From contig CADCVH010000094.1 of NCBI GenBank assembly GCA_902806085.1, forward strand, positions 1 to 64,000: a stretch of 64,000 bases of DNA, given 5' to 3'. Source of the stretch: an uncultured Rubrobacteraceae bacterium. Its GTDB lineage: Bacteria > Actinomycetota > Rubrobacteria > Rubrobacterales > Rubrobacteraceae. This document shows, piece by piece, positions 1 to 64,000 of the stretch. Position numbers and translations under genes: made by a program. The notes beneath the pieces were generated by a model. The model had not been told where the DNA came from and searched no databases. It saw nothing but the letters and a program-made list of their open reading frames with translations. Position 1 is the first letter of the stretch, and every line of letters starts with the position of its first letter.

Positions 1-73
1 CCCTGACCAGAGCCTGAGCATCACCCAGAACCAGTTCAACGGCGGCGTCGACGGGTTCTTCTTCGTAGACTAA
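1..73 (+). CDS. 3' end of an unidentified gene
   Basis: An open frame enters from the left edge and stops at TAA 71-73, giving about 23 C-terminal residues ending GGVDGFFFVD. It is followed 21 nt later by a strong GC hairpin, which supports a true gene end. Too little is present to name a family. Confidence 0.5.
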   Translation, partial: PDQSLSITQNQFNGGVDGFFFVD

Positions 74-94
74 CGCGCGGCAGGGCTCTCTACG

Positions 95-122
95 GGGCCG
101 GGGTCCTTCGGGGCCCCGGCCC
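95..122 (+). terminator. Hairpin terminator after the edge gene
   Basis: GGGCCGGGG (95-103) pairs with CCCCGGCCC (114-122) across a 10-nt loop, just after the stop of the partial gene. There is no T tract. Confidence 0.6.
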
Positions 123-253
123 TCGCCCTTGTCCCGCGCCTCGACGGGTTCGGAGACCCCGCCATGCAAACCCGCGGGACGGGCGGGGTGTATCGGTTCG
201 GGCCCCGGCTTCGTCCGAGGGGGCGAGACGGCCTAGCGACGAAGGGAGCGGAC

Positions 254-436
254 GTGCCGGGCAAGAGCAGCAGGGAAGACCGGAACGAGGGGGCGATGGA
301 CAGGGCCAAAGGCCGGATGAAAGAGGCCGGCGGCGCCCTTACCGGCGACAAGGACAAAAAGTCGGAGGGGCGCTCCGACCAGAGGAAGGCAAAGGCCAAA
401 GACAAGAAGGCCGCGGCCAAGGATCTCCTCAAGTAG
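254..436 (+). CDS. CsbD-like small stress protein
   Basis: A 60-residue, highly charged protein. Its core (MDRAKGRMKEAGGALTGDKD, then KSEGRSDQ) follows the CsbD pattern of small general-stress proteins of unknown biochemical role. The GTG at 254 was chosen because a GGGAG ribosome site lies 5-9 nt upstream and the CsbD homology begins just after it; the longer frame back to ATG 164 has no such site. The C-terminal 25 residues are almost pure Lys/Ala/Asp and end KDLLK, resembling the tail of the tiny basic protein at 17552-17683. Monocistronic. Stress induction is inferred from the family only. Confidence 0.8.
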   Translation: MPGKSSREDRNEGAMDRAKGRMKEAGGALTGDKDKKSEGRSDQRKAKAKDKKAAAKDLLK

Positions 437-517
437 CCCCGGTCCCGAACGTTTCCGGGCCCGCCATCTCGGGTAGGCCCCAACAAGGACCACGCACGCT
501 AACCCGAAAGGAAACAC

Positions 518-721
518 ATGGACCTGCCAAACCTCGGCAACCTCGACCTCGGCCAGCTACAGCAGTACCTGCAGGGGGTCAACTTCCCGGCCCAGAAAGA
601 AGAAGTGGCCTCCAACGCCGAGAGCAACGGCGCCCCGCAGAACGTGGTGGATGGGATCCGGAACGCCGCCCAGGACAAGTTCAACAGCCAGGACGAGGTC
701 CTGCAGGCGGTAAAAGGTTAA
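518..721 (+). CDS. DUF2795 family small protein
   Basis: A 67-residue protein with the DUF2795 layout: LQQYLQGVNFPAQKEEV, an ESNGAPQNVVDGIRN helix and a final DEVLQAV. Members are common in actinobacteria, often in several copies, and their function is not established. The ATG follows an AAAGGAAA site at 6-8 nt. It sits between the CsbD-like gene and a repeat/terminator block, so it is probably its own unit. The family call is firm; any link to stress is inferred from the neighbouring CsbD-like gene. Confidence 0.85.
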   Translation: MDLPNLGNLDLGQLQQYLQGVNFPAQKEEVASNAESNGAPQNVVDGIRNAAQDKFNSQDEVLQAVKG

Positions 722-724
722 GAA

Positions 725-752
725 GCTTCTAGCCCTCGGCTTCTAGCCCTCG
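725..752. repeat. 14-bp tandem repeat, two copies
   Basis: GCTTCTAGCCCTCG occurs twice head to tail (725-738 and 739-752), directly between the DUF2795 stop and its terminator hairpin. Role unknown. Confidence 0.8.
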
Positions 753-759
753 GTTTTCA

Positions 760-789
760 GCGGTCAGCTTCCGCCAGGGGGCTGACCGC
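760..789 (+). terminator. Hairpin terminator after the DUF2795 gene
   Basis: GCGGTCAGC (760-768) pairs perfectly with GCTGACCGC (781-789), loop 12 nt. It lies about 40 nt after the stop codon. Confidence 0.7.
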
Positions 790-906
790 CCTGCTCGGCG
801 GCGTCCTCGTTCGGGGGATCCGTCTGACCGGTTTTTATCCGGGAGGCGTAAGGGAGAGCCCGGGCGAGGGCCGTAACGGGCGGGGCAATAGGCGCCAGGA
901 GGCGGT

Positions 907-1458
907 ATGAGCATTCGGGAGCAGGAGCGGCGGCAGAAGCAGGCCGAGAAGAGGATCAACGGCCAGATGCGCCGGGCGGACAAGGAAGTCCGCGGGGCCA
1001 TGGACGGGCGGAGCAGGCAGGCGGATCTCCGGGCCAAGGAGATCGTGCGCAGGATCGAGAAGGGCGACGCGGACCCGCGCCCCCTGCCAGGCCTGAGGGA
1101 AGACTCGCTTGATTCTATGGAACCCATGAAGTCCATGGAATCCTCCGAGTCGATGAAGTCCATGGAATCGGCCGATCCGGTAATGGAGGTGAACACGGAC
1201 GGCGCGGAGGCGCACGACGCGGGCAAGGGGATGCCGCTCGAGGAGCACGTGCCGTTCAACGCCGCCGAGATGGAGGAGGATCTGGCCGGGCGCATCACCG
1301 GGGACACCGGCGGCCACGGCGACCCGCACGCCCACAACGAGCAGAAGGCCGGCGAGCTGGCCGAGCAGATGACCGAGGACACCGGCGCGGGGGGCGACAT
1401 GACCGAACACGCCGAGCGCAAGGTCGCCCGGCACGGCGAAGAGATGTTCGAAGAGTAG
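907..1458 (+). CDS. Acidic charged hypothetical protein with Met-rich repeat
   Basis: 183 residues with no recognised family. The N-terminus is basic and helical (RRQKQAEKRINGQMRRADKE). The middle holds a 9-residue repeat, MKSMES-SES-MKSMES, encoded by two identical 17-bp blocks (ATGAAGTCCATGGAATC) 27 bp apart. The C-terminal half is acidic and His-rich, with two related segments (LAGRITGDTGGHGDPHAHN and LAEQMTEDTGAGGDMTEHA). There is no signal peptide or membrane segment. The start is supported by an AGGAGG site 5 nt upstream. The stop codon lies inside the left arm of the downstream hairpin. Likely cytosolic; function unknown. Confidence 0.75.
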   Translation: MSIREQERRQKQAEKRINGQMRRADKEVRGAMDGRSRQADLRAKEIVRRIEKGDADPRPLPGLREDSLDSMEPMKSMESSESMKSMESADPVMEVNTDGAEAHDAGKGMPLEEHVPFNAAEMEEDLAGRITGDTGGHGDPHAHNEQKAGELAEQMTEDTGAGGDMTEHAERKVARHGEEMFEE

Positions 1459-1486
1459 GCCGGCCCTCGCCGGGGGGCCGGCCTAC
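1455..1486 (+). terminator. Perfect 11-bp hairpin overlapping the stop codon
   Basis: GTAGGCCGGCC (1455-1465) pairs with GGCCGGCCTAC (1476-1486). The left arm contains the TAG stop of the upstream gene. A TACAAT promoter box starts 9 nt after the hairpin, so this separates two transcription units. Confidence 0.75.
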
Positions 1487-1494
1487 TCCGGCGG

Positions 1495-1500
1495 TACAAT
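1495..1500 (+). promoter_or_regulatory. -10 box for a leaderless start
   Basis: TACAAT is separated by only 6 nt from the GTG at 1507, leaving no room for a ribosome site. The spacing fits transcription starting at or next to the start codon. Confidence 0.55.
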
Positions 1501-1506
1501 CTCCTC

Positions 1507-1602
1507 GTGTACTGGGTTGCATGGTTCTCGTTCACGCTGGCGGTGCATCTGATCGCCGGGGCCGCCGTCGTCGCCGTGATGGTCCTCATCTTCCGCAAGT
1601 AG
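1507..1602 (+). CDS. 31-residue single-pass membrane protein
   Basis: The frame encodes VYWVAWFSFTLAVHLIAGAA, then VVAVMVLIFRK and TAG. It is essentially one hydrophobic helix with a short positive tail, so probably a tiny inner-membrane protein with its C-terminus in the cytosol. Support is the -10 box immediately upstream, isolation between a terminator and the next gene, and a composition that is hydrophobic throughout rather than random GC-rich coding. It could be chance; conservation in relatives would decide. Confidence 0.45.
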   Translation: MYWVAWFSFTLAVHLIAGAAVVAVMVLIFRK

Positions 1603-1719
1603 CCCCGCCGGGGGTGGAATGGCCCGGTCCGCTGGTGCAAAATGATCCCGGCCGCCGCGGGCGGCCCCGCGCTGGGGGGCGCGGTCGTTGGCAGAGACGC
1701 AAGACAGGGGAGGTGGCGG

Positions 1720-2946
1720 TTGAGCCAGAGTACGCGCCGCGCATGTGGGACCGTGACGCTGATCCTCTTCGCACTGGCCTTGTTGGCCTTCTTCGTGCCG
1801 GATCGCGCCGCCGCCCAGCAGAACAACCCCGCGGGCGCCCCCAGGCTCGACGCCGAATCCTGGGCCGTGGTCGACCGGGAGACCGGCCTCTACCTCGCCG
1901 GCAAGGACCCGGACAAACGGGTCCCCATAGCCTCGACCACGAAGGTCATGGTCGCCCTGGTGGCGCTCGAAGACGGGGCGAGGCTAGACAGGGAGGTGAC
2001 CGTCTCGGAGAACGCGGCCTCCTACGCCGGGGGCCTCTACAGCGCCGCCGGCCTCTACCCCTACGACTCCGTGAGCGTCCGGGAGCTTCTGGAGGCCACC
2101 CTCGTTCCCTCCGGCACCGACGCGGTCTACGCGCTCGCGGAGCACCTCGGCGGCGGCAGCGTGGAGGAGTTCGTCGGCAGGATGAACGACAAGGCCAAAG
2201 AGATGGGCCTCGAGAACACCCACTTCGAGAACCCGGCGGGCCTCGACGACCGCGGCCACTACTCAAGCGCCGGGGACCTGGCGAAGATCACGCGCGAGGC
2301 CCTTGAGTACCCGGAGTTTCGCGAGATCGTGGGCAAGGCCCAGATCACCATCACCACCCAGGATCGGGAGATACCGCTCGATACCACCAACCTCCTCGTC
2401 GCCCCAAACTCAGGCTACGACTACGACGCCGCCTTCGGCGTAAAAACCGGCACCTCGACCGCGGCCGGGCCGTCCCTGATCTCCGCCGCGCAGAACGGCG
2501 AGGAGTCCTACGTCGCCGTCGTGCTAGGCGCCGCCGAGGACCTCTACCGCTTCGAGGCCTCCAGAACCGCCCTTGAGTACGCCTTCGGGGACTTCGGGGA
2601 AGAGACCTTCGTCAAGAGAGACGCCCCCTTCAAAAAGCTCCAGATCCCGTACCGCAGGGAGGAGTCCGTCCGGCTCGTCGCCGCGAAGTCCGTCTCGGGC
2701 CTCGGCGGGCCCGGCCTTGAGGTCGAGAGGCGGGTACGGACCGAGAAGGAGGCCCCGCCGTCGGCGGAGGCCGGCCAGAAGCTCGGAACGGTCGAGGTGT
2801 TCGTGGAAGGCCGCAGCGCCGGCACCACCCCGCTCGTCGCCGCCAAGGGCTACGAGGAGGCGGGCCTCTGGCAGAGGACCCGGTACTTGACGGGCGGGGC
2901 CTTGAGGGGGATCTATAATTGGGTTCTCGAAACGGCGGAGAGCTGA
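1720..2946 (+). CDS. D-alanyl-D-alanine carboxypeptidase (S11 family)
   Basis: A 408-residue serine-type penicillin-binding protein that trims the terminal D-Ala from peptidoglycan stem peptides outside the membrane. A signal segment (TVTLILFALALLAFFV, ending near AAA) is followed by the catalytic domain: STTK at 72-75 holds the nucleophilic Ser and general-base Lys, SGT replaces the usual SGN, and KTGTS is the third motif. A C-terminal domain of about 100 residues follows. TTG 1720 is preferred because AGGGGAGG lies 6 nt upstream; the frame open to 1642 lacks one and would bury the signal peptide. A single-unit gene, followed 64 nt later by a Ser/Thr kinase under its own promoter. Confidence 0.9.
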   Translation: MSQSTRRACGTVTLILFALALLAFFVPDRAAAQQNNPAGAPRLDAESWAVVDRETGLYLAGKDPDKRVPIASTTKVMVALVALEDGARLDREVTVSENAASYAGGLYSAAGLYPYDSVSVRELLEATLVPSGTDAVYALAEHLGGGSVEEFVGRMNDKAKEMGLENTHFENPAGLDDRGHYSSAGDLAKITREALEYPEFREIVGKAQITITTQDREIPLDTTNLLVAPNSGYDYDAAFGVKTGTSTAAGPSLISAAQNGEESYVAVVLGAAEDLYRFEASRTALEYAFGDFGEETFVKRDAPFKKLQIPYRREESVRLVAAKSVSGLGGPGLEVERRVRTEKEAPPSAEAGQKLGTVEVFVEGRSAGTTPLVAAKGYEEAGLWQRTRYLTGGALRGIYNWVLETAES

Positions 2947-2997
2947 GGGCCGCCCCCACACAGGCGCGCGGACGACGTAGCGGGGCACCCCAACGGG

Positions 2998-3003
2998 TAG
3001 AAT
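2998..3003 (+). promoter_or_regulatory. -10 box for the leaderless kinase gene
   Basis: TAGAAT is followed by exactly 7 nt and then GTG 3011. The alternative ATG at 3002 lies inside the box itself and so cannot be in the transcript. Confidence 0.6.
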
Positions 3004-3010
3004 GCGTGGC

Positions 3011-4300
3011 GTGAACCAGGCCACCATAGACGGTCGTTACGTCCTCGCCCGCCCCATAGGCGGCGGTGGCATGGCGGAGGTCTACCTGGCCCACGACAGG
3101 GTGCTCGACCGGGACGTCGCCCTCAAGGTCTTGCGGAACCAGTACGCGAACGACGAGGAGTTCGTCGAGCGCTTCAGGCGCGAGGCCAGGAGTGCGGCGA
3201 GCCTCTCCCACCCGAACATCGTCCCCGTCTACGACCGCGGGGACACCGAAGACGGCTCCCACTACATCGCGATGGAGTACGTCCCGGGCGGCACCCTCAA
3301 GGAGCGGCTGGACGAGAGGGGCCCGATCGAGCCCGGCAGGGCGCTCGCCGCCACGGCCCAGGTCGCCGAGGCGCTCTGGGCGGCCCACGAGCGCGGCGTG
3401 ATCCACCGCGACATAAAACCGCAGAACATCCTCCTCACCGAGACGGGCCACCTGAAGGTGACGGACTTCGGCATAGCCCGCGCCGCCTCCGCCGTCACGA
3501 TCTCCGCGACGAACGCGGTCTTCGGCACGGCGGGCTACCTCTCGCCGGAGCAGGCCCTCGGCGAGCCGGCCACCCCCCGCAGCGACCTCTACTCTTTGGG
3601 CATCGTCCTCTACGAGATGCTCACAGGCACCGTGCCATACCGGGCGGACAACCCGGTTGCGGTCTGCATGAAGCACGTCACCGAGCCCCTGCGCCCGCCC
3701 CGCAAGCTGGACCCAACCATCCCGGCGGCCGTGGACGCCCTGGTGGCGAAGATGCTCGCCAAGGACCCGGCCGACCGCCCCGCGAGCGCCCCGGAACTCC
3801 TGAACGACATAGAGAGCGTCCGGGGCGGCACCCCCCCGCCGCTGCCCGCCTCGAGGACCGGCACACCCCGCCTCGGCGTCCGTACCACCCCGACCAACCG
3901 GACCGCCACGGGCCCCACCCGAACGGCCCGTCTTCGACGCGCGCAACCCCCCGTCCACCGGTCCCGGCGTCGGAAGATGATAGGGGCGGTCCTGGCCTGC
4001 GCCCTCCTCGGGCTCGTCCTGCTCGGCGCGTCGCTCGGCCTCTCCGGCGGCCGGGAGGGGGGCACCTCCCTGAACCGGATGCAAGACGTGGCCCGCGGGG
4101 GCCTCGCCGCCCCGGCCCCGGTTCCGACCTCGGTCCCGACCCCGGTCGGCGGGGGCTCGGGGGACGGGGGCCCCGGGTCCGGGGACGCCCCACCACCGGC
4201 CGAGAACCCACCAACCCCGACACCCCCGGCGTCCGCGCCGCCCGCATCGACGCCCCCGGACGATGGGCCCGGCCAGTCCCAGTACGCCGGCGACGGATAG
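3011..4300 (+). CDS. Membrane Ser/Thr protein kinase, PknB-like, without PASTA domains
   Basis: A 429-residue eukaryotic-type kinase. The N-lobe has a Gly-rich loop (GGGGMAEVY) and VALKVL with the ATP-binding Lys near 39. The catalytic loop HRDIKPQN is at 132-139, DFG follows, and the activation segment runs to GTAGYLSPEQ. A single helix (about 322-344, ALLGLVLLGASLGL) anchors it in the membrane. The outer part is only a Pro/Gly-rich tail of about 85 residues, so PASTA muropeptide sensors are absent. The nearby carboxypeptidase fits a wall-linked role, but the substrate is unknown. The start is the GTG 7 nt after a TAGAAT box. Confidence 0.92.
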   Translation: MNQATIDGRYVLARPIGGGGMAEVYLAHDRVLDRDVALKVLRNQYANDEEFVERFRREARSAASLSHPNIVPVYDRGDTEDGSHYIAMEYVPGGTLKERLDERGPIEPGRALAATAQVAEALWAAHERGVIHRDIKPQNILLTETGHLKVTDFGIARAASAVTISATNAVFGTAGYLSPEQALGEPATPRSDLYSLGIVLYEMLTGTVPYRADNPVAVCMKHVTEPLRPPRKLDPTIPAAVDALVAKMLAKDPADRPASAPELLNDIESVRGGTPPPLPASRTGTPRLGVRTTPTNRTATGPTRTARLRRAQPPVHRSRRRKMIGAVLACALLGLVLLGASLGLSGGREGGTSLNRMQDVARGGLAAPAPVPTSVPTPVGGGSGDGGPGSGDAPPPAENPPTPTPPASAPPASTPPDDGPGQSQYAGDG

Positions 4301-4350
4301 GGGACCGGCAATGCGGTCGTGTCCTGGCAAAACGAACGGAGGAGCTTTCA

Positions 4351-5103
4351 GTGGCTGATCTCGGCGTGGGGAGTACCGTCCCGTCCTTCGAGTTGCCCGA
4401 CCAACAGGGCTACCCCTGGAGCCTCTCCGGCCAGCTGGAGGTCAGCCCGGTGGTCCTCGTCTTCTACCGGGGCGACTGGTGCCCTTACTGCAACGGCCAG
4501 TTGGCCTCCTACGCCAGAAAGTACGACGAGTTCGAGCGGCGCGGTACGCAGCCCGCCGCCATCAGCGTCGACCCCCCTCACAGCAACGCCAGGATGGTCG
4601 GGAAGCTCCAGATCCCCTACCCCCTCCTGAGCGACGCCACGGGCGAGGTCGCCCGCGCTTGCGGCCTGTGGAACGAGAAGGAGAACGTCGCCACCCCCGC
4701 GGTCGTGGTCGTGGACCGCTCCGGGGAGGTCAGCTACCTCTACGTCGGCTCGGACTTCGCGGACCGACCAACAGACGGGGAGCTCTTCGCGGCGCTGGAC
4801 GCCCTCGACGAGCGTGGCGTGCCCGGCTCCCGCATAGAGCGCCGCACCGGCGGCCCGGTGCTCAGGACGACTGCCGCCGAGGCCCGCGACGGCAGCGTCC
4901 GCCCCGACCGCTCGGTGCCGGATCTCGGCGAGCTCCACTCCTACTACCGCGGCGCCTTCTCGACCACCACAGCCCTCGGGGGACGCCTCACCGGCCGTCT
5001 CCTCCGCAGGGCCTCCCGGGAGGTCACCCGCCACCAGGACCTTATCCGCAACTACGCCAGGGCCGCCCAGGAGACCGCCGACCTCGCGCGGGAACAATCC
5101 TGA
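4351..5103 (+). CDS. Peroxiredoxin-like AhpC/TSA family protein
   Basis: 250 residues. The first 150 form a thioredoxin-fold AhpC/TSA domain with the redox pair C44-P-Y-C47 in the GDWCPYC motif, so it probably reduces peroxides or shuttles disulfides in the cytosol. The C-terminal 100 residues are an Arg-rich extension of unknown role. GTG 4351 has GGAGGAG 6-12 nt upstream. Its stop overlaps the likely start of the DUF4174 gene, so the two were probably co-transcribed. Peroxidase specificity cannot be read from sequence. Confidence 0.82.
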   Translation: MADLGVGSTVPSFELPDQQGYPWSLSGQLEVSPVVLVFYRGDWCPYCNGQLASYARKYDEFERRGTQPAAISVDPPHSNARMVGKLQIPYPLLSDATGEVARACGLWNEKENVATPAVVVVDRSGEVSYLYVGSDFADRPTDGELFAALDALDERGVPGSRIERRTGGPVLRTTAAEARDGSVRPDRSVPDLGELHSYYRGAFSTTTALGGRLTGRLLRRASREVTRHQDLIRNYARAAQETADLAREQS

Positions 5104-5464
5104 CCCCCGAGGCCCCGCGCGGCAAGAACCGCCTCCTCCTGCCCTTCGCCCCATCCCCCGAGGACAAACGGTACCGCCAACAACGCCACCTCCTGCAAGA
5201 CCACGGAGCTGCCCTCGAGGACCGGGACCTGCTCGTGCCGGATCGTGTCGGAGACAACCCCGACGCGGACGCCGCGAGAAGGCGCGAGAAGGTGCGAGAA
5301 GGCGGTTCGGTGTCGGTAGGGGGGCGTTCACCATAGTACTGGTCGGCAAAGACGGCGGCGAGAGGTTCCGCTCCACGCAACCCGTCAGACCGCAAGCCCT
5401 CTTCGACCGCATAGACGCCATGCCCATGCGCCGGCGCGAGATGCGCGAGAGGAGCGTCGGTTAG
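5100..5464 (+). pseudogene. DUF4174 gene frameshifted by a tandem repeat
   Basis: The first half (frame of 5100) reads NRLLLPFAPSPEDKRYRQQ, typical of the DUF4174 N-terminus. The second half, one frame away, reads GAFTIVLVGKDGGERF and then IDAMPMRRREMRE to TAG 5464, the conserved C-terminus. The break lies in three tandem copies of a 10-bp unit (5274-5303). With a single copy the two halves join in frame as DAARRRFGVGRGAFT, so the present sequence carries a net +20 bp. As it stands the product ends early at 5336 with unrelated residues. The start is uncertain: CTG 5100 overlaps the preceding stop and no ATG/GTG is well placed. Function of DUF4174 is unknown. Confidence 0.8.
5274..5303. repeat. 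Three 10-bp tandem repeats (GCGAGAAGGY)
   Basis: Units at 5274-5283, 5284-5293 and 5294-5303 differ only in the last base. Because 10 is not a multiple of 3, copy number sets the reading frame of the DUF4174 gene: one or four copies are in frame, two or three are not. Confidence 0.9.
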
Positions 5465-5581
5465 CGGCCACGCAAGGCCGGGCAGCCTCGTAGCGCGACG
5501 TCGCCGGCTGCTTGTAGAAGCCGAAGGCCGGGGCGTGCCGATGCCCGACTCCCTTTCGAAGGACCCGGATCGGGGCCGCGG

Positions 5582-6526
5582 ATGTTCGTGAACGGGGAGG
5601 GGCGGTTGCGCGCCGGCTGGCGGCTGCTGTTCCAGCTCCTGCTGAACCTCACGGCCGCCGCGCTCGTCGGGCCCCTGCTGCTCGCCGCGACCGGGGGGCT
5701 CGCCGCCGGCGGGGCCGCGCGACCCTCCCCGGCCCAGGGCGTCTCGCTCTACGTCGGCGCCGCGCTCGCGGCGGTGGCGAGCGTCTGGGTGGCCGGACGG
5801 TTCCTGGACCGGCGCCCCTTCTCCGGGTTCGGGCTGCGCCTGAACCGCCTGTGGTGGTCGGACCTCGGCTTCGGGTTGCTCCTCGGCGCCTCCCTCATGT
5901 CGGGGATCTTCCTCATCGAGCTCGCGGCCGGGTGGGTGACGGTTACGGGATCTCTGGAGGCCATTGGAGGCGGCGCATTTTTCCCCGCCATCCTTGCGCC
6001 GGTCGTGCTCTTCTTGTGCGTGGGCTTCTACGAGGAGCTGGTCAGCCGGGGCTACCAGTTGACGAACCTCGCGGAGGGCCTCAACTTCCCCGGCCTCGGG
6101 CCGCGGGGCGCGATCCTGCTCGCCTGGATCCTCTCCTCCTCGTTCTTTGGCCTGCTCCACGCCTTCAACCCGAACGCGACCGCCCTCAGCACGCTCAACA
6201 TCGCCCTGGCCGGCCTGATGCTGGGCCTCGGATACGTCCTGACCGGCGAGCTCGCCATACCCATCGGCCTCCACGTCACCTGGAACTTTTTCCAGGGCAA
6301 CGTCTTCGGCCTCCCCGTCAGCGGTCGCGCCCCCACGGATGCCACCTTCCTGACGGTCAAACAGGCCGGCCCCGACCTCCTGACCGGCGGCCCCTTCGGC
6401 CCCGAAGGCGGCCTCCTCACCCCGGCGGCGATAGTCCTGGGCCTCGCCCTGATCTCCCTCCGCGTCCGCCGCCGCACCGGCAAACTAGACCCCCACACCC
6501 CCCTCGCCGAACATCCAACCCGCTAA
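5582..6526 (+). CDS. CPBP family intramembrane metalloprotease
   Basis: A 314-residue multi-pass membrane protein of the CAAX-protease/bacteriocin-processing (Abi) family. The motif EELVSR at 151-156 gives the paired Glu and Arg of motif 1. FFGLLHAF (His near 190) and IGLHVTWNF (His near 230) supply the later conserved His residues that bind metal in the membrane. The N-terminal 100 residues add extra helices. No good ribosome site precedes ATG 5582, so the start is moderately sure. Flanked by intergenic gaps, so probably monocistronic. The substrate is unknown. Confidence 0.88.
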   Translation: MFVNGEGRLRAGWRLLFQLLLNLTAAALVGPLLLAATGGLAAGGAARPSPAQGVSLYVGAALAAVASVWVAGRFLDRRPFSGFGLRLNRLWWSDLGFGLLLGASLMSGIFLIELAAGWVTVTGSLEAIGGGAFFPAILAPVVLFLCVGFYEELVSRGYQLTNLAEGLNFPGLGPRGAILLAWILSSSFFGLLHAFNPNATALSTLNIALAGLMLGLGYVLTGELAIPIGLHVTWNFFQGNVFGLPVSGRAPTDATFLTVKQAGPDLLTGGPFGPEGGLLTPAAIVLGLALISLRVRRRTGKLDPHTPLAEHPTR

Positions 6527-6574
6527 ACGCCCGGCCCCGGGTTGCAAGTTCTTGTGCCCCGGGTGATACTGCAT

Positions 6575-6600
6575 GTAGTAGTTTGTTACAAATACGCTAC
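6575..6600. promoter_or_regulatory. Imperfect palindrome upstream of the MFS gene
   Basis: A strikingly AT-rich block in a GC-rich genome contains TTTGT-T-ACAAA (6582-6592), flanked by GTAG (6575-6578) and CTAC (6597-6600). Its position 59 nt before the MFS start fits a regulator operator; no regulator gene is adjacent. Confidence 0.4.
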
Positions 6601-6658
6601 TTTGCAACATATCCGGGTAGCAAGCGGGGCGACTGTTGTTACGAGGAGGCGGTAGGCG

Positions 6659-7999
6659 GTGGCGGCGACGGGGTTGGAGGGCAGGCTGGACGCCGGGGAG
6701 GTGGGGCGGGGTCACTGGCGGGTGACTTTGCTCTCGGGGTTCGGGTGGATGTTCGACGCGATGGACGTGGGGTTGGTGTCCTTCGTGATGGTGGCGTTGG
6801 CGCGGGATTGGGGGTTATCCCAGGGGCAGGTGGGGCTTGCGATCAGCGCGGGGCTTTTCGGGATGTTCGTGGGGGCCGCGGCCTCGGGGACGTTGGCCGA
6901 CCGCTACGGGCGAAGGGCGGTCCTCATGGGGACGCTGCTCGTGTACGCGCTCGCGACCGGCCTGACGGCGTTCGTATGGGGGTACGGGGCCTTGCTCGTC
7001 CTGCGGTTCGTGACGGGGCTCGGGCTCGGCGGGGAGTTGCCGGTGGCGAGCACGCTCGTCTCCGAGGTGGCGCCGGCCAGGCACAGGGGGCGGATGGTGG
7101 TGTTGCTTGAGAGTTTCTGGGCCTACGGTTGGATCCTGGCTGCCCTCATAGGCTTTCTCGTCATCCCCGAGTACGGCTGGAGGGTCGCGTTCCTCATCGG
7201 CGCCCTCCCCGCCCTCTACGTCCTCGTACTGCGCCGGAGCCTGCCGGAGTCTCCCCGGTACCTGATCCAAAAGGGCCGCCACGGCGAGGCCCGCAAAGCC
7301 GCCGCCCGACTCGGCGTCGACCCCGGCCCCGAGCGGGAGGAAAGCGTGGAGGAGGCCGGGGGCGGCGGGTTGCGGGCGCTGTGGTCCGGGGCGTACGCCA
7401 GGCGCACGTTCATGCTCTGGGTGCTGTGGTTCGGGATGGTCTTCTCGTACTACGGCATCTTCACCTGGCTGCCCCAGATACTCGCGAGCTCGGGGCGCGG
7501 GATCGCGACCTCCTTCGGGTTCGTCCTCCTAATAACACTCGCCCAGGTGCCGGGCTACTTCTCCGCCGCGTACCTCGTGGAGAGGTGGGGCCGCAAGGGC
7601 ACGCTCGTGGTCTACCTGCTCGGCTGCGCCGCCGCGGCGCTCGTCTTCGGGCTGCGGGGGCTGGCCGCCGACGCATCGGGGGCGGAGCTGGTCTTGTGGG
7701 GGTCCCTGGTCTCGTTCTTCAACCTCGGGGCCTGGGGCGTGGTCTACGGCTACACCCCGGAGCTCTACCCGACCGCGTCGCGAGGCGCAGGTGCCGGCTG
7801 GGCCGCCGGCGTGGGACGCATCGGCGGCATCGCGGGTCCTTACCTGGTGGGCGTGATGATCGGCGCCCCCGGCCTCGGCGTCGTGGCCGTCTTCTCCATG
7901 TTCGCCCTGGTCCTCGTGGTCATCGCCGCCGACGTGTGGCTGCTTGGGGAGGAGACCCGCGGCCGGGCGCTCGACGAGATCTCCGGGGCTCGGGCGTAG
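6659..7999 (+). CDS. MFS transporter, sugar/aromatic-acid porter type
   Basis: 446 residues with 12 predicted membrane helices. The loop 2-3 signature DRYGRR and the central motif PESPRYLIQKGR mark the sugar-porter/aromatic-acid:H+ symporter branch of the major facilitator superfamily. FDAMDVGLVSFV in helix 1 is typical of the AAHS/niacin-type carriers. GTG 6659 has GAGGAGG 9 nt upstream. The gene ends in a palindrome shared with the convergent DUF1360 gene. The substrate cannot be assigned; a possible operator lies upstream. Confidence 0.85.
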   Translation: MAATGLEGRLDAGEVGRGHWRVTLLSGFGWMFDAMDVGLVSFVMVALARDWGLSQGQVGLAISAGLFGMFVGAAASGTLADRYGRRAVLMGTLLVYALATGLTAFVWGYGALLVLRFVTGLGLGGELPVASTLVSEVAPARHRGRMVVLLESFWAYGWILAALIGFLVIPEYGWRVAFLIGALPALYVLVLRRSLPESPRYLIQKGRHGEARKAAARLGVDPGPEREESVEEAGGGGLRALWSGAYARRTFMLWVLWFGMVFSYYGIFTWLPQILASSGRGIATSFGFVLLITLAQVPGYFSAAYLVERWGRKGTLVVYLLGCAAAALVFGLRGLAADASGAELVLWGSLVSFFNLGAWGVVYGYTPELYPTASRGAGAGWAAGVGRIGGIAGPYLVGVMIGAPGLGVVAVFSMFALVLVVIAADVWLLGEETRGRALDEISGARA

Positions 8000-8010
8000 G
8001 GCTACGCCCG
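7991..8010. terminator. Bidirectional hairpin containing both stop codons
   Basis: CGGGCGTAG (7991-7999) pairs with CTACGCCCG (8002-8010) with a 2-nt loop. The TAG of the MFS gene and the TAG of the opposite-strand DUF1360 gene are the mirror-image ends of the two arms. Confidence 0.7.
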
Positions 8011-8505
8011 GTTCATGAGGGCCTTGTAGGACTGGTGAAGATGGTCGGAGATGGTGACCACCGTGAATATCGTGGCGACGAGCCGGGTGACGCGCGGCGC
8101 GAGTATGAGGCCGTAGGTGAAGAAGGAGGCCAACCACACGCTTAGGCAGAATTTGCACGTCAAGAGTTCGCCCACGGACCTTCGCAGCCCCTCACCGCGA
8201 GGCTCCTCGTCGACCTTCTTGGGGCTCTCCTTCTCCTTGAGCTCGGTAAACGGGGCCCGCAGCGGGCTCATAACCGCATCCTCCGTCGCGACCAGGCTCA
8301 GCTTGTGGGTCGCCATCCCGAGCAGCGCGATGTCCTTCGCGCCGACCCGTTCCGGTAGGGGCCTCCCCAGGCCTCTGGCCGTCAGAAGGAAAGCGGCGAA
8401 GATCAGGTTAAAGACCCCCGCCAACACGCCGTAGGAGAAGAGCTGTATGTCCTCGCCCTTGCTGTAGCCCTCGAAGACGCCCTCGGGCTTGTTTTCGTCG
8501 CTCAT
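8002..8505 (-). CDS. DUF1360 membrane protein
   Basis: 167 residues with about three membrane segments (LFSYGVLAGVFNLIFAAFLL, the region around KDIALLGMATHKLS, and LASFFTYGLILAP). The LLTCKFCLSVW motif is the Cys-containing hallmark of DUF1360, a family of uncharacterised bacterial membrane proteins. The start ATG has an AGGGGCG site a few bases upstream. It converges on the MFS gene with only two bases between the stops. Function unknown. Confidence 0.8.
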   Translation of the reverse strand: MSDENKPEGVFEGYSKGEDIQLFSYGVLAGVFNLIFAAFLLTARGLGRPLPERVGAKDIALLGMATHKLSLVATEDAVMSPLRAPFTELKEKESPKKVDEEPRGEGLRRSVGELLTCKFCLSVWLASFFTYGLILAPRVTRLVATIFTVVTISDHLHQSYKALMNRA

Positions 8506-8787
8506 GATCGCCCCTAGTACTCGACACGCCGGATAGATACTGTCCGGGGTATCCCCGACGCACGGGCAGGCCTAAACATCCGATACGGCAGCCCGATGCG
8601 AGACCTCGATGGCCCTCCTACCGCTGGAAAGCGCCGCACGACCGCACGCGGCGTTGTCCCGGACGGGGCACCCTCCGGAAAATGGTTCGAAAGGTGCATT
8701 ACGAACCCGCGCCGCGGCTCCCGCGGGCGGGTAGCGATCCGCGTCTACGGGTATAAGCAGATGGCTATCCAAACAGGGAGGACCTCG

Positions 8788-9687
8788 ATGACCGAAGACC
8801 AGCACAGCCAGCAGGACCCGACCACCAAGTACCCGCAGCCCGAGTACCCCCAGCAGACCCAGATGGACCAGCACCCCGGCCTCGAGTCCGAAATGCAGCC
8901 CGCGCCCGACTACGGCGAGCAGACCTACCGGGGTTCGGGCAGGCTGCAGGGAAAGAGGGCGGTCATCACCGGCGGGGACTCCGGCATAGGCCGGGCTGTG
9001 GCGCTCGCCTTCGCGCGGGAGGGTGCGGACGTCCTGATCTCCTACCTCGAAAGCGAGGAACCGGACGCCGCAGAGACCGCCCGCGTCGTCGAAGAGTCGG
9101 GCAAGAGGTGCGTTAGGGCGCCGGGGGACATAAGCGAAGAGAGCCAGTGCCAGGCCATCATCCAGAAAGCCGTGGACGAGTTCGGCGGAATAGATATCCT
9201 CGTCAACAACGCCGCCCACCAGCGGACGGTAACCGGCGTGACGGACGTCTCGACCGAGCTGCTCGACCGCACCTTCAAGACCAACATCTACGCGATGTTC
9301 TGGCTCGTGAAGGCGGCGATCCCGCACATGCCCGCGGGCGGCTCCATCATAAACGTCGGCTCCGCCCAGGCCTACAAGCCCTCGCCGACCCTCCTCCCCT
9401 ACTCCGCGACGAAGGGCGCCATCGTCACCTTCACCGAGGGCCTCGCCCAGGACGTCATCCAGTACGGGCTGCGGGCAAACGTGGTGGCACCGGGCCCCGT
9501 CTGGACCCCGATCATACCCGCCTCCATGGAGGCAGAGACGGTCTCCCAGTTCGGCATGCAGTCCCCCACCGGACGCCCGGGCCAGCCCGTCGAGCTCGCC
9601 CCCGCCTTCGTCTTCCTCGCCTCCGACGAGGCGAGCTTCGTGAACGGCTCGTCCATAGACATAACGGGCGGCCAGCCCGTAGGTTAG
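8788..9687 (+). CDS. SDR family oxidoreductase (YghA/YhdF type)
   Basis: 299 residues. A Gln/Pro-rich N-terminal extension of about 45 residues precedes a classical short-chain dehydrogenase: TGGDSGIG nucleotide loop, LVNNAA, Ser in NVGSAQ, and YSATKGA with the catalytic Tyr/Lys pair. The extension plus fold match the YghA/YhdF stress-associated SDRs, which use NAD(P) on unknown small carbonyl or alcohol substrates. ATG 8788 was chosen for AGGGAGGA 5 nt upstream; the frame extends to 8596 without support. A long hairpin follows the gene. Cytosolic. Confidence 0.88.
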   Translation: MTEDQHSQQDPTTKYPQPEYPQQTQMDQHPGLESEMQPAPDYGEQTYRGSGRLQGKRAVITGGDSGIGRAVALAFAREGADVLISYLESEEPDAAETARVVEESGKRCVRAPGDISEESQCQAIIQKAVDEFGGIDILVNNAAHQRTVTGVTDVSTELLDRTFKTNIYAMFWLVKAAIPHMPAGGSIINVGSAQAYKPSPTLLPYSATKGAIVTFTEGLAQDVIQYGLRANVVAPGPVWTPIIPASMEAETVSQFGMQSPTGRPGQPVELAPAFVFLASDEASFVNGSSIDITGGQPVG

Positions 9688-9746
9688 GGCGCATCTCCTT
9701 CAGAGTCAGAGGTTTTCGGCCATCAGCCGTATAGGAGCGTGGGCAT

Positions 9747-9787
9747 CCGAAGGGCGCGGCGTCTTTTGCAGACGCAGCGCCCTTCGG
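9747..9787 (+). terminator. Long GC hairpin between the SDR and lysC
   Basis: CCGAAGGGCGC (9747-9757) pairs with GCGCCCTTCGG (9777-9787), and inside it GCGTC (9759-9763) pairs with GACGC (9771-9775) with a single mismatch between the two stems. It terminates the SDR gene; an attenuator role for lysC is possible but not shown. Confidence 0.6.
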
Positions 9788-9858
9788 CGCTGCGGGGTTA
9801 GCCAACGGAACGGGCCGTCCCTCGATGGATAGGAGCCTTCCGATACGCTAGGCTAGGG

Positions 9859-11121
9859 ATGGGTCCAGGCGCAACGCAGGGAGGCGATCTTCTGGGCATC
9901 GTGGTCCAGAAATACGGCGGCAGTTCGGTGGCGACGGCGGAGCACATCAGGGCCGTCGCGGAGAAGATCGCCCGCGCCCGCGAGTCGGGCCTCGACCTCG
10001 TCGTGGCCGTCTCGGCCATGGGCAAGACTACGGACAGGCTCCTGCGGCTCGCCGGCGAGGTGAGCCGGGACCCTTCGCCGCGCGAGATCGACCAGCTTCT
10101 GGCCACGGGCGAGGAGCAGTCCGTCGCCCTGCTCGCGATGGCGCTCCACGACCGGGGCATACCGGCCGAATCGCTAACGGGGCCGCAGGCCGGGATGACG
10201 GTGACGGGCCGGTACGGCTCCGGGGTCATCTCGGAGATAAGGCCGAAGAGGATCCACGGCCTGCTCGAAGGGGGAAGGGTCGTGATCGTGGCCGGTTTCC
10301 AGGGGATGAACGCCCTCGGCGACGTGATGACTTTGGGGCGCGGCGGCTCGGACACCACGGCCGTGGCGCTGGCGGCGGCGCTCGAAGCGGAGCGATGCGA
10401 GATCTTTACGGACGTGAGCGGCGTCTTTAGCGCCGATCCCCGCATCGTCCCCGAGGCCAGGCGCGTGCCCGTGATCTCGTTCGAGGAGATGGCCGAGATG
10501 GCGTGGCGCGGGGCGAAGGTCATGCACCCCCGCGCCGTCGAGCTCGGCGCCCTGTACGGGGTAGAGGTACACGTCCGGTCTTCTTTCGAAGAGGGCCCTG
10601 GCACGATCATCACGGGAGGAGAAGAGTTGGAACGCCTGGAGACGCGGGAGACCCTCGCCGGCATCGTCCACGACCTCGACGTCTCGCGCGTCACCCTGAA
10701 CGGCATCCGTACCGGCCCCGGCACCATGAGCCGGGTCTTCGCGCCGCTCGCGGAACGCGGCATCTCGGTGGACGTGATCGTGGAGAGCGGCGTCAAGGAC
10801 GGCGCGGCCGACGTGGCGTTCACCGTGACCCGCGGCTCGTTCGAGGAGGCCCGAAAACTCGCGGCCGGGGTCGCGGACACTTTGGGCGGCGTGGTCGAGG
10901 GGGAGCGGGACCTCGGCAAGGTCTCCGTCGTCGGGACCGGGATGCTGAACCGTCCGGGCTACGCGGCCAGGATGTTCCGGTCGCTCGGCGATGCGGGCAT
11001 CCCCATAAGGATGGTCTCGACCTCGGAGATACAGGTAACGTGCGTGTTGCCCGCCGAGCGCGTAGAAGAGGCCGTGAGGGTCTTGCACAGGGATTTCGAG
11101 CTGGAGGAGAGAGATGTTTAG
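9859..11121 (+). CDS. lysC: Aspartate kinase
   Basis: Phosphorylates aspartate, the first step to lysine, DAP, threonine and methionine. The N-terminal kinase domain starts at VVQKYGGSSVAT and includes the GRGGSDTTAVALAA loop. Two ACT domains follow (LDVSRVTLNGIRTGPGTMSR... and GKVSVVGTGMLNRPGYAARMF...), the usual site of lysine/threonine feedback. 420 residues from ATG 9859. An AGGGAGG site instead favours CTG 9892, which would give the family-like N-terminus MGIVVQKYGG, so the first 11 residues are doubtful. First gene of the lysC-dapA-dapB operon; it overlaps dapA by 8 nt. Confidence 0.93.
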   Translation: MGPGATQGGDLLGIVVQKYGGSSVATAEHIRAVAEKIARARESGLDLVVAVSAMGKTTDRLLRLAGEVSRDPSPREIDQLLATGEEQSVALLAMALHDRGIPAESLTGPQAGMTVTGRYGSGVISEIRPKRIHGLLEGGRVVIVAGFQGMNALGDVMTLGRGGSDTTAVALAAALEAERCEIFTDVSGVFSADPRIVPEARRVPVISFEEMAEMAWRGAKVMHPRAVELGALYGVEVHVRSSFEEGPGTIITGGEELERLETRETLAGIVHDLDVSRVTLNGIRTGPGTMSRVFAPLAERGISVDVIVESGVKDGAADVAFTVTRGSFEEARKLAAGVADTLGGVVEGERDLGKVSVVGTGMLNRPGYAARMFRSLGDAGIPIRMVSTSEIQVTCVLPAERVEEAVRVLHRDFELEERDV

Positions 11122-12007
11122 CGGCGCGTTTACAGCACTCGTGACGCCGTTTCGCAACGGCGAGGTGGACGTCGAGGCGCTTGAGGGCCTGGTCGAGTTC
11201 CAGATAGGGCAGGGCATCCACGGCCTCGTTCCCTGCGGCACCACCGGCGAGACGCCGTCCATGAGCGAGGCCGAGGACAGGCTCGTCATAGGGACCGTGG
11301 TCAGGGTCGCGAACGGCCGGGTTCCGGTCATCGCTGGCACCGGCTCCAACAGCACGGACATGGCGATCAAGTACACCAGGATGGCCGAGGAGGAGGGGGC
11401 CGACGGCTCCCTGCAGGTCGCCCCCTACTACACCAAGCCGACCCAGGAAGGCCTCTACCGGCACTTCGCCGCGATAGCAGAGAGCACGAGCCTGCCCATA
11501 GTCCTCTACAACATCCCAGGCCGCACGAGCGTTACCATAAGCGCCGAGACCACGGCCCGCCTCGCCGGCATACCGAACATCGTCGGCACCAAAGAGGCGA
11601 CCCACTCTATGGACATGGCGAGCGACATAAGGCGCCTGTGCGGCGAGGAGTTCGACATCCTTTCCGGCGACGACTCCCTGACGCTGCCGCTCATGTCGCT
11701 CGGGGGGCGCGGTGTGATCTCCGTCGCCGGCAACGTCGCCCCCGCGGTCGTCTCGGACATGGTGGGCGCCCTCCTCGAAGGCGACTTCGAGCGGGGACGC
11801 GAGCTCCACTACGACCTGCTCCCGCTCTGCCGGGCGCTCTTTATCGAAACGAACCCCATCCCGGTAAAGACCGCGGCCTCCATCCTCGGCCTCTGCTCGG
11901 ACGAGATGCGGCTGCCCATGATCCCGCTCGCCGGGGAGAACCTCGACCACCTCCGCCGCGTGATGGAGGAGACCAACCACCTCCTCCCCACCCCGGAAGA
12001 AGTTTGA
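11114..12007 (+). CDS. dapA: 4-hydroxy-tetrahydrodipicolinate synthase
   Basis: Condenses aspartate semialdehyde with pyruvate, the first committed step to DAP and lysine. 297 residues, a usual length. The TIM-barrel motifs are visible: PCGTTGE, the Tyr in VLYNIPGRTSV and the Schiff-base Lys in IVGTKEATHS. ATG 11114 lies within the end of lysC and has GGAGGAGAG just upstream. It overlaps dapB by 4 nt, so the three genes are almost certainly translationally coupled. Cytosolic homotetramer in the family. Confidence 0.95.
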   Translation: MFSGAFTALVTPFRNGEVDVEALEGLVEFQIGQGIHGLVPCGTTGETPSMSEAEDRLVIGTVVRVANGRVPVIAGTGSNSTDMAIKYTRMAEEEGADGSLQVAPYYTKPTQEGLYRHFAAIAESTSLPIVLYNIPGRTSVTISAETTARLAGIPNIVGTKEATHSMDMASDIRRLCGEEFDILSGDDSLTLPLMSLGGRGVISVAGNVAPAVVSDMVGALLEGDFERGRELHYDLLPLCRALFIETNPIPVKTAASILGLCSDEMRLPMIPLAGENLDHLRRVMEETNHLLPTPEEV

Positions 12008-12777
12008 CGAGGGTAGCGATAATAGGCGCGGCGGGCCGCATGGGCCGCGAGCTCTGCCGCGCCGCCCTGGAAACCGAGGGCATCGAGCTCGCCGGCGGCA
12101 CGGTCGAGCCCGACGCCCCCGAGCTCGGCGCCGACCTCGGCGAGCTGTGCGGGGCGGGCAGAGCCGGCGTCGTCGCCGCGGAGGCCCCGCCCGAGGGCGC
12201 GGAAGCCCTGATCGAGTTCACCACCCCCGGGGCAACCGTCGAGCACCTGGCCTACGGCCTGCCGCACGTGATCGGCACGACCGGCCTCTCCGAAGAACAA
12301 CTCGCGAAGGTCGAGGAGGCGGCGAGGGGTGTCCCCGTCGTCCTCGCCCCGAACATGAGCGTCGGGGTCAACCTGCTTCGCGAGGTCGTCCGGGACCTCT
12401 CCGCGAAGCTCGAAGGCTACGACGCGGAGATGGTCGAAACCCACCACCGCAACAAGAAGGACGCCCCCTCCGGCACGGCGCTCTTCCTGGCGGGGGCCGC
12501 CGCCGAGGGCCGCGGCCGGAAGCTGGAAGACGTCGCCGTCTACGGCCGGGAGGGGTTTTCGCCGCGCGCGTCCGGTGAGATCGGCATCCACGCCCTTCGC
12601 GGCGGGGCCGTCGTCGGGGAGCACCGCCTCGTCTTCTACTCGGAAGGCGAAGAGGTCGAGGTCGTCCACCGCGCCCTCTCCCGCCGCACCTTCGCCGACG
12701 GCGCCCTGCGCGCCGCCAGGTTCGCCGCGAACGCGGAGCCCGGCCTCTACGGCATGGCGGACGTGCTGGGGGCCTGA
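12004..12777 (+). CDS. dapB: 4-hydroxy-tetrahydrodipicolinate reductase
   Basis: Reduces the DapA product with NAD(P)H. 257 residues starting at TTG, whose last two bases begin the dapA stop (TTGA overlap). The nucleotide-binding motif is VAIIGAAGRMGRE; the substrate site is THHRNKKDAPSGTA with the catalytic His pair and Lys. The C-terminus GLYGMADVLGA is family-like. Last gene of the lysC-dapA-dapB operon; dapF lies 5.4 kb further on. Regulation would be shared with lysC. Confidence 0.95.
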   Translation: MTRVAIIGAAGRMGRELCRAALETEGIELAGGTVEPDAPELGADLGELCGAGRAGVVAAEAPPEGAEALIEFTTPGATVEHLAYGLPHVIGTTGLSEEQLAKVEEAARGVPVVLAPNMSVGVNLLREVVRDLSAKLEGYDAEMVETHHRNKKDAPSGTALFLAGAAAEGRGRKLEDVAVYGREGFSPRASGEIGIHALRGGAVVGEHRLVFYSEGEEVEVVHRALSRRTFADGALRAARFAANAEPGLYGMADVLGA

Positions 12778-12786
12778 GGGTTCGGC

Positions 12787-13584
12787 CTAGTTTTCGGGCT
12801 CCGGGCTCGTGGGGCCGCGGGGTCCTTTGCCGAGGGCCTTGCGGGTCGCTTCGCGGGCCCGCTTTTCGTGGCCCGCGCCGTCGTACTGCTCTCTGGTCGC
12901 GGCGAGGATGAGGTCGCGGGCTTCGGCGGGCGAGTCGGTCAGGGAGAGGAGGCCGAGGTCAGCTTCCGAGGCCTTGCCCTCGGAGATCATGGCGGAGCTG
13001 ACCCATTCGAGGAGGCCGCCCCAGTACTCCGAGCCGAAGAGGACTATTGGGAAGTCCCGGATCTTGCCCGTCTGGACGAGCGTGAGCGCCTCGAAGAGCT
13101 CGTCCATCGTGCCGAAGCCGCCGGGGAAGATGACGAAGGCCTGGGCGTATTTCACGAGCATGGTCTTGCGGACGAAGAAGTAGCGGAAGTCCACCTCGAC
13201 GTCCACGTAGGGGTTGACGTGCTGCTCGAAGGGGAGCTCGATGTTCAGGCCGACGGAGGCGGCCCCGGCCTCCCTGGCGCCGCGGTTGCCGGCCTCCATG
13301 ATCCCCGGCCCCCCGCCCGTGATGATGGTGAACCCCGCCTCGCCGAGCAGGCGCCCGACCTCGACGGCCGTGGCGTAGGCCCCGTCGTCGCGGCCGACCC
13401 TCGCGGAGCCGAAGATGGTGACCGCCGGGCCGAGGCCCGCGAGTTCCTCGAAGCCCTCGACGAACTCGCCCATGATCCTGAGCACCCTCCAGGTGTCCGT
13501 CTCCCTGAAGGCCGCCTTCTCCGCCGGCCCGGAGAGCAGCCGCTCGTCCTGGGTCCTGCGCCGTCCGATCCCCGTCTCGTCCAT
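12787..13584 (-). CDS. LOG family protein (TIGR00730)
   Basis: 265 residues with a Rossmann-like fold and the two family motifs GGGPGIMEAGNRGA and FPGGFGTMDELFE. LOG proteins are nucleoside 5'-monophosphate phosphoribohydrolases in characterised cases, cleaving AMP or cytokinin ribotides to base and ribose-5-phosphate; the physiological substrate here is unknown. A basic C-terminal tail (KRAREATRKALGKG) is extra. It converges on dapB with 9 nt between stops. Probably monocistronic. Confidence 0.9.
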   Translation of the reverse strand: MDETGIGRRRTQDERLLSGPAEKAAFRETDTWRVLRIMGEFVEGFEELAGLGPAVTIFGSARVGRDDGAYATAVEVGRLLGEAGFTIITGGGPGIMEAGNRGAREAGAASVGLNIELPFEQHVNPYVDVEVDFRYFFVRKTMLVKYAQAFVIFPGGFGTMDELFEALTLVQTGKIRDFPIVLFGSEYWGGLLEWVSSAMISEGKASEADLGLLSLTDSPAEARDLILAATREQYDGAGHEKRAREATRKALGKGPRGPTSPEPEN

Positions 13585-13623
13585 CCCCGGTATCTACCCG
13601 CTCCCTCCCCCGAACACACAGAA

Positions 13624-13656
13624 GCGGGAGGGGCGCAGACCTCGCGCCCCTCCCGC
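13624..13656 (-). terminator. 13-bp hairpin after the RTX-like gene
   Basis: GCGGGAGGGGCGC (13624-13636) pairs perfectly with GCGCCCCTCCCGC (13644-13656). It lies downstream of the minus-strand RTX-like gene and upstream of the LOG gene. Confidence 0.75.
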
Positions 13657-13684
13657 GGCCACCGGAAGGCCGGTGTCGTGGTGG

Positions 13685-14170
13685 TTAGCTGACGAACTTC
13701 TCGCAGCCCACGAAGCGGTCAAGGTTCTGGTCGGAGCCCTTCTTGACCGTGTCGTAGCCGTCGCCGCAGTCCACGTGGTCCCCTGCGCCGTCCCCGACGG
13801 AGCTCACGAAGTCGTTGCCCGGGCCGGAGTAGAGGCTGTCGGAGCCGGAGCCGCCGTAGACGTGGTCGCTGCCGGCGCCGCCGTAGACCGAGCGCTCCTC
13901 CAGCCTGTCGTCGCCCGCGCCGCCGTACATGTGGTCGTTGCCCGGGCCGCCGTAGAGGCCGTCCACCCCGCCGTCCCCGTAGAGCTTGTCGTCGCCTTCG
14001 AGGCCGCGCAGGATGTCCCCGCCGCCCGCGCCGCGCAACACGTCGGCCCCGCCCGTGCCCCTGAGGGCGTCGCCGGCTGGCGTGCCGCCCACCGTCGCCG
14101 CGAACGCCACGCCCGCCGAGAGGGCCACCATCATCACCACCGCCACCGCCACCCGAACCGTCCGTCCCAT
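13685..14170 (-). CDS. Secreted RTX-like calcium-binding repeat protein
   Basis: 161 residues. A signal peptide (VRVAVAVVMMVALSAGVAFA) precedes about six nonapeptide repeats of the GGxGxDxLY type (GGADVLRG, GGPGNDHMYG, GGSGSDSLYSG), which bind Ca2+ in a parallel beta-roll. The C-terminus has Cys residues in VDCGDGYD and VGCEKF that could form a disulfide. Short stand-alone repeat proteins like this are common in actinobacteria and have no known enzymatic activity. A remnant of a related protein lies at 37851-38059. Exported; role unknown. Confidence 0.85.
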   Translation of the reverse strand: MGRTVRVAVAVVMMVALSAGVAFAATVGGTPAGDALRGTGGADVLRGAGGGDILRGLEGDDKLYGDGGVDGLYGGPGNDHMYGGAGDDRLEERSVYGGAGSDHVYGGSGSDSLYSGPGNDFVSSVGDGAGDHVDCGDGYDTVKKGSDQNLDRFVGCEKFVS

Positions 14171-14374
14171 GTCGTGCCCCTTTCGGTCCGTGCCCCCGGC
14201 CTCCCCGGTTGCTTGATAAGCACTCTAGGGGGGCCGCGTTACAGGACGGCCACCGGGCGGAGACTTTTCGGACACGGTTTGGTGACGCTCCGGTAACAAG
14301 TGTTGCACGGAACCCTTCGGCCCCCGGCGCTGTACGGGATGTAGACGGCGACGAGGCTTTTCGAGGAGGGCGGC

Positions 14375-15256
14375 GTGGGAGAGGTGAGGCGGAAGAACCG
14401 CAAGGTGGCCGGGACGGCGGGCGTGATCTTGCTCCTGGTCCTCCTCTTGCATGGGTGCGGGGGCGGCGCGGCGCAATCGGGAGGCACCGCTTCCGACTCG
14501 TCGATGCAGGAGGCCGGCGGCGTGGAGATGGCGGCGGTTCAGGAGCCGCGGGCCGGGGTGGGGGTCGTGGAGGGCTTCGACAGGATGGTCGTCAAGACGG
14601 CGGAGCTCGGCATCCGGGCGGAGGACGTTCGCGGAAGCGCCGCGCGGGCGCGCGAGGTCTCGGCCCGGTTCGGGGGCGAGGTGTTGAGCTCGCGGGTCTA
14701 CGGGGGGTCCGGTCCTGTCTCTGCGGACCTCGTCCTCTCCGTGCCCTCCGGGGAGTTCGAGGCGGCGCTCGACGAGCTGCGTGGCCTGGGAGGCCGGGTG
14801 ACGACGGATACCGTGGAGGGGCAGGACGTGACCGAGGAGTTCGTGGACCTCGAGTCGCGCGAGCGGAATTTGCTTGCGGCCGAGGCGAGCCTCCTCACGC
14901 TGTACGACAGGGCCGAGAGCGTCGAGGACACACTCACCGTCGAGCGGGAGCTGACGGAGATCCGGGGCCAGATCGAGGAGGTGCAGGGTAGGATCCAGTA
15001 CCTCGAACGCCGCACCGCCTCCTCCGAGATAATCCTGCACCTGCAGCCGGTGGCGACCGCCGCACCCGAACGAGCGTGGTCCCCGTCCCTGGTCGCGGCG
15101 CGGGCCTGGGACGCCTCGCTGCTCGTCCTGCAGACCGCGGCCACCGCGACGATCTCCGCCGTCGTCTTCTGCTGGTGGCTGCTCCCGGTTCTGGTGGCGG
15201 GCCTGATCTGGTGGCGGCGAAACCGCGCCCCCAGCCCCACCGACACGCCCGGCTGA
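14375..15256 (+). CDS. DUF4349 domain lipoprotein
   Basis: 293 residues. The N-terminus is a lipoprotein signal (LLLVLLLHGCGGG) with the lipidated Cys near 28. The DUF4349 body runs from VKTAELGIRAEDV through SADLVLSVPSGEFEAALDEL and a coiled coil (ERELTEIRGQIEEVQGRIQYLERR). A final membrane helix (VFCWWLLPVLVAGLIWW) with positive tail anchors the C-terminus. GTG 14375 has GAGGAGG 5 nt upstream. Family function is not known; the topology suggests an extracytoplasmic sensor or scaffold. Confidence 0.85.
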   Translation: MGEVRRKNRKVAGTAGVILLLVLLLHGCGGGAAQSGGTASDSSMQEAGGVEMAAVQEPRAGVGVVEGFDRMVVKTAELGIRAEDVRGSAARAREVSARFGGEVLSSRVYGGSGPVSADLVLSVPSGEFEAALDELRGLGGRVTTDTVEGQDVTEEFVDLESRERNLLAAEASLLTLYDRAESVEDTLTVERELTEIRGQIEEVQGRIQYLERRTASSEIILHLQPVATAAPERAWSPSLVAARAWDASLLVLQTAATATISAVVFCWWLLPVLVAGLIWWRRNRAPSPTDTPG

Positions 15257-15357
15257 CACCGACCCTGGCCAATCCTTGCCCCGCTTACGAACACGGCCCG
15301 GTCTCGTGTTCGCGTTAAACTCTGCCGGACCCGCCCCGGCTAGAGAGCGAGGAAGAG

Positions 15358-17211
15358 ATGACCGAGGTTCCGCCAGTGCCCCTGATCCCACGCGAAACCC
15401 TCTTCGGCAACCCCGAGAGGGTGAGCCCGCGCCTCTCCCCGGACGGCGGACGCCTGGCCTTTCTCGCCCCGAAGGACGGCGTCCTGAACGTGTGGGTCGG
15501 GCCGGTCGGCTCGCCCGTGGGCGGCGACGATTTCGAGGCCGTGACCGACGACCGCAAGCGCGGCATCAGGCTCTTTTTCTGGGCCGAGGACAACGAGCAC
15601 ATCGTCTACCTCCAGGACGAGGGCGGCGACGAGAACTGGCGCATCCACGCCGTCCATCCCGCTACGAAAGAGGACAGGGACCTCACCCCCTTCGAGAACG
15701 TGCAGGCCCAACTCCTGGAGAAGAGCCCCCACTTCCCGGATACGCTGCTCGTGGCCCTCAACCGCGAGAACCCGGAGCTCCACGACGCCTACCGACTCAC
15801 CCTCTCCACCGGCGAACTCGACCTCGTCGCCAAGAACCCCGGCAACGTCGTAGGCTGGGTCGCCGACAGGGACTTCGATGTGCGCGCCGCAATGGCCGCC
15901 ACGCCCGAAGGCGGCTTCGAACTGCTGCTGCGCGAAGACGAGGACTGGCGCCAGATCCTCGCCTGGGACAAGGAAGACGCCCTCTCAAGCGGCCCGGTGG
16001 GCTTCGCCGAAGACGACGGCAAGATGTACCTGCTCGACTCCCGCGGTGCGAACGCCGCCAGGCTCGTCCTGCTGGACCTGGAGAGCAGTCAGACGGAGGC
16101 GCTCGTCGAGGACCCGCGCTACGACGTCTCCGGGGTGATGGTCCACCCGGAGACCCACGCCGCCCAGGCCGCCGCGGTCCAGAGGGCGAGGACGGAGTGG
16201 ATCCCCCTCGACGACACCATCCGTGACGACCTCGAGGCCATAGGGAACCTGGGCCGGGGCGACTTCACGGTCACCAGCCGCGACCGGGCCGACGAGGGTT
16301 GGCTCGTGGCCGTGGACTCCGACGAGGGCGGCGGCTCGTACTACGCCTACGACCGTAAGACGAAGCGGGGAGAGCACCTCTTCGACGCCAGGCCGGAGCT
16401 CGCCGAATACTCCCTCGCGACGATGGAGCCCGTCTCCTTGACGTCGCGCGACGGGCTCGAAGTGGAGGGATACCTGACGCTGCCACCGGGCGTGGAGCCG
16501 CGGAACCTGCCGATGGTGCTGAACGTCCACGGCGGGCCGTGGGCGCGGGACGGTTGGGGCTACGACCCGGAGGCCCAGTGGTTCGCCAACCGGGGCTACG
16601 CGTGCCTCCAGGTCAACTACCGCGGCTCGACGGGCTACGGCAAGGAGTTCCTGAACGCCGGCAACAGGGAGTGGGCAGGCAAGATGCACGACGACCTCGT
16701 CGACGCGGTCGCCTGGGCCGTGGAGCGGGGCGTCGCGGACCCCGAGAAGGTCGCCATCTACGGCGGCTCCTACGGCGGGTACGCGGCGCTCGTCGGGGCC
16801 ACCTTCACCCCCGACCTGTTCAGGTGCGCGGTGGACATCGTGGGGCCGTCGAACATCATCACGCTCATAGAGAGCGTCCCGCCCTACTGGAAACCGCTAA
16901 TAGCCACCTTCACCGAGCGCGTCGGCAACCCCGAGACCGAGCCGGACTTCCTGAAGAGCCGCTCGCCGCTGTTCTTCGTGGAGAACATAAAGATCCCGCT
17001 GCTCATAGCCCAGGGCGCCAACGACCCCCGCGTCAAGCAGGCCGAGGCCGAGCAGATAGTCGCCGCCATGAAAGAACGCGGCATAGACCACGAGTACCTG
17101 CTCTTCGAGGACGAGGGCCACGGCTTCGCCCGCCCCGAAAACCGCCTCAAATTCTACGCCGCCGCCGAAGGGTTCCTGGCAAAGCACCTCGGCGGACGGA
17201 CCGAAGGCTAG
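15358..17211 (+). CDS. S9 family peptidase (acylaminoacyl/prolyl oligopeptidase type)
   Basis: 617 residues: an N-terminal beta-propeller (about 1-360) that limits access, and a C-terminal alpha/beta-hydrolase domain. The nucleophile is S471 in GGSYGGYAALVG, the Asp lies in GANDPRV near 556 and the His in DEGHGF near 588. Such enzymes cleave short peptides, often N-acylated ones, in the cytosol; no signal peptide is present. ATG 15358 has a GAGGAAGAG site. A TAAACT box lies 36-41 nt upstream. Probably monocistronic, ending at the hairpin at 17242. Confidence 0.92.
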   Translation: MTEVPPVPLIPRETLFGNPERVSPRLSPDGGRLAFLAPKDGVLNVWVGPVGSPVGGDDFEAVTDDRKRGIRLFFWAEDNEHIVYLQDEGGDENWRIHAVHPATKEDRDLTPFENVQAQLLEKSPHFPDTLLVALNRENPELHDAYRLTLSTGELDLVAKNPGNVVGWVADRDFDVRAAMAATPEGGFELLLREDEDWRQILAWDKEDALSSGPVGFAEDDGKMYLLDSRGANAARLVLLDLESSQTEALVEDPRYDVSGVMVHPETHAAQAAAVQRARTEWIPLDDTIRDDLEAIGNLGRGDFTVTSRDRADEGWLVAVDSDEGGGSYYAYDRKTKRGEHLFDARPELAEYSLATMEPVSLTSRDGLEVEGYLTLPPGVEPRNLPMVLNVHGGPWARDGWGYDPEAQWFANRGYACLQVNYRGSTGYGKEFLNAGNREWAGKMHDDLVDAVAWAVERGVADPEKVAIYGGSYGGYAALVGATFTPDLFRCAVDIVGPSNIITLIESVPPYWKPLIATFTERVGNPETEPDFLKSRSPLFFVENIKIPLLIAQGANDPRVKQAEAEQIVAAMKERGIDHEYLLFEDEGHGFARPENRLKFYAAAEGFLAKHLGGRTEG

Positions 17212-17241
17212 GGCCGCCCGTCGGCTAGCCCGGTTTCGTAC

Positions 17242-17261
17242 GGGCGGTTCGCGAATCGCCC
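17242..17261. terminator. Palindromic hairpin between convergent genes
   Basis: GGGCGGTTCGCGAATCGCCC is a near-perfect palindrome between the S9 peptidase and the minus-strand small ORF. Its core GGGCGGTTCGCGAA recurs in the terminator at 33009-33032. Confidence 0.65.
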
Positions 17262-17301
17262 CCGCGCGGACCGTCCGGCCAACGCGACGCTCCCGGAACC
17301 C

Positions 17302-17463
17302 TCAGCCCTTTTCGGGCTCCTCGTTCCCCCGGTGGGGCGAGATCACCGCCTCTACCCAGGCCGCGTCCACGCCCATGCGGCCCGCGACTTCTTCCACCCC
17401 CATCCCGGTGCGCCACAGCCTCTCGGCCTCTTCGGCCAGGCAGACTCCTCCGCGTTCTTCCAC
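17302..17463 (-). CDS. 53-residue helix-turn-helix-like protein
   Basis: GTG 17463 is preceded by GGAGGG at 5 nt, a strong ribosome site. The product contains AERLWRTGMGVEEVAGRMGV then DAAWVEAVIS, which has the spacing of a helix-turn-helix, so it may bind DNA. It is small enough to be a stand-alone winged fragment or an antitoxin-like protein, but no toxin partner is next to it. The longer frame to 17502 lacks a start signal. Function is inferred from one motif only. Confidence 0.5.
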   Translation of the reverse strand: MEERGGVCLAEEAERLWRTGMGVEEVAGRMGVDAAWVEAVISPHRGNEEPEKG

Positions 17464-17503
17464 GGCGACCCTCCTACACGCAACACCCGATGGGAAAAGC
17501 AAA

Positions 17504-17527
17504 GGCCGGGACGCAAACGTCCCGGCC
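17504..17527 (-). terminator. Intrinsic terminator with T-rich tail
   Basis: On the minus strand GGCCGGGACG, a 4-nt loop and CGTCCCGGCC are followed by TTTGCTTTTCCC. It sits 25 nt after the stop of the 43-residue basic protein. Confidence 0.85.
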
Positions 17528-17551
17528 TCCAGTTCTCTTAACAGCCCTTCT

Positions 17552-17683
17552 CTACTTCAGGAGGCCCTTCGCCTTGTTCACCGCCTTCTTCTCCGGCGAT
17601 CCGCCCGACTTCTTGCCCTTCTTGCCCCCGGCGGGCTTGCTGCCCCCTGCGGCCTTCTTGATCTGCTTCTCGATACCGGCCAT
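17552..17683 (-). CDS. 43-residue Lys/Gly-rich basic protein
   Basis: Starts MAGIEKQIKKAAGGSKPAGG, continues with KKGKKSGG and ends NKAKGLLK. About one third of residues are Lys and there is no acidic balance, so it should bind nucleic acid or another polyanion (inference). A canonical terminator follows, which argues for a real gene. AAGGAG lies about 13 nt before the ATG, longer than usual. The KAKGLLK tail resembles the KDLLK end of the CsbD-like protein at 254-436. Too short for homology-based naming. Confidence 0.6.
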   Translation of the reverse strand: MAGIEKQIKKAAGGSKPAGGKKGKKSGGSPEKKAVNKAKGLLK

Positions 17684-17761
17684 AAGCGCGGTCACGCTCC
17701 TTCTCTAGACCCCTTGATAGCCGCTTTTCTACCCTGCCGGACGGATGCCCAAACGGGGAAC

Positions 17762-18040
17762 CTAGCCCGTGGCGGGCAACTCCAGGCGCATGCCGGGGTA
17801 GATCTGGGCGCCGGAGAGGTCGTTCGCCTCCCGGATGACCTCGACGGCGACCCGCGGGTCCTCGGACGGCGGGTAATGCTCCGTCGCCACGGACCACAGC
17901 GTGTCCCCGGCGGAGACCGTGTAAACGATAGAGGGCGCCTCGGCGCCTGCCCCGCCGCCCGCGTACAGCGCGAACGCGAGGACGGCCGCGACGAACAGGG
18001 CCCCGATCCTTCTCCTGCGATAAACGTGTTCGTTCTTCAT
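17762..18040 (-). CDS. LysM domain protein, membrane-anchored or secreted
   Basis: 92 residues. A basic start and one hydrophobic segment (IGALFVAAVLAFALYAG) lead into a single LysM domain: YTVSAGDTLWSVATEHYP, DPRVAVEVIREANDL, and IYPGMRLELP. LysM binds GlcNAc-containing glycans, so it should sit on peptidoglycan outside the membrane. The arrangement resembles small LysM proteins found beside lexA in other actinobacteria, but no lexA is here. No ribosome site is visible upstream. Confidence 0.85.
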   Translation of the reverse strand: MKNEHVYRRRRIGALFVAAVLAFALYAGGGAGAEAPSIVYTVSAGDTLWSVATEHYPPSEDPRVAVEVIREANDLSGAQIYPGMRLELPATG

Positions 18041-18140
18041 TTACGAAAGGTACTGGAGGGGCAACCATTTCCCAACGGTTTTTCTGCCGACTCCGCGCGA
18101 CTGGTCCTCGTGCCGACGGGCCATTAGACTCTCCTGAACT

Positions 18141-18920
18141 ATGCGCTTTACGAAGATGCACGGTGCTGGCAACGATTTCCTGGTCTTCGACCCCGGCGAG
18201 GTCGAGGGCGCGGACCTGCCGGCCCTTGCCCGGCGTACCTGCGACCGGCACTTCGGGGTTGGGGCGGACGGCATCCTCGTCCCCGCTCCAACCGCGGACG
18301 CCGACCTTGAGATGGTCTACCTGAACTCCGACGGCTCGTACTCGGAGATGTGCGGCAACGGCCTGCGCTGCCTGGCCCGCTACGCCAGGGACTACGAGAT
18401 CGTGGAGGCCAACGCCCTGACCGTCGCGACCGGCGCCGGCGTAAAGAAGGTCATCCTCTTCGAGGACGGGTCCTCGCGGGTGGACATGGGCCCGCCCGCC
18501 TTCGCCCCGGAGGTAGAAGCCGGCGGCTTCCGCCTCCTGCGCGTCTCGATGGGCAACCCCCACGCCGTGGCGTTCCTGCAAGACCCCGAAGGGCTAGAAG
18601 CGCTTGACCTTCACGCCGCAGGGCCTCCGCTGGAGAACGATCCGCTCTTCCCCGAAGGGACGAACGTGGAATTCGTCCACGTCAGGGGGGCGCACGCGAT
18701 ACGAATGAGGATCTGGGAGCGCGGCGCCGGCGAGACGCTGGCCTCCGGCTCCGGCTCGTGCGCGGCTGCGGTGGCGGCGGTGGCCCTGGATCTGGCCGAA
18801 AGCCCCGTCAAGGTCCAGCTGGACGGCGGCGTCGTGGAGGTAGCGTGGTCAGGCGCCGGAGAGCCCGTCTACATGACCGGTCCCGCCGAGTACGTCTGCG
18901 AGGGTGAGATGCTCGGATAG
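18141..18920 (+). CDS. dapF: Diaminopimelate epimerase
   Basis: Interconverts LL- and meso-DAP for lysine and peptidoglycan synthesis. 259 residues with the two catalytic Cys: C71 in EMCGNGLRC and C207 in GSGSCAAA. Conserved N-terminus MRFTKMHGAGNDFLVFD. A TAGACT box ends 10 nt before the ATG with no ribosome site, so the leader is very short or absent. Transcribed alone, away from the lysC-dapA-dapB operon 5.4 kb upstream. Cytosolic. Confidence 0.95.
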   Translation: MRFTKMHGAGNDFLVFDPGEVEGADLPALARRTCDRHFGVGADGILVPAPTADADLEMVYLNSDGSYSEMCGNGLRCLARYARDYEIVEANALTVATGAGVKKVILFEDGSSRVDMGPPAFAPEVEAGGFRLLRVSMGNPHAVAFLQDPEGLEALDLHAAGPPLENDPLFPEGTNVEFVHVRGAHAIRMRIWERGAGETLASGSGSCAAAVAAVALDLAESPVKVQLDGGVVEVAWSGAGEPVYMTGPAEYVCEGEMLG

Positions 18921-18921
18921 C

Positions 18922-18953
18922 CGTCGGGCACCGGCTCTTCCCGGCGTCCGACG
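18922..18953. terminator. Bulged hairpin between convergent dapF and response-regulator genes
   Basis: CGTCGG (18922-18927) pairs with CCGACG (18948-18953), and CCGG (18931-18934) with CCGG (18941-18944), around a 6-nt loop. It can serve both directions. Confidence 0.55.
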
Positions 18954-18957
18954 CCTC

Positions 18958-19611
18958 CTACTTCAGCTTTACCAGGCCGTGGCGGTAGGCGAAGAGGAGG
19001 GCTTGCAGGCGCGAGTGGACGCCCAGCTTGTTCAAGATGTTCATCATGTGGGTGCGTTCGGTGTCCACGCTCATGTGGAGGCGGGCCGCGATCTCCTTGT
19101 TGGAGAGGCCTTCGGCGAGGGTCTGGAGCACCTCGCGCTCGCGGCGGGTGATCTGGCCTATGCTTACCCGCGCTTCGCGCTCCTCTTCGCGGTTCTGGCC
19201 GGCGATTCTGAGAAGCTCGACCAGCTCCTGCGGGGACAGGAGGGTCTCCCCGGCGGCCAGGCGTCGCGTCGCGTCCAGGATCTCGTCCACGTCGGCGGAC
19301 TTGTGGAGGACGCCCGCGGCCCCGGCCTCCACGGCCCGGGCGTGCTCCGCCTTGTCCAGGCTGGCCGTCAGGATGAGGGCGACGAAATCCCGGTTGGCCT
19401 CGCGCAGCTCCCGGATCAACTCCACGCCTTCCCCGTCGGGCAGGGTGAGGTCTATGATACCCAGGTCGGCCTCCAGGCCAGGCGCCTCCCGGCGGGCCTC
19501 GGACAGCGACCCGGCCTGGGCGACGACCTCGAACTCGGGCTCCTGGTCGAAGATGAACGCGAGCGTTTGCCTGAACGACGCGTGGTCCTCGACGAGCAAG
19601 ATTCGCTGCAT
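18958..19611 (-). CDS. NarL/FixJ-type response regulator
   Basis: 217 residues. The receiver domain has DH near 10, the phospho-acceptor Asp in IIDLTLPDGEG near 54, and a Lys near 104. A LuxR-type DNA-binding domain closes the protein (ITRREREVLQTLAEGLSNKE, then IAARLHMSVDTERTHMMNIL). ATG 19611 follows AGGAAAGAG. It lies 91 nt downstream of the histidine kinase on the same strand, so the two form a cognate pair. Its target is unknown; a duplicated 19-bp element 2 kb away is a candidate. Confidence 0.92.
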   Translation of the reverse strand: MQRILLVEDHASFRQTLAFIFDQEPEFEVVAQAGSLSEARREAPGLEADLGIIDLTLPDGEGVELIRELREANRDFVALILTASLDKAEHARAVEAGAAGVLHKSADVDEILDATRRLAAGETLLSPQELVELLRIAGQNREEEREARVSIGQITRREREVLQTLAEGLSNKEIAARLHMSVDTERTHMMNILNKLGVHSRLQALLFAYRHGLVKLK

Positions 19612-19702
19612 CTCTTTCCTTTCAGGAAAAGGCCCGATGCCCCGGCTTGCGGGGAAATATAACAGCATCGCCGCCGCAGGGTCTCCCTCGCGGGGCCCGC
19701 CG

Positions 19703-21529
19703 TCACGCCTTCCCGTTGGGCCCGTCGTCTCCGGCGATGAGATCCGGCGGTACGCGGAGGCGCACGAGCGTGCCCCTGCCGGGTTCGGCCTCCATCTCCA
19801 ACTCCCAGCCCAGGGATTGCGCCCGCTCGCGCATCCCCGTAAGCCCCATCCCGGCGGGGGTCCCAGGCCCGAAGCCCCGGCCGTCGTCCTGGACCTCGAT
19901 CCGCTCCTTTCCGACCGAGACCGTGACGCGGCGGGCGGCGGAGTGGCGACGGACGTTGGCGAGGGCCTCCTGGACCACGCGCGCGACCTCGATGGCCCGC
20001 GGGCCGCGAAGCGAGGCGGGGAAGTCCCCGGCGGCGGAGAGCTCGAACGAGCAGTCTGGGGCCATCTGGCGGTTCAGCTCCACGATGGACTCGATCGAGC
20101 GCAGGAGGGTCTGCTCCCCGGCACCCTCCAGCCGCAGGTCGTAGATGGCTTCCCTTATCCCCGCCACCGAGCGCTCGAGGGCCTCCACCTGACGCTCCGC
20201 CTCCGGTCCGCGGCCCGCGCCCCCGGGCATCCTCGAGAAGAGCCGCAAGGACTGGAGGGCGTAGGTGAGGTCCTGCAGGACCACGTCGTGCAGCTCGCGG
20301 GCTATCCGTCGCCGCTCGGCCTCCCGGATCTCACCCAGCGCCTCCTCGGCCCGCTTCTGCTCCGTAATGTCCTTGACGAAGCCCTCGTAGAGGACCACCC
20401 TACCCCCGTCGTCGCGGACGGCGCGCGCGTTGACGGAGGTCCAGGCCACCTTTCCGTCCCCACGGATGACCCGCATCTCGAAGTCCTGCACCATGCCGTC
20501 GCGCTGGATCAGGCGGCCGAACTCCTCCCTGCGGCCCGGCTCGGCGTAGATCTGGTCCCCGATGCTCGAAATGCTCTCCAGCAGATCCTCGGGGGAGGAG
20601 TACCCGTACATGCGCGCCAGGGCAGGGTTGGCCGTCAGGTATCTCCCGTCGGCCGTGGTCTGGAAGATGCCCTCCACGGCGTTCTCGAAAATGGAGCGGT
20701 AGTTCTCCTCGGCCTCGCGTCTCTCTTCCTCGGCCTTCAGGCGCTCCGTGATGTCTTCGTGGATGAGCACGACTTCCTGGATGCCCCCGTCCGCGGTTTT
20801 GACAGGATAAATGAACGCCCGTACCCAGCGATAGACGACCTCGCTCGCGTCCGGTATGGACGCGTCCGGCTCGTACTGGATCGGTGGGATCACGGTCGCC
20901 TCCCCCGCGAACCCGCGTTCGACGTAGGGCATCACGCCCTTCTCGACGAGTTGGGGGTCTTGCAGCACGTTGTATTCCGGGATCCTATCGAGCGTGACGC
21001 CCCAAAGCTTCTCCCAGGCGCGGTTGACCCGCAGCGTCCGGCCCTCGGGGGAGAAGATCTGGATGCTCAAAGGGGACTGCTCGATCATCAACCGGAAACG
21101 CGTCTCGGAGTCGCGTAGCGCCGCCTCGGCCTCGCGGCGGCGCCTGCGGACCTCCGCGTCCCCGAGCTCCCGCTCTATGGCGGAGTTGAGGCGCGTGAGG
21201 TTGTCCTTCATTATGTAATCGTGGGCCCCGGCCTTCATGGCCGAGACCGCCGCGTCCTCGCCGATCCGGCCGCTCACGATGATGAACGGCAGGTCCACCA
21301 AGCCCTTGCCCCGCACGAGGTCCAGCGCCCCGAGCGAGTTGAAGGCCGGCATGGAGTGGTCGGAGATCACGAGATCCCACACCTCCTCCGCCAGGGCGGC
21401 CTCCATGCCGGCGGCGGTCTCAACCCGTCTTGAGACCGGATCGTAGCCGCCGCGCCTGAGCTCGCGAAGAAGTAGCAACGCGTCGTTCTCGGAGTCTTCG
21501 ACGAGCAACACCCTGAGCGGGACACCCAC
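19703..21529 (-). CDS. Receiver-PAS-PAS histidine kinase (HisKA_3 class)
   Basis: 608 residues. An N-terminal receiver domain (Asp57 in VISDHSMP) is followed by two PAS domains (about 140-260 and 275-390), a HisKA_3 dimerisation helix with the phospho-His H414 in ARELHDVVLQD, and a HATPase end (DDGRGFG, GMGLTGMRERA). No membrane helix is present, so it senses a cytosolic signal, perhaps redox or light; the PAS ligand is unknown. The receiver at the front suggests input from another kinase or feedback. GTG start at 21529. Upstream partner of the response regulator. Confidence 0.9.
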   Translation of the reverse strand: MGVPLRVLLVEDSENDALLLLRELRRGGYDPVSRRVETAAGMEAALAEEVWDLVISDHSMPAFNSLGALDLVRGKGLVDLPFIIVSGRIGEDAAVSAMKAGAHDYIMKDNLTRLNSAIERELGDAEVRRRRREAEAALRDSETRFRLMIEQSPLSIQIFSPEGRTLRVNRAWEKLWGVTLDRIPEYNVLQDPQLVEKGVMPYVERGFAGEATVIPPIQYEPDASIPDASEVVYRWVRAFIYPVKTADGGIQEVVLIHEDITERLKAEEERREAEENYRSIFENAVEGIFQTTADGRYLTANPALARMYGYSSPEDLLESISSIGDQIYAEPGRREEFGRLIQRDGMVQDFEMRVIRGDGKVAWTSVNARAVRDDGGRVVLYEGFVKDITEQKRAEEALGEIREAERRRIARELHDVVLQDLTYALQSLRLFSRMPGGAGRGPEAERQVEALERSVAGIREAIYDLRLEGAGEQTLLRSIESIVELNRQMAPDCSFELSAAGDFPASLRGPRAIEVARVVQEALANVRRHSAARRVTVSVGKERIEVQDDGRGFGPGTPAGMGLTGMRERAQSLGWELEMEAEPGRGTLVRLRVPPDLIAGDDGPNGKA

Positions 21530-21650
21530 CTAGGTATCCTCCCCGGGGACCCGCTTCGGCAAGATGAGCAGCATCGCGTCCATCGGAAACGTCAACCTAT
21601 TCTATTGGGGTCCCCGGTCCGGGGCAAACCCGGGGGTAAAAATCCGTAAA

Positions 21651-21669
21651 TCACTCATTTGGGGGATGC
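21651..21669 (+). repeat. 19-bp direct repeat, copy 1
   Basis: TCACTCATTTGGGGGATGC. Matches copy 2 at 16 of 19 positions. A likely regulator site in the divergent promoter region. Confidence 0.5.
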
Positions 21670-21832
21670 CGCCCGCCGCGGCGTGCCGGATACTCTTTTG
21701 CAAGCGGCCGTGTCCTTTCCCCCCTCCTAGGACACGGCCCCTATTTAAGCCGGGCCGGCACCGTTTCCCCCCTCCTTCGCCGGCCCACCTCTCTTTGCGG
21801 CGCGGGAGGCGGAGGAACGCGGGCCGCCAAGT

Positions 21833-21851
21833 TCATCCATTTGCGGGATGC
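21833..21851 (+). repeat. 19-bp direct repeat, copy 2
   Basis: TCATCCATTTGCGGGATGC, 182 bp downstream of copy 1 in the same orientation and just before the TATATT box. Confidence 0.5.
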
Positions 21852-21957
21852 GCTTCCCCACCGGCGGCGGGTATATTGTGCGGACCGGCGTATCGGTTAC
21901 GGACAGAGAGCGTGAGGACCAGGGGACCATGGGCTACCGCGTCGGAACCGAAGAGGC

Positions 21958-22401
21958 ATGAAAGAGCAGGTGATCCTGCTCGTCGAAGACAACCCGGACG
22001 ACGAGCTGTTGATGCTGCGCGCCCTCGCCAAGAACGACGTTACCGGCGGGGTCGTCGTGGTCCGCGACGGCGTCGAGGCCCTGCACTACCTTTTCGCCAC
22101 CGGGCCCTACGCCGGCCGGAGCGCCGAAGGGATGCCGCGCCTGATCCTGCTAGACCTGAAGCTGCCGAGGCTCAACGGCCTCGAAGTCCTCGCGCGCCTG
22201 CGCTCCGACGAACGCACGCGGCTCCTGCCGGTCGTGATCCTGACCTCCTCCAACGAGCGCCAGGACGTCATCGACGGTTACGGCCTGGGCGCGAACTCCT
22301 ACGTCCGAAAACCCGTGAACTTCAAGGAGTTCGTCGGCACCGTCGAGCAACTCAAGCGCTACTGGCTCAACCTGAACGAGGCGCCCCCGGTGGTCGCGTA
22401 G
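21958..22401 (+). CDS. Rcp1-like single-domain response regulator
   Basis: 147 residues, receiver domain only. The acidic pocket lies in LLVEDNPDDE, the phospho-acceptor is D66 in LLDLKLPRLNG, and the switch Thr and Lys are in ILTSSN and YVRKPV. The Rcp1 family partners phytochrome-type kinases, but no such kinase is in the window; it may exchange phosphate with the receiver-bearing kinase encoded divergently. No output domain, so it acts by protein contact. Confidence 0.88.
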   Translation: MKEQVILLVEDNPDDELLMLRALAKNDVTGGVVVVRDGVEALHYLFATGPYAGRSAEGMPRLILLDLKLPRLNGLEVLARLRSDERTRLLPVVILTSSNERQDVIDGYGLGANSYVRKPVNFKEFVGTVEQLKRYWLNLNEAPPVVA

Positions 22402-22445
22402 GCGCCCGCCGCGGAAGCCGAGCCACCGGCAGGGGACGCCCCCGG

Positions 22446-23759
22446 TCAGCGGTCCCCGGTCAGCTCCGCCTCCATCTCGTCCACGAACTGGCGGGCGGTG
22501 CGCCCGGAGCGCCCCGCGTGCCAGCGGTCCCAGAGGACTGCCCTCTCGGCGAGCTCCCCCTCGGGGATGCCCAGGCCCCTGGCCCTGGCGAGCCCGGCCA
22601 CGATCTCGAGGTACTCCCTCTGGTTGGGGGCCATGAAGGTTAGCCGCAGCCCGAACCGGGCTGCCAGGGAGAGCTTCTCCTGCATGGTGTCGCGGGCGTG
22701 CACGTCGTCATCGGCATCCCCAACGCCGTCCCCCCGGTCGGAGAAGCTCTCCCTGATCAGGTTCCGGCGGTTGGAGGTGGCGTAGAGTCGGACGTTCCCG
22801 GGGGGCTCCTCGACGCTGCCTTCCAGCAGCGCCTTGAGCGCCTTGTACTCGACCTCGTGCTCCTCGAAGGAGAGGTCGTCGACGAAGAGCACGAAGCGCG
22901 GCGCCCTCCCGCGCAGAGAGTCCAGCACCAGCGGCAGGTCGCGCAGGTCCTCCTTCGCCACCTCTACGAGCCTCAGGCCCCGGCCCGCGTATTCGTTCAG
23001 GAGGGCCTTGACGGTCGAGGACTTGCCCGTTCCCGGCGGGCCGTAGAGGAGGACGTGGTGGGCCGGCAGCCCGGCGAGGAAGCGCTCGGTGTTCTCGACC
23101 AGGGGCTTCCGCTCGCGCCCGGAGGAGATCAGGCCGGAGAGGCGCACCGGATCCGGGTTGGGCACGGCCCGCAGCCCCTCACCGTCCCAGCGGAACGCCC
23201 GGTGCTTGCCGAAAGGCCCGGCGCCGTGACGCGCGAAGTGGCCCGCCAGGAGATCCACCGAAGATCCCCAGTCTTGCGCGGCGGCGAGCTTGCGGGCTAC
23301 CTCGGCGCGGGGAGAGTCTTCCCAGGTATGCGTAGGGTCCGACCAGGGAACCCAGATCCCGGCGAGTCCCGGCACCGCCCCCTCGACCATGCCGAGCAGC
23401 GTCTCCGCGTCCAGCTCGAAGAGCATCCGCAGCGTCCGGAGGTCGAGCCGCGCCTGGTCCAGAACCGCGCCGCGCAACCCGTCCCTCTCGGCCCTCAGGC
23501 TGAGGGGATTCTCGTCGTCCAGCAGCCGCCCCACCAGGTGGGACTGCCAGGCATCGGGCAACAGGCGGTCCGCATCCGAGGCCAGCCCTTCCCACAGCCC
23601 CCCGAAAACACCCGCCACCGAAGGCGGGTCCGGCCGCGGGGCCGCCAGAACCTCCAGAAGTCCCAGAAGATCCCGCACCACGGGCGAACCGAGCACCCCG
23701 CGCAGCACGCCCAACCCCCGCGCCCGCAGCAACAACGTCTCGATGTTCGCCCCCTGCAT
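22446..23759 (-). CDS. DUF815 AAA-type ATPase
   Basis: 437 residues. An N-terminal helical region of about 200 residues precedes an AAA+ ATPase: Walker A GPPGTGKSS, Walker B FVLFVDDLSFEE, and the sensor segment LYATSNRRNLI. DUF815 proteins are uncharacterised ATPases. ATG 23759 was chosen; the longer frame begins inside a TAAAGT box that ends 10 nt before it, so the leader is very short. The gene faces away from the ABC operon behind it. Cytosolic. Confidence 0.85.
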   Translation of the reverse strand: MQGANIETLLLRARGLGVLRGVLGSPVVRDLLGLLEVLAAPRPDPPSVAGVFGGLWEGLASDADRLLPDAWQSHLVGRLLDDENPLSLRAERDGLRGAVLDQARLDLRTLRMLFELDAETLLGMVEGAVPGLAGIWVPWSDPTHTWEDSPRAEVARKLAAAQDWGSSVDLLAGHFARHGAGPFGKHRAFRWDGEGLRAVPNPDPVRLSGLISSGRERKPLVENTERFLAGLPAHHVLLYGPPGTGKSSTVKALLNEYAGRGLRLVEVAKEDLRDLPLVLDSLRGRAPRFVLFVDDLSFEEHEVEYKALKALLEGSVEEPPGNVRLYATSNRRNLIRESFSDRGDGVGDADDDVHARDTMQEKLSLAARFGLRLTFMAPNQREYLEIVAGLARARGLGIPEGELAERAVLWDRWHAGRSGRTARQFVDEMEAELTGDR

Positions 23760-23820
23760 ACGGGGAGGCACTTTACAGCACGCCACCACTGGCGGCTTGT
23801 CGGCAGGCTCCAGTTGACAC

Positions 23821-24681
23821 CTACGTGTATATATCCCGGCGGCGGAAGGCGAGGACCGCTAGAAGCATCAGCGCGAGGGCGACGAGCGCGAGGCCCCAGA
23901 AGTTCGTCCAGTCGATGCCGTCTTCTATGGCGGAGCCGTGGTAGTAGAACGCGGAGACGGGCTGGAGGTTTTCGAGGTCTTCTGAGATGCGGCCGAGGGT
24001 GTTGAGGAGGTACATCGCGAAGAGGAGAGAGGCGGGGATGGCTATCGCGAGCGCCCGGCGGTGGAAGACGGCCGAGCAGAGCATGGCGACGCCGCCGAAG
24101 AGGAGGCACAGGGGCCACACGTTCAGGACCGCGGCGATCGTGCTTCCGAGGGGGAGGTCCACGTCCATGAGGATCGCGGTGGCCTGGGTCAGGGCGCCCA
24201 TGAGGGCCAGGATCCCCAGCAGCGAGAGGGCTATGGAGGCGAAGCTCCCGACGACGAGCTGCCAGCGCGGGATCGGGTTCCCGAGCAAGACGTCCATGGT
24301 GCCCCGCTCCTCCGCGCCGGCTATGGTCCCGGCCGCCGCCAGGATCGGGAAGAACGCCAGGGCCAGCGGGGCCAGCAAGAAGACCTGCGAGTTCATGTAG
24401 TTCTCGACGTCGCCGAGGTCCGTGATCCCGAAGGCTTCGAGCATCCCCTGCGGGTAGGCCTCCAGGAGCCTGTTCATCTGCTCCGCGCTTGCGCTGAACG
24501 TGGTGTACGAGGCGACTATAGCCGCGCTGTAGAGCCCGAGCGCCGTCCCCCAGATCAGCACCCCCCTCGACTGGAGCCTCACCGTCCGGAGGACCAGCGC
24601 CGGAAGCGTCCCCAGGGGCGCCGCGCGCCTGGCCGCGTGCCGGCCCCGCCCGCCCTTCCTGCGCAAACCCGCGACGCTCAT
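23821..24681 (-). CDS. ABC-2 type transporter permease
   Basis: 286 residues, six membrane helices after a basic N-terminal stretch of about 30. ERGTMDVLLGNPIPRWQLV is the cytosolic coupling loop typical of ABC-2 permeases. The start ATG overlaps the stop of the ATPase gene (ATGA), so the two are translationally coupled. One permease plus one ATPase could form a homodimeric exporter or a bacitracin/linearmycin-type resistance pump; the substrate is unknown. End of the operon headed by the GbsR regulator. Confidence 0.9.
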   Translation of the reverse strand: MSVAGLRRKGGRGRHAARRAAPLGTLPALVLRTVRLQSRGVLIWGTALGLYSAAIVASYTTFSASAEQMNRLLEAYPQGMLEAFGITDLGDVENYMNSQVFLLAPLALAFFPILAAAGTIAGAEERGTMDVLLGNPIPRWQLVVGSFASIALSLLGILALMGALTQATAILMDVDLPLGSTIAAVLNVWPLCLLFGGVAMLCSAVFHRRALAIAIPASLLFAMYLLNTLGRISEDLENLQPVSAFYYHGSAIEDGIDWTNFWGLALVALALMLLAVLAFRRRDIYT

Positions 24682-25580
24682 CTTTCGCCTCCGTTCTTCC
24701 CGTAGTAGGTCAGGAAGATCTCCTCCAGGCTCGGCCGCTCGTACTCCAGGCCCACGAGCCGGTGCCTGGCGGCCAGTTTGACCAACGCGTCCGGCTCCGA
24801 GTGGAGCGTGAACGAGAGCTTTGGCCCGTCGGCCTTCAAACCTTCGACGCCGGGCAGCGCGGCGAAGGGCTCGCCGCCCACGGGTTCGTCGAAGGTGAGC
24901 GTGACGTGCCGGAAGGCCTTGTCCACCAGCCGGTGCGTCGGCTCCACGTCCACCAGCTCCCCCTCGCGGATGATCCCGACGCGGTCGCAGACCCGCTCGA
25001 CCTCGCTGAGCACGTGCGAGGAGAAGAACACGGTCCGCCCCTCGGCCTTCGTCTCCTCGACAACGTCGAGGAACTCCTCCTGCACCAGGGGGTCGAGGCC
25101 GCCGGTCGGCTCGTCCAGGATCAGGAGCGGCGGCCTGTGGAACAGGGCCTGTATGAGCCCGATCTTCTGCTTGTTCCCCCGCGAGAGCCGCCGCATCGGC
25201 CGGTGCAGATCCGCCCCGAACCGCCCAGCCAGCTCCCGCGCGTACCCGAGGTCCCCCACCCCGCGCATCCGGGCGAAGAACCTGAGCAGCCCCTCGCCCG
25301 TCGTCTTGTCCTCCAGGGCGAACTCCCCGGGCAGGTTGCCGACCCGCGCCCGCACCTCCACGCTCTCCCTCTGGATATCGAGCCCGAAGACCTCGGCCCG
25401 CCCGCCCGTCGGCCTCATGAACCCCAGCAACGTCCGAATAGTGGTGGTCTTGCCCGCGCCGTTGGGCCCCAGAAAGCCGAAGACCTCGCCCTCGTTCACC
25501 TCTAGGTCCACGTCCTTTATCCCGCGGCCCTTGCGGCCGTAGACCTTGGTGAGTCCCTCGGTCCGTATCGCCGTGCCCAC
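24678..25580 (-). CDS. ABC transporter ATP-binding protein
   Basis: 300 residues. Walker A GPNGAGKTTT, signature LSRGNKQKIG (a degenerate LSGGQ), Walker B LLILDEPTGGLD and the switch His in FFSSHVL. The C-terminal 80 residues are the DUF4162-like extension of drug and polysaccharide exporters. Lies 12 nt after the regulator gene and overlaps the permease by 4 nt. Confidence 0.93.
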   Translation of the reverse strand: MGTAIRTEGLTKVYGRKGRGIKDVDLEVNEGEVFGFLGPNGAGKTTTIRTLLGFMRPTGGRAEVFGLDIQRESVEVRARVGNLPGEFALEDKTTGEGLLRFFARMRGVGDLGYARELAGRFGADLHRPMRRLSRGNKQKIGLIQALFHRPPLLILDEPTGGLDPLVQEEFLDVVEETKAEGRTVFFSSHVLSEVERVCDRVGIIREGELVDVEPTHRLVDKAFRHVTLTFDEPVGGEPFAALPGVEGLKADGPKLSFTLHSEPDALVKLAARHRLVGLEYERPSLEEIFLTYYGKNGGER

Positions 25581-25592
25581 CGTCTCTCCTCT

Positions 25593-26069
25593 CTACCCGG
25601 CCCCGCCGTTCAGGCGCCGCTTCTCCTCGTCCCAACGCCCGAGCGCGGCGGGCAGCTCCCGCTTCCAGAAGGCGTAGAAGTCCCGCATCTCTTCGAGGTT
25701 GCGCCTGGCCTCGGGGTCCTCAGAGTCGAGGATCTTCAGGCCGCGCTCGGCCATCTCCTGGAACACCCCGATCAGGGCCAGCTGCTGCCGCGTCGTCTCC
25801 TGCCACGCGTGGGGCTGCATCCGAAAGTAGTCGCGCCGCTCACCCGGCCTGCTCACCCGCCGCACCATCCCCATCTGCACGAGCGTCCGCGTCGCCTGGC
25901 TTATAGAGCCCCGGCTGGCCCTGAGCTCCCCCGCCAACTCCTCCGCCGACCGCTCCGGCGGGTCCGCGGTCAACAGCGCCCCCAGCACCCGCCCCAACAT
26001 GCGCGACCCCCCGGCCCGCTCAAAGAGAAGCCCGAAATCCTCCGCGTAATGCAGATGCGCCTCGTCCAT
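25593..26069 (-). CDS. GbsR/MarR-type transcriptional regulator
   Basis: 158 residues. The winged helix-turn-helix (RSAEELAGELRASRGSISQA) is followed by TRTLVQMGMVRRVSRPGERR and a helical C-terminus, as in GbsR proteins that often control adjacent transporters. ATG 26069 starts at MDEAHLHYAEDFG; an upstream ATG at 26084 is possible. First gene of the regulator-ATPase-permease operon. A double repeat operator just upstream points to autoregulation. Confidence 0.88.
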   Translation of the reverse strand: MDEAHLHYAEDFGLLFERAGGSRMLGRVLGALLTADPPERSAEELAGELRASRGSISQATRTLVQMGMVRRVSRPGERRDYFRMQPHAWQETTRQQLALIGVFQEMAERGLKILDSEDPEARRNLEEMRDFYAFWKRELPAALGRWDEEKRRLNGGAG

Positions 26070-26094
26070 GACCCAACCATACATCTTTCATAGG

Positions 26095-26120
26095 TTTCAG
26101 TCAATACTGAAAATACTGAA
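26095..26120. promoter_or_regulatory. Operator: inverted repeat plus direct repeat
   Basis: TTTCAGT (26095-26101), 4 nt, ACTGAAA (26106-26112) is a perfect inverted repeat. The 9-mer AATACTGAA also occurs twice in tandem (26103-26111, 26112-26120). It lies 11-50 nt upstream of the GbsR starts, where a repressor would block transcription. Confidence 0.65.
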
Positions 26121-26378
26121 TCGCGTCTCTATCGCACGGCCACGAACGTGGTCGGTGGCCGGGTCGAGGCGCGCCGCGGCTTGCGCCTCCGCTTTCGGTA
26201 TGGCGCCGCGCGCTTCTCGGCACGTCCCCTTCGGGGGCTTTCAGCTTTCTTGGTGGGTGGCGCGGATCGGGACGCTGCCCTCTGTCAAGGAAGGTGCCGC
26301 CGGAGACGGCGCCACGGGCGACGGCGAGCGGGTCGCCAGAGGTTCTGGCTGAAAGGGAGGCGTCAGCCGCGGCGTGCT

Positions 26379-26999
26379 CTATCCGCCGAAGAGGCGGGAC
26401 CAGAAGCCGCGGTTCTTGAGGGCGTTTAGCTCGGCTTCCAGGCGAACGCGGTCTTCGGAGAGGGCTGATTTCTCCTCGGTGAGCCTGGTGTGTTGCTCGA
26501 CCATGCGGCTGCGGTCCTCTTCGAGCCTCTGCTTCTCTACTTCGAGGGTGGAGATCGTCTTCTCCTGGAGCTCGCGCTGGAACTCGACGAGGTTGAGGCG
26601 TTCTATCTCGGACCACAGACGGTCTATCTCCATGCGGGCGGCGTCGCGTTCCTGGCGGACCTCGTCGATCTGGCGGGTCCGCTCTTCGAGGCGGGTCTTG
26701 TAGTCCTGGCCCTGTTGGAGGAGGCGTTCGTAGCGCTCGAAGGGGACCGCCGGGAGGCGGGAGCTCGTGGGGGGGTCGTCGCCCATCAACTCGCCCTCGA
26801 AGATCTCCTCCTCCGCGGCCTCGGCGCCGAGCTCGCGCGCCAGGTTCAGGACCTCTCCCAGAGAGAGGCCGAGGTCCCCGTTCTCCCCGCGCCCCGCCCG
26901 GAGGCGGCCCTCCTGCACGAAGCGTCGCACCCTCTCCGGGGGAACGTCAAGCACCGCCGCCGCCCCGTTAAGCCCGATGCGCTCCTCGCCCGCGTCCAT
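26379..26999 (-). CDS. Coiled-coil protein with MerR-like N-terminal helix-turn-helix
   Basis: 206 residues. The first 60 (RIGLNGAAAVLDVPPERVRR then FVQEGRLRAGRGENG) look like a MerR/excisionase-type DNA-binding helix-turn-helix. Residues 85-195 form one long coiled coil (repeated Glu/Arg/Leu heptads), ending with a short hydrophobic tip RGFWSRLFGG. It might bind DNA and oligomerise, or link DNA to another structure; no family name is certain. ATG 26999 lies 7 nt after a TAAAAT box, so it is leaderless; the earlier ATG sits inside the box. Confidence 0.72.
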   Translation of the reverse strand: MDAGEERIGLNGAAAVLDVPPERVRRFVQEGRLRAGRGENGDLGLSLGEVLNLARELGAEAAEEEIFEGELMGDDPPTSSRLPAVPFERYERLLQQGQDYKTRLEERTRQIDEVRQERDAARMEIDRLWSEIERLNLVEFQRELQEKTISTLEVEKQRLEEDRSRMVEQHTRLTEEKSALSEDRVRLEAELNALKNRGFWSRLFGG

Positions 27000-27006
27000 G
27001 CGGGGC

Positions 27007-27012
27007 ATTTTA
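27007..27012 (-). promoter_or_regulatory. -10 box for a leaderless start
   Basis: TAAAAT on the minus strand, exactly 7 nt before ATG 26999. The alternative upstream ATG overlaps the box. Confidence 0.6.
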
Positions 27013-27106
27013 CTTGAGAATCAGGCTACGGGCATCGGGTTGCGGGCCTGGGCCTCTATCCCCGATAGGCGGTGCGGGCGTCGCGGTGAAGAGGCCCGGC
27101 GGGGGC

Positions 27107-27628
27107 CTATGCCCGCAGCACCCGGCCGTTCTGGACCTCGATCGGGATCTCCGGCAGCGGGGTCTGGGCCGGGCCGGAGACGACCTCGGCCCCGTTGGCC
27201 GGGTCGAAGATCGAGCCGTGGCATGGGCAGGCGAGTTGGGCGTTCTGGTAGGCAACGGTGCAACCCGCGTGGGTGCATACCGCGGAGTAGGCGACGAAGT
27301 CCCCGCTGTCCAGGTGGACGAGCACGGCGTCCTTGCCCCCGTCCTTGAACTTCACGGAGCCGCCCGGCGCGACCTCGGACTCCTGCGCGATCGCGGAACC
27401 GCCCGCTCCGGACGCTCCGCCCGAGGAGGCGGCCGTCTCCCCCGAAGCGGGGGTGGAGGATGCCGCCGGGGTGCCCGCCCCGCCGCCGGAACCACCATCA
27501 CCAGAGCCGCCGGAGTTGTCGCCCGAGTTACCGGAGCCCCCGCCGCAGGCCGCGACCGAGGCGGAGGCGGCCCCGACGCCGAGCGCGGCGGCGAGCCGGA
27601 TAAACGTTTCGCGCGAGATCTTCTCCAA
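27107..27628 (-). CDS. Exported Rieske [2Fe-2S] protein
   Basis: 173 residues. The start SRETFIRLAAALGVGAASAS then VAACGGG is a lipoprotein or Tat-like export signal with a candidate lipid Cys. A Gly/Ser/Ala-rich linker of about 60 residues leads to a Rieske domain with CTHAGC and CPCHGS, the Cys-His cluster ligands. TTG 27628 was chosen for AAGGAGG 5 nt upstream. It would serve as an extracytoplasmic electron carrier; partner unknown. No cytochrome b gene is near, so it is probably not a bc1 subunit. Confidence 0.87.
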   Translation of the reverse strand: MEKISRETFIRLAAALGVGAASASVAACGGGSGNSGDNSGGSGDGGSGGGAGTPAASSTPASGETAASSGGASGAGGSAIAQESEVAPGGSVKFKDGGKDAVLVHLDSGDFVAYSAVCTHAGCTVAYQNAQLACPCHGSIFDPANGAEVVSGPAQTPLPEIPIEVQNGRVLRA

Positions 27629-27686
27629 GGCATCCTCCTTTTTGCGGACAGGCACCCGGATATACGCGGCCGGCGCGGTTTTGGTT

Positions 27687-28643
27687 CTATCCGGGCGCGT
27701 CGGCCCTGGAGACGAAGTTGTCGTAGAGGACCGCGGCCAGGATGCCGCCGATTATCGGGCCGATGATGTAGATCAGGGCAAGATCCCAATTGTTCCAGGC
27801 CACGATTATCGGGCCGAGGGCGCGGGCCGGGTTCACCGCCGCCCCGGTCGTGGGCCCGGCTATGAATATGGCCGCGGCGAGCGCGAACCCGACGGCTATG
27901 GGCGCCACCCCCGCCGGCGCCCGATCGTCGGTCGCGACCGAGATGACCACGAACACGAGGATGAAGGTTACGAAGATCTCGACCAGTATCGCCTGCAAAA
28001 ATCCCACGCCCGGCCCGGTCGCGGGGGAGGCCAACCCCACCTGGTTGCGGGCCTCCGCCCCGAACGTGATCCAGGTGGCGACGGCGGCGAGGATCGCCCC
28101 GAGGAGCTGCGCCCCGATGTAGACCGGAACGAAGTTCCAGGGGAACTTTCTAGTGACGGCGAGGCCCAGGGTGATGGCGGGGTTGAGGTGGGCCCCCGAG
28201 ATGTGCCCCAGCGCGGCCACCAGGGCGACGAGCACGAGGCCGAAGGCCAGCGGTATGGCGAGCGAGTCGTAGGGCGAGCCCGTTATCGGCCGCTCGAGGA
28301 CGGCCGCGACCACCACGGCGGTGCCGGTATAGACGAGGATAAAGGTGCCGATAAGCTCCGCCACCGCCGCGGGCAACACGTTCGAGCCGATCTCGCTCCC
28401 GTACAGGCCCCTGCCGGACCCGGAACCCGAACGTTGCCTTCCGCCGCTCCTGTGGGCCCCTCCCCGACCGGCCTGGCCGGAGCCGCGTCCGGAGGGGGTC
28501 GGCTCGGCCCCCCGCCCACCCGCGAAGGGCTCCTCGCCGAGCGGGCCGTCCTCGCGGCCGTAGCCACGGTCGCGGCGCGTGCCGCCCCCGCGTTGAGGAA
28601 AGTCCCAGTTAAGATCGTCTTCCCTTCCACCCCTATCCGACAT
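27687..28643 (-). CDS. Aquaporin/MIP family channel
   Basis: 318 residues. A soluble, Arg/Gly-rich N-terminal extension of about 85 residues precedes a six-helix MIP channel with both half-helix motifs, HLNPAIT and AVNPARAL. Conducts water or small neutral solutes such as glycerol; selectivity cannot be read reliably. The long N-terminus is unusual for the family and may be regulatory or a start-site error, although no better internal start is obvious. Divergent from the DoxX gene. Confidence 0.9.
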   Translation of the reverse strand: MSDRGGREDDLNWDFPQRGGGTRRDRGYGREDGPLGEEPFAGGRGAEPTPSGRGSGQAGRGGAHRSGGRQRSGSGSGRGLYGSEIGSNVLPAAVAELIGTFILVYTGTAVVVAAVLERPITGSPYDSLAIPLAFGLVLVALVAALGHISGAHLNPAITLGLAVTRKFPWNFVPVYIGAQLLGAILAAVATWITFGAEARNQVGLASPATGPGVGFLQAILVEIFVTFILVFVVISVATDDRAPAGVAPIAVGFALAAAIFIAGPTTGAAVNPARALGPIIVAWNNWDLALIYIIGPIIGGILAAVLYDNFVSRADAPG

Positions 28644-28804
28644 TCGTGTCTCCCCTCTGCGGCCCGGAAGCCTTCTCGTTGCTCGGTGCGGCGATCCGGC
28701 CTACCTACCCGCTTTCCCGTGTTTGTATGTGTGCTCTCCATCCCGCTATCCGCAGGACGCGTATGTAATATAGGAACGGCGTCGAGACAGGAGAGGAGCT
28801 GGCC

Positions 28805-29299
28805 TTGAACAGCATGGTGTTGGTGCGCGTCCTTGTGGGGGTCGTGTGGCTAAACGGGGGCATCGAGAAGCTTCTCAACCCGAGCTTCCCCCGGCAGTTC
28901 GCCGACAGCCTCGCGGCCGGCGGCTTCGTCTCGCTGGCGCCCCCGTTCTTCCGGGGTTTCATGCAAAGCACCGTGGTCCCGAACGCGGAGCTCTTCGCGC
29001 AGGTGGTGCGGGCCGGGGAGCTGACGCTGGGGCTCGCCCTGATCCTGGGCTTTCTCACCAACCTGGCCGCCGCCGGAAGCATAGTTCTCAGCGTCGCGAT
29101 CCTGCTCTCCGCGGGCGGCGTGCGGCTGGGCACGGGCCTCGGAGCCCCGGAGTTCGTCACGATAAACGTGCTGGTCGCCCTGATCTCGCTGGTCATCCTC
29201 TTCAGCCCCGCCGCCAAACGGCTCTCCGCGGACGCCGGCCTGGCCCGCCGGAGCCCCGGACTCTCCCCCCTGCTCGTGAACCGCAGGGAGAGGGCCTGA
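28805..29299 (+). CDS. DoxX family membrane protein
   Basis: 164 residues with four membrane helices, as in the DoxX/DoxD family. N-terminal VLVRVLVGVVWLNGGIEKL is characteristic. These proteins are small membrane subunits linked to quinone or thiosulfate redox chemistry in some archaea and to oxidative stress in mycobacteria; here the role is unknown. TTG 28805 has AGGAGAGGAG upstream. A TAATAT box near 28764 is the probable promoter. Confidence 0.85.
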   Translation: MNSMVLVRVLVGVVWLNGGIEKLLNPSFPRQFADSLAAGGFVSLAPPFFRGFMQSTVVPNAELFAQVVRAGELTLGLALILGFLTNLAAAGSIVLSVAILLSAGGVRLGTGLGAPEFVTINVLVALISLVILFSPAAKRLSADAGLARRSPGLSPLLVNRRERA

Positions 29300-29425
29300 G
29301 CTTGCGTCTCCCTCCCGGGCGGCATATATTCCGGCCATGCCCTGACGCGCACACCCGCGAGTAGCCAGGCCTCCCCCGGACGGCGCCGTCTTCCGGACAC
29401 GCCCGCCACGCGAGGAGGCCCCAGC

Positions 29426-30346
29426 ATGAGCTTTCCGTTCATCCCCGAAGGCTTCGCGCGCACCCAGACCTCGCTCCACGGCGAGGCGGGCGTCGCCTGG
29501 CTGAAAGGTCTGCCCGCCCTCACTGCCGGGCTCGAGGAGCGCTGGTCCCTCGAGACAAGCCCCCCGTTCTCGAACCTCTCGTACAACTGGGTCGCCCCCG
29601 CGGTTCGCGAGGGCGGCACGCCCGCCGTCCTGAAGCTCTCCTTTCCCGGGGATAAGGAGTTTCGGACGGAGGCCGAGGCGCTGAGGCTCTTCGACGGTGG
29701 GGGCATCTGCCGCCTGCTGGAGCTGGATCTCGACCGGGGCGCGATGCTGCTTGAGCGCCTGCAACCGGGCACGCCGCTCACCGCCGTCGAGGGCGACGAA
29801 GAGGCGACCGCGACGGCCGCGGGCGTAATGAAGAAGCTCTGGCGCCCGGCCCCGAAAAACCACGGCTTCCCCCTCGTCTCCGACTGGGCCAGGGGCTTCG
29901 ACCGCCTGAGAGCGCGCTTCGACGGGGGAACCGGGCCGATGCCCCCACGGCTCGTCGAGGAGGCAGAGTCGCTCTTTGCAGACCTCCTCGCCTCGCAGGG
30001 CGGGCCGCTCCTGCTCCACGGCGACCTCCACCAGGAGAACATCCTGACGGCCGGGCGCGAACCCTGGCTCGCCATAGACCCCAAGGGCGTCGTCGGCGAG
30101 GCCGCCTACGACACCGCGGCCCTCCTCCACAACCCTGCCGAAACGCTGGACGCTCCGGACCCTAAAAGGCTCCTCGAACGACGCCTCGACGTGCTCTCCG
30201 GGGAGCTCGACCTGGACCGCGCCCGCGTACGCGCGTGGGGCATGGCCCAGGCGGTGCTCGCCGCCTACTGGAGCCTCGAAAGCGGTGGCCGGGTGCGGGG
30301 CGAGGCGCTGACCTTCGCCCGCCTGTTGGCGGAGATCCGGGACTGA
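29426..30346 (+). CDS. APH(6)/hydroxyurea phosphotransferase family kinase
   Basis: 306 residues of the streptomycin 6-phosphotransferase fold. The catalytic loop LLHGDLHQENIL contains the Asp base and Asn, and AIDPKG is the metal-binding motif. Chromosomal members may modify aminoglycosides or an unrelated metabolite, so resistance is not implied. ATG 29426 has GAGGAGG upstream. The gene ends in LTFARLLAEIRD, of usual length. Monocistronic between DoxX and PduO. Confidence 0.85.
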   Translation: MSFPFIPEGFARTQTSLHGEAGVAWLKGLPALTAGLEERWSLETSPPFSNLSYNWVAPAVREGGTPAVLKLSFPGDKEFRTEAEALRLFDGGGICRLLELDLDRGAMLLERLQPGTPLTAVEGDEEATATAAGVMKKLWRPAPKNHGFPLVSDWARGFDRLRARFDGGTGPMPPRLVEEAESLFADLLASQGGPLLLHGDLHQENILTAGREPWLAIDPKGVVGEAAYDTAALLHNPAETLDAPDPKRLLERRLDVLSGELDLDRARVRAWGMAQAVLAAYWSLESGGRVRGEALTFARLLAEIRD

Positions 30347-30469
30347 GGAGGGTCGGTTCGTCAGGGCGCCAGGACCCGCCCCTACGCCGGGGTTGCGGGC
30401 CCGCGGCTTGCAAGACCCCGACCCCCGCGATACCGTGGCCTGGACTCTCTACCCCGACTAGGAGAACGC

Positions 30470-31000
30470 TTGAGCGAACACGAGAGCAACCCACCGATCT
30501 CGACCGGCCGCGGCGACGACGGGACGACGACCCTGCTCGGGTCGGGCAGGCTTGGCAAGAGCGACCCGAGAATAGTGGTGCTGGGCGACGTCGACGAGGC
30601 GAGCTCGTTTATCGGCCTGGCCCGCGCGGAGGCGGAAGGCGAGCTCAGGGAACTCTTGCTCGGGTTGCAGCGGCTCCTCTACCGCATCATGGGCGACGTG
30701 GCGATGCCCAAGGAGGACAACTTTGTAGGGGAAGACGACCTCGCGCTCGTGGACCGGGCGCTCGCGGAGTGGCGGAACAGGACGGAGCTCCCGAAGGAGT
30801 TCGTCATCCCCGGTGAATCGCGGCCCGGCGCCCTGCTCGACGCCGCCCGCTCCGTCGTGCGCCGCGCGGAGCGCAGCCTCGTTGCGGCCGGCTACGCGGA
30901 GGCGCACCCCTACGCCGTCAGGGTCGTGAACCGCCTCTCCGACCTGCTGTTCGTCGTCGCCCGCAACGCGGACGGCGGCAGGACCCTCTCCAAGGGGTAG
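30470..31000 (+). CDS. Cob(I)alamin adenosyltransferase, PduO type
   Basis: 176 residues. Transfers the adenosyl group of ATP to cob(I)alamin to make coenzyme B12. The N-terminal ATP site is GRGDDGTTTLLGSGRLGKSD then LGDVDEASSFIG, and the C-terminal signature is RRAERSLVAAG with NRLSDLLFV. TTG 30470 follows AGGAG at about 6 nt. No other B12 gene is adjacent and no cobalamin riboswitch was recognised. Ends before a perfect 15-bp hairpin. Cytosolic trimer in the family. Confidence 0.92.
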   Translation: MSEHESNPPISTGRGDDGTTTLLGSGRLGKSDPRIVVLGDVDEASSFIGLARAEAEGELRELLLGLQRLLYRIMGDVAMPKEDNFVGEDDLALVDRALAEWRNRTELPKEFVIPGESRPGALLDAARSVVRRAERSLVAAGYAEAHPYAVRVVNRLSDLLFVVARNADGGRTLSKG

Positions 31001-31022
31001 CCTTCGCGGTGGCCCCGGAAGG

Positions 31023-31055
31023 CCGCGGGCACCGGGACGATCCCGGTGCCCGCGG
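31023..31055. terminator. Perfect 15-bp hairpin between convergent genes
   Basis: CCGCGGGCACCGGGA (31023-31037) pairs with TCCCGGTGCCCGCGG (31041-31055), loop CGA. It can terminate both the PduO gene and the opposite VOC gene. Confidence 0.8.
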
Positions 31056-31086
31056 CGTAACCCGATGTCCCTCCCGACCGGGCCGC

Positions 31087-31860
31087 CTACTCGTCCGTCT
31101 CGCCCTCGAAGACCGCGAAAGGCGCGCCCTGCGGGTCGCTGAGGACCGAGATCCTGCCAAACCCCGGCTCCATCGGCCCGGCGAGCACGCGCCCGCCTAG
31201 CTCCTCCGTCCGCGCCACGGCCGCGTCGCACGACGGCACCGTGAAGTAGATGAGCCAGAACGACGGCGCGTCGGCGGGCGTTCCGGTGGTCGGCATGATG
31301 CCGCCGTTCATCCAGCCGGCGCGGTTCTTGATCGTGGCGTACACCGTCCGGCCGTCCTCGGTTATGGGCTCCGTCTCCCACCCGAAGAGCCCGGAGTAGA
31401 AGGCGGCGGCCTCGTCGGGCCGCGCGGACTGGAGCTCGTTCCAGGTCATGCAGCCGGCGTCGTTCACGCGCCCGGCACCCGCATGCCCCCACCCCTCCCA
31501 GACGCAGAACACGGCGCCGTCCGGGTCGGAGAACACGGCCATGCGGCCCGCGTCCATCACGTCGAAGGGCTCCTCGAGGACGGTCGCGCCCAGTCGCCTC
31601 GCCTCCGCGGTCGCCTCGTCGGCGCTCTCGACGGAGACGTAGTGGTTCCAGTGGCCTGGTTGCTGATCCTGCTCCACCATCGCCGCCACATCGTCTTCCC
31701 CGACGTAGCACATCGTGTAGGTCCCGCCGCCCGGGATCTCGTCGTCCCTGAACCCCCAGCCGAGCAGGTCACCGTAGAACGCCTTGGCACCTTCGATGTC
31801 GGCCGTCGACAGGTCCGCCCAGCAGAACGTCCCCGGCTCGTAGCGCTTCCTCAAGCCCAT
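31087..31860 (-). CDS. VOC family protein, two domains
   Basis: 257 residues formed by two glyoxalase/VOC units (about 8-125 and 133-250), each with the GxFxWADL/MTWNEL opening, a FYxxLFGW motif and a closing Asp-Pro strand (SDPDGAVFCVWE, SDPQGAPFAVFE). VOC proteins bind a metal and act as lyases, dioxygenases or resistance proteins; this two-unit type is often annotated as hydroxylase-like, with no known substrate. Converges with the PduO gene. Confidence 0.88.
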   Translation of the reverse strand: MGLRKRYEPGTFCWADLSTADIEGAKAFYGDLLGWGFRDDEIPGGGTYTMCYVGEDDVAAMVEQDQQPGHWNHYVSVESADEATAEARRLGATVLEEPFDVMDAGRMAVFSDPDGAVFCVWEGWGHAGAGRVNDAGCMTWNELQSARPDEAAAFYSGLFGWETEPITEDGRTVYATIKNRAGWMNGGIMPTTGTPADAPSFWLIYFTVPSCDAAVARTEELGGRVLAGPMEPGFGRISVLSDPQGAPFAVFEGETDE

Positions 31861-32031
31861 CCGTCTCTCCTTTCGCCGCGCTTTCCGAGAGCGGGGCGCC
31901 CCGCCTTGAGTCTACCCGGGGACGCCCGTTTCCCAACGCGCAAAAGGCGCGACGCAGCGGCGAATTCCGTTCGCGGGCGCGGCTTCGCGGGTAAGATGTC
32001 CCGGTCGCGTCCGGCAGATGGGAGGTTCGAG

Positions 32032-32997
32032 GTGGCGGTTGATTTCGGGGTGTTCGTGCCGCAGGGCTGGCGAATGGACCTGGTCGGGATAGAGGACCCG
32101 TTCGAGCAGTACGAGGCGATGACGCGGGTGGCCAAGGCGGCCGACGGGACAGGGGCCTACGACTCCATCTGGGTCTACGACCACTTCCACACCGTCCCCG
32201 AGCCGACAAAGAACACCGTCTTCGAGGCGTGGAGCATAAGCGCGGGCCTCGCCAGGGACACAGATAGGGTCAAGATCGGTCAGATGGTCACCTGCAACGG
32301 CTACCGCAACCCGGCGTACCTGGCCAAGGTCGCCTCCACGGTGGACGTGATGAGCAACGGGCGTCTTTTGTGCGGGATCGGGGCCGGCTGGTACGAGCAC
32401 GAGTGGCTCGCCTACGGCTACGGTTTCCCGGAGGTCCCGGTAAGGATGCGGATGTTCAAGGAGGCCTGCGAGATCATCCACCGCATGTTCACCGAGGACG
32501 GCGTCGTCTTCGACGGCGAGTTCTACAAGGTGGACCGCCCCATAAACGAGCCCAAGGGCATAAGCTCGCCGCACCCGCCGATCTGGATCGGGGGCGGAGG
32601 CGAGAAGGTCACCCTGAAGCTCGTGGCCCGCTTCGGCGACGCCTGCAACGTCGGCGGCGACATCGACACCCTCAAGCACAAGTTCGAGGTCCTAAAAGGC
32701 CACTGCGAGAACGAGAATCGCCCCTACGAAGAGATCACCCGCTCGACCAGCATAAACGCCTACCTGCTAGAACCCGGCGAGAGCCCGGAGGAGGCCACCA
32801 AAGAGGCCAGGGGCTCCAAAAGCTACGATGAGTACTCCCAGGAGTTCATGGTCGGCACCGCGGAGGAGATAGTCGAGCGCCTGCAACCGATGGTCGACGC
32901 CGGCGTCGACTACTTCATAACCTACCTCCCCCGCGTCGCCCACGAGCCCGAGATGGTCGAGCGCTTCGCGAGGGAGGTCATCCCGAACGTGGGTTAG
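32032..32997 (+). CDS. LLM class F420-dependent oxidoreductase
   Basis: 321 residues of the luciferase-like TIM-barrel family. FGVFVPQGWRMD at the start, WVYDHFH, NGRLLCGIGAGWYEHEW and the PIWIGGGGEKVTLKLVARFG motif identify an F420 or FMN-binding oxidoreductase, probably of the Rv1855c-like group. GTG 32032 has GGGAGG 8 nt upstream, and a TAAGAT box lies about 35 nt upstream. The substrate is unknown. Cytosolic, monocistronic, ending at the 33009 palindrome. Confidence 0.87.
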   Translation: MAVDFGVFVPQGWRMDLVGIEDPFEQYEAMTRVAKAADGTGAYDSIWVYDHFHTVPEPTKNTVFEAWSISAGLARDTDRVKIGQMVTCNGYRNPAYLAKVASTVDVMSNGRLLCGIGAGWYEHEWLAYGYGFPEVPVRMRMFKEACEIIHRMFTEDGVVFDGEFYKVDRPINEPKGISSPHPPIWIGGGGEKVTLKLVARFGDACNVGGDIDTLKHKFEVLKGHCENENRPYEEITRSTSINAYLLEPGESPEEATKEARGSKSYDEYSQEFMVGTAEEIVERLQPMVDAGVDYFITYLPRVAHEPEMVERFAREVIPNVG

Positions 32998-33008
32998 GCG
33001 CTACGTGC

Positions 33009-33032
33009 GGGGGCGGTTCGCGAACCGCCCCC
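33009..33032. terminator. Perfect 24-bp palindrome between convergent genes
   Basis: GGGGGCGGTTCG and its exact complement CGAACCGCCCCC form an inverted repeat without spacer. It shares its core with the hairpin at 17242-17261. Confidence 0.75.
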
Positions 33033-33044
33033 ACGCGCCGGGGC

Positions 33045-33410
33045 TCAGGCGGGTTTGTCCACCCATTCGGGTTCGGGGGTGATGTTCGGCTCCGGCGTCT
33101 TGCCCGGGCCGTCCAGGCCGGTGGAGGTGACGGTCATGAGGGGACGGACGTTCATGTCGTGGTCGCAGAGGACCTGGCAGGAGAGGCGGGCCTGCCCGAG
33201 AAGGCCGCGGCTCTGGAGGACTTCGATCTCGGCCTGCGTCATCTTGCCGGGCTCGCCTTCCAGGAACTCTACGCGGCAGGTGGTGCACTTGGCGTAGGCG
33301 CCGCAGCGGTGGAGGATGTCCACCCCGGCGTCCTCTTCTATGGCGAGGACCAGGCGCTTGCCCTCCTCGACTTGGAAATCGCCCGCGCCTTCTACTTCGA
33401 TCCTGGGCAA
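33045..33410 (-). CDS. [2Fe-2S] ferredoxin, plant/adrenodoxin type
   Basis: 121 residues. The cluster ligands are in HRCGAYAKCTTCRVEF and the distal LSCQV, giving the C-x4-C-x2-C...C pattern of plant-type ferredoxins. The C-terminal 30 residues are a Pro/Thr-rich tail beyond the domain. TTG 33410 follows AGGAGG at about 8 nt; a TACAAT box lies about 50 nt upstream. Soluble electron carrier; the partner may be any oxygenase or reductase. Confidence 0.9.
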   Translation of the reverse strand: MPRIEVEGAGDFQVEEGKRLVLAIEEDAGVDILHRCGAYAKCTTCRVEFLEGEPGKMTQAEIEVLQSRGLLGQARLSCQVLCDHDMNVRPLMTVTSTGLDGPGKTPEPNITPEPEWVDKPA

Positions 33411-33615
33411 GGGAGCCCCCCTCCTGGCCGTTAGCCTTCGGCTTTCGTTTTACCGACGCCGCATTGTAGCCCAACGGCGGGTTCCGTACCCTTCCGGGAG
33501 ACGGTACACTCCCAAAGCCGGGCAACGATGGGCGTCTCCTGGCGTGTCCCCTGGTTGCTGATTGCTGAAAGCTCCCCGGATCGTCTAAACTCTGCTTCTA
33601 TGAAAGGGGGCCCGT

Positions 33616-33978
33616 TTGGACCACAGACCGCCATCAATCAAGGTAGACAAGCCTTGGGGGAAGTTCGAGCAGTACACGCACAACCTGCCCTCCACGGTCA
33701 AGATCATCACGGTCGCCCCCGGCGGCACGCTCTCGCGCCAGTACCACCACCACCGCGACGAGCTCTGGGTGGTGCTCGACCCGGGGGCGCGGGTGGAGAT
33801 GGACGGGAAGCGCCTCTCGCCGGGGCCCGGGGAGAAGCTCTACATCCCCCGCGGGACGGTCCACAGGCTGTCGGCGGGGGGGGAGGGGCCGGTGCGGGTG
33901 CTAGAGATCTCCTTCGGCGAGTTCGAGGAGGAGGACATCGTGCGCCTCGAAGACGTCTACGGCCGCCCGGTCCAGTGA
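33616..33978 (+). CDS. Cupin, mannose-6-phosphate isomerase type II-like
   Basis: 120 residues, one beta-barrel cupin. PWGKFEQY at the start, the metal motif YHHHRDELWVVL, then GEKLYIPRGTVHRL match the C-terminal isomerase half of type II phosphomannose isomerase/GDP-mannose pyrophosphorylase. The nucleotidyltransferase half is absent, so a stand-alone sugar-phosphate isomerase or a sensor is possible. TTG 33616 follows AAAGGGGG at 5-6 nt. Confidence 0.82.
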   Translation: MDHRPPSIKVDKPWGKFEQYTHNLPSTVKIITVAPGGTLSRQYHHHRDELWVVLDPGARVEMDGKRLSPGPGEKLYIPRGTVHRLSAGGEGPVRVLEISFGEFEEEDIVRLEDVYGRPVQ

Positions 33979-33996
33979 TCCCCGCCCGTTATCCGG

Positions 33997-34907
33997 TTGG
34001 GGGTTAGACGCGGGGGCGGGCGCCGCCCGGAACGTGGGGAGGCCTCGGGAGGACACCAGCCCACAAGGTCGTGCAGAGCCCGGGAGGTCCCGTCCCGTCT
34101 CAACCTCCCTATCGGGGGCGCCCTTCTCCCCTTGGCGCTGCTCGTGGTGGCGGCGGTCTTCTTGTGGCGAACCCTGGGCGAAGAAGTGCCGGGCGCGAGC
34201 GTCGCCAGGGACTCTATAGACTCCGGCCGCGAGCCGCAGGTCCGGATCACCAACGAACCGGGAGACGTGAGCGTTGAGGGGTCGGGGGATTCCGAGGCGG
34301 TCGAGTACGAGGTCACGAGGTACGCCGTAGCCGGGACCCGGCAGCCGCGAGGAGCGCGGCCTCGGAGGTCCCGGTCGAGACGTCGACCGAGGGCCCGACC
34401 ATGACGCTCGAAACGGACGCCGGCGGGGAGACGGGCGCGGACTACTCGGTAGGGGTCCCGTCAGGCGGCGGCGTCGAGATAGAGTCCGAGGAGGGCGACG
34501 TCGAGGTCACGGGGCTCGACGGCGACGTGACGGTGCGCGCCGGGTCCGGTGACGTGACGGTTCGGGGCGTGGTGGGCGACGTTACGGTCGAAGCCGATGA
34601 AGGCGACGTCGCCGTGGTCGGCGTCAGGACGGACACGGGAAACGTGGATCTGGCCGTCGAGTCCGGCGACGTCTCGCTGGAGGACCTTATGGTTGGCACC
34701 CTGGAGACCACCGTCGAGACGGGGGACGTCAACCTCTCGGGACGCTTCTCGGGGGAGGGCCGCGTCTCCGTCGGCACCGGGGACGTCACGGCCCGCCTGC
34801 CCTCCGGCGACGCCACGGATCTTGCCCTGGACACCTTCGTCGGCGGGGTCTCGCGCGAGGCCCCCGGGGAAGACGGCCCGCCCGAAGACCGGGAGGGCGA
34901 CAGCTAG
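33997..34907 (+). pseudogene. DUF4097 membrane protein gene with a 1-bp frameshift
   Basis: The first frame holds a membrane helix (GALLPLALLVVAAVFLW) and then VRITNEPGDVSVEGSGDSEA up to RYAVAG. It then runs into Arg-rich nonsense and stops at 34404. One frame over, DPAAARSAASEVPVETST continues directly into the GDV-repeat body (GDVEVTG, GDVTVRA, GDVSLED, GDVNLSG) that ends at 34907. Inserting one G in the GGGAC at 34333 restores one ORF. DUF4097 forms a beta-helix-like repeat of unknown role, usually next to other membrane genes. The start is unclear. Real mutation or sequencing error in a G run. Confidence 0.75.
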
Positions 34908-35491
34908 TGGGCCGGCGCCGCGGCAGGTACGGCGGCTCCCCGGAAGATTTCTGGGGGGCGCTGCGCCGGGTCTGGTTCGCCCCGAGAAATTTCTTTGCCG
35001 GGCTCGACCCCGACGCCGGGTTCGTCCGGGCGACCATCTTCGTCTCGATGGTCCTGTACCTCAACCTGGTGCTGGACGCGGCGTTGCAGGCGGCCTGGGT
35101 CCGGGAGTTCAACACCGGCCTCCTCTACGCGCTCTTCCTCGGGCTCGTCGTCTCCCTGGTCCTCGCTCCACTCCTCGTCTCGGGCCTGACCGTGCTCGTG
35201 CAGGTCGTGCACGCCGGCGGCCCCTCCCGCCACGGCTTTCGCCCCCTCTACCGCCACCTCGCCTACGCGGGCGGCATCGGGATCGTGCTCTGGATCCCCT
35301 TCGCCCCCTTCCTTGCTATCCCCTACGGCCTCTACGTCGCGACGACCGCCGTAAAGTCGGCCCTCGACACAAGCTGGCGCCGGGCCGCGGCGGCGGCCCT
35401 GATCCCGCTCGGCGCGGTGTTGTTGATCCTGCTCCTCCTGACGGGCCCGTCCGAGGCCTACGAGTTGCTGACGAACCCGCCAGGAAGCTAG
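34907..35491 (+). CDS. YIP1 family membrane protein
   Basis: 194 residues, five predicted membrane helices. The N-terminus has the FWGALRRVWFAPRNFFAGLD motif common to the YIP1 domain of actinobacteria. GTG 34907 shares its G with the TAG of the DUF4097 gene, so the two were co-transcribed. Function unknown; YIP1 proteins in bacteria may sort or insert membrane components. Followed by an intergenic gap of about 140 bp with no gene. Confidence 0.82.
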   Translation: MGRRRGRYGGSPEDFWGALRRVWFAPRNFFAGLDPDAGFVRATIFVSMVLYLNLVLDAALQAAWVREFNTGLLYALFLGLVVSLVLAPLLVSGLTVLVQVVHAGGPSRHGFRPLYRHLAYAGGIGIVLWIPFAPFLAIPYGLYVATTAVKSALDTSWRRAAAAALIPLGAVLLILLLLTGPSEAYELLTNPPGS

Positions 35492-35632
35492 GCATCAGCA
35501 CAGCTCCAGCTTTCGGCTGCCCGCCGTTTAGAGCCAGACTAGGTAGCGCTTTGCGCGGCCATTCGGGTTTCGCGAGGTGTAACGCGCCCAGACGACTCGC
35601 TGAAAGCGGAGCCCGTAGGGCGTAGCGTGCTA

Positions 35633-36799
35633 CTACAACGCCAGCGCCGCGAGCAGGGCGGAACCGCGGGGCAGTATCTTTTCGTCGAAGGCGAACTGGG
35701 GGGTGTGCAGGCCGGAGACGTCTTCGCCGACGCCGAGCCAGACGAAGGCGCCGGGAACCTTCTGCAAAAAGTACGCGAAGTCTTCCGCGCCCATCGAGGG
35801 GTTCGGCAGCTCCAGGACCGGCTTCCCTTCGAAGAGGGAGGCGGCCGTTTCAAGGGCGCGGGCGGCGGCTTCGGCGTCGTTTCTGGTGACGGGGTAGGAG
35901 AAGCGGTAGTCGAGGGTCGCGTCGCCGCGCATGCCGCGGGCGACGCCCCGGGCGAGGCCTTCGATCCTCCCTGGCATCTTCCGGCGGAGCTCTTCGTTTA
36001 GGGTTCGGACGGTTCCGCCTATGCGGGCCTTCTCGGGGATAATGTTGAAGGCGGTCCCGGCCCCGATCTCCCCGACCGTCAGCACGGCCGGCTCGACCGG
36101 GTCCACCTCGCGGGAGACGACGGTTTGCAGAGCGGTGACGACGTGGGCGGCGATGACGACGGCGTCGGCGGAGAGGTGCGGCATCGCGCCGTGACCGCCG
36201 GTGCCGCGGACCTCCATCTCGAAGGCGTCGGCGGCGGCCATGATCGGGCCCGCCTTGGTGGCCACGGTCCCGAACGGCAACCCCGGCCACAGGTGCAACG
36301 CGAAGATCGAATCCAGGCCCTCGGCCGCGCCCTCCTCGACCATGACCTGCCCCCCTCCCCCGCCCTCCTCGGCGGGCTGGAAGATGAACCTGACGGTCCC
36401 GTTCAGCCCACCCCTCATGCCGCAGAGCGCGTGGGCGGCGCCGACGAGCATGCTCGTGTGCCCGTCGTGGCCGCAGGCGTGCATCTTGCCCTCGATCTCG
36501 GAGGCGAAGGAGAGGTCCGTCTCTTCCGTGATCGGGAGCGCGTCCATGTCGGCCCTCAAGCCCACCGTCGGCCCCTCGCCCCCGCCCCGCAGGGTCGCGA
36601 CTATCCCGTTCCGCGCCACGCCGGTTTCGACCTCGAGCGGCAGACCTTCGAGGGCCGCGAGCACCTTACCCGCGGTCTTCTCCGTGTCGAATCCGAGCTC
36701 GGGTTCGCGGTGGATGTCCCGTCGCAGGGCGGAGATCTTCTCCCCGTAGTTTTCTTCTATCTCGGATTGCAGCTTGTCGAGCTTCCGGGTGGCGTCCAT
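35633..36799 (-). CDS. M20 family amidohydrolase
   Basis: 388 residues. Hydrolyses N-acyl or N-aminoacyl amide bonds (hippurate/IAA-amino-acid type). Metal ligands lie in MHACGHDGHTS and FIFQPAEEGGGGG; HLWPGLPFGTV and the dimerisation segment GGHGAMPHLS follow, with GAEDFAYF near the C-terminus. ATG 36799 has GAGGAGATC upstream; the extended frame is unsupported. Sits 49 nt after gluQRS on the same strand, so the two may be one unit. The substrate is unknown. Confidence 0.9.
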   Translation of the reverse strand: MDATRKLDKLQSEIEENYGEKISALRRDIHREPELGFDTEKTAGKVLAALEGLPLEVETGVARNGIVATLRGGGEGPTVGLRADMDALPITEETDLSFASEIEGKMHACGHDGHTSMLVGAAHALCGMRGGLNGTVRFIFQPAEEGGGGGQVMVEEGAAEGLDSIFALHLWPGLPFGTVATKAGPIMAAADAFEMEVRGTGGHGAMPHLSADAVVIAAHVVTALQTVVSREVDPVEPAVLTVGEIGAGTAFNIIPEKARIGGTVRTLNEELRRKMPGRIEGLARGVARGMRGDATLDYRFSYPVTRNDAEAAARALETAASLFEGKPVLELPNPSMGAEDFAYFLQKVPGAFVWLGVGEDVSGLHTPQFAFDEKILPRGSALLAALAL

Positions 36800-36848
36800 A
36801 CGATCTCCTCTCCCGTTCCAAGGGCCGCCCCAACTTACCACAGAGCGC

Positions 36849-37802
36849 TCAGGCTTCGGGAGACAGGACGGTCGGCTCCCGGGGCAGCTTTTCGGGATCG
36901 AAGCGGGGGAGCAGGTCGGCGGCACTCACCTTCTCCCCGGGTTCGGCCAAACCGAGCGAGCGGGCCATCCAGCCCAAAACCTCCCCCGGCCCTTCGCCCA
37001 CCGCGGCGCGGTCGGCGAGCGTAACGGCGCCGTGGCGTTTGGCGAGGCGTTGGCCGTCCGGTCCCAGCACGAGGGGGACGTGGGCGTAGCGGGGAACCGG
37101 CAGGCCGAGCAGCCGGCAGAGCAGGATCTGGCGCGGCGTCGAGTCCACGAGGTCGGCCCCGCGCACGACCTCCCCAATGCCCTGCGCCGCGTCGTCCACA
37201 ACCACGGCGAGCTGGTAGGAGGGCGCCCCGTCGTTGCGCCGGACGACGAAATCGTCCGGCTCCCCTTCCCGGCGACCCATCAAACGGTCCTCGAAGGATA
37301 GCCTCGTGCCCTCGGCCCGTACCCGCAGGGCGGGTGGTCGTCCGGCGGCCTCCCGCTCGGCGCGCCCGGTCCTCGTCAATTCGCGGCAGGTGCCAGGGTA
37401 TCGGTCGGCGACGGAGATGCCGTGCGGGGCGGAGGCGGCGGCCTGGATCTCCCTTCGCGTGCAGTAACAAGGATAGAGCAAGCCTTCGGCATCGAGTCGT
37501 CCGATCGCATCCTCATACAATTCCATTCTCTCCGACTGGCGTACGACCGGACCGTCCCAGTCCAGCCCGATGGCGCGGAGATCGGCGAGTTGGGCTTCCT
37601 TTACGCTCGGGCGTACCCGCAAGCGGTCCAGATCCTCCACACGCACCAGGAAGCGCGCGCCCGCAGAGCGGGCGACGAGCCAAGCCAAGAGGGCGGTCCG
37701 CAGGTTTCCGACGTGAAGCTGCCCCGTCGGGCTGGGGGCGAAGCGTCCGGTGCAGTCGGACGCCGACATGCCGGCTCTCGATTCTGTCCGTGGCGAGGCC
37801 AT
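36849..37802 (-). CDS. gluQRS: Glutamyl-Q tRNA(Asp) synthetase
   Basis: 317 residues, half the length of GltX because the anticodon domain is missing. Attaches glutamate to queuosine-34 of tRNA-Asp. Motifs: GRFAPSPTGQLHVGN (HIGH variant), the zinc site CYCTRREI ... YPGTC, and LAKRHGAV in place of KMSKS. ATG 37802 lies exactly 7 nt after a TAAACT box, hence leaderless; the longer frame would place the box inside the gene. The paralogue gltX must lie elsewhere. Confidence 0.92.
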   Translation of the reverse strand: MASPRTESRAGMSASDCTGRFAPSPTGQLHVGNLRTALLAWLVARSAGARFLVRVEDLDRLRVRPSVKEAQLADLRAIGLDWDGPVVRQSERMELYEDAIGRLDAEGLLYPCYCTRREIQAAASAPHGISVADRYPGTCRELTRTGRAEREAAGRPPALRVRAEGTRLSFEDRLMGRREGEPDDFVVRRNDGAPSYQLAVVVDDAAQGIGEVVRGADLVDSTPRQILLCRLLGLPVPRYAHVPLVLGPDGQRLAKRHGAVTLADRAAVGEGPGEVLGWMARSLGLAEPGEKVSAADLLPRFDPEKLPREPTVLSPEA

Positions 37803-37809
37803 CGTCCGG

Positions 37810-37815
37810 AGTTTA
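37810..37815 (-). promoter_or_regulatory. -10 box for leaderless gluQRS
   Basis: TAAACT on the minus strand, 7 nt before ATG 37802, with no ribosome site between. Confidence 0.6.
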
Positions 37816-37850
37816 CCGGAGCCCGCCAACCGTTCCGCCGGTTGCCCCGC

Positions 37851-38059
37851 CTAATGCTCTACGCGGTCGCCGGGGTCGACGGAGATGGTGTCCTTGCCCC
37901 ATCCGCCGTAGGCCTCGTCGTTGCCGTTCACGCCATCGCGGGCGCGGATCACATCCGCACGGCCTCCGCCGTAGAGCTGTCGGCACCGAAACCTCCCCGG
38001 AGGGAGTCCACACCTGGGCCACCGTAGAGATCGTCCGTCCCGCAATCCAGAAGACCGCC
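37851..38059 (-). pseudogene. Remnant of an RTX-like calcium-binding protein
   Basis: On the minus strand one frame reads LLDCGTDDLYGGPGVDSLRG then GFGAD, and a second, one base away, reads QLYGGGRADVIRARDGVNG then NDEAYGGWGKDTISVDPGDR before TAG 37851. Together they are the last four or so nonapeptide repeats of an RTX-like protein related to that at 13685-14170. A missing C near 37979 (GACAGCTC for GACCAGCTC) shifts the frame. The upstream half is absent: it is joined directly to a truncated permease. Not expressed as a functional protein. Confidence 0.7.
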
Positions 38060-38760
38060 TCCGCGGCCGACCGTACTATGTCGGGGCCGGTGTGAACGAG
38101 GTACACGGTGGCCGCGGTAGCCAGTATGGTTTGGATGACGCTCCTGAAGATCGTCGACGCGAGCAACGACACCCCGAGCACGAAGAGCGAGCCCAGCCAG
38201 ATCAGCGCGGCGGCGGCGAAGATCCTCCCCGCGTTTACCGCTTCGGACGGGTAGCCGTGGGCGTAGGCGGAAAGGAGCATCTCGACGGCCCCAGCCAGTG
38301 CGACCGCGAGCAGGCACGCCGCACAGACGGAGTACTTTGTCAGCAGCATCCGGCGCCGGCCCAACGGCCTGGGGAGGAGCAGGTAGATCGAGCCCTGCCC
38401 GACCTCCGCAGAGACCAGGACGACGCCGAGCAACCCAGCCAGGGGTATGAGGATGGCGTGGTTGGCGAACCTTTGTATCTCTTCCAATTCCGACCCGGCC
38501 GCCTTTGCGGGATACCCCGGCTTCCGCATGTTCTCCAGGTCCTCACGCATCTGCCGCTTGAAGATCTCCGTCTCCGCAGGCCCCTCCGTCGGCGGCAACC
38601 TTACCGGCTTCCGGATGTCACGCTCCATCGTCTGTATCCCTTTATCAACGCTCGCCAGGACTTTCTCGTAAAGCCTCGGGGCGATCAACGCGACCGCCAA
38701 GAAGACGAGAACCCCGAGGAGGAGCTTCCACCTGGCATCCTGCCACTCTTTGGCTACCGT
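38060..38760 (-). pseudogene. ABC-2 permease, start codon lost and 3' end replaced
   Basis: The frame encodes VAKEWQDARWKLLLGVLVFL, several membrane helices and IPLAGLLGVVLVSAEVGQGS, a paralogue of the next permease (which begins MIAKEWHDARWK). At the place of the expected ATG the sequence is ACG (38760-38758), 5 nt after GGGAG, and no other start is near. The last helix runs into the RTX remnant around 38060. Both ends are therefore damaged. Third gene of the GntR-ABC operon. Confidence 0.72.
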
Positions 38761-38806
38761 GCCATCTCCCGTCGTACCGACACCGACACCATGGTCATGT
38801 CGCCCA

Positions 38807-39636
38807 TCAGTAGGACCTTCTACGGAAGATCCAGACTGCGGCAAGCAGGGGCAGCGCGGCCGAGGTGAGGCATACGAGAAATTTCGCGGCCGTAAACCCC
38901 CCCAGCCCCATGCCTGTATCGCGTAGGTCACCGTAATAGTAGTGGGCCGGCATCCAGTAGCTAAACAGTGTCAAGCGTGTGGCCAGGACACTAAGCTCGC
39001 CGGTCGAGGACAGGTACAGGTTGAGAATCGAGATCGGAAGCGCGAAGACGAGCGTCAAAGTCAGCGCGAAGGCTACCACGCTCGCCAGCACGCTCCGGAA
39101 GATCACGGAAACCAGCAGCGCGGTCCCTAGCACGAAGAGCATCCCGAGCCAAAGCACGAATACCGAGAGCACGGCTTCCAAGAGTCGTAGCTGTCCAAGG
39201 GGATATCCGCGTACCGCGGCAACACAGATGAGGAGGACCTTGCCCAACACCGCAGCGGCCAGCAGAGTTCCCGCAGCGACTTGCCCAACACCGCAACGGC
39301 CAGCAGAGTTCCCGCAGCGACCGAGTATCTTGCGAGCAACAGACGGGTGCGACTCACCGGCCTCGAGAGGAGTTGCAGCAGGGTACCGTTGTTCGCCTCC
39401 CCAGATACTGAGGCCACCCCCAGGAAACCTGCGAGCGGCATCAAGACTACTAAGCCACCCAGGTAATAGAGGTCGCTCAAGTCCCGCAACGCGTTCTCTA
39501 CGGGGTCCCCTCCCGGTATCCGCTTGGCTTCTTCGACAAACTCCTGGTAAGGAGAGAGTAGGAAAACAAGCAATACGACCGGCACGCTCGCAACTAGAAC
39601 CTTCCACCGCGCGTCGTGCCACTCCTTAGCGATCAT
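38807..39636 (-). pseudogene. ABC-2 permease inactivated by a 41-bp tandem duplication
   Basis: The first frame reads MIAKEWHDARWKVLVASVPV through LLARYSVAAGTLLAVAVLGK, then nonsense to a stop at 39127. The second frame resumes AAGTLLAAAVLGKVLLICVA and continues through helices to FRRRSY and the stop at 38807. The overlap is a 41-bp direct repeat (39239-39320). Removing one copy gives one continuous permease of about 260 residues. The start overlaps the ATPase gene by 11 nt. Second gene after the ATPase; with its sister also damaged, no working permease is left in this operon. Confidence 0.85.
39239..39320. repeat. 41-bp tandem duplication within the permease
   Basis: Copies at 39239-39279 and 39280-39320 differ at one base (GCAGCGG against GCAACGG). 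The length is not a multiple of 3, so it breaks the reading frame. Confidence 0.92.
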
Positions 39637-40582
39637 CCTCGTCCTCCACGTACGCTACGAAGATGTCTTCGAGGTTCATGCCCGTCGAGTCCACGTCGAT
39701 GACGTCGTGGGAGCGGTCCCGAAGAATCTGCTCCACGGCCTTCACCTCGCCTCGCATCCGCGGTTTTATTCCCCGGCCTTCCCGCTCGACCTCCTGCACG
39801 TCGGGCAGGGACTGGAGGCTTCGCACTTCCTCCTCGGGCGGCGTCTCGGCGTAGACGACGCGGAAGACGCGATGGGAGACACGCATGTCGTCAAGGTCGC
39901 CGCTCACCAGCAGTTTTCCGCCCTTGATAATGCCGACGGTGTCGGCGACGGCCTCTATGTCGGAGAGGAGGTGGGTGGAGAAGAAGACGGTGCGGCCTTC
40001 GGCGGCGACCTCGCCGACGAGTACCTTGAGGAAGGCGCGGCGGGCGACGGGGTCGAGGCCCGAGGTGGGCTCGTCGAGCACGAGCAACTCCGGGTTGCTG
40101 CCGAGCGCGAGACAGAGCTGGAGCTGGGCCTTCTGGCCTTTGGGGAGCTTGCGGATCTTGGCCCCCCCGGGGAGGCCGAAGACGCCTATGTAGCGGTCGA
40201 CGAGCCCCTGGTCCCAGGCACGGCTGAGGTCGCGGCAGAGGCGGCAGATCCTGGGCACGGTCATCCCCTCGTAGAGGCTGTTGACCTCGCTGGCGAACCC
40301 GACCCGCGCCCGCACCTCCAGGCTCTCGTCCACGATGTCGTACCCGAGCACCTTCGCGCTGCCGCCGTTGGGCTTTCGGAAACCCATCAGGGTCTTTATG
40401 GTGCTCGTCTTGCCTGCGCCGTTGGGCCCGAGGAAACCGTAGACGGAACCGCGCGGCACGGTCATGCTCAGGCCGTCCACCGCCCGTTTGCGTCCGTAGT
40501 CAACGACCAGATCTTCCACCCGTATCGCGGCACCCTCCTCCGGCACCGAAACCGCCTTCCCGGCCCGCGTGTCCGCCATCAT
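39626..40582 (-). CDS. ABC transporter ATP-binding protein
   Basis: 318 residues. Walker A GPNGAGKTST, degenerate signature LPKGQKAQL, Walker B LLVLDEPTSGLD and FFSTHLL. The C-terminal region after the ATPase is the extension seen in drug/bacteriocin exporters. Starts ATGATG overlapping the GntR stop; overlaps the first permease by 11 nt. The ORF itself is intact although both downstream permeases are broken, so it is either recently orphaned or works with a permease elsewhere. Confidence 0.92.
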   Translation of the reverse strand: MMADTRAGKAVSVPEEGAAIRVEDLVVDYGRKRAVDGLSMTVPRGSVYGFLGPNGAGKTSTIKTLMGFRKPNGGSAKVLGYDIVDESLEVRARVGFASEVNSLYEGMTVPRICRLCRDLSRAWDQGLVDRYIGVFGLPGGAKIRKLPKGQKAQLQLCLALGSNPELLVLDEPTSGLDPVARRAFLKVLVGEVAAEGRTVFFSTHLLSDIEAVADTVGIIKGGKLLVSGDLDDMRVSHRVFRVVYAETPPEEEVRSLQSLPDVQEVEREGRGIKPRMRGEVKAVEQILRDRSHDVIDVDSTGMNLEDIFVAYVEDEDDR

Positions 40583-41007
40583 CCTTCCGCCCCTCTCTCC
40601 CTCGGTATGCGCTCGAACTCGGAATCCAGGCCTTCCCAGAGATCGTCCTCGGTTATGCCGAGCGCCGCCGCGTCGCGCACGAGCAACCTCAGACGCTCGA
40701 AGATCGCCCGTCTTTTGCCCTCCCGCGCCACCTCCGCGACCCCCTCGGCAACGACCGTCCCCACCCCGGGCCTGCTCTCCACGAGCCCCTCCCTCTGCAA
40801 CTCGTTGTAGGCCTTGACGATGGTGTTCGGCGCGATGGCTAGCTCCTCCGCAAGCCCCCGCACCGTCGGCAACTTCTCGCCAGGCCCCAACCCACCAACC
40901 TCCACCGCGTGCCGCACCTGAGACACCAGCTGAACGTAGATCGGAACCCCACTCCGCGAGTCTATGTCGATCCAAACCGCTACCCTTATCACCCCTGCCT
41001 GTATCAT
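40579..41007 (-). CDS. GntR family regulator, YtrA type
   Basis: 142 residues, shorter than FadR/HutC types because no ligand domain follows. The winged helix-turn-helix spans GVPIYVQLVSQVRHAVEVGG, then LPTVRGLAEELAIAPNTIVKA. YtrA regulators typically repress the ABC operon they head, as here. The start may be ATG 41007, which overlaps a TACAAT box, or GTG 40992 (VIRVAVW), so the first five residues are uncertain. The AT-rich stretch upstream is a likely operator. Confidence 0.87.
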   Translation of the reverse strand: MIQAGVIRVAVWIDIDSRSGVPIYVQLVSQVRHAVEVGGLGPGEKLPTVRGLAEELAIAPNTIVKAYNELQREGLVESRPGVGTVVAEGVAEVAREGKRRAIFERLRLLVRDAAALGITEDDLWEGLDSEFERIPRERGAEG

Positions 41008-41189
41008 TGTAGTATATTTATGACATAATGGTACACATACGTACCGTACGGGTCAAGGGGGCAGGACAGAAGATGATCCGTTGCTTTATTCGACCTTCGG
41101 GGGCGCGCTCGCCCCCGGCACGATCCTGCCGGAGATCTTTCTTCAACGCCTTCCGGCACGAACACCGGCGTAAGGAACTCCCTCAAGAC

Positions 41190-41440
41190 AAGGTGGAGCA
41201 AGGCTGGGATCTACTCTTCGAGCTGCCGCTGGCACTCTACGCCCCCGAGAACCTGATGCCCCGCGCCGTCGAGATCACCTCGGAGACCGGCGCCATCTTC
41301 TACGATGCCCTTTTCGTTTCGCTCGTCGAAGAGACGTCGGTACTTTCGTCGTTACAACCGACGACCGGCTGCTGAGGGCCATCCGTGGCACCGCCTACGC
41401 AGAACTAGCCAAGCAACTCCCGATGGTCGACAGTCTGACA
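41190..41440 (+). pseudogene. PIN-domain (VapC-like) toxin remnant
   Basis: One frame reads LPLALYAPENLMPRAVEITS then GAIFYDALFVSLVEE, the second half of a PIN domain with its conserved Asp in YDAL. One frame over, beginning at 41343, comes GTFVVTTDDRLLRAIRGTAY, the final PIN motif with DD. The frames meet at about 41330-41345. The N-terminal part with the first catalytic Asp is not found, and no antitoxin is visible. A truncated, frameshifted toxin. Confidence 0.6.
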
Positions 41441-41624
41441 GCATGGAGCCGATTACTACAAGCAATGGCACGCAAATTGGTGTGTGCCGGCCATACCCTT
41501 GCGCGGCGAGGACCGTTGGACCCGCCGGTTAAACTCACACCCAATTCTTCGCGTTCGTCGGTGGTGAGCCTTCCCGCTTTTCGGCGTCGACGGCGGTCTG
41601 CTTGACTCGATTTCTCGGGGGCTC

Positions 41625-41648
41625 GGCTGCACGAGATCTCGTGCAGCC
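41625..41648. terminator. Perfect 24-bp palindrome
   Basis: GGCTGCACGAGA is followed directly by its complement TCTCGTGCAGCC, between the PIN remnant and the opposite-strand LLM gene. Probably a bidirectional terminator; no other function visible in this stretch. Confidence 0.5.
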
Positions 41649-41817
41649 TCCAAGGAGGCGGGCCCCCCCGAAGAGCGGACCATCTGGACGCCCTCCCGGC
41701 AGAACTCCGGCAGTATGGTGGCTTGATTTCGGTGGCCCTTCTCCTCTCCGCGGACGGATAAGTCTCCTCCCGACTATCGACGTGAAGCAAGCCCAGACCA
41801 CTGTGGTGGGCTGCGAT

Positions 41818-42678
41818 CTACCCCACGAGCTGCGCGATACGGTCGATCTGGTCGGTCTCCGTACTCCAGGTGAAGAACACCACCTCGTCTGTGCCGATCT
41901 GCTCCAACGCGCGCATGATTTCGGAGAGTTGCCGCTCGGTGGTGAGCAGTGTTGCGGACTTGATCTCGTCAAAGGGCGGCGTTATGGCGTAGTAGTCGAG
42001 AACGTTCTTGCGTCCCTGCCCCACGTTTTGGGTCTCGAGTGCGATGTCCATCTGGGCAATGAGACGAGGTTTTTCGACTCTGCCGGCTTCTAGCCAGCTC
42101 TGTTCGATGCTACGGAACATACCGTCTACCTGTTCGACGTCGTTTGTCGCCGTGATGAAACCGTCGGCGCAGCGAGCTGCCCGACGGAACGCGCGCGGTA
42201 CGAAACCGCCGAGGACCACTTCTGGTCCGCCTTCTTGGATCGGGAGAGGCCCGACGGGGCCTGCCGCGTCGGGGCCCGACGCTCGTCCGGCCCAGATGCT
42301 CTTCATGTGGTTCATCTGCTCTTCGAGACGATCGCCACGGCGCTGGTACGGTATCCCTGCGGCGACGTAGTCGTTTTCCCTCCCCCCGGTGCCCAACCCG
42401 AGGGTCAGCCGTCCGTTGGAGAGGACGTCTAACGTGGCGCATTGCTTGGCGAGGACTGCGCTGTTGCGTATGGGGGAGATCAGGACCTCCGTCATCAGGC
42501 GAACGCGCGAAGAAACGGCCGCCGCCGAACTCAAAGCTACCAACGGCTCGAGATTCGGGTAGACCACGCGGTCGAGGATGGACAGGATCGAGAACGGACC
42601 GGCATCCACGCGCCTAACCCATTCCAGCAAATGCTCCGACGACTCCGTGGTCGGCGGAATGCTTATCCCTACGTTCAC
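41818..42678 (-). CDS. LLM class flavin/F420-dependent oxidoreductase
   Basis: 286 residues. Luciferase-like fold: MNVGISIPPTTES start, VRLMTEVLISPIRNSAVLAK, TLDVLSNGRLTLGLGTGGRE and the segment EVVLGGFVPRAFRRAARCAD. The second LLM enzyme in the window and only distantly like the one at 32032. GTG 42678 follows GGGAG at about 9 nt. It lies in the degraded region but its own frame is intact. The substrate is unknown. A 3 x 11-bp repeat lies about 205-237 bp upstream. Confidence 0.85.
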   Translation of the reverse strand: MNVGISIPPTTESSEHLLEWVRRVDAGPFSILSILDRVVYPNLEPLVALSSAAAVSSRVRLMTEVLISPIRNSAVLAKQCATLDVLSNGRLTLGLGTGGRENDYVAAGIPYQRRGDRLEEQMNHMKSIWAGRASGPDAAGPVGPLPIQEGGPEVVLGGFVPRAFRRAARCADGFITATNDVEQVDGMFRSIEQSWLEAGRVEKPRLIAQMDIALETQNVGQGRKNVLDYYAITPPFDEIKSATLLTTERQLSEIMRALEQIGTDEVVFFTWSTETDQIDRIAQLVG

Positions 42679-43460
42679 AGTTGTTTCTCCCTTCTTCTTA
42701 CCTACTTTGACGGGCTCAACGGGAACCTACTCCTCGTTCTTGGGACCGTCCCCCGAAGCCGCATGGTCCTCGGGTCGGTGTGTTGCAGCCGCACCGACGC
42801 TCCCTCGCTGCGTTCCGACATCTCTTCTTCTCGTTGGTTCTTTTCACGCCCTTCCGATTCGTGCGCCCTTGGAAAGTACCCTCGGGGCGTGACCGGGGCG
42901 TGACCGGGGCGTGACAAGAGCGGTCAAAGGGCGGAGGTCGTGGTAACCGAACAGGGGTTGGTACGTTGGAGGGGGAGGTAGTTGCGTGAGGGAAGGTCAG
43001 GCTCGGGGTAGAGGCCGCGGGTCAGCCAACTGCGGCCACGACAACTTGGCTCTGAATAGCCGGCAGCTTGGGGGGTCCGACCTTATCGAGTACGCGGAGC
43101 AGACGAGCTGCGAGAGCCAGAGGGTGCGCCGGTAGCGGCAGGCCGAAGGTCGTAGCGGGGCCTCCACGTTGGTAGGCCCCGAGCTTTGCCCGGGGATCCG
43201 CAGCGTCCTGCCGCACCGTAACCCTGAAGCTCCTGGCGCTGGTGAACACGGGGTGCTAGGGGTAGGCCGGTGGACGTTATCTTCACCGTGGCGTGGGCAC
43301 GCGCTTCCGGCGCCTGGCGAAGGACTAAGAGCGCCTACCCTAGACCGTGGCGAGAGGCTGCGCTCCGTCGCCTTCGCTTCCTTGATCGAGCGATCGCCGC
43401 GCTCGGGGCGAGTCCACAACATGCTCTAGGGGGCAGATCTCGTGTCTCGGTTCGGTATTG
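42679..43460. other. 782-bp region without a recognisable gene
   Basis: No ORF here has a supported start, family motif or codon pattern that I trust. It contains the 3 x 11-bp repeat. Fragments on either strand (for example a minus-strand reading LPLPAHPLALAARLLRVLDK near 43080) look protein-like but are short and broken, so it may be a decayed insertion. Confidence 0.5.
42883..42915. repeat. Three perfect 11-bp tandem repeats
   Basis: CGGGGCGTGAC is repeated at 42883-42893, 42894-42904 and 42905-42915 with no mismatch. The 11-bp period is one helical turn, as in direct-repeat operators of SARP-type regulators. Confidence 0.85.
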
Positions 43461-43496
43461 GGGCGGTCGTGGCGACTCTCCCAGCCACGACCGCCC
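43461..43496 (-). terminator. 13-bp hairpin after the alpha/beta hydrolase gene
   Basis: GGGCGGTCGTGGC (43461-43473) pairs with GCCACGACCGCCC (43484-43496), loop 10 nt, 7 nt after the stop of the minus-strand hydrolase. Confidence 0.75.
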
Positions 43497-43503
43497 GGAG
43501 GCG

Positions 43504-44337
43504 TTAGCCCAGGAAGTCGAGGAGGGCGCGGTTGAACTGCTCGGGGTGGGTGGCGTTGATGCCGTGGGGACCGCCCTCGATCAGCACCAGGGAGCTGCCC
43601 TCGATCGCCTCGTGCGAGCGCTTGCCGCTGACCTCGAAAGGGACGATCGCGTCGGAGTCGCCGTGGATGACGAGCGTCGGCACGGTGATCCCGGCGACGT
43701 CGCCGCGGAAGTCGGTGCGCCCGAACGCGGTGATGCAGTCCAACGTCCCCTTCGGCGAGGCGAAGGCCGCGATCTCGCGGTTGTAGAGCCGGAAGGGCTC
43801 GCTGACCGGGTCGGACCTGTCACCCGCGGCGAAGAAGGTGGTGGTGAACTCGTCGAGGAACCCGATCCGGTCACTACGCACCCCGTCCTGGAACTGCTGG
43901 ATCGTCGCGTCGTCCAGCCCGCCTTCGGGGTTGTCTTCGCTCTTGTAGAGGTAAGGCGGCACGGCGGCCGCCAGCACGGCCTTCGACACGCGCCCGGTGC
44001 CGTACTTGCCGATGTAGCGGACGACCTCGCCGCCGCCCATCGAGAACCCGACCAGCGTAACGTCGTTTAGATCGAGGTGGTCAAGCAGCGCGTCGAGGTC
44101 CGCGGCGAAGGTATCGTAGTCATACCCGGTCCACGGCTGGGAGGACCGGCCGAAACCGCGGCGGTCGTAAGTAACGACGCGGTGGCCGGCGTCGACGAGC
44201 GCCGGCACCTGGTTCTCCCAGGACCTGCCGCTCAACGGCCACCCGTGGATCAGGACGACCGGGCTCCCGGAGCCGTGATCCTCGTAGTACAACTCGACCG
44301 GCGCGCCGTTCTCGTTCCCGACCTGCACAAACGCCAT
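43504..44337 (-). CDS. Alpha/beta hydrolase, non-haem chloroperoxidase type
   Basis: 277 residues. Oxyanion-hole motif HGWPLSG, nucleophile in GFSMGGGE (Ser near 98), Asp in IHGDSDAIVPF and His in GGPHGINATHP. The family includes cofactor-free haloperoxidases and esterases; here esterase/perhydrolase activity is likely. ATG 44337 follows AAGGAGG, and a TATATT box lies further upstream. Its paralogue at 57706-58530 is bracketed by MITEs. Confidence 0.9.
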   Translation of the reverse strand: MAFVQVGNENGAPVELYYEDHGSGSPVVLIHGWPLSGRSWENQVPALVDAGHRVVTYDRRGFGRSSQPWTGYDYDTFAADLDALLDHLDLNDVTLVGFSMGGGEVVRYIGKYGTGRVSKAVLAAAVPPYLYKSEDNPEGGLDDATIQQFQDGVRSDRIGFLDEFTTTFFAAGDRSDPVSEPFRLYNREIAAFASPKGTLDCITAFGRTDFRGDVAGITVPTLVIHGDSDAIVPFEVSGKRSHEAIEGSSLVLIEGGPHGINATHPEQFNRALLDFLG

Positions 44338-44540
44338 AGCGAAGCCTCCTTGCTCCCGTAATGGGCTAGCTGACAGGGCAGAATATATACCCCTGTTTCG
44401 TATAAGCACCGTTTGCCCTGCGAAAAGGCTCCCAGATCCTTCCGGGCTTCCGTCGGGCTCCCTCCGGCAGCGTGGCATCCGTGGGTCGCGGGTTTTGCGT
44501 CTCGGTTTGGCGAGGCGGAGGGGATGGGTTTGCGGGGATC

Positions 44541-45302
44541 CTATGGGATCCAGACGCGGGCCGGGGGGTTTTTCGGGATGGAGGTGAGGACGACGCGTTT
44601 GGTGCCGAAGCGCCAGAGCTCGCGGGAGATCACGGAGGCGTCGGACATGGTGCGGCCGGGTTCGACGCCGGTGATAAGGGCGGCGGCCCGGGCCGCGGCG
44701 GGGACGTTCGCGAGGGAGCCCTGCACGAGGGCGCGGGCGAAGGCGCGGGCGGTTATGCTCTGCCCGGCGCCGACGCCGGTGAGTTCTGAGAAGAGGGCGG
44801 GGCGGTGGACGTGCTCTTCGTCCACCGTGGAGCCGAGGGCGTCCACGTTGCCGACGGCGACGACGAGCGTCGAGGCTTCGGGGAGGGCGGGCTCGTGGCC
44901 GGCGGTGCCCTTGAGGGGGCGCTGGCGCGAGCCGTCGGCCTCCACCAGAAGCACGTCCGCGAGCGGGGCGAGGTCTGAGACGATCCCGGGCGCGACGCCG
45001 CCCACCCTGCCCTTGGAGATCATGGCGCTACCGGCCGCCACGCGCGCGTTTCCCTCGGAGAACGCGGCCTCTACCTTTGCGCGCAGTTCGTCCGCGTCTT
45101 CCGAAGTTACGAGAGACCCTACCCGTTGCGCCTCGCCGAGGGACATCTTGGTTGTCGGGACCGTGAGGACCGTCATGCCGGCCTCGGCGAGTTCCCCCGC
45201 GACGTGCAGGATCGCCCCGGACTTGCCCCCCGCCCCGGCGAAGGCGACCACGTCCCCAGCGGAGATGCCCAGTGCCGCGTGCAACTTCAAGAACCGCCCC
45301 AA
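44541..45302 (-). CDS. yqeC: YqeC-type selenium cofactor biosynthesis protein
   Basis: 253 residues. A P-loop-like FAGAGGKSGAILHVAGELAE is followed by VPTTKM and VEADGSRQRPLKG then GHEPALP, the signature of YqeC, which is required for selenium-dependent molybdenum hydroxylases. The P-loop lacks the usual GKT (GGKSG). TTG 45302 is the first start in the frame; a downstream TTG is possible. No yqeB, selD or hydroxylase is adjacent. Cytosolic. Confidence 0.8.
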   Translation of the reverse strand: MGRFLKLHAALGISAGDVVAFAGAGGKSGAILHVAGELAEAGMTVLTVPTTKMSLGEAQRVGSLVTSEDADELRAKVEAAFSEGNARVAAGSAMISKGRVGGVAPGIVSDLAPLADVLLVEADGSRQRPLKGTAGHEPALPEASTLVVAVGNVDALGSTVDEEHVHRPALFSELTGVGAGQSITARAFARALVQGSLANVPAAARAAALITGVEPGRTMSDASVISRELWRFGTKRVVLTSIPKNPPARVWIP

Positions 45303-45514
45303 CCCCCGCGGACCGCGGGTTCCCCTTGTACAACTCCATCCATATTACATCAGAAGAAAGGTTTGGCGCTTTATGTCATATTAGCTACTATAGATTTGGT
45401 GTAGGATGTAAGGGTCTAGTCTCCCTCGAAAGGCGCGGGGATTACGGGTCGGGGGGCCGGGGTAACAAAGGCGAAAGCCTGACGACTTTACAGGACCAAG
45501 AAGGGAGCGCCGGG

Positions 45515-45955
45515 ATGGAAGGGCGAGAACGGGTCGTGGAGTTCGGCCGGGAGTTGCGGGAGGGTCCCGAGCCGTCGGATCGGAGCATCAAAGAGATAGT
45601 GGACGTCCTGAGGCCGCAGCTCCAGGAGCTGGTCGCCAAGCAGACCGAGCTCGCGAAGACCGAGCTGGCGCCTGTTGGGAAGCGGGCCGGGCTCGCGGCG
45701 GGGCTGCTCGCGGCTGCGGCCGTGTTCATGCTCGTGTTCCTCATAATGTTCTCGCTAACCGGGATCTATCTCCTGAACCTGTTCCTCGCGATATGGCTCG
45801 CGGCCCTGATCGTCTCTGTTATATTGCTCATAGTTGGCGGGATACTCGCCGGGGCGGGCGCGAGCATCTTGAGGAATCTCGATCCCAAGCCCCACAGGAC
45901 CATCCGTACCCTCCAGCAGAACGTCAACTGGCTCAAGGGGCAGATAAGCCGATGA
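45515..45955 (+). CDS. Phage holin-like (DUF1469) membrane protein
   Basis: 146 residues. A charged, helical N-terminus (RSIKEIVDVLRPQLQELVAK) precedes two membrane helices (GLAAGLLAAAAVFMLVFLIM and LFLAIWLAALIVSVILLIV). This is the Phage_holin_3_6/DUF1469 pattern, which despite its name is a common chromosomal envelope protein. ATG 45515 follows AAGGGAG at 7 nt. The stop overlaps the DUF3618 start (ATGA), so they form an operon. Confidence 0.85.
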   Translation: MEGRERVVEFGRELREGPEPSDRSIKEIVDVLRPQLQELVAKQTELAKTELAPVGKRAGLAAGLLAAAAVFMLVFLIMFSLTGIYLLNLFLAIWLAALIVSVILLIVGGILAGAGASILRNLDPKPHRTIRTLQQNVNWLKGQISR

Positions 45956-46317
45956 ACGAGATACCGGAGCGCATAGAGCGGGAGATGTTCGAGATCCGGA
46001 GCCGCATGGCCCCGGACGTGCAGGACCTCAAGCAGCACACCAGCCCCAAGGTCGTGGGAGAGCGGGTCAAGCAGACGATCCGGCAGCGCATCAGTGGCGT
46101 CGTAAACCGCCTCAAGTCCAACCTGAGGTCCGGCCAGCAAAGCCTCGTCGACTCGACCAAGCGCCAGGTCGACTCGGCGCGGGAGGCAGGACGCAAGCGG
46201 GACCCTTCCGCCTTTACCGACGCCGTGAAGAGCGACCCCAAGCCGCTCGCCATCCTCGCCATCGCGCTCGCCGTCACGCTGCTGATGGTCCGTAAGGTGA
46301 CCAACGGCTCGGATTAG
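45952..46317 (+). CDS. DUF3618 protein
   Basis: 121 residues. IERREM-like helices (IPERIEREMFEIRSRMAPDV), then HTSPKVVGERVKQTIRQRI, with a membrane segment at the end (AILAIALAVTLLMV). DUF3618 regularly follows the holin-like DUF1469 gene, as here with a 4-nt overlap. Probably an inner-membrane structural partner; function unknown. Confidence 0.82.
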   Translation: MNEIPERIEREMFEIRSRMAPDVQDLKQHTSPKVVGERVKQTIRQRISGVVNRLKSNLRSGQQSLVDSTKRQVDSAREAGRKRDPSAFTDAVKSDPKPLAILAIALAVTLLMVRKVTNGSD

Positions 46318-46380
46318 GGGGGATCTCCCCCCGGATTCCACGCCCGTTTTCGGCGCGATGCGGGCCGCCCTGCGCACGCC

Positions 46381-47562
46381 TTGACCCACGCCCACTTCCA
46401 GCCCGTCGGCGGCGCCGCCGGCGACATGACCCTCGCTGGCCTCATAGCGGCCGGGGCACCACCCGGGGAGATCACGGCCTCACTCCGCCGCCTGAACGTC
46501 CCCTTCGAGCTCTCGACGGAGAACACCGAAGTAAACGGCGTCGGGGCGCTTCGGGTCTCGGTCCGTAGCCCGGAAGAGCACGCCCACCGCAACTTCGCGG
46601 ATATCCGCGCGCTCGTGGAGGGGGCGGACCTGCCGGAGGGGGCAACCAGGCGCTCCATCGAGGCGTTCCGCCGGCTGGCGGTCGCGGAGGGCGCGGTGCA
46701 CGGCGTCGGCCCGGATGAGGTTACGTTCCACGAGGTCGGGGCCGTGGACTCCATCGTCGACATGGTCGGAAGCTGCCTCGCCCTCGATCTCCTCGACGTC
46801 TCCTCCGTGACCTGCGGCCCGCTGCCGATGGGCACCGGCGTCGTCCGGGCCGCCCACGGCCCCCTCCCCGTCCCCGGGCCAGCCACGCTGGAGGTCCTCA
46901 AGGGGTCGAAAGTCCGCTGGACTGAGGAGCCGCGCGAGACGACGACCCCCACAGGCGCGGCCCTCATGAGCGCCTTCACCGGCGGCCTCTTCACGGACGC
47001 GGCCCCCCCGATGACCCTCCTCTCCGTCGGGTACGGGGCCGGCCGGGCGCTCCTGCAAAACGCCCCCAACCTGCTCCGCGCCGTGATCGGCGAGCTGGAA
47101 GGTCCCGCCGGGGATCTGGACCTTCTCGAAGCGAACGTGGACGACGCCCCCGGCGAGATCCTCGCCTCCGCAACGGAGAAGCTTCTCGCCGCCGGCGCGC
47201 TGGACGCCTGGCTGGAGCCCATAGTCATGAAGCGAGGACGCGGCGCGTACAAGATCTGCGCCCTCGTCAAAAGCGCCGCCAGGGCCCCCCTGTCCCGGCT
47301 CCTGATGCGCGAGACCGGCACTTTAGGCGTCCGCCACCGCGGCATCGGCCGCACCGTGGCAGAGCGCCGTCACGACACCGTAGATCTCCCCTACGGCAAA
47401 TGCCGCCTGAAAATAGGAAGCCTGGACGGCCAGGATTTCGTCGTCTCCCCGGAGTTCGTCGATGCCTCCCGCCTATCCACCGAGACCGGCCTGCCACTAC
47501 CCCAGATCTACGCCGAAGTAAGGGCCGCCCACGCGGCCGGCCCCCAGCCAGGACGCCAGTAG
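46381..47562 (+). CDS. larC: Nickel-pincer cofactor biosynthesis protein LarC
   Basis: 393 residues, a full-length single ORF (in some species larC is split by a frameshift). LarC inserts nickel into the pyridinium bis-thiocarboxylate made by LarB/LarE to give the lactate-racemase cofactor, using CTP. Visible motifs: GGAAGDMTLAGLIAAG, DEVTFHEVGAVDSIVDMVG, the His-rich loop PEEHAHRN, GPLPVPGPATLEVL and ETTTPTGAAL. TTG 46381 has no ribosome site. LarA, LarB and LarE are not in the window. Confidence 0.9.
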   Translation: MTHAHFQPVGGAAGDMTLAGLIAAGAPPGEITASLRRLNVPFELSTENTEVNGVGALRVSVRSPEEHAHRNFADIRALVEGADLPEGATRRSIEAFRRLAVAEGAVHGVGPDEVTFHEVGAVDSIVDMVGSCLALDLLDVSSVTCGPLPMGTGVVRAAHGPLPVPGPATLEVLKGSKVRWTEEPRETTTPTGAALMSAFTGGLFTDAAPPMTLLSVGYGAGRALLQNAPNLLRAVIGELEGPAGDLDLLEANVDDAPGEILASATEKLLAAGALDAWLEPIVMKRGRGAYKICALVKSAARAPLSRLLMRETGTLGVRHRGIGRTVAERRHDTVDLPYGKCRLKIGSLDGQDFVVSPEFVDASRLSTETGLPLPQIYAEVRAAHAAGPQPGRQ

Positions 47563-47580
47563 CCGTACCTCAAGGACCAA

Positions 47581-47598
47581 GGACGACGCCCGTCGTCC
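47581..47598 (+). terminator. Hairpin after larC
   Basis: GGACGACG-CC-CGTCGTCC, a perfect 8-bp stem 18 nt after the stop. Confidence 0.6.
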
Positions 47599-47690
47599 CC
47601 ACGACCACCCCCAGACCCCGGGCCGGCGCGGCCCCGTCGACCCGAAAGCGGCCGACCACCGCTTAAAGGCGCAGAGCGCCTTGCCGACAG

Positions 47691-47894
47691 CTACAACGAC
47701 GACACGTTGGTCGCCTGCGGGCCCTTCCTGCCCTCGGAGGGCTCGTAGGAGACTTTGGACCCTTCCTCCAGGCTCTTGAAGCCACTCCCCGCTATGCCCG
47801 AGTAGTGGACGAAGAGGTCCTCGCCACCGTCGTCCGGGGAGATAAACCCGTACCCTTTTTCGTCGTTAAACCACTTCACCGTTCCCTGGGCCAT
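47691..47894 (-). CDS. Cold-shock protein
   Basis: 67 residues, the standard CspA length. [20 protein letters not shown] contains RNP1 (KGYGFI), and DLFVHYSGI gives RNP2 (in place of VFVH). A single-stranded RNA/DNA chaperone that melts secondary structure. ATG 47894 follows AAAGGTGG. The long upstream segment (about 100 nt to the HAD remnant) may hold a structured leader, but I could not recognise one. Confidence 0.93.
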
Positions 47895-48002
47895 GACGCC
47901 CACCTTTCTCTTATCGGCCCGATGCGCTTCGGGCACCCTTACAACCTCCGCGGCGAAATCTAGTACAAAACGGCACCGCGTGCACGCGTTCGGGCAGTCT
48001 CG

Positions 48003-48156
48003 TCAGCCGGGAAAGTCCGCATCTAGCAGGGCGGCGCGGTCCTTGCGCACCTCGAAGACGCCGGCCTCTCTGAAGTCTCTCCTCGAAAGCCCGTGCCCAC
48101 GCCTGCGTATGCGGATGATTCGTGTCCATAAGTTTTCCGTCCACGTCGAGGACCAC
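48003..48156 (-). pseudogene. HAD-family hydrolase remnant with an internal deletion
   Basis: Minus strand: the start reads VVLDVDGKLMDTNHPHTQAW then ARAFEE, the first 25 residues of a HAD phosphatase, but the motif-I Thr is Lys. One frame over comes RDFREAGVFEVRKDRAALLD then ADFPG and stop, which resembles the C-terminus of the same family. The roughly 180 residues between are missing, so an intact gene has collapsed to its two ends. Confidence 0.65.
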
Positions 48157-48187
48157 GGTCCTGGCCCTGATCTCTCCTCTCGTGCCT

Positions 48188-48193
48188 TAGAAT
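48188..48193 (+). promoter_or_regulatory. -10 box for the leaderless ygfZ-like gene
   Basis: TAGAAT is followed by 6 nt and ATG 48200. The in-frame GTG 48194 touches the box and is unlikely to be transcribed. Confidence 0.6.
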
Positions 48194-48199
48194 GTGTGT

Positions 48200-49174
48200 A
48201 TGGAAGAGTTCAGAGAGAACCCCCGGAACGCCCCGAGATCAAACGAGAACCCCGGCTTCGTCGCCCTGGGTGAAGGCGCCGCCGTCGTCGAACGCCCCGG
48301 CAGGGGGCTCCTGCGTCTCACAGGCAAAGACCCGGTGGGGATGCTGAACGCCACCCTCACCAACAGCGTGCCGGCGCACCCCGGAAGGGGCGCCTATGCC
48401 CTGCTCCTGAACCCCAAAGGACGCGTGCAGGCGGACCTGCGCGTCCTGAAGAACGGCGAGTACGTCCTCGTGGACACCGAGCCCGAAGGCTCCGCCGCGG
48501 CGCGCGAGATCCTGGGCCGCTACGCCCCGTTCTCCCGCGTCAAGCTCGAAGACCTCTCCGAAACCTGGGCCGCGCTCGGCCTCTACGGACCCCGCGCCAA
48601 CGAGCTGCTCGAAGGTCTCGCCCTGGACGGGCACCAGACGGCGGAGGTGGAGATCGGCGGCGAGACGCTCCTCGCAGCGGGCGTGGCCGCGCCGGTCCCC
48701 GGCCACGACCTCTTCGGCCCTCTGGAGGCGATGGCCCGCGCACGGGAGAACCTCCTAGAACGCGGGGCGGTCGCCGCCGGCCCCGACGCCCACGAGACGG
48801 CCCGCGTCCGGGCCGGCGTCCCCCGCTTCGGTGCGGACCTCACGCCGGAGAACTTCCCCGGCGAGGCCGGCGTCCTCGACCGGGCCGTGGACTTCACCAA
48901 GGGCTGCTACCCGGGCCAGGAGACCGTCGCCAGGATGCGCTACCGCGGCCACCCAAACAAAACCCTGCACAGGATCTCCCACGCAGGCGAACGCCTCGCG
49001 CCGGGCACCCCCATCCTCCAGGGCGAGAAAAACGTCGGCGCGGTAACCAGCGTCGCCCCGTTGCCCGTAGACGGCGAGAACCTAGCCCTCTGCTACCTCT
49101 CGCGCAACGCGGACCTCGACGCCCCCCTCGTCGCCGGAGACGGGCGCGTCGAAGTAATCGGCGCGGTCTCGTGA
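48200..49174 (+). CDS. Folate-binding YgfZ/GcvT-like protein
   Basis: 324 residues. The signature KGCYPGQETVARMRYRG and the folate-fold core (LLNPKGRVQADLRVL) mark YgfZ, a tetrahydrofolate-dependent factor that helps maintain Fe-S enzymes such as MiaB. The suf operon starts about 560 bp downstream, which fits an Fe-S role. The stop overlaps the chorismate mutase start by 4 nt. ATG 48200 is leaderless. Confidence 0.9.
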   Translation: MEEFRENPRNAPRSNENPGFVALGEGAAVVERPGRGLLRLTGKDPVGMLNATLTNSVPAHPGRGAYALLLNPKGRVQADLRVLKNGEYVLVDTEPEGSAAAREILGRYAPFSRVKLEDLSETWAALGLYGPRANELLEGLALDGHQTAEVEIGGETLLAAGVAAPVPGHDLFGPLEAMARARENLLERGAVAAGPDAHETARVRAGVPRFGADLTPENFPGEAGVLDRAVDFTKGCYPGQETVARMRYRGHPNKTLHRISHAGERLAPGTPILQGEKNVGAVTSVAPLPVDGENLALCYLSRNADLDAPLVAGDGRVEVIGAVS

Positions 49175-49470
49175 AACCACCCGAAGACTGCGAAAACATC
49201 GAGGACGTACGCGGGGCAATAGACGACCTGGACGGGGAGATCCTGCGCCTCCTCGGCAGGCGCGCCCGGTACGTCGCCGCCGCGGCCCGCTTCAAGACGG
49301 ACGGGGAAAGCGTCCGCGCCCCCGAACGGCAGAAGGCCATGCTCGCCCGACGCCGGGATTGGGCCGAAAGGGAAGGCCTCGACCCGGACTTCGTCGAAGG
49401 GCTCTACAGAGACATCGTCTCCCACTTCATCACCCGCGAGATGGAGCGCTGGCAAGAGGACCGAGCCTAA
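49171..49470 (+). CDS. AroQ-type chorismate mutase
   Basis: 99 residues, all-helical. IEDVRGAIDDLDGEILRLLG then RRARYVAAAARFKTDGESVR and YRDIVSHFITREMERW follow AroQ/PchB. It converts chorismate to prephenate, or acts as an isochorismate-pyruvate lyase like PchB; the sequence cannot separate these. GTG 49171 overlaps the ygfZ-like stop (GTGA). Cytosolic dimer in the family. Confidence 0.87.
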   Translation: MKPPEDCENIEDVRGAIDDLDGEILRLLGRRARYVAAAARFKTDGESVRAPERQKAMLARRRDWAEREGLDPDFVEGLYRDIVSHFITREMERWQEDRA

Positions 49471-49739
49471 CGCCGCTTTAATGGGAATCGCTCCCAATAA
49501 CGGCCACCCCACGCGGTTTTTGCGTGTTACAAGCGGGCAGGGACAGCGTGGGCTGACAACGGGTCGCAAGAAGCGTTTGGCGGCTGTGATCGAGGCCACG
49601 AATCCCAGATGTGGAGCACGGTTTGAGAGATTCCAGGAAAAGTTATTGGTTGTGATGCGTTTACGTTGTTGGGGTAGGGGGCCTGTGGTTAAATGGGGCT
49701 TGTAGTAGCAAAGTTTCCACAGGTGGATTGGCGGGTTCG
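49471..49739. other. Intergenic region upstream of the suf operon
   Basis: 269 bp with lower GC than its surroundings. A small hairpin TGGGA-ATCGC-TCCCA begins near 49483. A GTTAAAT box near 49687 is a possible promoter for sufC. No regulator gene (SufR/IscR) is present and no riboswitch was recognised. Confidence 0.45.
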
Positions 49740-50492
<753 letters not shown>

Positions 50493-50506
50493 GGAAGGGA
50501 CCCGAT

Positions 50507-51919
50507 ATGCCAGAAGACAAGAGCATCCAGGAGCTTGGGCTCGACGAGTACAAGTTCGGATTTCACGACCCCGAGGACTACTTCTTCAAGACCCCGAGGA
50601 AGGGCATAGACCCCGAGATCGTCGCCATGATCTCCAAGCACAAGAACGAGCCGGAGTGGATGCTCGAGTACCGCCTCAAGGCGCTCGAGTCGTTCCTCTC
50701 GAAGCCGACCCCGCAGTGGGGCGGCGACCTCTCCGATCTTGACTTCGAGGAGATCTACTACTACATCCGCCCGATGGAGAACCAGGGCCGCTCCTGGGAC
50801 GACGTCCCCGACGACATCAAGAACACCTTCGAGAAGCTCGGGATACCCCAGGCCGAGCGCGAGTCGCTCGCCGGCGTGGGCGCCCAGTACGAGTCCGAGG
50901 TCGTCTACCACTCCCTGAAGGAGGAGTGGGAGAAGAGCGGCGTCGTCTTTATGGACATGGACTCGGGGCTGCGCGAGCACGAGGACCTCGTGCGCGAGTA
51001 CTTCGGGACCATCATCCCGGCCGACGACAACAAGTTCTCGGCGCTCAACTCGGCGGTCTGGTCCGGCGGCTCGTTCGTGTACGTCCCGCCCGGGGTCCAC
51101 ATCGACATCCCGCTGCAGGCGTACTTCCGCATCAACGCGGAGAACATGGGCCAGTTCGAGCGGACGCTCATCATCGCCGACGAGGGCTCCTACGTTCACT
51201 ACATCGAGGGCTGCACGGCGCCCACGTACACCACGAACTCGCTCCACTCCGCGGTCGTCGAGCTCATCGCCAAGCCGAACGCGCGCATCAGGTACTCGAC
51301 CATCCAGAACTGGTCGCACAACACCTACAACCTGGTGACCAAGCGGGCGGTCGCCGAGGAGAACGCCACCGTCGAGTGGGTCGACGGCAACCTCGGCTCC
51401 AAGCTCACCATGAAGTACCCGGCGGTCTACCTGACCGGCGAGGGTGCGCGCGGTGAGATCCTGTCTGTGGCTTACGCCGGCGACGGCCAGCACCAGGACG
51501 CGGGCGGCAAGGTAGTTCACGCAGCCCCCAACACCTCCAGCCTCATCACCTCCAAGTCCATCTCGAGGGGTACGGGCAGGAGCACGTACCGCGGGCTTCT
51601 CAAGGTGCACGAGGGCGCGGTCGGCGCCAAGAGCAGGGTCGAGTGCGACGCGCTGCTCCTGGACGAGAACGCGCGGACGGACACGTACCCGTACATCGAG
51701 ATCGAGGAGAAGAAGGTCAACACCGAGCACGAGGCCACGGTCTCCAAGGTCGGCGAGGACCAGCTCTTCTACCTCATGAGCCGCGGGCTCTCGGAGGAGG
51801 CGGCGATGGCGATGGTGGTCAACGGCTTTATCGAGCCTATCGCCAAGGAGCTTCCGCTGGAGTACGCGATCGAGCTTAACCGCCTGATCCAGCTCGAGAT
51901 GGAAGGGTCGGTCGGTTAG
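50507..51919 (+). CDS. sufB: Fe-S scaffold protein SufB
   Basis: 470 residues, normal length. The beta-helix core includes [20 protein letters not shown] and [20 protein letters not shown] with the conserved Cys, then [20 protein letters not shown] and [20 protein letters not shown]. Builds clusters with SufC and SufD. ATG 50507 follows AGGGAAGGG. A strong intrinsic terminator lies 28 nt after its stop, before sufD. Confidence 0.96.
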
Positions 51920-51947
51920 GCACCGCCGCACGTAGAGACAAAATGTT

Positions 51948-51982
51948 CGGGGCGGACTCCTCTGCGGGTCCGCCCCGTTTTT
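51948..51982 (+). terminator. Intrinsic terminator inside the suf operon
   Basis: CGGGGCGGAC (51948-51957), 10-nt loop, GTCCGCCCCG (51968-51977), then TTTTT. The most canonical plus-strand terminator in the window, yet it lies between sufB and sufD. Confidence 0.85.
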
Positions 51983-52005
51983 CGGACACGGAAGAGGCAG
52001 GTCGT

Positions 52006-53367
52006 ATGCAGCAGAAGGAAGCGCCGGAAGTTCTGAAGTCCAGGGGCATCACCGAAGAGACGGTGAAGGCCCTCTCCTCGTACAAGGACGAGCCGGGGTG
52101 GCTCGCGGAGAAGCGTCTGCAGGCGTGGCGGGCGTTCGAGGCGCTGCCGATGCCCACCCTTCGCGACGAGGCGTGGCGCTACACGGACATCTCCGACGTG
52201 CGCATCGAGGACTTCCTCCCCTACGCCCCGAGCCCGGACGCCGAGAGCGAGGGCGACCTGCCAGACGCCGTCCAGAGGCTCATAAAGGAGGGCGAGGAGA
52301 ACTCGGCCCTGCTCGTGCAGCACAACTCCGAGACGGCTTACAGCCGCGTGGACGACGAGGTGAGCCGCAAGGGTGTGGTCTTTACCGATCTGCACACGGC
52401 GCTGCGGGAGCACGAGGATGTTGTCAGGGAGAAGCTCTTCGGGCTCGTGCCGGAGGACTACGACAAGTTCGCGGCGCTCTGCGCGGCGGGTTTTGCGGGC
52501 GGGTCTTTCCTGTACGTGCCGCGGGGGGTTGACGTGGAGGTGCCGATCCAGAGCTACAGGTGGCTGGACGTGGTCGGCTCGATCATGCCGCGCACCCTCG
52601 TCGTGGTCGAGGAGGGCGCTTCGGTCACGTACATCGACGAGTACGCGAGCGCGACCGCCGAGGACCCGGCTTTCTCCAACGGGGCCGTCGAACTCTACGT
52701 CGGCGAGGGGGCGAACCTGCGCTACGTCTCGCTGCAGAACTGGGAGCGCAACGTGCTCCACTTCAACACCATCCGTAGTCAGGCCGGCAAGGACTCGACC
52801 ATCAACAGCCTCGTCGTGGCGCTCGGCTCCCAGCTTAGTCGTACGAACGTCGAGGCTGGCCTGACGGCCCCGGGGAGCGACTCGGAGATGCTCGGCCTGT
52901 ACTTCGCCGACCAGAACCAGGTCCTCGACCACCACACCCTCCAGGACCACATCTCGCCTAACGCCCACTCGGACCTGCTGTACAAGGGCGCGCTTCGCGA
53001 CGAGTCCGTGGCCGTGTTCTCCGGGCTCATCCGGGTCGAGCCGGGGGCGCAGAAGACGGACGCGTACCAGACGAACAGGAACCTCATCCTCGGGACCGAC
53101 GACGCGTTCGCGGTCTCGTTGCCGAACCTGGAGATCATGGCCGACGACGTGAAGTGCTCCCACGGCTCGACGACCGGTCAGGTGGACGACGTTGAGCTCT
53201 TCTACCTTATGAGCCGCGGCATCCCGCGCGCGGAGGCCGAGAAGCTCGTCGTGTTCGGGTTCTTCGGCGAGGTGACGAGCCGCATCCCGCTCAGGGGCCT
53301 CAAGGAGAAGTTGGACCGCGCCATAGAGGGCAAGATCGGGCTCGGCTTCGAGGAGCGGGTCGCCTAG
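52006..53367 (+). CDS. sufD: Fe-S assembly protein SufD
   Basis: 453 residues. Paralogue of SufB: SFLYVPRGVDVEVPIQSY, ADQNQVLDHHTLQDHISPNA with the conserved His, and CSHGSTTGQVDDVELFYLMS, where the His/Cys near the C-terminus contributes to the SufB-SufD interface. ATG 52006 has a GAAGAGGCAGG region upstream; the longer frame begins within the terminator stem and was rejected. Expression depends on read-through of, or a promoter after, that terminator. Stop is 2 nt from the Rieske gene. Confidence 0.95.
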   Translation: MQQKEAPEVLKSRGITEETVKALSSYKDEPGWLAEKRLQAWRAFEALPMPTLRDEAWRYTDISDVRIEDFLPYAPSPDAESEGDLPDAVQRLIKEGEENSALLVQHNSETAYSRVDDEVSRKGVVFTDLHTALREHEDVVREKLFGLVPEDYDKFAALCAAGFAGGSFLYVPRGVDVEVPIQSYRWLDVVGSIMPRTLVVVEEGASVTYIDEYASATAEDPAFSNGAVELYVGEGANLRYVSLQNWERNVLHFNTIRSQAGKDSTINSLVVALGSQLSRTNVEAGLTAPGSDSEMLGLYFADQNQVLDHHTLQDHISPNAHSDLLYKGALRDESVAVFSGLIRVEPGAQKTDAYQTNRNLILGTDDAFAVSLPNLEIMADDVKCSHGSTTGQVDDVELFYLMSRGIPRAEAEKLVVFGFFGEVTSRIPLRGLKEKLDRAIEGKIGLGFEERVA

Positions 53368-53369
53368 AG

Positions 53370-53717
53370 ATGCCGGAGTTCCACAAGGTCGCCTCCACCG
53401 ACGAGGTCGCCCCCGGCACGGTAAAGCAGTACCGGGTCGAGGACCGTCCCGTCGCCCTGTGCAACGTGGACGGCGAGTTTCACGCCTTCGAGGACGTCTG
53501 CACCCACGCCTTCGCCTACCTGAGCGAGGGCGGGATGGAGGGGGACAGGATCAAGTGCCCCCTCCACGGCGCCCTCTTCGACGTCAGGTCCGGCCAGCCA
53601 AAAAGCCTCCCCGCCGTAAAGCCCGTGCCGAAGCACGAGGTCAAGGTCGAGGACGGCAACGTCTACGTCGCCATGAACCCCAAGCGCGTCAAGGTGGGTG
53701 GCCGGAGGCGCCCGTGA
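53370..53717 (+). CDS. Rieske-type ferredoxin
   Basis: 115 residues, soluble. The cluster site is CTHAFAYLSEG and CPLHGALFDVRSG. The domain resembles the biphenyl-dioxygenase-type ferredoxins, and this gene is often found directly after sufD. It may supply electrons for cluster assembly. Starts 2 nt after sufD and overlaps the HNH gene by 4 nt. A second Rieske protein in the window (27107) is exported, unlike this one. Confidence 0.9.
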   Translation: MPEFHKVASTDEVAPGTVKQYRVEDRPVALCNVDGEFHAFEDVCTHAFAYLSEGGMEGDRIKCPLHGALFDVRSGQPKSLPAVKPVPKHEVKVEDGNVYVAMNPKRVKVGGRRRP

Positions 53718-54361
53718 GGCGGGTCCTGATCCTGGCCGCGGTTCTCGCCGTGGCCGCGGCTTCGGTTTCCTGCGCCGAGATAGAACAGGCCCTCAACGAG
53801 AGCGGGTCGACCGCGGGCGGAAAGGCCCTCAAGAAGCTGGAGGTCGCGCCCCCCGGCTCCATGGCCGGGTACGACCGCGAGGACTTCCCGCACTGGTCGG
53901 ACGCGCAGGAGTTCGGGTGGAACGTGTCGGACGGCGCCTGCGACGTCAGGGAAGCGGCCTTGATCCGGGACGGCGAGGACGTTGTCGTAGGCGAGGGTTG
54001 CGACGTCGGGTCCGGCCGCTGGCTCGACCCCTACACCAAACGCACCTACACCGTTCCCCTCGACATAGACATAGACCACCTCGTCCCCCTGGCGAACGCC
54101 TACAGGAGCGGGGCCTCCGAGTGGGACGGGGCCGGGCGCGAGCGCTACGCCAACGACCCGGACAACCTCCTCTCCGTCGAGGACAACGCCAACCAGCAGA
54201 AGGGCGACAAGGGCCCCGAGGCCTGGAAGCCGCCGAACCGGGCCATCTGGTGCTCGTACGCGAGGCGTTGGATAGGCGTCAAATCCGACTACGCCCTGAC
54301 GGTCAAACCCCAAGAAAAGGCGGCCCTCAGAGAGATGCTCGCGACCTGCGAGAAGAGATGA
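53714..54361 (+). CDS. Lipoprotein with HNH/DUF1524-like nuclease domain
   Basis: 215 residues. The signal LILAAVLAVAAASVSC gives a lipobox Cys. The C-terminal domain contains DIDHLVPLANAYRSGASEWD, YANDPDNLLSVEDNANQQKG then DKGPEAW, the His-Asn-His layout of the DUF1524/GmrSD-C nucleases. It should cut nucleic acid outside the membrane, perhaps for nutrient use. GTG 53714 overlaps the Rieske stop, so it rides with the suf operon without an obvious functional link. Confidence 0.85.
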   Translation: MRRVLILAAVLAVAAASVSCAEIEQALNESGSTAGGKALKKLEVAPPGSMAGYDREDFPHWSDAQEFGWNVSDGACDVREAALIRDGEDVVVGEGCDVGSGRWLDPYTKRTYTVPLDIDIDHLVPLANAYRSGASEWDGAGRERYANDPDNLLSVEDNANQQKGDKGPEAWKPPNRAIWCSYARRWIGVKSDYALTVKPQEKAALREMLATCEKR

Positions 54362-54669
54362 CGGGCCCCCCCACCGCAGACAAGTTCCGGTCGACTTTCA
54401 CCTCCACCACCGGCGGCGTGATGACCGAAGAGGCGGGCGCCGTCACAGGAGAGCTGGATCTCGCGTGCCGGCCCGAAGTAGACGGGTTGCGCGTCGAGGT
54501 CCGCTACGCCGGCGCGGACGAGTGGTACACGGTTTCGGGCAGCCCGGTTCGGATCCAGGGCAGCCCCGGCGATGCGCCGGGACATATCTTGCGGCACCTG
54601 AGCACGCCGGGTCCCGTTGTCGACGGGAACGAGAAGGCCGTGACGCTGGAAGGGTTCGCCGGGCCCTGA
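54358..54669 (+). CDS. Small hypothetical protein
   Basis: 103 residues, no family recognised. Beta-rich: AGAVTGELDLACRPEVDGLR then VEVRYAGADEWYTVSGSPV, ending NEKAVTLEGFAGP. ATG 54358 overlaps the HNH stop (ATGA), which supports co-translation as the last gene of the suf transcript. Stop codons of this gene and the opposite TetR gene are 2 nt apart. Confidence 0.7.
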   Translation: MTGPPTADKFRSTFTSTTGGVMTEEAGAVTGELDLACRPEVDGLRVEVRYAGADEWYTVSGSPVRIQGSPGDAPGHILRHLSTPGPVVDGNEKAVTLEGFAGP

Positions 54670-54671
54670 GA

Positions 54672-55271
54672 CTACGGCTCGTCGGATACCCGCACGAAGA
54701 CGCGCCTCGTCAGATCCCGCATCCGCTCCACGTAGTGGTCCACCGACCAGCCGCGCTCCCTCGTCAGACTCTCCCAGTTGCGGATCGAGAGCATCGTCCA
54801 GAGCAGATCCGCTGCCTCCTCCGCGGGCCACCCGGGGACGAGCGTCCCATCGCGCCGGAGCTTCTCGATGATGTCGCGGCAGGCGTCGTGCACAGCCCCC
54901 ATCCGGTCGTTCCAGGCCGCCGCAACCGCCTCGTCGGTTTCGCGCTCCGCCAGCAGGGCCCTCGCTATGCCGTATATCTCCGGTACGTAGTTGCCCCAGA
55001 ACTCGACGTAGGACTCCAGGCGCTCCACCCCGCCGCCCGCCGCCCGGTAGCGACGCAAGCGTTCGTCTAGACCGAGGACCTCGTCCCCGTAGCGGACGGT
55101 CGCCACCATCAACTCAGCCCTGGAACCGAAGTGATCGTATACCGCCTGCCTCGAAACCCCCGCCCCCTTAGCGACGTCGCCCATGCGAACGTTCCGGCCG
55201 ACACGCTCCACCATCAACCGCCACGTCGCTTCGAGGATCCGCTCACGGGTTTTTCGTTCTCCCCTTGACAC
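54672..55271 (-). CDS. TetR family transcriptional regulator
   Basis: 199 residues. N-terminal DNA-binding domain: RERILEATWRLMVERVGRNV then MGDVAKGAGVSRQAVYDHFG. The ligand domain has Trp-rich helices (VEFWGNYVPEIYG, MLSIRNWESLTRERGW). GTG 55271 lies next to a TTGACA box. Divergent from the NAD(P)-binding oxidoreductase at 55335, which is its likely target; repeated half-sites lie between them. Confidence 0.92.
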   Translation of the reverse strand: MSRGERKTRERILEATWRLMVERVGRNVRMGDVAKGAGVSRQAVYDHFGSRAELMVATVRYGDEVLGLDERLRRYRAAGGGVERLESYVEFWGNYVPEIYGIARALLAERETDEAVAAAWNDRMGAVHDACRDIIEKLRRDGTLVPGWPAEEAADLLWTMLSIRNWESLTRERGWSVDHYVERMRDLTRRVFVRVSDEP

Positions 55272-55321
55272 ACTGTAAAGTATAGGTTAGCTTTACCGCA
55301 CGTCAATTTACATGGTGTAAA
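55265..55321. promoter_or_regulatory. Divergent promoter with TetR operator sites
   Basis: TTGACA (55265-55270), 17 nt, TAGCTT form a plus-strand promoter. GTAAAG (55275-55280) and CTTTAC (55291-55296) flank the spacer, and TTTACA-TGG-TGTAAA (55307-55321) is a second perfect inverted repeat near the start point. Confidence 0.6.
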
Positions 55322-55334
55322 GAAAAGGAGGACT

Positions 55335-55958
55335 ATGAGGGTACTGGTGTTTGGGGCGACGGGGAGCGTCGGGCGGCAAGTCGTCGAGCAGGGGCTCGCG
55401 CGGGGGCACGAGGTCACGGCGTTCGTGCGGGATCCTTCCGGGCTGGACGTGGCGCACGAGGGGTTGACGGTCTTCCGGGGTGATGTCCTGGATGCCTCTT
55501 CGGTGGAGAGGGCGGTGCGGGGTCAGGAGGCCGTGTTGTGCTCCATCGGCGCGGGCAGGAAGGGCGGGGTCCGCTCGGAGGGTACGCGGAACATAGTCCG
55601 CGCGATGGAGGGGGCGGGCGTGCGGCGTCTCGTCTGCCAGACCACGCTCGGTGCCGGCGAGAGTTCGGCAAACCTCAACTTCTTTTGGAAGCACGTCATG
55701 TTCGGGCTCCTGCTGCGGGGCGCCTTCGCGGACCACGAGCAGCAAGAAGCGCACGTCAGGAGGAGTGATCTGGATTGGACGATAGTCCGGCCGGCGGCCT
55801 TAACCGACGGCGGGCGCACGGGCGGGTACCGGCACGGCTTCCCGCCCTCCAAGAAGGGGTTGGGGCTCAAGATCTCACGCGCCGACGTGGCCGATTTCAT
55901 GCTCGACCAACTGACGGACGACGCCTACCTCCGGCAGGCACCGGGCCTCTCCTACTGA
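55335..55958 (+). CDS. NAD(P)-binding oxidoreductase, atypical SDR
   Basis: 207 residues. Rossmann motif VFGATGSVGRQVVEQGLARG, then VRRLVCQTTLGAGESSANLN and LDWTIVRPAALTDGGRTGG. This matches the NmrA/biliverdin-reductase-B-like group that uses NAD(P)H. ATG 55335 follows AAAAGGAGGA. Its promoter carries TetR half-sites, so induction by a small molecule is likely. Substrate unknown. Cytosolic. Confidence 0.88.
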   Translation: MRVLVFGATGSVGRQVVEQGLARGHEVTAFVRDPSGLDVAHEGLTVFRGDVLDASSVERAVRGQEAVLCSIGAGRKGGVRSEGTRNIVRAMEGAGVRRLVCQTTLGAGESSANLNFFWKHVMFGLLLRGAFADHEQQEAHVRRSDLDWTIVRPAALTDGGRTGGYRHGFPPSKKGLGLKISRADVADFMLDQLTDDAYLRQAPGLSY

Positions 55959-55998
55959 GCCCGAGGCCGGGAACCGCGACGAACAAGGGAGACGGGAC

Positions 55999-56526
55999 AT
56001 GACACGGAGACTGCCCATCGGCCGGCCCATACGGGACTCTACCCTGGCCTGCGCGGTCCTCACGACGGGCCTCATGGCCGGCGTCTTCTACGCCTACTCG
56101 GTCTCCGTCAACCTCGGTCTGGCGGAGAGTCCGGACGCCTCGTACGTCGCGACCATGAACGAGATCAACGAGAAGATACAGAACCCCTTGTTCTTCCTGG
56201 GCTTCTTCGGCGCCGCCGTGTTTCCGGTCGCCGCCCTCGTAGCCCACCTTCCGCGCCGGCGGTCGGGCCGCTACCGGCTTATCGTGCTGGCCTGCGCGCT
56301 CTACGTCGGCGGCAGCTTCCTGGTGACGGCCCTGGCAAACGTGCCCCTGAACGACGAGTTGGCCCGGGTCGCCACCGAAGCGCCAGCAAGCGAGCTGGCG
56401 CGCGCGAGGGTCGCCTACGAGGAACCGTGGAACTTCTGGAACAACGTGCGCACCCTGTTCTCCCTGGGGGCGTTCGTGGCTCTTATCGGGGCCTCCCTGC
56501 AACGCGAAGACCCCAAAGCGGGTTGA
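55999..56526 (+). CDS. DUF1772 membrane protein (anthrone-oxygenase-like)
   Basis: 175 residues with four membrane helices; TTGLMAGVFYAYSVSVNLGL, EINEKIQNPLFFLGFFGAAV and NVPLNDELARV are DUF1772 hallmarks. Some relatives act in polyketide tailoring; here the role is unknown. Lies 40 nt after the oxidoreductase and shares its strand, so it may belong to the TetR-controlled unit. Confidence 0.85.
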   Translation: MTRRLPIGRPIRDSTLACAVLTTGLMAGVFYAYSVSVNLGLAESPDASYVATMNEINEKIQNPLFFLGFFGAAVFPVAALVAHLPRRRSGRYRLIVLACALYVGGSFLVTALANVPLNDELARVATEAPASELARARVAYEEPWNFWNNVRTLFSLGAFVALIGASLQREDPKAG

Positions 56527-56626
56527 ACGGCGGGTCGGCCCAACGGATCGGGCGGGTCGGGACGCTTAACCGGGGGGCCACGACGGGTAAGCAGCTCGTG
56601 GCGTAGACGGGGAATCAGGAGGCGTC

Positions 56627-57091
56627 ATGCTGCTTGAAGGATCTTGCCACTGCAAAGCCGTGAGGTTCCGGGTCGAGTCCGACACGTTCTATCCTTACCA
56701 GGCGTGCTACTGCTCGATCTGCCGCAAGACGGCCGGTGGCGGGGGTTACGCCATCAACCTCGGGGCCGACGCGAACACGCTGGAGGTCGAAGGTAGGGAA
56801 AACCTCTCGGTCTACGCCGCGAGCAGCCAGGACCGCGGCGCCCCGGAGCGGAACTTCTGCCGATACTGCGGCAGCTACCTCTGGCTCTTCAACCCGATGT
56901 GGCCGGATCTGGTCCACCCCTTCGCCTCCGCTATAGATACGCCGCTCCCGAAGCCCCCTGAGCACGTCCGGCTCATGCTGAACTACGCGGCGCCGTGGTG
57001 CGAGATCCCGACCGGCGAGGACGAGAAGCTCTTCCCCGAGTACCCGGAAGAGTCCCTGGAGGACTGGCACCGTCGGCACGACCTGCCGTAA
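56627..57091 (+). CDS. GFA family zinc-binding protein
   Basis: 154 residues. Zinc sites GSCHCKAVRF, CYCSICRKTAGG and FCRYCGSYLW give the Gfa/CENP-V pattern. The founding member was described as a glutathione-dependent formaldehyde-activating enzyme, a role disputed for most homologues. ATG 56627 follows AGGAGG at about 4-5 nt. Probably its own unit; about 100 bp precede it. Confidence 0.88.
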   Translation: MLLEGSCHCKAVRFRVESDTFYPYQACYCSICRKTAGGGGYAINLGADANTLEVEGRENLSVYAASSQDRGAPERNFCRYCGSYLWLFNPMWPDLVHPFASAIDTPLPKPPEHVRLMLNYAAPWCEIPTGEDEKLFPEYPEESLEDWHRRHDLP

Positions 57092-57142
57092 CGTCGCGCG
57101 AATTATCCTGTCCCCGGTGTCAGCATCAAGCTCGGGATGTAG

Positions 57143-57413
57143 GTGGAGCGTAGGGCCGGGACCACTAATCGGGGAGCGAAGATCGGCATACTCTCCGTAA
57201 GCGCGGCCCTGGTTGCGATGTGGGTCGTGGAGATAATGAACCTGGTCTTCTTCGGAGGAGGGCTCTATGTCTACGGCATCCTGCCAAGGTCAGTCGACGG
57301 GCTGGATGGGGTGGTTCTAGCACCGTTCCTCCACGCCAGCATCGTCCACCTAGCGTACAATACGATACCGTTTGTCGTCTTCGGCTTCCTGGGCGGCGCG
57401 TTCTCAGCCTACC
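57143..57413 (+). pseudogene. N-terminal fragment of a rhomboid-family membrane protein
   Basis: Residues 10-90 read ALVAMWVVEIMNLVFFGGG, YGILPRSVDGLDGVVLAPFL and HASIVHLAYNTIPFVVFGFL, the first half of a rhomboid intramembrane protease (HxxxN in the HLAYN motif). The frame then enters a 130-bp MITE at 57414 and becomes unrelated. The helices carrying the catalytic GxSG Ser and His are missing and are not found on the far side of the element, so the gene is non-functional. Confidence 0.78.
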
Positions 57414-57543
57414 TCAGCCTGTTGAAAAACTCGGTATCGGATCGGTTGGCGGTCCCGAAACCCGTCTCGACACACCCGAAGTACCGCTTTCATGGCCGAA
57501 TCGTTGGCCAAAGACGGCGCTCGGGGTTCTGCCAACAGGCTGA
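57414..57543 (+). mobile_element. 130-bp MITE-like element, copy 1
   Basis: Begins TCAGCCTGTTGAAAAA and ends CCAACAGGCTGA. Shares long words with the reverse complement of copy 2 (CGAAACCCGTCTCGA, GGCCGAATCGTTG, GACGGCGCT). No coding capacity. It has cut a rhomboid gene. No clear target-site duplication. Confidence 0.85.
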
Positions 57544-57705
57544 GACCTTCTCGGAACCTCGCCCGTTTCGTAGGCTCGTAAGGTTCTCGAACCATGTAAC
57601 GGAACGTTTACGTGAACCGGCCCGTCCGGGGATGCGCCGCCTTCGTAGGCGGGTGTATTCTGTCCTTTCGGACGGCCCACGAGGACCGAGCAAGGAGGCG
57701 TCGCG

Positions 57706-58530
57706 ATGAGCACGATCACCACCGAAGACGGCACGCAGATCTTCTACAAGGACTGGGGAGAGGGCCAACCCGTGGTCTTCAGCCACGGCTGGCCGCTTTC
57801 GGCCGACGACTGGGACACCCAAATGATGTTCTTCCTACAACAAGGCTACCGAGTCGTCGCCCACGATCGACGCGGGCACGGACGCTCCACGCAGACCAGC
57901 GACGGTCACGACATGGACCACTACGCCGACGACCTGGCGGCGCTGACCGCCCACCTCGATCTCCGGGACGCCGTCCATATCGGCCACTCAACCGGCGGCG
58001 GCGAAGTCGTCCACTACATCGCCCGCCATGGCGAAACCCGCGTGGCGAAAGCGGTGTTGATCAGCGCGGTGCCACCCCTCATGGTGCAGACCGACGCCAA
58101 CCCGGGCGGCCTGCCGAAAAGCGTGTTCGACGACATCCAGGACCAGGTCGCCGCCAACCGGTCCGGGCTCTACCGCGACTTCGCCTCGGGTCCCTTCTAC
58201 GGCTTCAACCGGCCCGGCGTTGAACCCTCGGAAGCCACCATCGAGAACTGGTGGCGCCAGGGGATGATGGGCGGGGCGAAGGCGCACTACGACGGCGTAG
58301 TCGCATTCTCCCAGACCGACTTCACCGAGGACCTCAAGAAGATCACGGTGCCGGTCCTGGTCATGCACGGCGACGACGACCAGGTCGTCCCCTACGCCAA
58401 CTCCGCGCCGCTGTCCGCGCAGCTGCTGCAAAACGGGACGCTGAAGACGTACGAAGGATTCCCGCATGGCATGCCGACAACCGAGGCCGAGACCATCAAC
58501 GCCGACCTGCTGGACTTCCTCAGAGGGTGA
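57706..58530 (+). CDS. Alpha/beta hydrolase, non-haem chloroperoxidase type
   Basis: 274 residues. Oxyanion motif [10 protein letters not shown], nucleophile in GHSTGGGE, Asp in [11 protein letters not shown] and His in [11 protein letters not shown]. Clearly paralogous to the hydrolase at 43504-44337. ATG 57706 follows AAGGAGG; a TATTCT box lies about 50 nt upstream, so it has its own promoter between the MITE and the gene. It is the only gene between the two inverted MITE copies, which suggests it could have been carried by them. Confidence 0.9.
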
Positions 58531-58589
58531 GGAGCCACACTAACCCCATCACGGCGGAAGGCCTTATTCGCCCAACCTCGTAGAAGGCC

Positions 58590-58720
58590 TCAGCCTGTTG
58601 AAAAATCTCCCAAGCGCCGTCCTCGGACAACGATTCGGCCCCGAGGGTGATGCTTACGGTGCTTCGAGACGGGTTTCGAGGCTGCTAACCGAACCCTTAC
58701 CGCCTTTTTCAACAGGCTGA
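58590..58720 (-). mobile_element. 131-bp MITE-like element, copy 2 (inverted)
   Basis: Perfect 16-bp terminal inverted repeats, TCAGCCTGTTGAAAAA and TTTTTCAACAGGCTGA. The reverse complement aligns with copy 1 along its length. Flanked by CC on both sides. Confidence 0.88.
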
Positions 58721-58752
58721 CCTCTTCCGCGAACGGAGATCTGAGCTGGAGA

Positions 58753-59478
58753 TCAAAAAGTAGACCAGCGCGAGATGGCCCCTAAAGCCAGGCTGTTTAT
58801 TAACGAGAGCCCCTCGTCCGCCTCGTGCGCAGTTGCTCTGACGAAGGCAACGATGAGAGGATGCGGGTTCCCGGGAGATGATTTTGTCTGCGGCACGAAG
58901 AGCGTCGCGACGCAGAACGGGTGCCCGGGCAGTTCTACTACCCGCGCTTCGGCGTCGGCTTCCGTTCCCGAGACGCGCAGGGGCCGCCCTCTTCCACGAG
59001 CCTTCGGGCACGTAGATCGAGCCCGTAGTTGCAGCGGTACTCCTCGGCCTCCGGGAGGCCGTAGGTGGCGTGGGCCTTCGATCCCGGCTCCATCTCCACG
59101 CGCATCGTCTGCCCGTACGGGGAGCGACTCAGGGCGGAGATGAAGGGGTTCGGGGCGTGGGGATCGTACTCGATCACGGCGTGCTGGAAACCCCCCGCAC
59201 GTCCCGACAAACGGCAGGCCGTTCTCGCGGGCGAAGCGCATGGCTTCGAGCGCGCCATCGAGGCTCTTGTGGGGGCTTCCGGGGGAGCAGAATACGGCGT
59301 CGAAACGGCGCACCACTTTCCCGGCCCGTCCTCTGAGGGCGTCGGTCGGTAGCCATTCGGAGGAGACGGATATGCCAAGATGGGCACCCGCGTGGCGCAG
59401 CGACTCTTCGGTTGCCCCGTGCGTGGGGCTGCCCGGGTCGCAATCCCCGATGATTCCTACGTCGATGCGCTCCGCCAT
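58753..59478 (-). pseudogene. CTP-synthase-like GATase with two compensating frameshifts
   Basis: Frame A: MAERIDVGIIGDCDPGSPTH then GLPFVGTCGG, the start of a class-I glutamine amidotransferase up to the nucleophile Cys. Frame B: FQHAVIEYDPHAPNPFISAL and MEPGSKAHATYGLPEAEEYR. Frame A again: LRVSGTEADAEARVVELPGH and FVPQTKSSPGNPHPLIVAFV. Shift 1 is an extra base in a GGGGGGTTT run near 59205; shift 2, a lost base near 58985, restores the frame. An intervening block is also absent. Stand-alone PyrG-like GATases are unstudied. Confidence 0.72.
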
Positions 59479-59571
59479 TTCGGCCCCCTCCGCATGGGGC
59501 GAAAAACAACGGAAATCCAGTATGGTACATCCTGGGGCGGCTACGCTCCCTGCTACAATCCTGCCACGGTG

Positions 59572-59976
59572 ATGCAAGAGCTTTACAAAGAGATCGTGCT
59601 GGACCACTTCAGGCGCCCCCGGAACAGGGGCGAGCTGGAGGGGGCGCAGATAGTGGAGCACCTGAACAACCCCCTGTGCGGCGACGAGGTGACGGTCTAC
59701 GCTGGCCTGCGCGGCGGGGAACTGGAGGTGAGGTTCACGGGGCGCGGCTGCGCCATAAGCCAGGCATCGGCCTCGATGCTCGCCGAGCGGCTCGCGGGCA
59801 AGGGCCGCGAAGAGGCGGAAGAGGAGATCGAAGCCTTCCTGCAGATGATGCGATCGGAGGAAAACGAGGCGCTCGGCGAACTTGTCGCCCTCAAGAACGT
59901 CGTCCAGACCCCGAACCGCATCCGCTGCGCCACCCTCGCCTGGGACGCCCTGAAGCGCGGCCTCGAAAGCCGCTGA
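59572..59976 (+). CDS. sufU: SUF-type Fe-S assembly protein SufU
   Basis: 134 residues. Zinc-binding sulfur acceptor for the cysteine desulfurase SufS. The ligands are in NNPLCGDEV, FTGRGCAISQASA and RIRCATLAWDALKR. ATG 59572 is preceded by an in-frame GTG; a TACAAT box lies 12 nt upstream and no ribosome site is seen. It is 6 kb from sufCBD and no sufS is in the window, so the system is dispersed. Confidence 0.93.
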   Translation: MQELYKEIVLDHFRRPRNRGELEGAQIVEHLNNPLCGDEVTVYAGLRGGELEVRFTGRGCAISQASASMLAERLAGKGREEAEEEIEAFLQMMRSEENEALGELVALKNVVQTPNRIRCATLAWDALKRGLESR

Positions 59977-60105
59977 CGGATCGGCCCTGCCCGCACGCCC
60001 CGGGAAAAGCGCCCAGGGCTCCGGGCGAACGCGAAGATCTCCTCGCGGCCTTTATCCCGAAAGAACGCGTGGAGGTCCTCCGGCATCTTCGATGCCGCGG
60101 CCGGA

Positions 60106-60354
60106 TCAGGAGCCGTTACCGTTGCCCTTTTCGGCCTCCAGGGATTCCAGGACGCCCTGCAGCAGGCCGGGGGCGAGTTCGTCGCCGCCGGGGCTGATGA
60201 CCCAGTTCAGGCCGCTGCCTCCGGGGATGTTGGGGCACTTGACCCGGGCGCAGAGCACGTAGGTCTCCAGCTCCGCCTCCTCAGGGTAGAAGCTGGTGAG
60301 GTGATCGACCATCGTCGTCACCGAGTTGTTGAACAGAGATAGTTCTATTGCCAC
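60106..60354 (-). CDS. Small hypothetical protein
   Basis: 82 residues, no family. MAIELSLFNNSVTTMVDHLT then YPEEAELETYVLCARVKCPN includes two Cys in CARVKC. GTG 60354 is chosen for GGAGG 4 nt upstream; an ATG at 60378 is possible. Flanked by sufU and an SDR gene on the other strand. Function unknown. Confidence 0.5.
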   Translation of the reverse strand: MAIELSLFNNSVTTMVDHLTSFYPEEAELETYVLCARVKCPNIPGGSGLNWVISPGGDELAPGLLQGVLESLEAEKGNGNGS

Positions 60355-60501
60355 GTCGCCTCCGTTTCGCTCTCCCATAGCTCTCCGTCCGAACATGCTA
60401 CCCGGCATCACCACTTCTCACTCGACCTGTTTGGCGTTTGCCCGTCGCGGCCGGGGGTAAACCCCGCAAGAACGTTCCACGAACCTCTGAAGGAGGCTGG
60501 C

Positions 60502-61266
60502 ATGAGCCCGGTAGCCATAGTGACGGCTTCAGACTCGGGGATAGGACAGGAATGCGCCAAGGAGCTCGCTGAGAACGGCTTCGACGTCGGCATCACGTAC
60601 CGCTCGGACGAGGCCGGCGCCAGTGAGACGCTCGCAGCGGTCGAGGCGGCGGGGCGCAGGGGCGAGGTGCGGCGTCTCGACCTCACGGAGCTGCCGGACG
60701 CGGCGGGCGTGATCGACGACCTCGCGGATTCCCTGGGCGGCGTGGACGTGCTGGTCAACAACGCGGGCACCGGCGACCCGACCGGGGACTTTCTGGAGCT
60801 CCCTTACGAGGAGTGGCGCCAGGTCATAGACACGAACCTCTCCGGGGCGTTCCTCTGCGCCCAGCGGGCGGCCCGTAGGATGGTCGAAGCGGGGAACGGG
60901 GGCAGGATAATCAACATCACCTCCGTCCACGAGCACGTCCCCCGGATCGGCGCCTCGGCCTACTGCGCCTCCAAGGGAGGCCTCGGCCTCCTCACCAAGG
61001 TGATGGCGATGGAGCTCGGGAAGCACGGCATAACCGTCAACGCCGTCGGTCCCGGCGAGATAGCCACCCCCATGACCGGCGCCGAAGACACCGACCCCTC
61101 GACGGTAGAACGGCCCAACATCCCGCTCGGGCGCCCCGGCCACGCCCGCGAGATCTCGCACTTCGTCGCCTTCCTCGCCTCGGAGAAGAGCTCCTACGCC
61201 ACGGGTTCCTCCATCATCGTGGACGGCGGCCTGACGCTCATGGGCGCGCAGTTGGGCGCGGGCTGA
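60502..61266 (+). CDS. SDR family oxidoreductase
   Basis: 254 residues, a classical short-chain dehydrogenase. VTASDSGIGQECAKELAENG (TGxxxGIG variant with ASDSGIG), VDVLVNNAGTG, NITSVHEHVPRIGASAYCAS then KGGLG give the Ser-Tyr-Lys triad. Resembles glucose-1-dehydrogenase/3-oxoacyl reductase types; substrate unknown. ATG 60502 follows GAAGGAGG. Monocistronic. Cytosolic, NAD(P)-dependent. Confidence 0.9.
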   Translation: MSPVAIVTASDSGIGQECAKELAENGFDVGITYRSDEAGASETLAAVEAAGRRGEVRRLDLTELPDAAGVIDDLADSLGGVDVLVNNAGTGDPTGDFLELPYEEWRQVIDTNLSGAFLCAQRAARRMVEAGNGGRIINITSVHEHVPRIGASAYCASKGGLGLLTKVMAMELGKHGITVNAVGPGEIATPMTGAEDTDPSTVERPNIPLGRPGHAREISHFVAFLASEKSSYATGSSIIVDGGLTLMGAQLGAG

Positions 61267-61294
61267 GAGCGCCCCGCGATCCGGTCGGCTTCCC

Positions 61295-62428
61295 CTAGAA
61301 GAGCTTCTTGCCGGGTCCGATCTCCAGCTCTTCGATCTCGTAGCCGGGGCCCAGGGCTGACGTCTCGAAGAAGGCCCGGTTGTGGTAGGCGAAGGCCAGC
61401 CACCTCCCGTAGCGGTCGTAGGCCTCTTCGGGGTCCGGTGGTCCCTCCGGGCGCACGAGGTCGTGCATAAAGGCGTTCATCTTCAAGAACCGCGCGAGCC
61501 AGTAGTCCGCGGGCTCCTTGCCGCGCAGGAGGGCGGCCTTGAAGGTCTCGAAAGGTATGGGGTCGGGCGGTTCGCCGAGCGGCTCGGAGAGGAAGCGCTC
61601 CTCCAGGGATTCGGTGATGGTGTCGAGGCCCGTGAGCAGCGTGGGGAGCCAGGGCGTCTGGCTGCCCGGATGGCCCTCGGGTAGCCCGAAGCGCAGGGCG
61701 CACGCCATCCCCCGACCATGCGGGGAGCGAGCGGTAGGCGTGGCGGCTGTGGTAGTAGTAGACGATGGGGTGCTGGCGTATGCCCTCGTAGATCTCCGCG
61801 ATCCCCCGGTGAAGGTACATGAAGTGGGACTCGAGGCCCCGGTGCTCGCCGCCGGGGAAGTGCGGGGCGAGGATGCTCCAGGGGTCGCCGGTGTCCCGGG
61901 CCTGGTGGTAGAGCCCGGTGGAGAGGATGCCCAGTTGCTGCAAGAGGTTGTAGACCCCGAGGACGTAGGTGATCGAGAGCGTCAGTACCCGAAGCCTACA
62001 AGCGCCTCGGAGACGGCCAGGGCCTGGTAGGGCCCGCCCGTCGGGGTGATGTCGCCGAAGCCCAGGGTGGAGATGGCGGTCCCGCTGAAGTAGAAGGCCT
62101 CCCCCAGGGACGGTTCCAGGCGTCCCACGGCCAGCGGGAAGTCCCCGTTCCTCATGCCGAAGAGGTGGATCAGGGCGTAGCCTAGCGAGACGAGGAAGAT
62201 CCAGACCGTTATCGTGACCGGCATCATGAGCGGGGCGGCCATCGAGAGCCCGAGGGCGCGGTGCCCGCGCGGCAGCGGGCGGGTGACGATGCGCGAGACG
62301 TCGAAGAGCCTGCGGTACAGACGGATGCTGAGGAACCCGAAGTCGTCGTAGTGGAGCACCGTGAAGAACGCGTCCAGGACCCCCGCGAAGATCAAGAACA
62401 CGCCGGCCAGCCCGAGGAGCCAGTCCAT
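61295..62428 (-). pseudogene. Two-helix potassium channel gene with two frameshifts
   Basis: Frame A: MDWLLGLAGVFLIFAGVLDA and ISTLGFGDITPTGGPYQALA, with the TLGFGD selectivity filter, then GFGY and stop at 61982. Frame B: RVLTLSITYVLGVYNLLQQL to YHSRHAYRSLPAWSG. Frame C: MACALRFGLPEGHPGSQTPW to GPGKKLF and stop at 61295. The first break looks like a short deletion between GGGTA repeats, the second like one extra G in GGGGG near 61712. The repaired protein would be about 375 residues with a long cytosolic tail. Function if intact: K+ conductance. Confidence 0.78.
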
Positions 62429-62494
62429 ACCCGGTTGAGGATAGCGGAACGAGGACGGCCGGACGCACGGCCCCGGTTACGCCTTCGGGCCCGG

Positions 62495-63901
62495 CTAGCC
62501 CAGCACCCAGGTGTCCTTCGTCATGCCTCCGCTCGAGACGTTGACGAGCCTGCTACCGGGGGCGGCGACCCTGGTCATGGCGCCGGGTACGACCCAGACG
62601 GTCTCTTCGTCCGGCGCCAGGGCGTGGATGCGGTAATCCGCGTAGGAGTCTCGCAGGGTGAACCCGTCGTCTTCCGTTTCGCAGAGGACGTGGGTCGAGA
62701 AGTCTATCGGGTCCTGGGCGACGAACTCCACGGGGTTCTCTTCGACCCCGGCGCGGAACTCGCGGATGGCCTCCTCGGTCTCCTCGGGGGCGATGAGGAC
62801 GCCCTTGCCGCCCCAGCCGCTGCGGCTCTTTACGACCAGCTCGTCGAAGTGGGCCAAGACGTAATCTCTGTCTTCCTCTATAGCGAGGGAGTAGGTGCGG
62901 AGGTTCTGGAGGATGGGTTCTTCGCCGAGGTAGGTCCGGATCATCTCAGGGACGAACGGGTAGACGCCCTTGTCGTCGGCGATGCCCAAGTTCGGGGCGA
63001 AGATCGCCTCGACCTTGCCGGCGGCCTGGCTCTCTATCAGGCCTGGCAGGTCGTCGTAGATCCTGCCGTCCTCGATGCGCTCGTAGATCACGTCGATCCT
63101 GCGCCCGCTCTCTTTGTGGACGAGGAAGCCGCCCCGATCCAGCCCGACCTCGTGGCGTCCGGAGAGGATGGCCCCGTGCTCCCGGGCGAAAAGGTTGTGG
63201 TCGAGAAAGTACTGGTCCTCGTAACCGGTCGAGAGGACGGCGATGGTCGGATCTTCCTTCGGTGAGGCGGCCCGCAGCACCTCGCCGAAGCGCGCAATCA
63301 GGTCGTCGAGCGGCCTGACGCCGAGCGCGGCGTAAGATCCCGGCAGCACCTCGGACGTCCTCGCCCGCAGCAGGTGCATCGGCTCGATGCCGACGGGCAT
63401 CTTGGCGTTGTCCTCGATGATGCGGTACTCCCAGCCGCCGGCCGCCCCGGACTCGACGGCCACCACGTCGAAGCCCATCTGCCGGTTCGGCACGCCCCCG
63501 AACCGCGTCGGGATGGACCCGTCGTAGAGGGCGCTGCTCGAAAGGATCTCCCCAGGCACGACCTCGTCCTTGCCCCTCTCCAACCGCCGCAGCCACTCGT
63601 TGATGGCGAGCATCCGCTGCGTGAGCCCCCGCTCCAGCACCCCCCACCCCGCGGCGGGCACCAGGCGCGGCACGTAGTCCACAGGATAGGTCTTGTCCTC
63701 CCGGTCTGGGATGCCGAGCCCCCGCTGCACGCCGAGCATCCGCTCGTGGGCGAGGCCCACCCTGCGCCCCCACTCCCCGGCTCCGATCCGGCCCATCTCT
63801 TCGAGCACGGGCCCGTAGTGGGAGAAAGGCGCCCCGTCATCCCCGAATACCTCGTTGGGACCGGACAGTTGCCGCTGGAACCGGATAGGCGTTTTGGGCA
63901 T
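62495..63901 (-). CDS. Circularly permuted ATP-grasp protein (DUF404/DUF407)
   Basis: 468 residues. The central motifs GWEYRIIEDNAKMPVGIEPM, VIYERIEDGRIYDDLPGLIE, GIADDKGVYPFVPEMIRTYL and VVKSRSGWGGKGVLIAPEET match the permuted type-2 ATP-grasp family. These ligases make amide bonds, often in peptide-like natural products beside an alpha-E and a transglutaminase gene, which are not in view here. Starts at ATG 63901, 6 nt after a TATAAT box, so it is leaderless. The last gene of the window on this strand. Confidence 0.9.
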   Translation of the reverse strand: MPKTPIRFQRQLSGPNEVFGDDGAPFSHYGPVLEEMGRIGAGEWGRRVGLAHERMLGVQRGLGIPDREDKTYPVDYVPRLVPAAGWGVLERGLTQRMLAINEWLRRLERGKDEVVPGEILSSSALYDGSIPTRFGGVPNRQMGFDVVAVESGAAGGWEYRIIEDNAKMPVGIEPMHLLRARTSEVLPGSYAALGVRPLDDLIARFGEVLRAASPKEDPTIAVLSTGYEDQYFLDHNLFAREHGAILSGRHEVGLDRGGFLVHKESGRRIDVIYERIEDGRIYDDLPGLIESQAAGKVEAIFAPNLGIADDKGVYPFVPEMIRTYLGEEPILQNLRTYSLAIEEDRDYVLAHFDELVVKSRSGWGGKGVLIAPEETEEAIREFRAGVEENPVEFVAQDPIDFSTHVLCETEDDGFTLRDSYADYRIHALAPDEETVWVVPGAMTRVAAPGSRLVNVSSGGMTKDTWVLG

Positions 63902-63907
63902 TGGCAG

Positions 63908-63913
63908 ATTATA
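63908..63913 (-). promoter_or_regulatory. -10 box for the leaderless ATP-grasp gene
   Basis: TATAAT on the minus strand, 6 nt before ATG 63901. Confidence 0.65.
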
Positions 63914-63925
63914 GACTTTAGGCTT

Positions 63926-63953
63926 TAGGTTTTGAGGTTCTAGGTTTTGAGGT
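63926..63953. repeat. 13-bp direct repeat upstream of the ATP-grasp gene
   Basis: TAGGTTTTGAGGT at 63926-63938 and 63941-63953, period 15, in an AT-rich stretch just upstream of the -10 box (minus strand). A possible regulator site. Confidence 0.55.
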
Positions 63954-64000
63954 AGCCTGACCGCTTTCTTCCGAACACGAACTCTCCCGCAAGATGGAAG

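Follow-up and report, generated by a model that had tools for sequence, protein, structure and literature searches.

A 41-bp tandem duplication frameshifts a permease gene in an ABC transporter operon that is probably decaying

Introduction

How an ABC-2-type permease gene of an uncultured Rubrobacteraceae bacterium came to be split between two reading frames, and whether the split reflects a mutation, a reversible switch, a gene that works in two pieces or an error of assembly, is the question raised by this locus. It lies within the window, by which we mean the whole stretch of 64,000 nucleotides that was analyzed. A first-pass annotation of the window had attributed the split to a short tandem duplication and, citing two further repeats, had proposed that such duplications still arise actively as mutations here.

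Results

The repeat was investigated by TRF, by a repeat search and by direct reading, which agreed on a period of 41 and on two abutting copies (39239-39279 and 39280-39320) that are identical at 40/41 positions, just as the first-pass annotation had described them. The match register runs one base further, to 39321. At the single mismatch, copy 2 has GTT, not GCT, on the coding strand; the nearest orthologues have Ala at this position and one paralogue in the congener G003 has Val. The offset-41 match of 40/41 at the site compares with a best value of 26/41 in 20 order-4 shuffles of the window, and the 82-bp array occurs only once in the 4.41-Mb genome. The array is thus confirmed as a genuine, frameshifting tandem duplication, and the gene that carries it is organized as follows.

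38807..39636, minus strand: permease 1, an ABC-2-type pseudogene (PF12679) that the 41-bp duplication splits in two
39271-39636, minus strand: N-terminal half of permease 1
39280..39320, minus strand: 41-bp copy 2, upstream in transcription order and in frame with the N-terminal half
39239..39279, minus strand: 41-bp copy 1, downstream in transcription order and in frame with the C-terminal half
38810-39283, minus strand: C-terminal half of permease 1

Read on the minus strand, permease 1 follows one frame through the first-transcribed copy and another frame beyond it. The N-terminal half matches PF12679 with 35.8 bits, above the cut-off of 27.2, and the C-terminal half with 22.3 bits, below that cut-off. 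A frameshift pseudogene of this kind can be recognized by adjacent near-identical copies inside an ORF, with a unit that is not a multiple of 3, and by intact one-copy orthologues in congeners. We observed both. The unit here is 41 bp, and the orthologues of G007 (67% identity) and G004 (62%), which sit in the same ATPase neighbourhood, each form a single open frame with residues 1-262 aligned and one 41-bp copy; no duplication was present at the corresponding site of the orthologues. The frame switch at the array and these intact relatives bear out the proposal that the duplication frameshifts an ABC permease.

We then estimated the age of the lesion from substitution rates and base composition. 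Compared with G007, the N-terminal half gave dN/dS values of 0.161/1.26 and the C-terminal half 0.293/1.62; compared with G004, the values were 0.250/2.0 and 0.347/1.51. The intact G007 and G004 genes compared with each other gave 0.255/1.13, a ratio of 0.23. The ratios for the two halves, ~0.12-0.23, are rough, with synonymous sites near saturation. GC3 was 0.71 and 0.75 in the halves and 0.74 and 0.76 in the orthologues. Both halves thus still look selected, with dN/dS like that of the intact orthologue pair, which indicates a young lesion: judged by these comparisons, it is recent relative to species divergence, and we observed no sign of long decay. The one mismatch between the copies means either that some time has passed since the event or that variants of different strains were merged.

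The surroundings of the gene were investigated as well. On the minus strand, the order is GntR regulator, ABC ATPase, permease 1, permease 2 and a glutamyl-tRNA-synthetase-like gene, and the following features were identified besides permease 1.

40579..41007, minus strand: GntR-family regulator, first gene in the operon
39626..40975, minus strand: the operon's ABC transporter ATPase (PF00005), intact and with its true start inside the ORF
38025..38769, minus strand: permease 2 remnant, ABC-2 type, without the C-terminal ~60 residues (3' boundary approximate)
37850..38070, minus strand: C-terminal remnant of an RTX-repeat gene (PF00353; boundaries approximate)

Permease 2 is truncated. Its PF12679 match covers residues 6-224, and the C-terminal sequence of its homologues was absent from all three frames in which it was sought. 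The RTX remnant runs into the end of permease 2 and takes the place of the missing C-terminal part; by eye, it resembles the C-terminus of the RTX-repeat gene that lies between both permeases in G003. In the congener G001, the corresponding second permease is also a remnant. L021, the record of a Rubrobacter sp. MAG, appears to be this same G001 genome, to judge by its agreement in sequence with L005, which places the host in or near Rubrobacter; its remnant of a second permease (~1367-1794) is decayed, with stops and frame changes, suggesting recurrent loss of this transporter in the genus. In the present genome, the transporter has probably lost its function by two lesions, although read-through or re-initiation could still yield some product.

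To place the duplication in its genomic context, tandem arrays were counted in about one fifth of this genome and about one tenth of each of four relatives. Exact arrays with 8-18-bp units numbered 55 in the 0.97 Mb sampled here (56 per Mb), mostly with units of 11-15 bp, compared with 12, 5, 20 and 2.5 per Mb in G005, G006, G012 and G016, respectively. Order-4 Markov versions of this genome's sequence gave ~1.5 (on 0.68 Mb), to be set beside 56 per Mb, and the excess persisted on large contigs alone (55 per Mb). Arrays with at least three copies numbered 16 in this genome and one in all four relatives. For units of at least 20 bp there was no excess, with 1 near-exact duplication per Mb, namely, the 41-bp case, versus 2.5-5 in the relatives. 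At this depth of sampling, the enrichment of short arrays relative to the four relatives is suggestive. The claim of an active mutational process is therefore supported in part, for short units (11-15 bp) but not for units of at least 20 bp. The 41-bp case, one isolated event in another size range, lies outside the enriched class and alone is no proof of an elevated process. In a codon-model frame plot around the arrays genome-wide, most flanks fell under the confidence limit, and a confident matching frame change was seen only at one 13-bp array (L025:471).

The two other repeats that had been cited in support of such a process are real sequence features. In the DUF4174 case (window positions 5115-5440), two frames matching profile positions 5-55 and 66-120, the out-of-frame halves of the domain, flank an imperfect array of 3.2 copies of a 10-bp unit (~5273-5304). 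The perfect 3 x 11-bp array, CGGGGCGTGAC, lies at 42883-42915, ~205 bp upstream of the minus-strand ORF 41818-42678. A perfect 24-bp palindrome, GGCTGCACGAGATCTCGTGCAGCC, occurs once in the genome, at 41625-41648. Elsewhere, exact arrays of 6-10 copies with 12-15-bp units, part of the genome-wide 11-15-bp excess, were observed at L034:132-255, L057:1-141, L044:10964-11052 and L023:11755-11826, the first two at or near contig starts. A search of the literature on Rubrobacter tandem repeats and on 12/15-bp bacterial minisatellites returned nothing relevant.

Discussion

The locus is very probably explained by a recent spontaneous 41-bp duplication together with a separate truncation of permease 2, in a transporter that has probably been lost and an operon that is decaying and not under a regulated switch. 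The duplication shifted the frame of the first permease gene in a GntR-ATPase-permease-permease operon. It would have arisen spontaneously, between ends with almost no sequence homology, perhaps when the template slipped as the DNA was being replicated or repaired. Since the ancestral ends have only ~1 base in common, slippage between pre-existing repeats is not visible, and a slip of the template in replication or repair is the default reading. Joining by Ku, with staggered nicks filled in, was also considered and was dropped, since this genome and the 12 other genomes of the same family that were tested all lacked a Ku gene. The NucS gene was likewise not found in this genome. For permease 2, the simplest route would be a deletion that also removed most of the neighbouring RTX-repeat gene. 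The data show the duplication, the frameshift, the intact one-copy orthologues, the truncated permease 2 and no sign of long decay; we infer the slippage, the order of these events and the loss of transport activity.

Three other readings of the split gene were weighed against this one. If the array were an assembly error, it would have come from variants of two strains, or from a contig overlap left unmerged, set head to tail. In favour of this, the single-base difference between the copies is what alleles of two strains would show, and the assembly is broken into 133 contigs, with 4.55% contamination. Against it, two independent pairs of contig ends in this assembly overlap by exactly 127 bp, which points to a short-read de Bruijn assembly with k=127 and thus to k-mers that span the 82-bp array. 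A k-mer overlap was dropped as the source of the array on these grounds, and single reads most likely covered both copies. Moreover, ~0.97 Mb of the genome contains no further 41-bp near-duplicate, and an artefact is very improbable.

Reversible phase variation, in which gain and loss of a 41-bp copy would turn the permease on and off, has a precedent in pneumococcal capsule genes (Waite et al. 2001, 2003, as cited in PMC4022640). The unit length fits, since loss of one copy would alter the frame, and the halves of permease 1 are otherwise well preserved. A phase-variable locus would nevertheless be expected to keep its repeat across related species and to be intact in the rest of the expressed unit. 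Here the orthologues lack the repeat at this place, the two copies carry a substitution between them, and the truncation of permease 2, in the same operon, is irreversible, so that an easy return to function by copy loss is doubtful. In a locus that is decaying in this way, a reversible switch is unlikely, and we regard it as only slightly more credible than an artefact. Least plausible of all is a functional split gene, read by programmed frameshifting or translated separately as two half-permeases. Both halves are conserved and the open frames carry on across the junction, but close relatives have one continuous frame and the partner permease is broken. We therefore retain a spontaneous duplication in a decaying operon.

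A broader cause was also considered. A replication or repair defect of the lineage may generate short tandem duplications, with the ~3- to 20-fold excess of 11-15-bp units and the sharp drop above 15 bp as its signature, and the 41-bp duplication would then be a rare long, gene-inactivating product. For the present locus we consider this unlikely, if less so than the three readings above. In an Escherichia coli topA mutant, de novo duplications of 2-19 bp accounted for half of the galK mutations obtained by selection (PMC6954433), a range that covers the size class in excess here (8-18 bp) and is exceeded by the 41-bp unit. In this genome and in its congeners alike, no canonical bacterial TopA exceeded the family cut-off. 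Since the congeners are no different in this respect, topA status cannot set the enriched genome apart from them, and this explanation was dropped. Two divergent type IA topoisomerases (L175, G000:C31:60572-62380) are encoded in place of canonical TopA. With 11-15-bp arrays at several times the density seen in four relatives, this genome is a possible lead to the cause of de novo short tandem duplication, the mechanism of which is called unknown in PMC6954433.

The duplication itself is an ordinary, well-documented type of loss-of-function lesion, and nothing in it falls outside known kinds of mutation. As in other ABC-2-type permease pseudogenes (PF12679), both halves match ABC2_membrane_2, the C-terminal one below the cut-off, and lie beside an ABC ATPase and a GntR regulator; the difference is that the break was made here by a tandem duplication. 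The closest parallels come from the pneumococcal type 3 capsule locus, cap8E/wchA and tts, where spontaneous tandem duplications that disrupt ORFs are described in the studies that PMC4022640 cites (Waite et al. 2001, 2003). There, as here, a tandem duplication within an ORF disrupts it. According to the same source, phase variation was reported for the capsule genes, whereas in the present operon a substitution separates the copies and a second, irreversible lesion is found.
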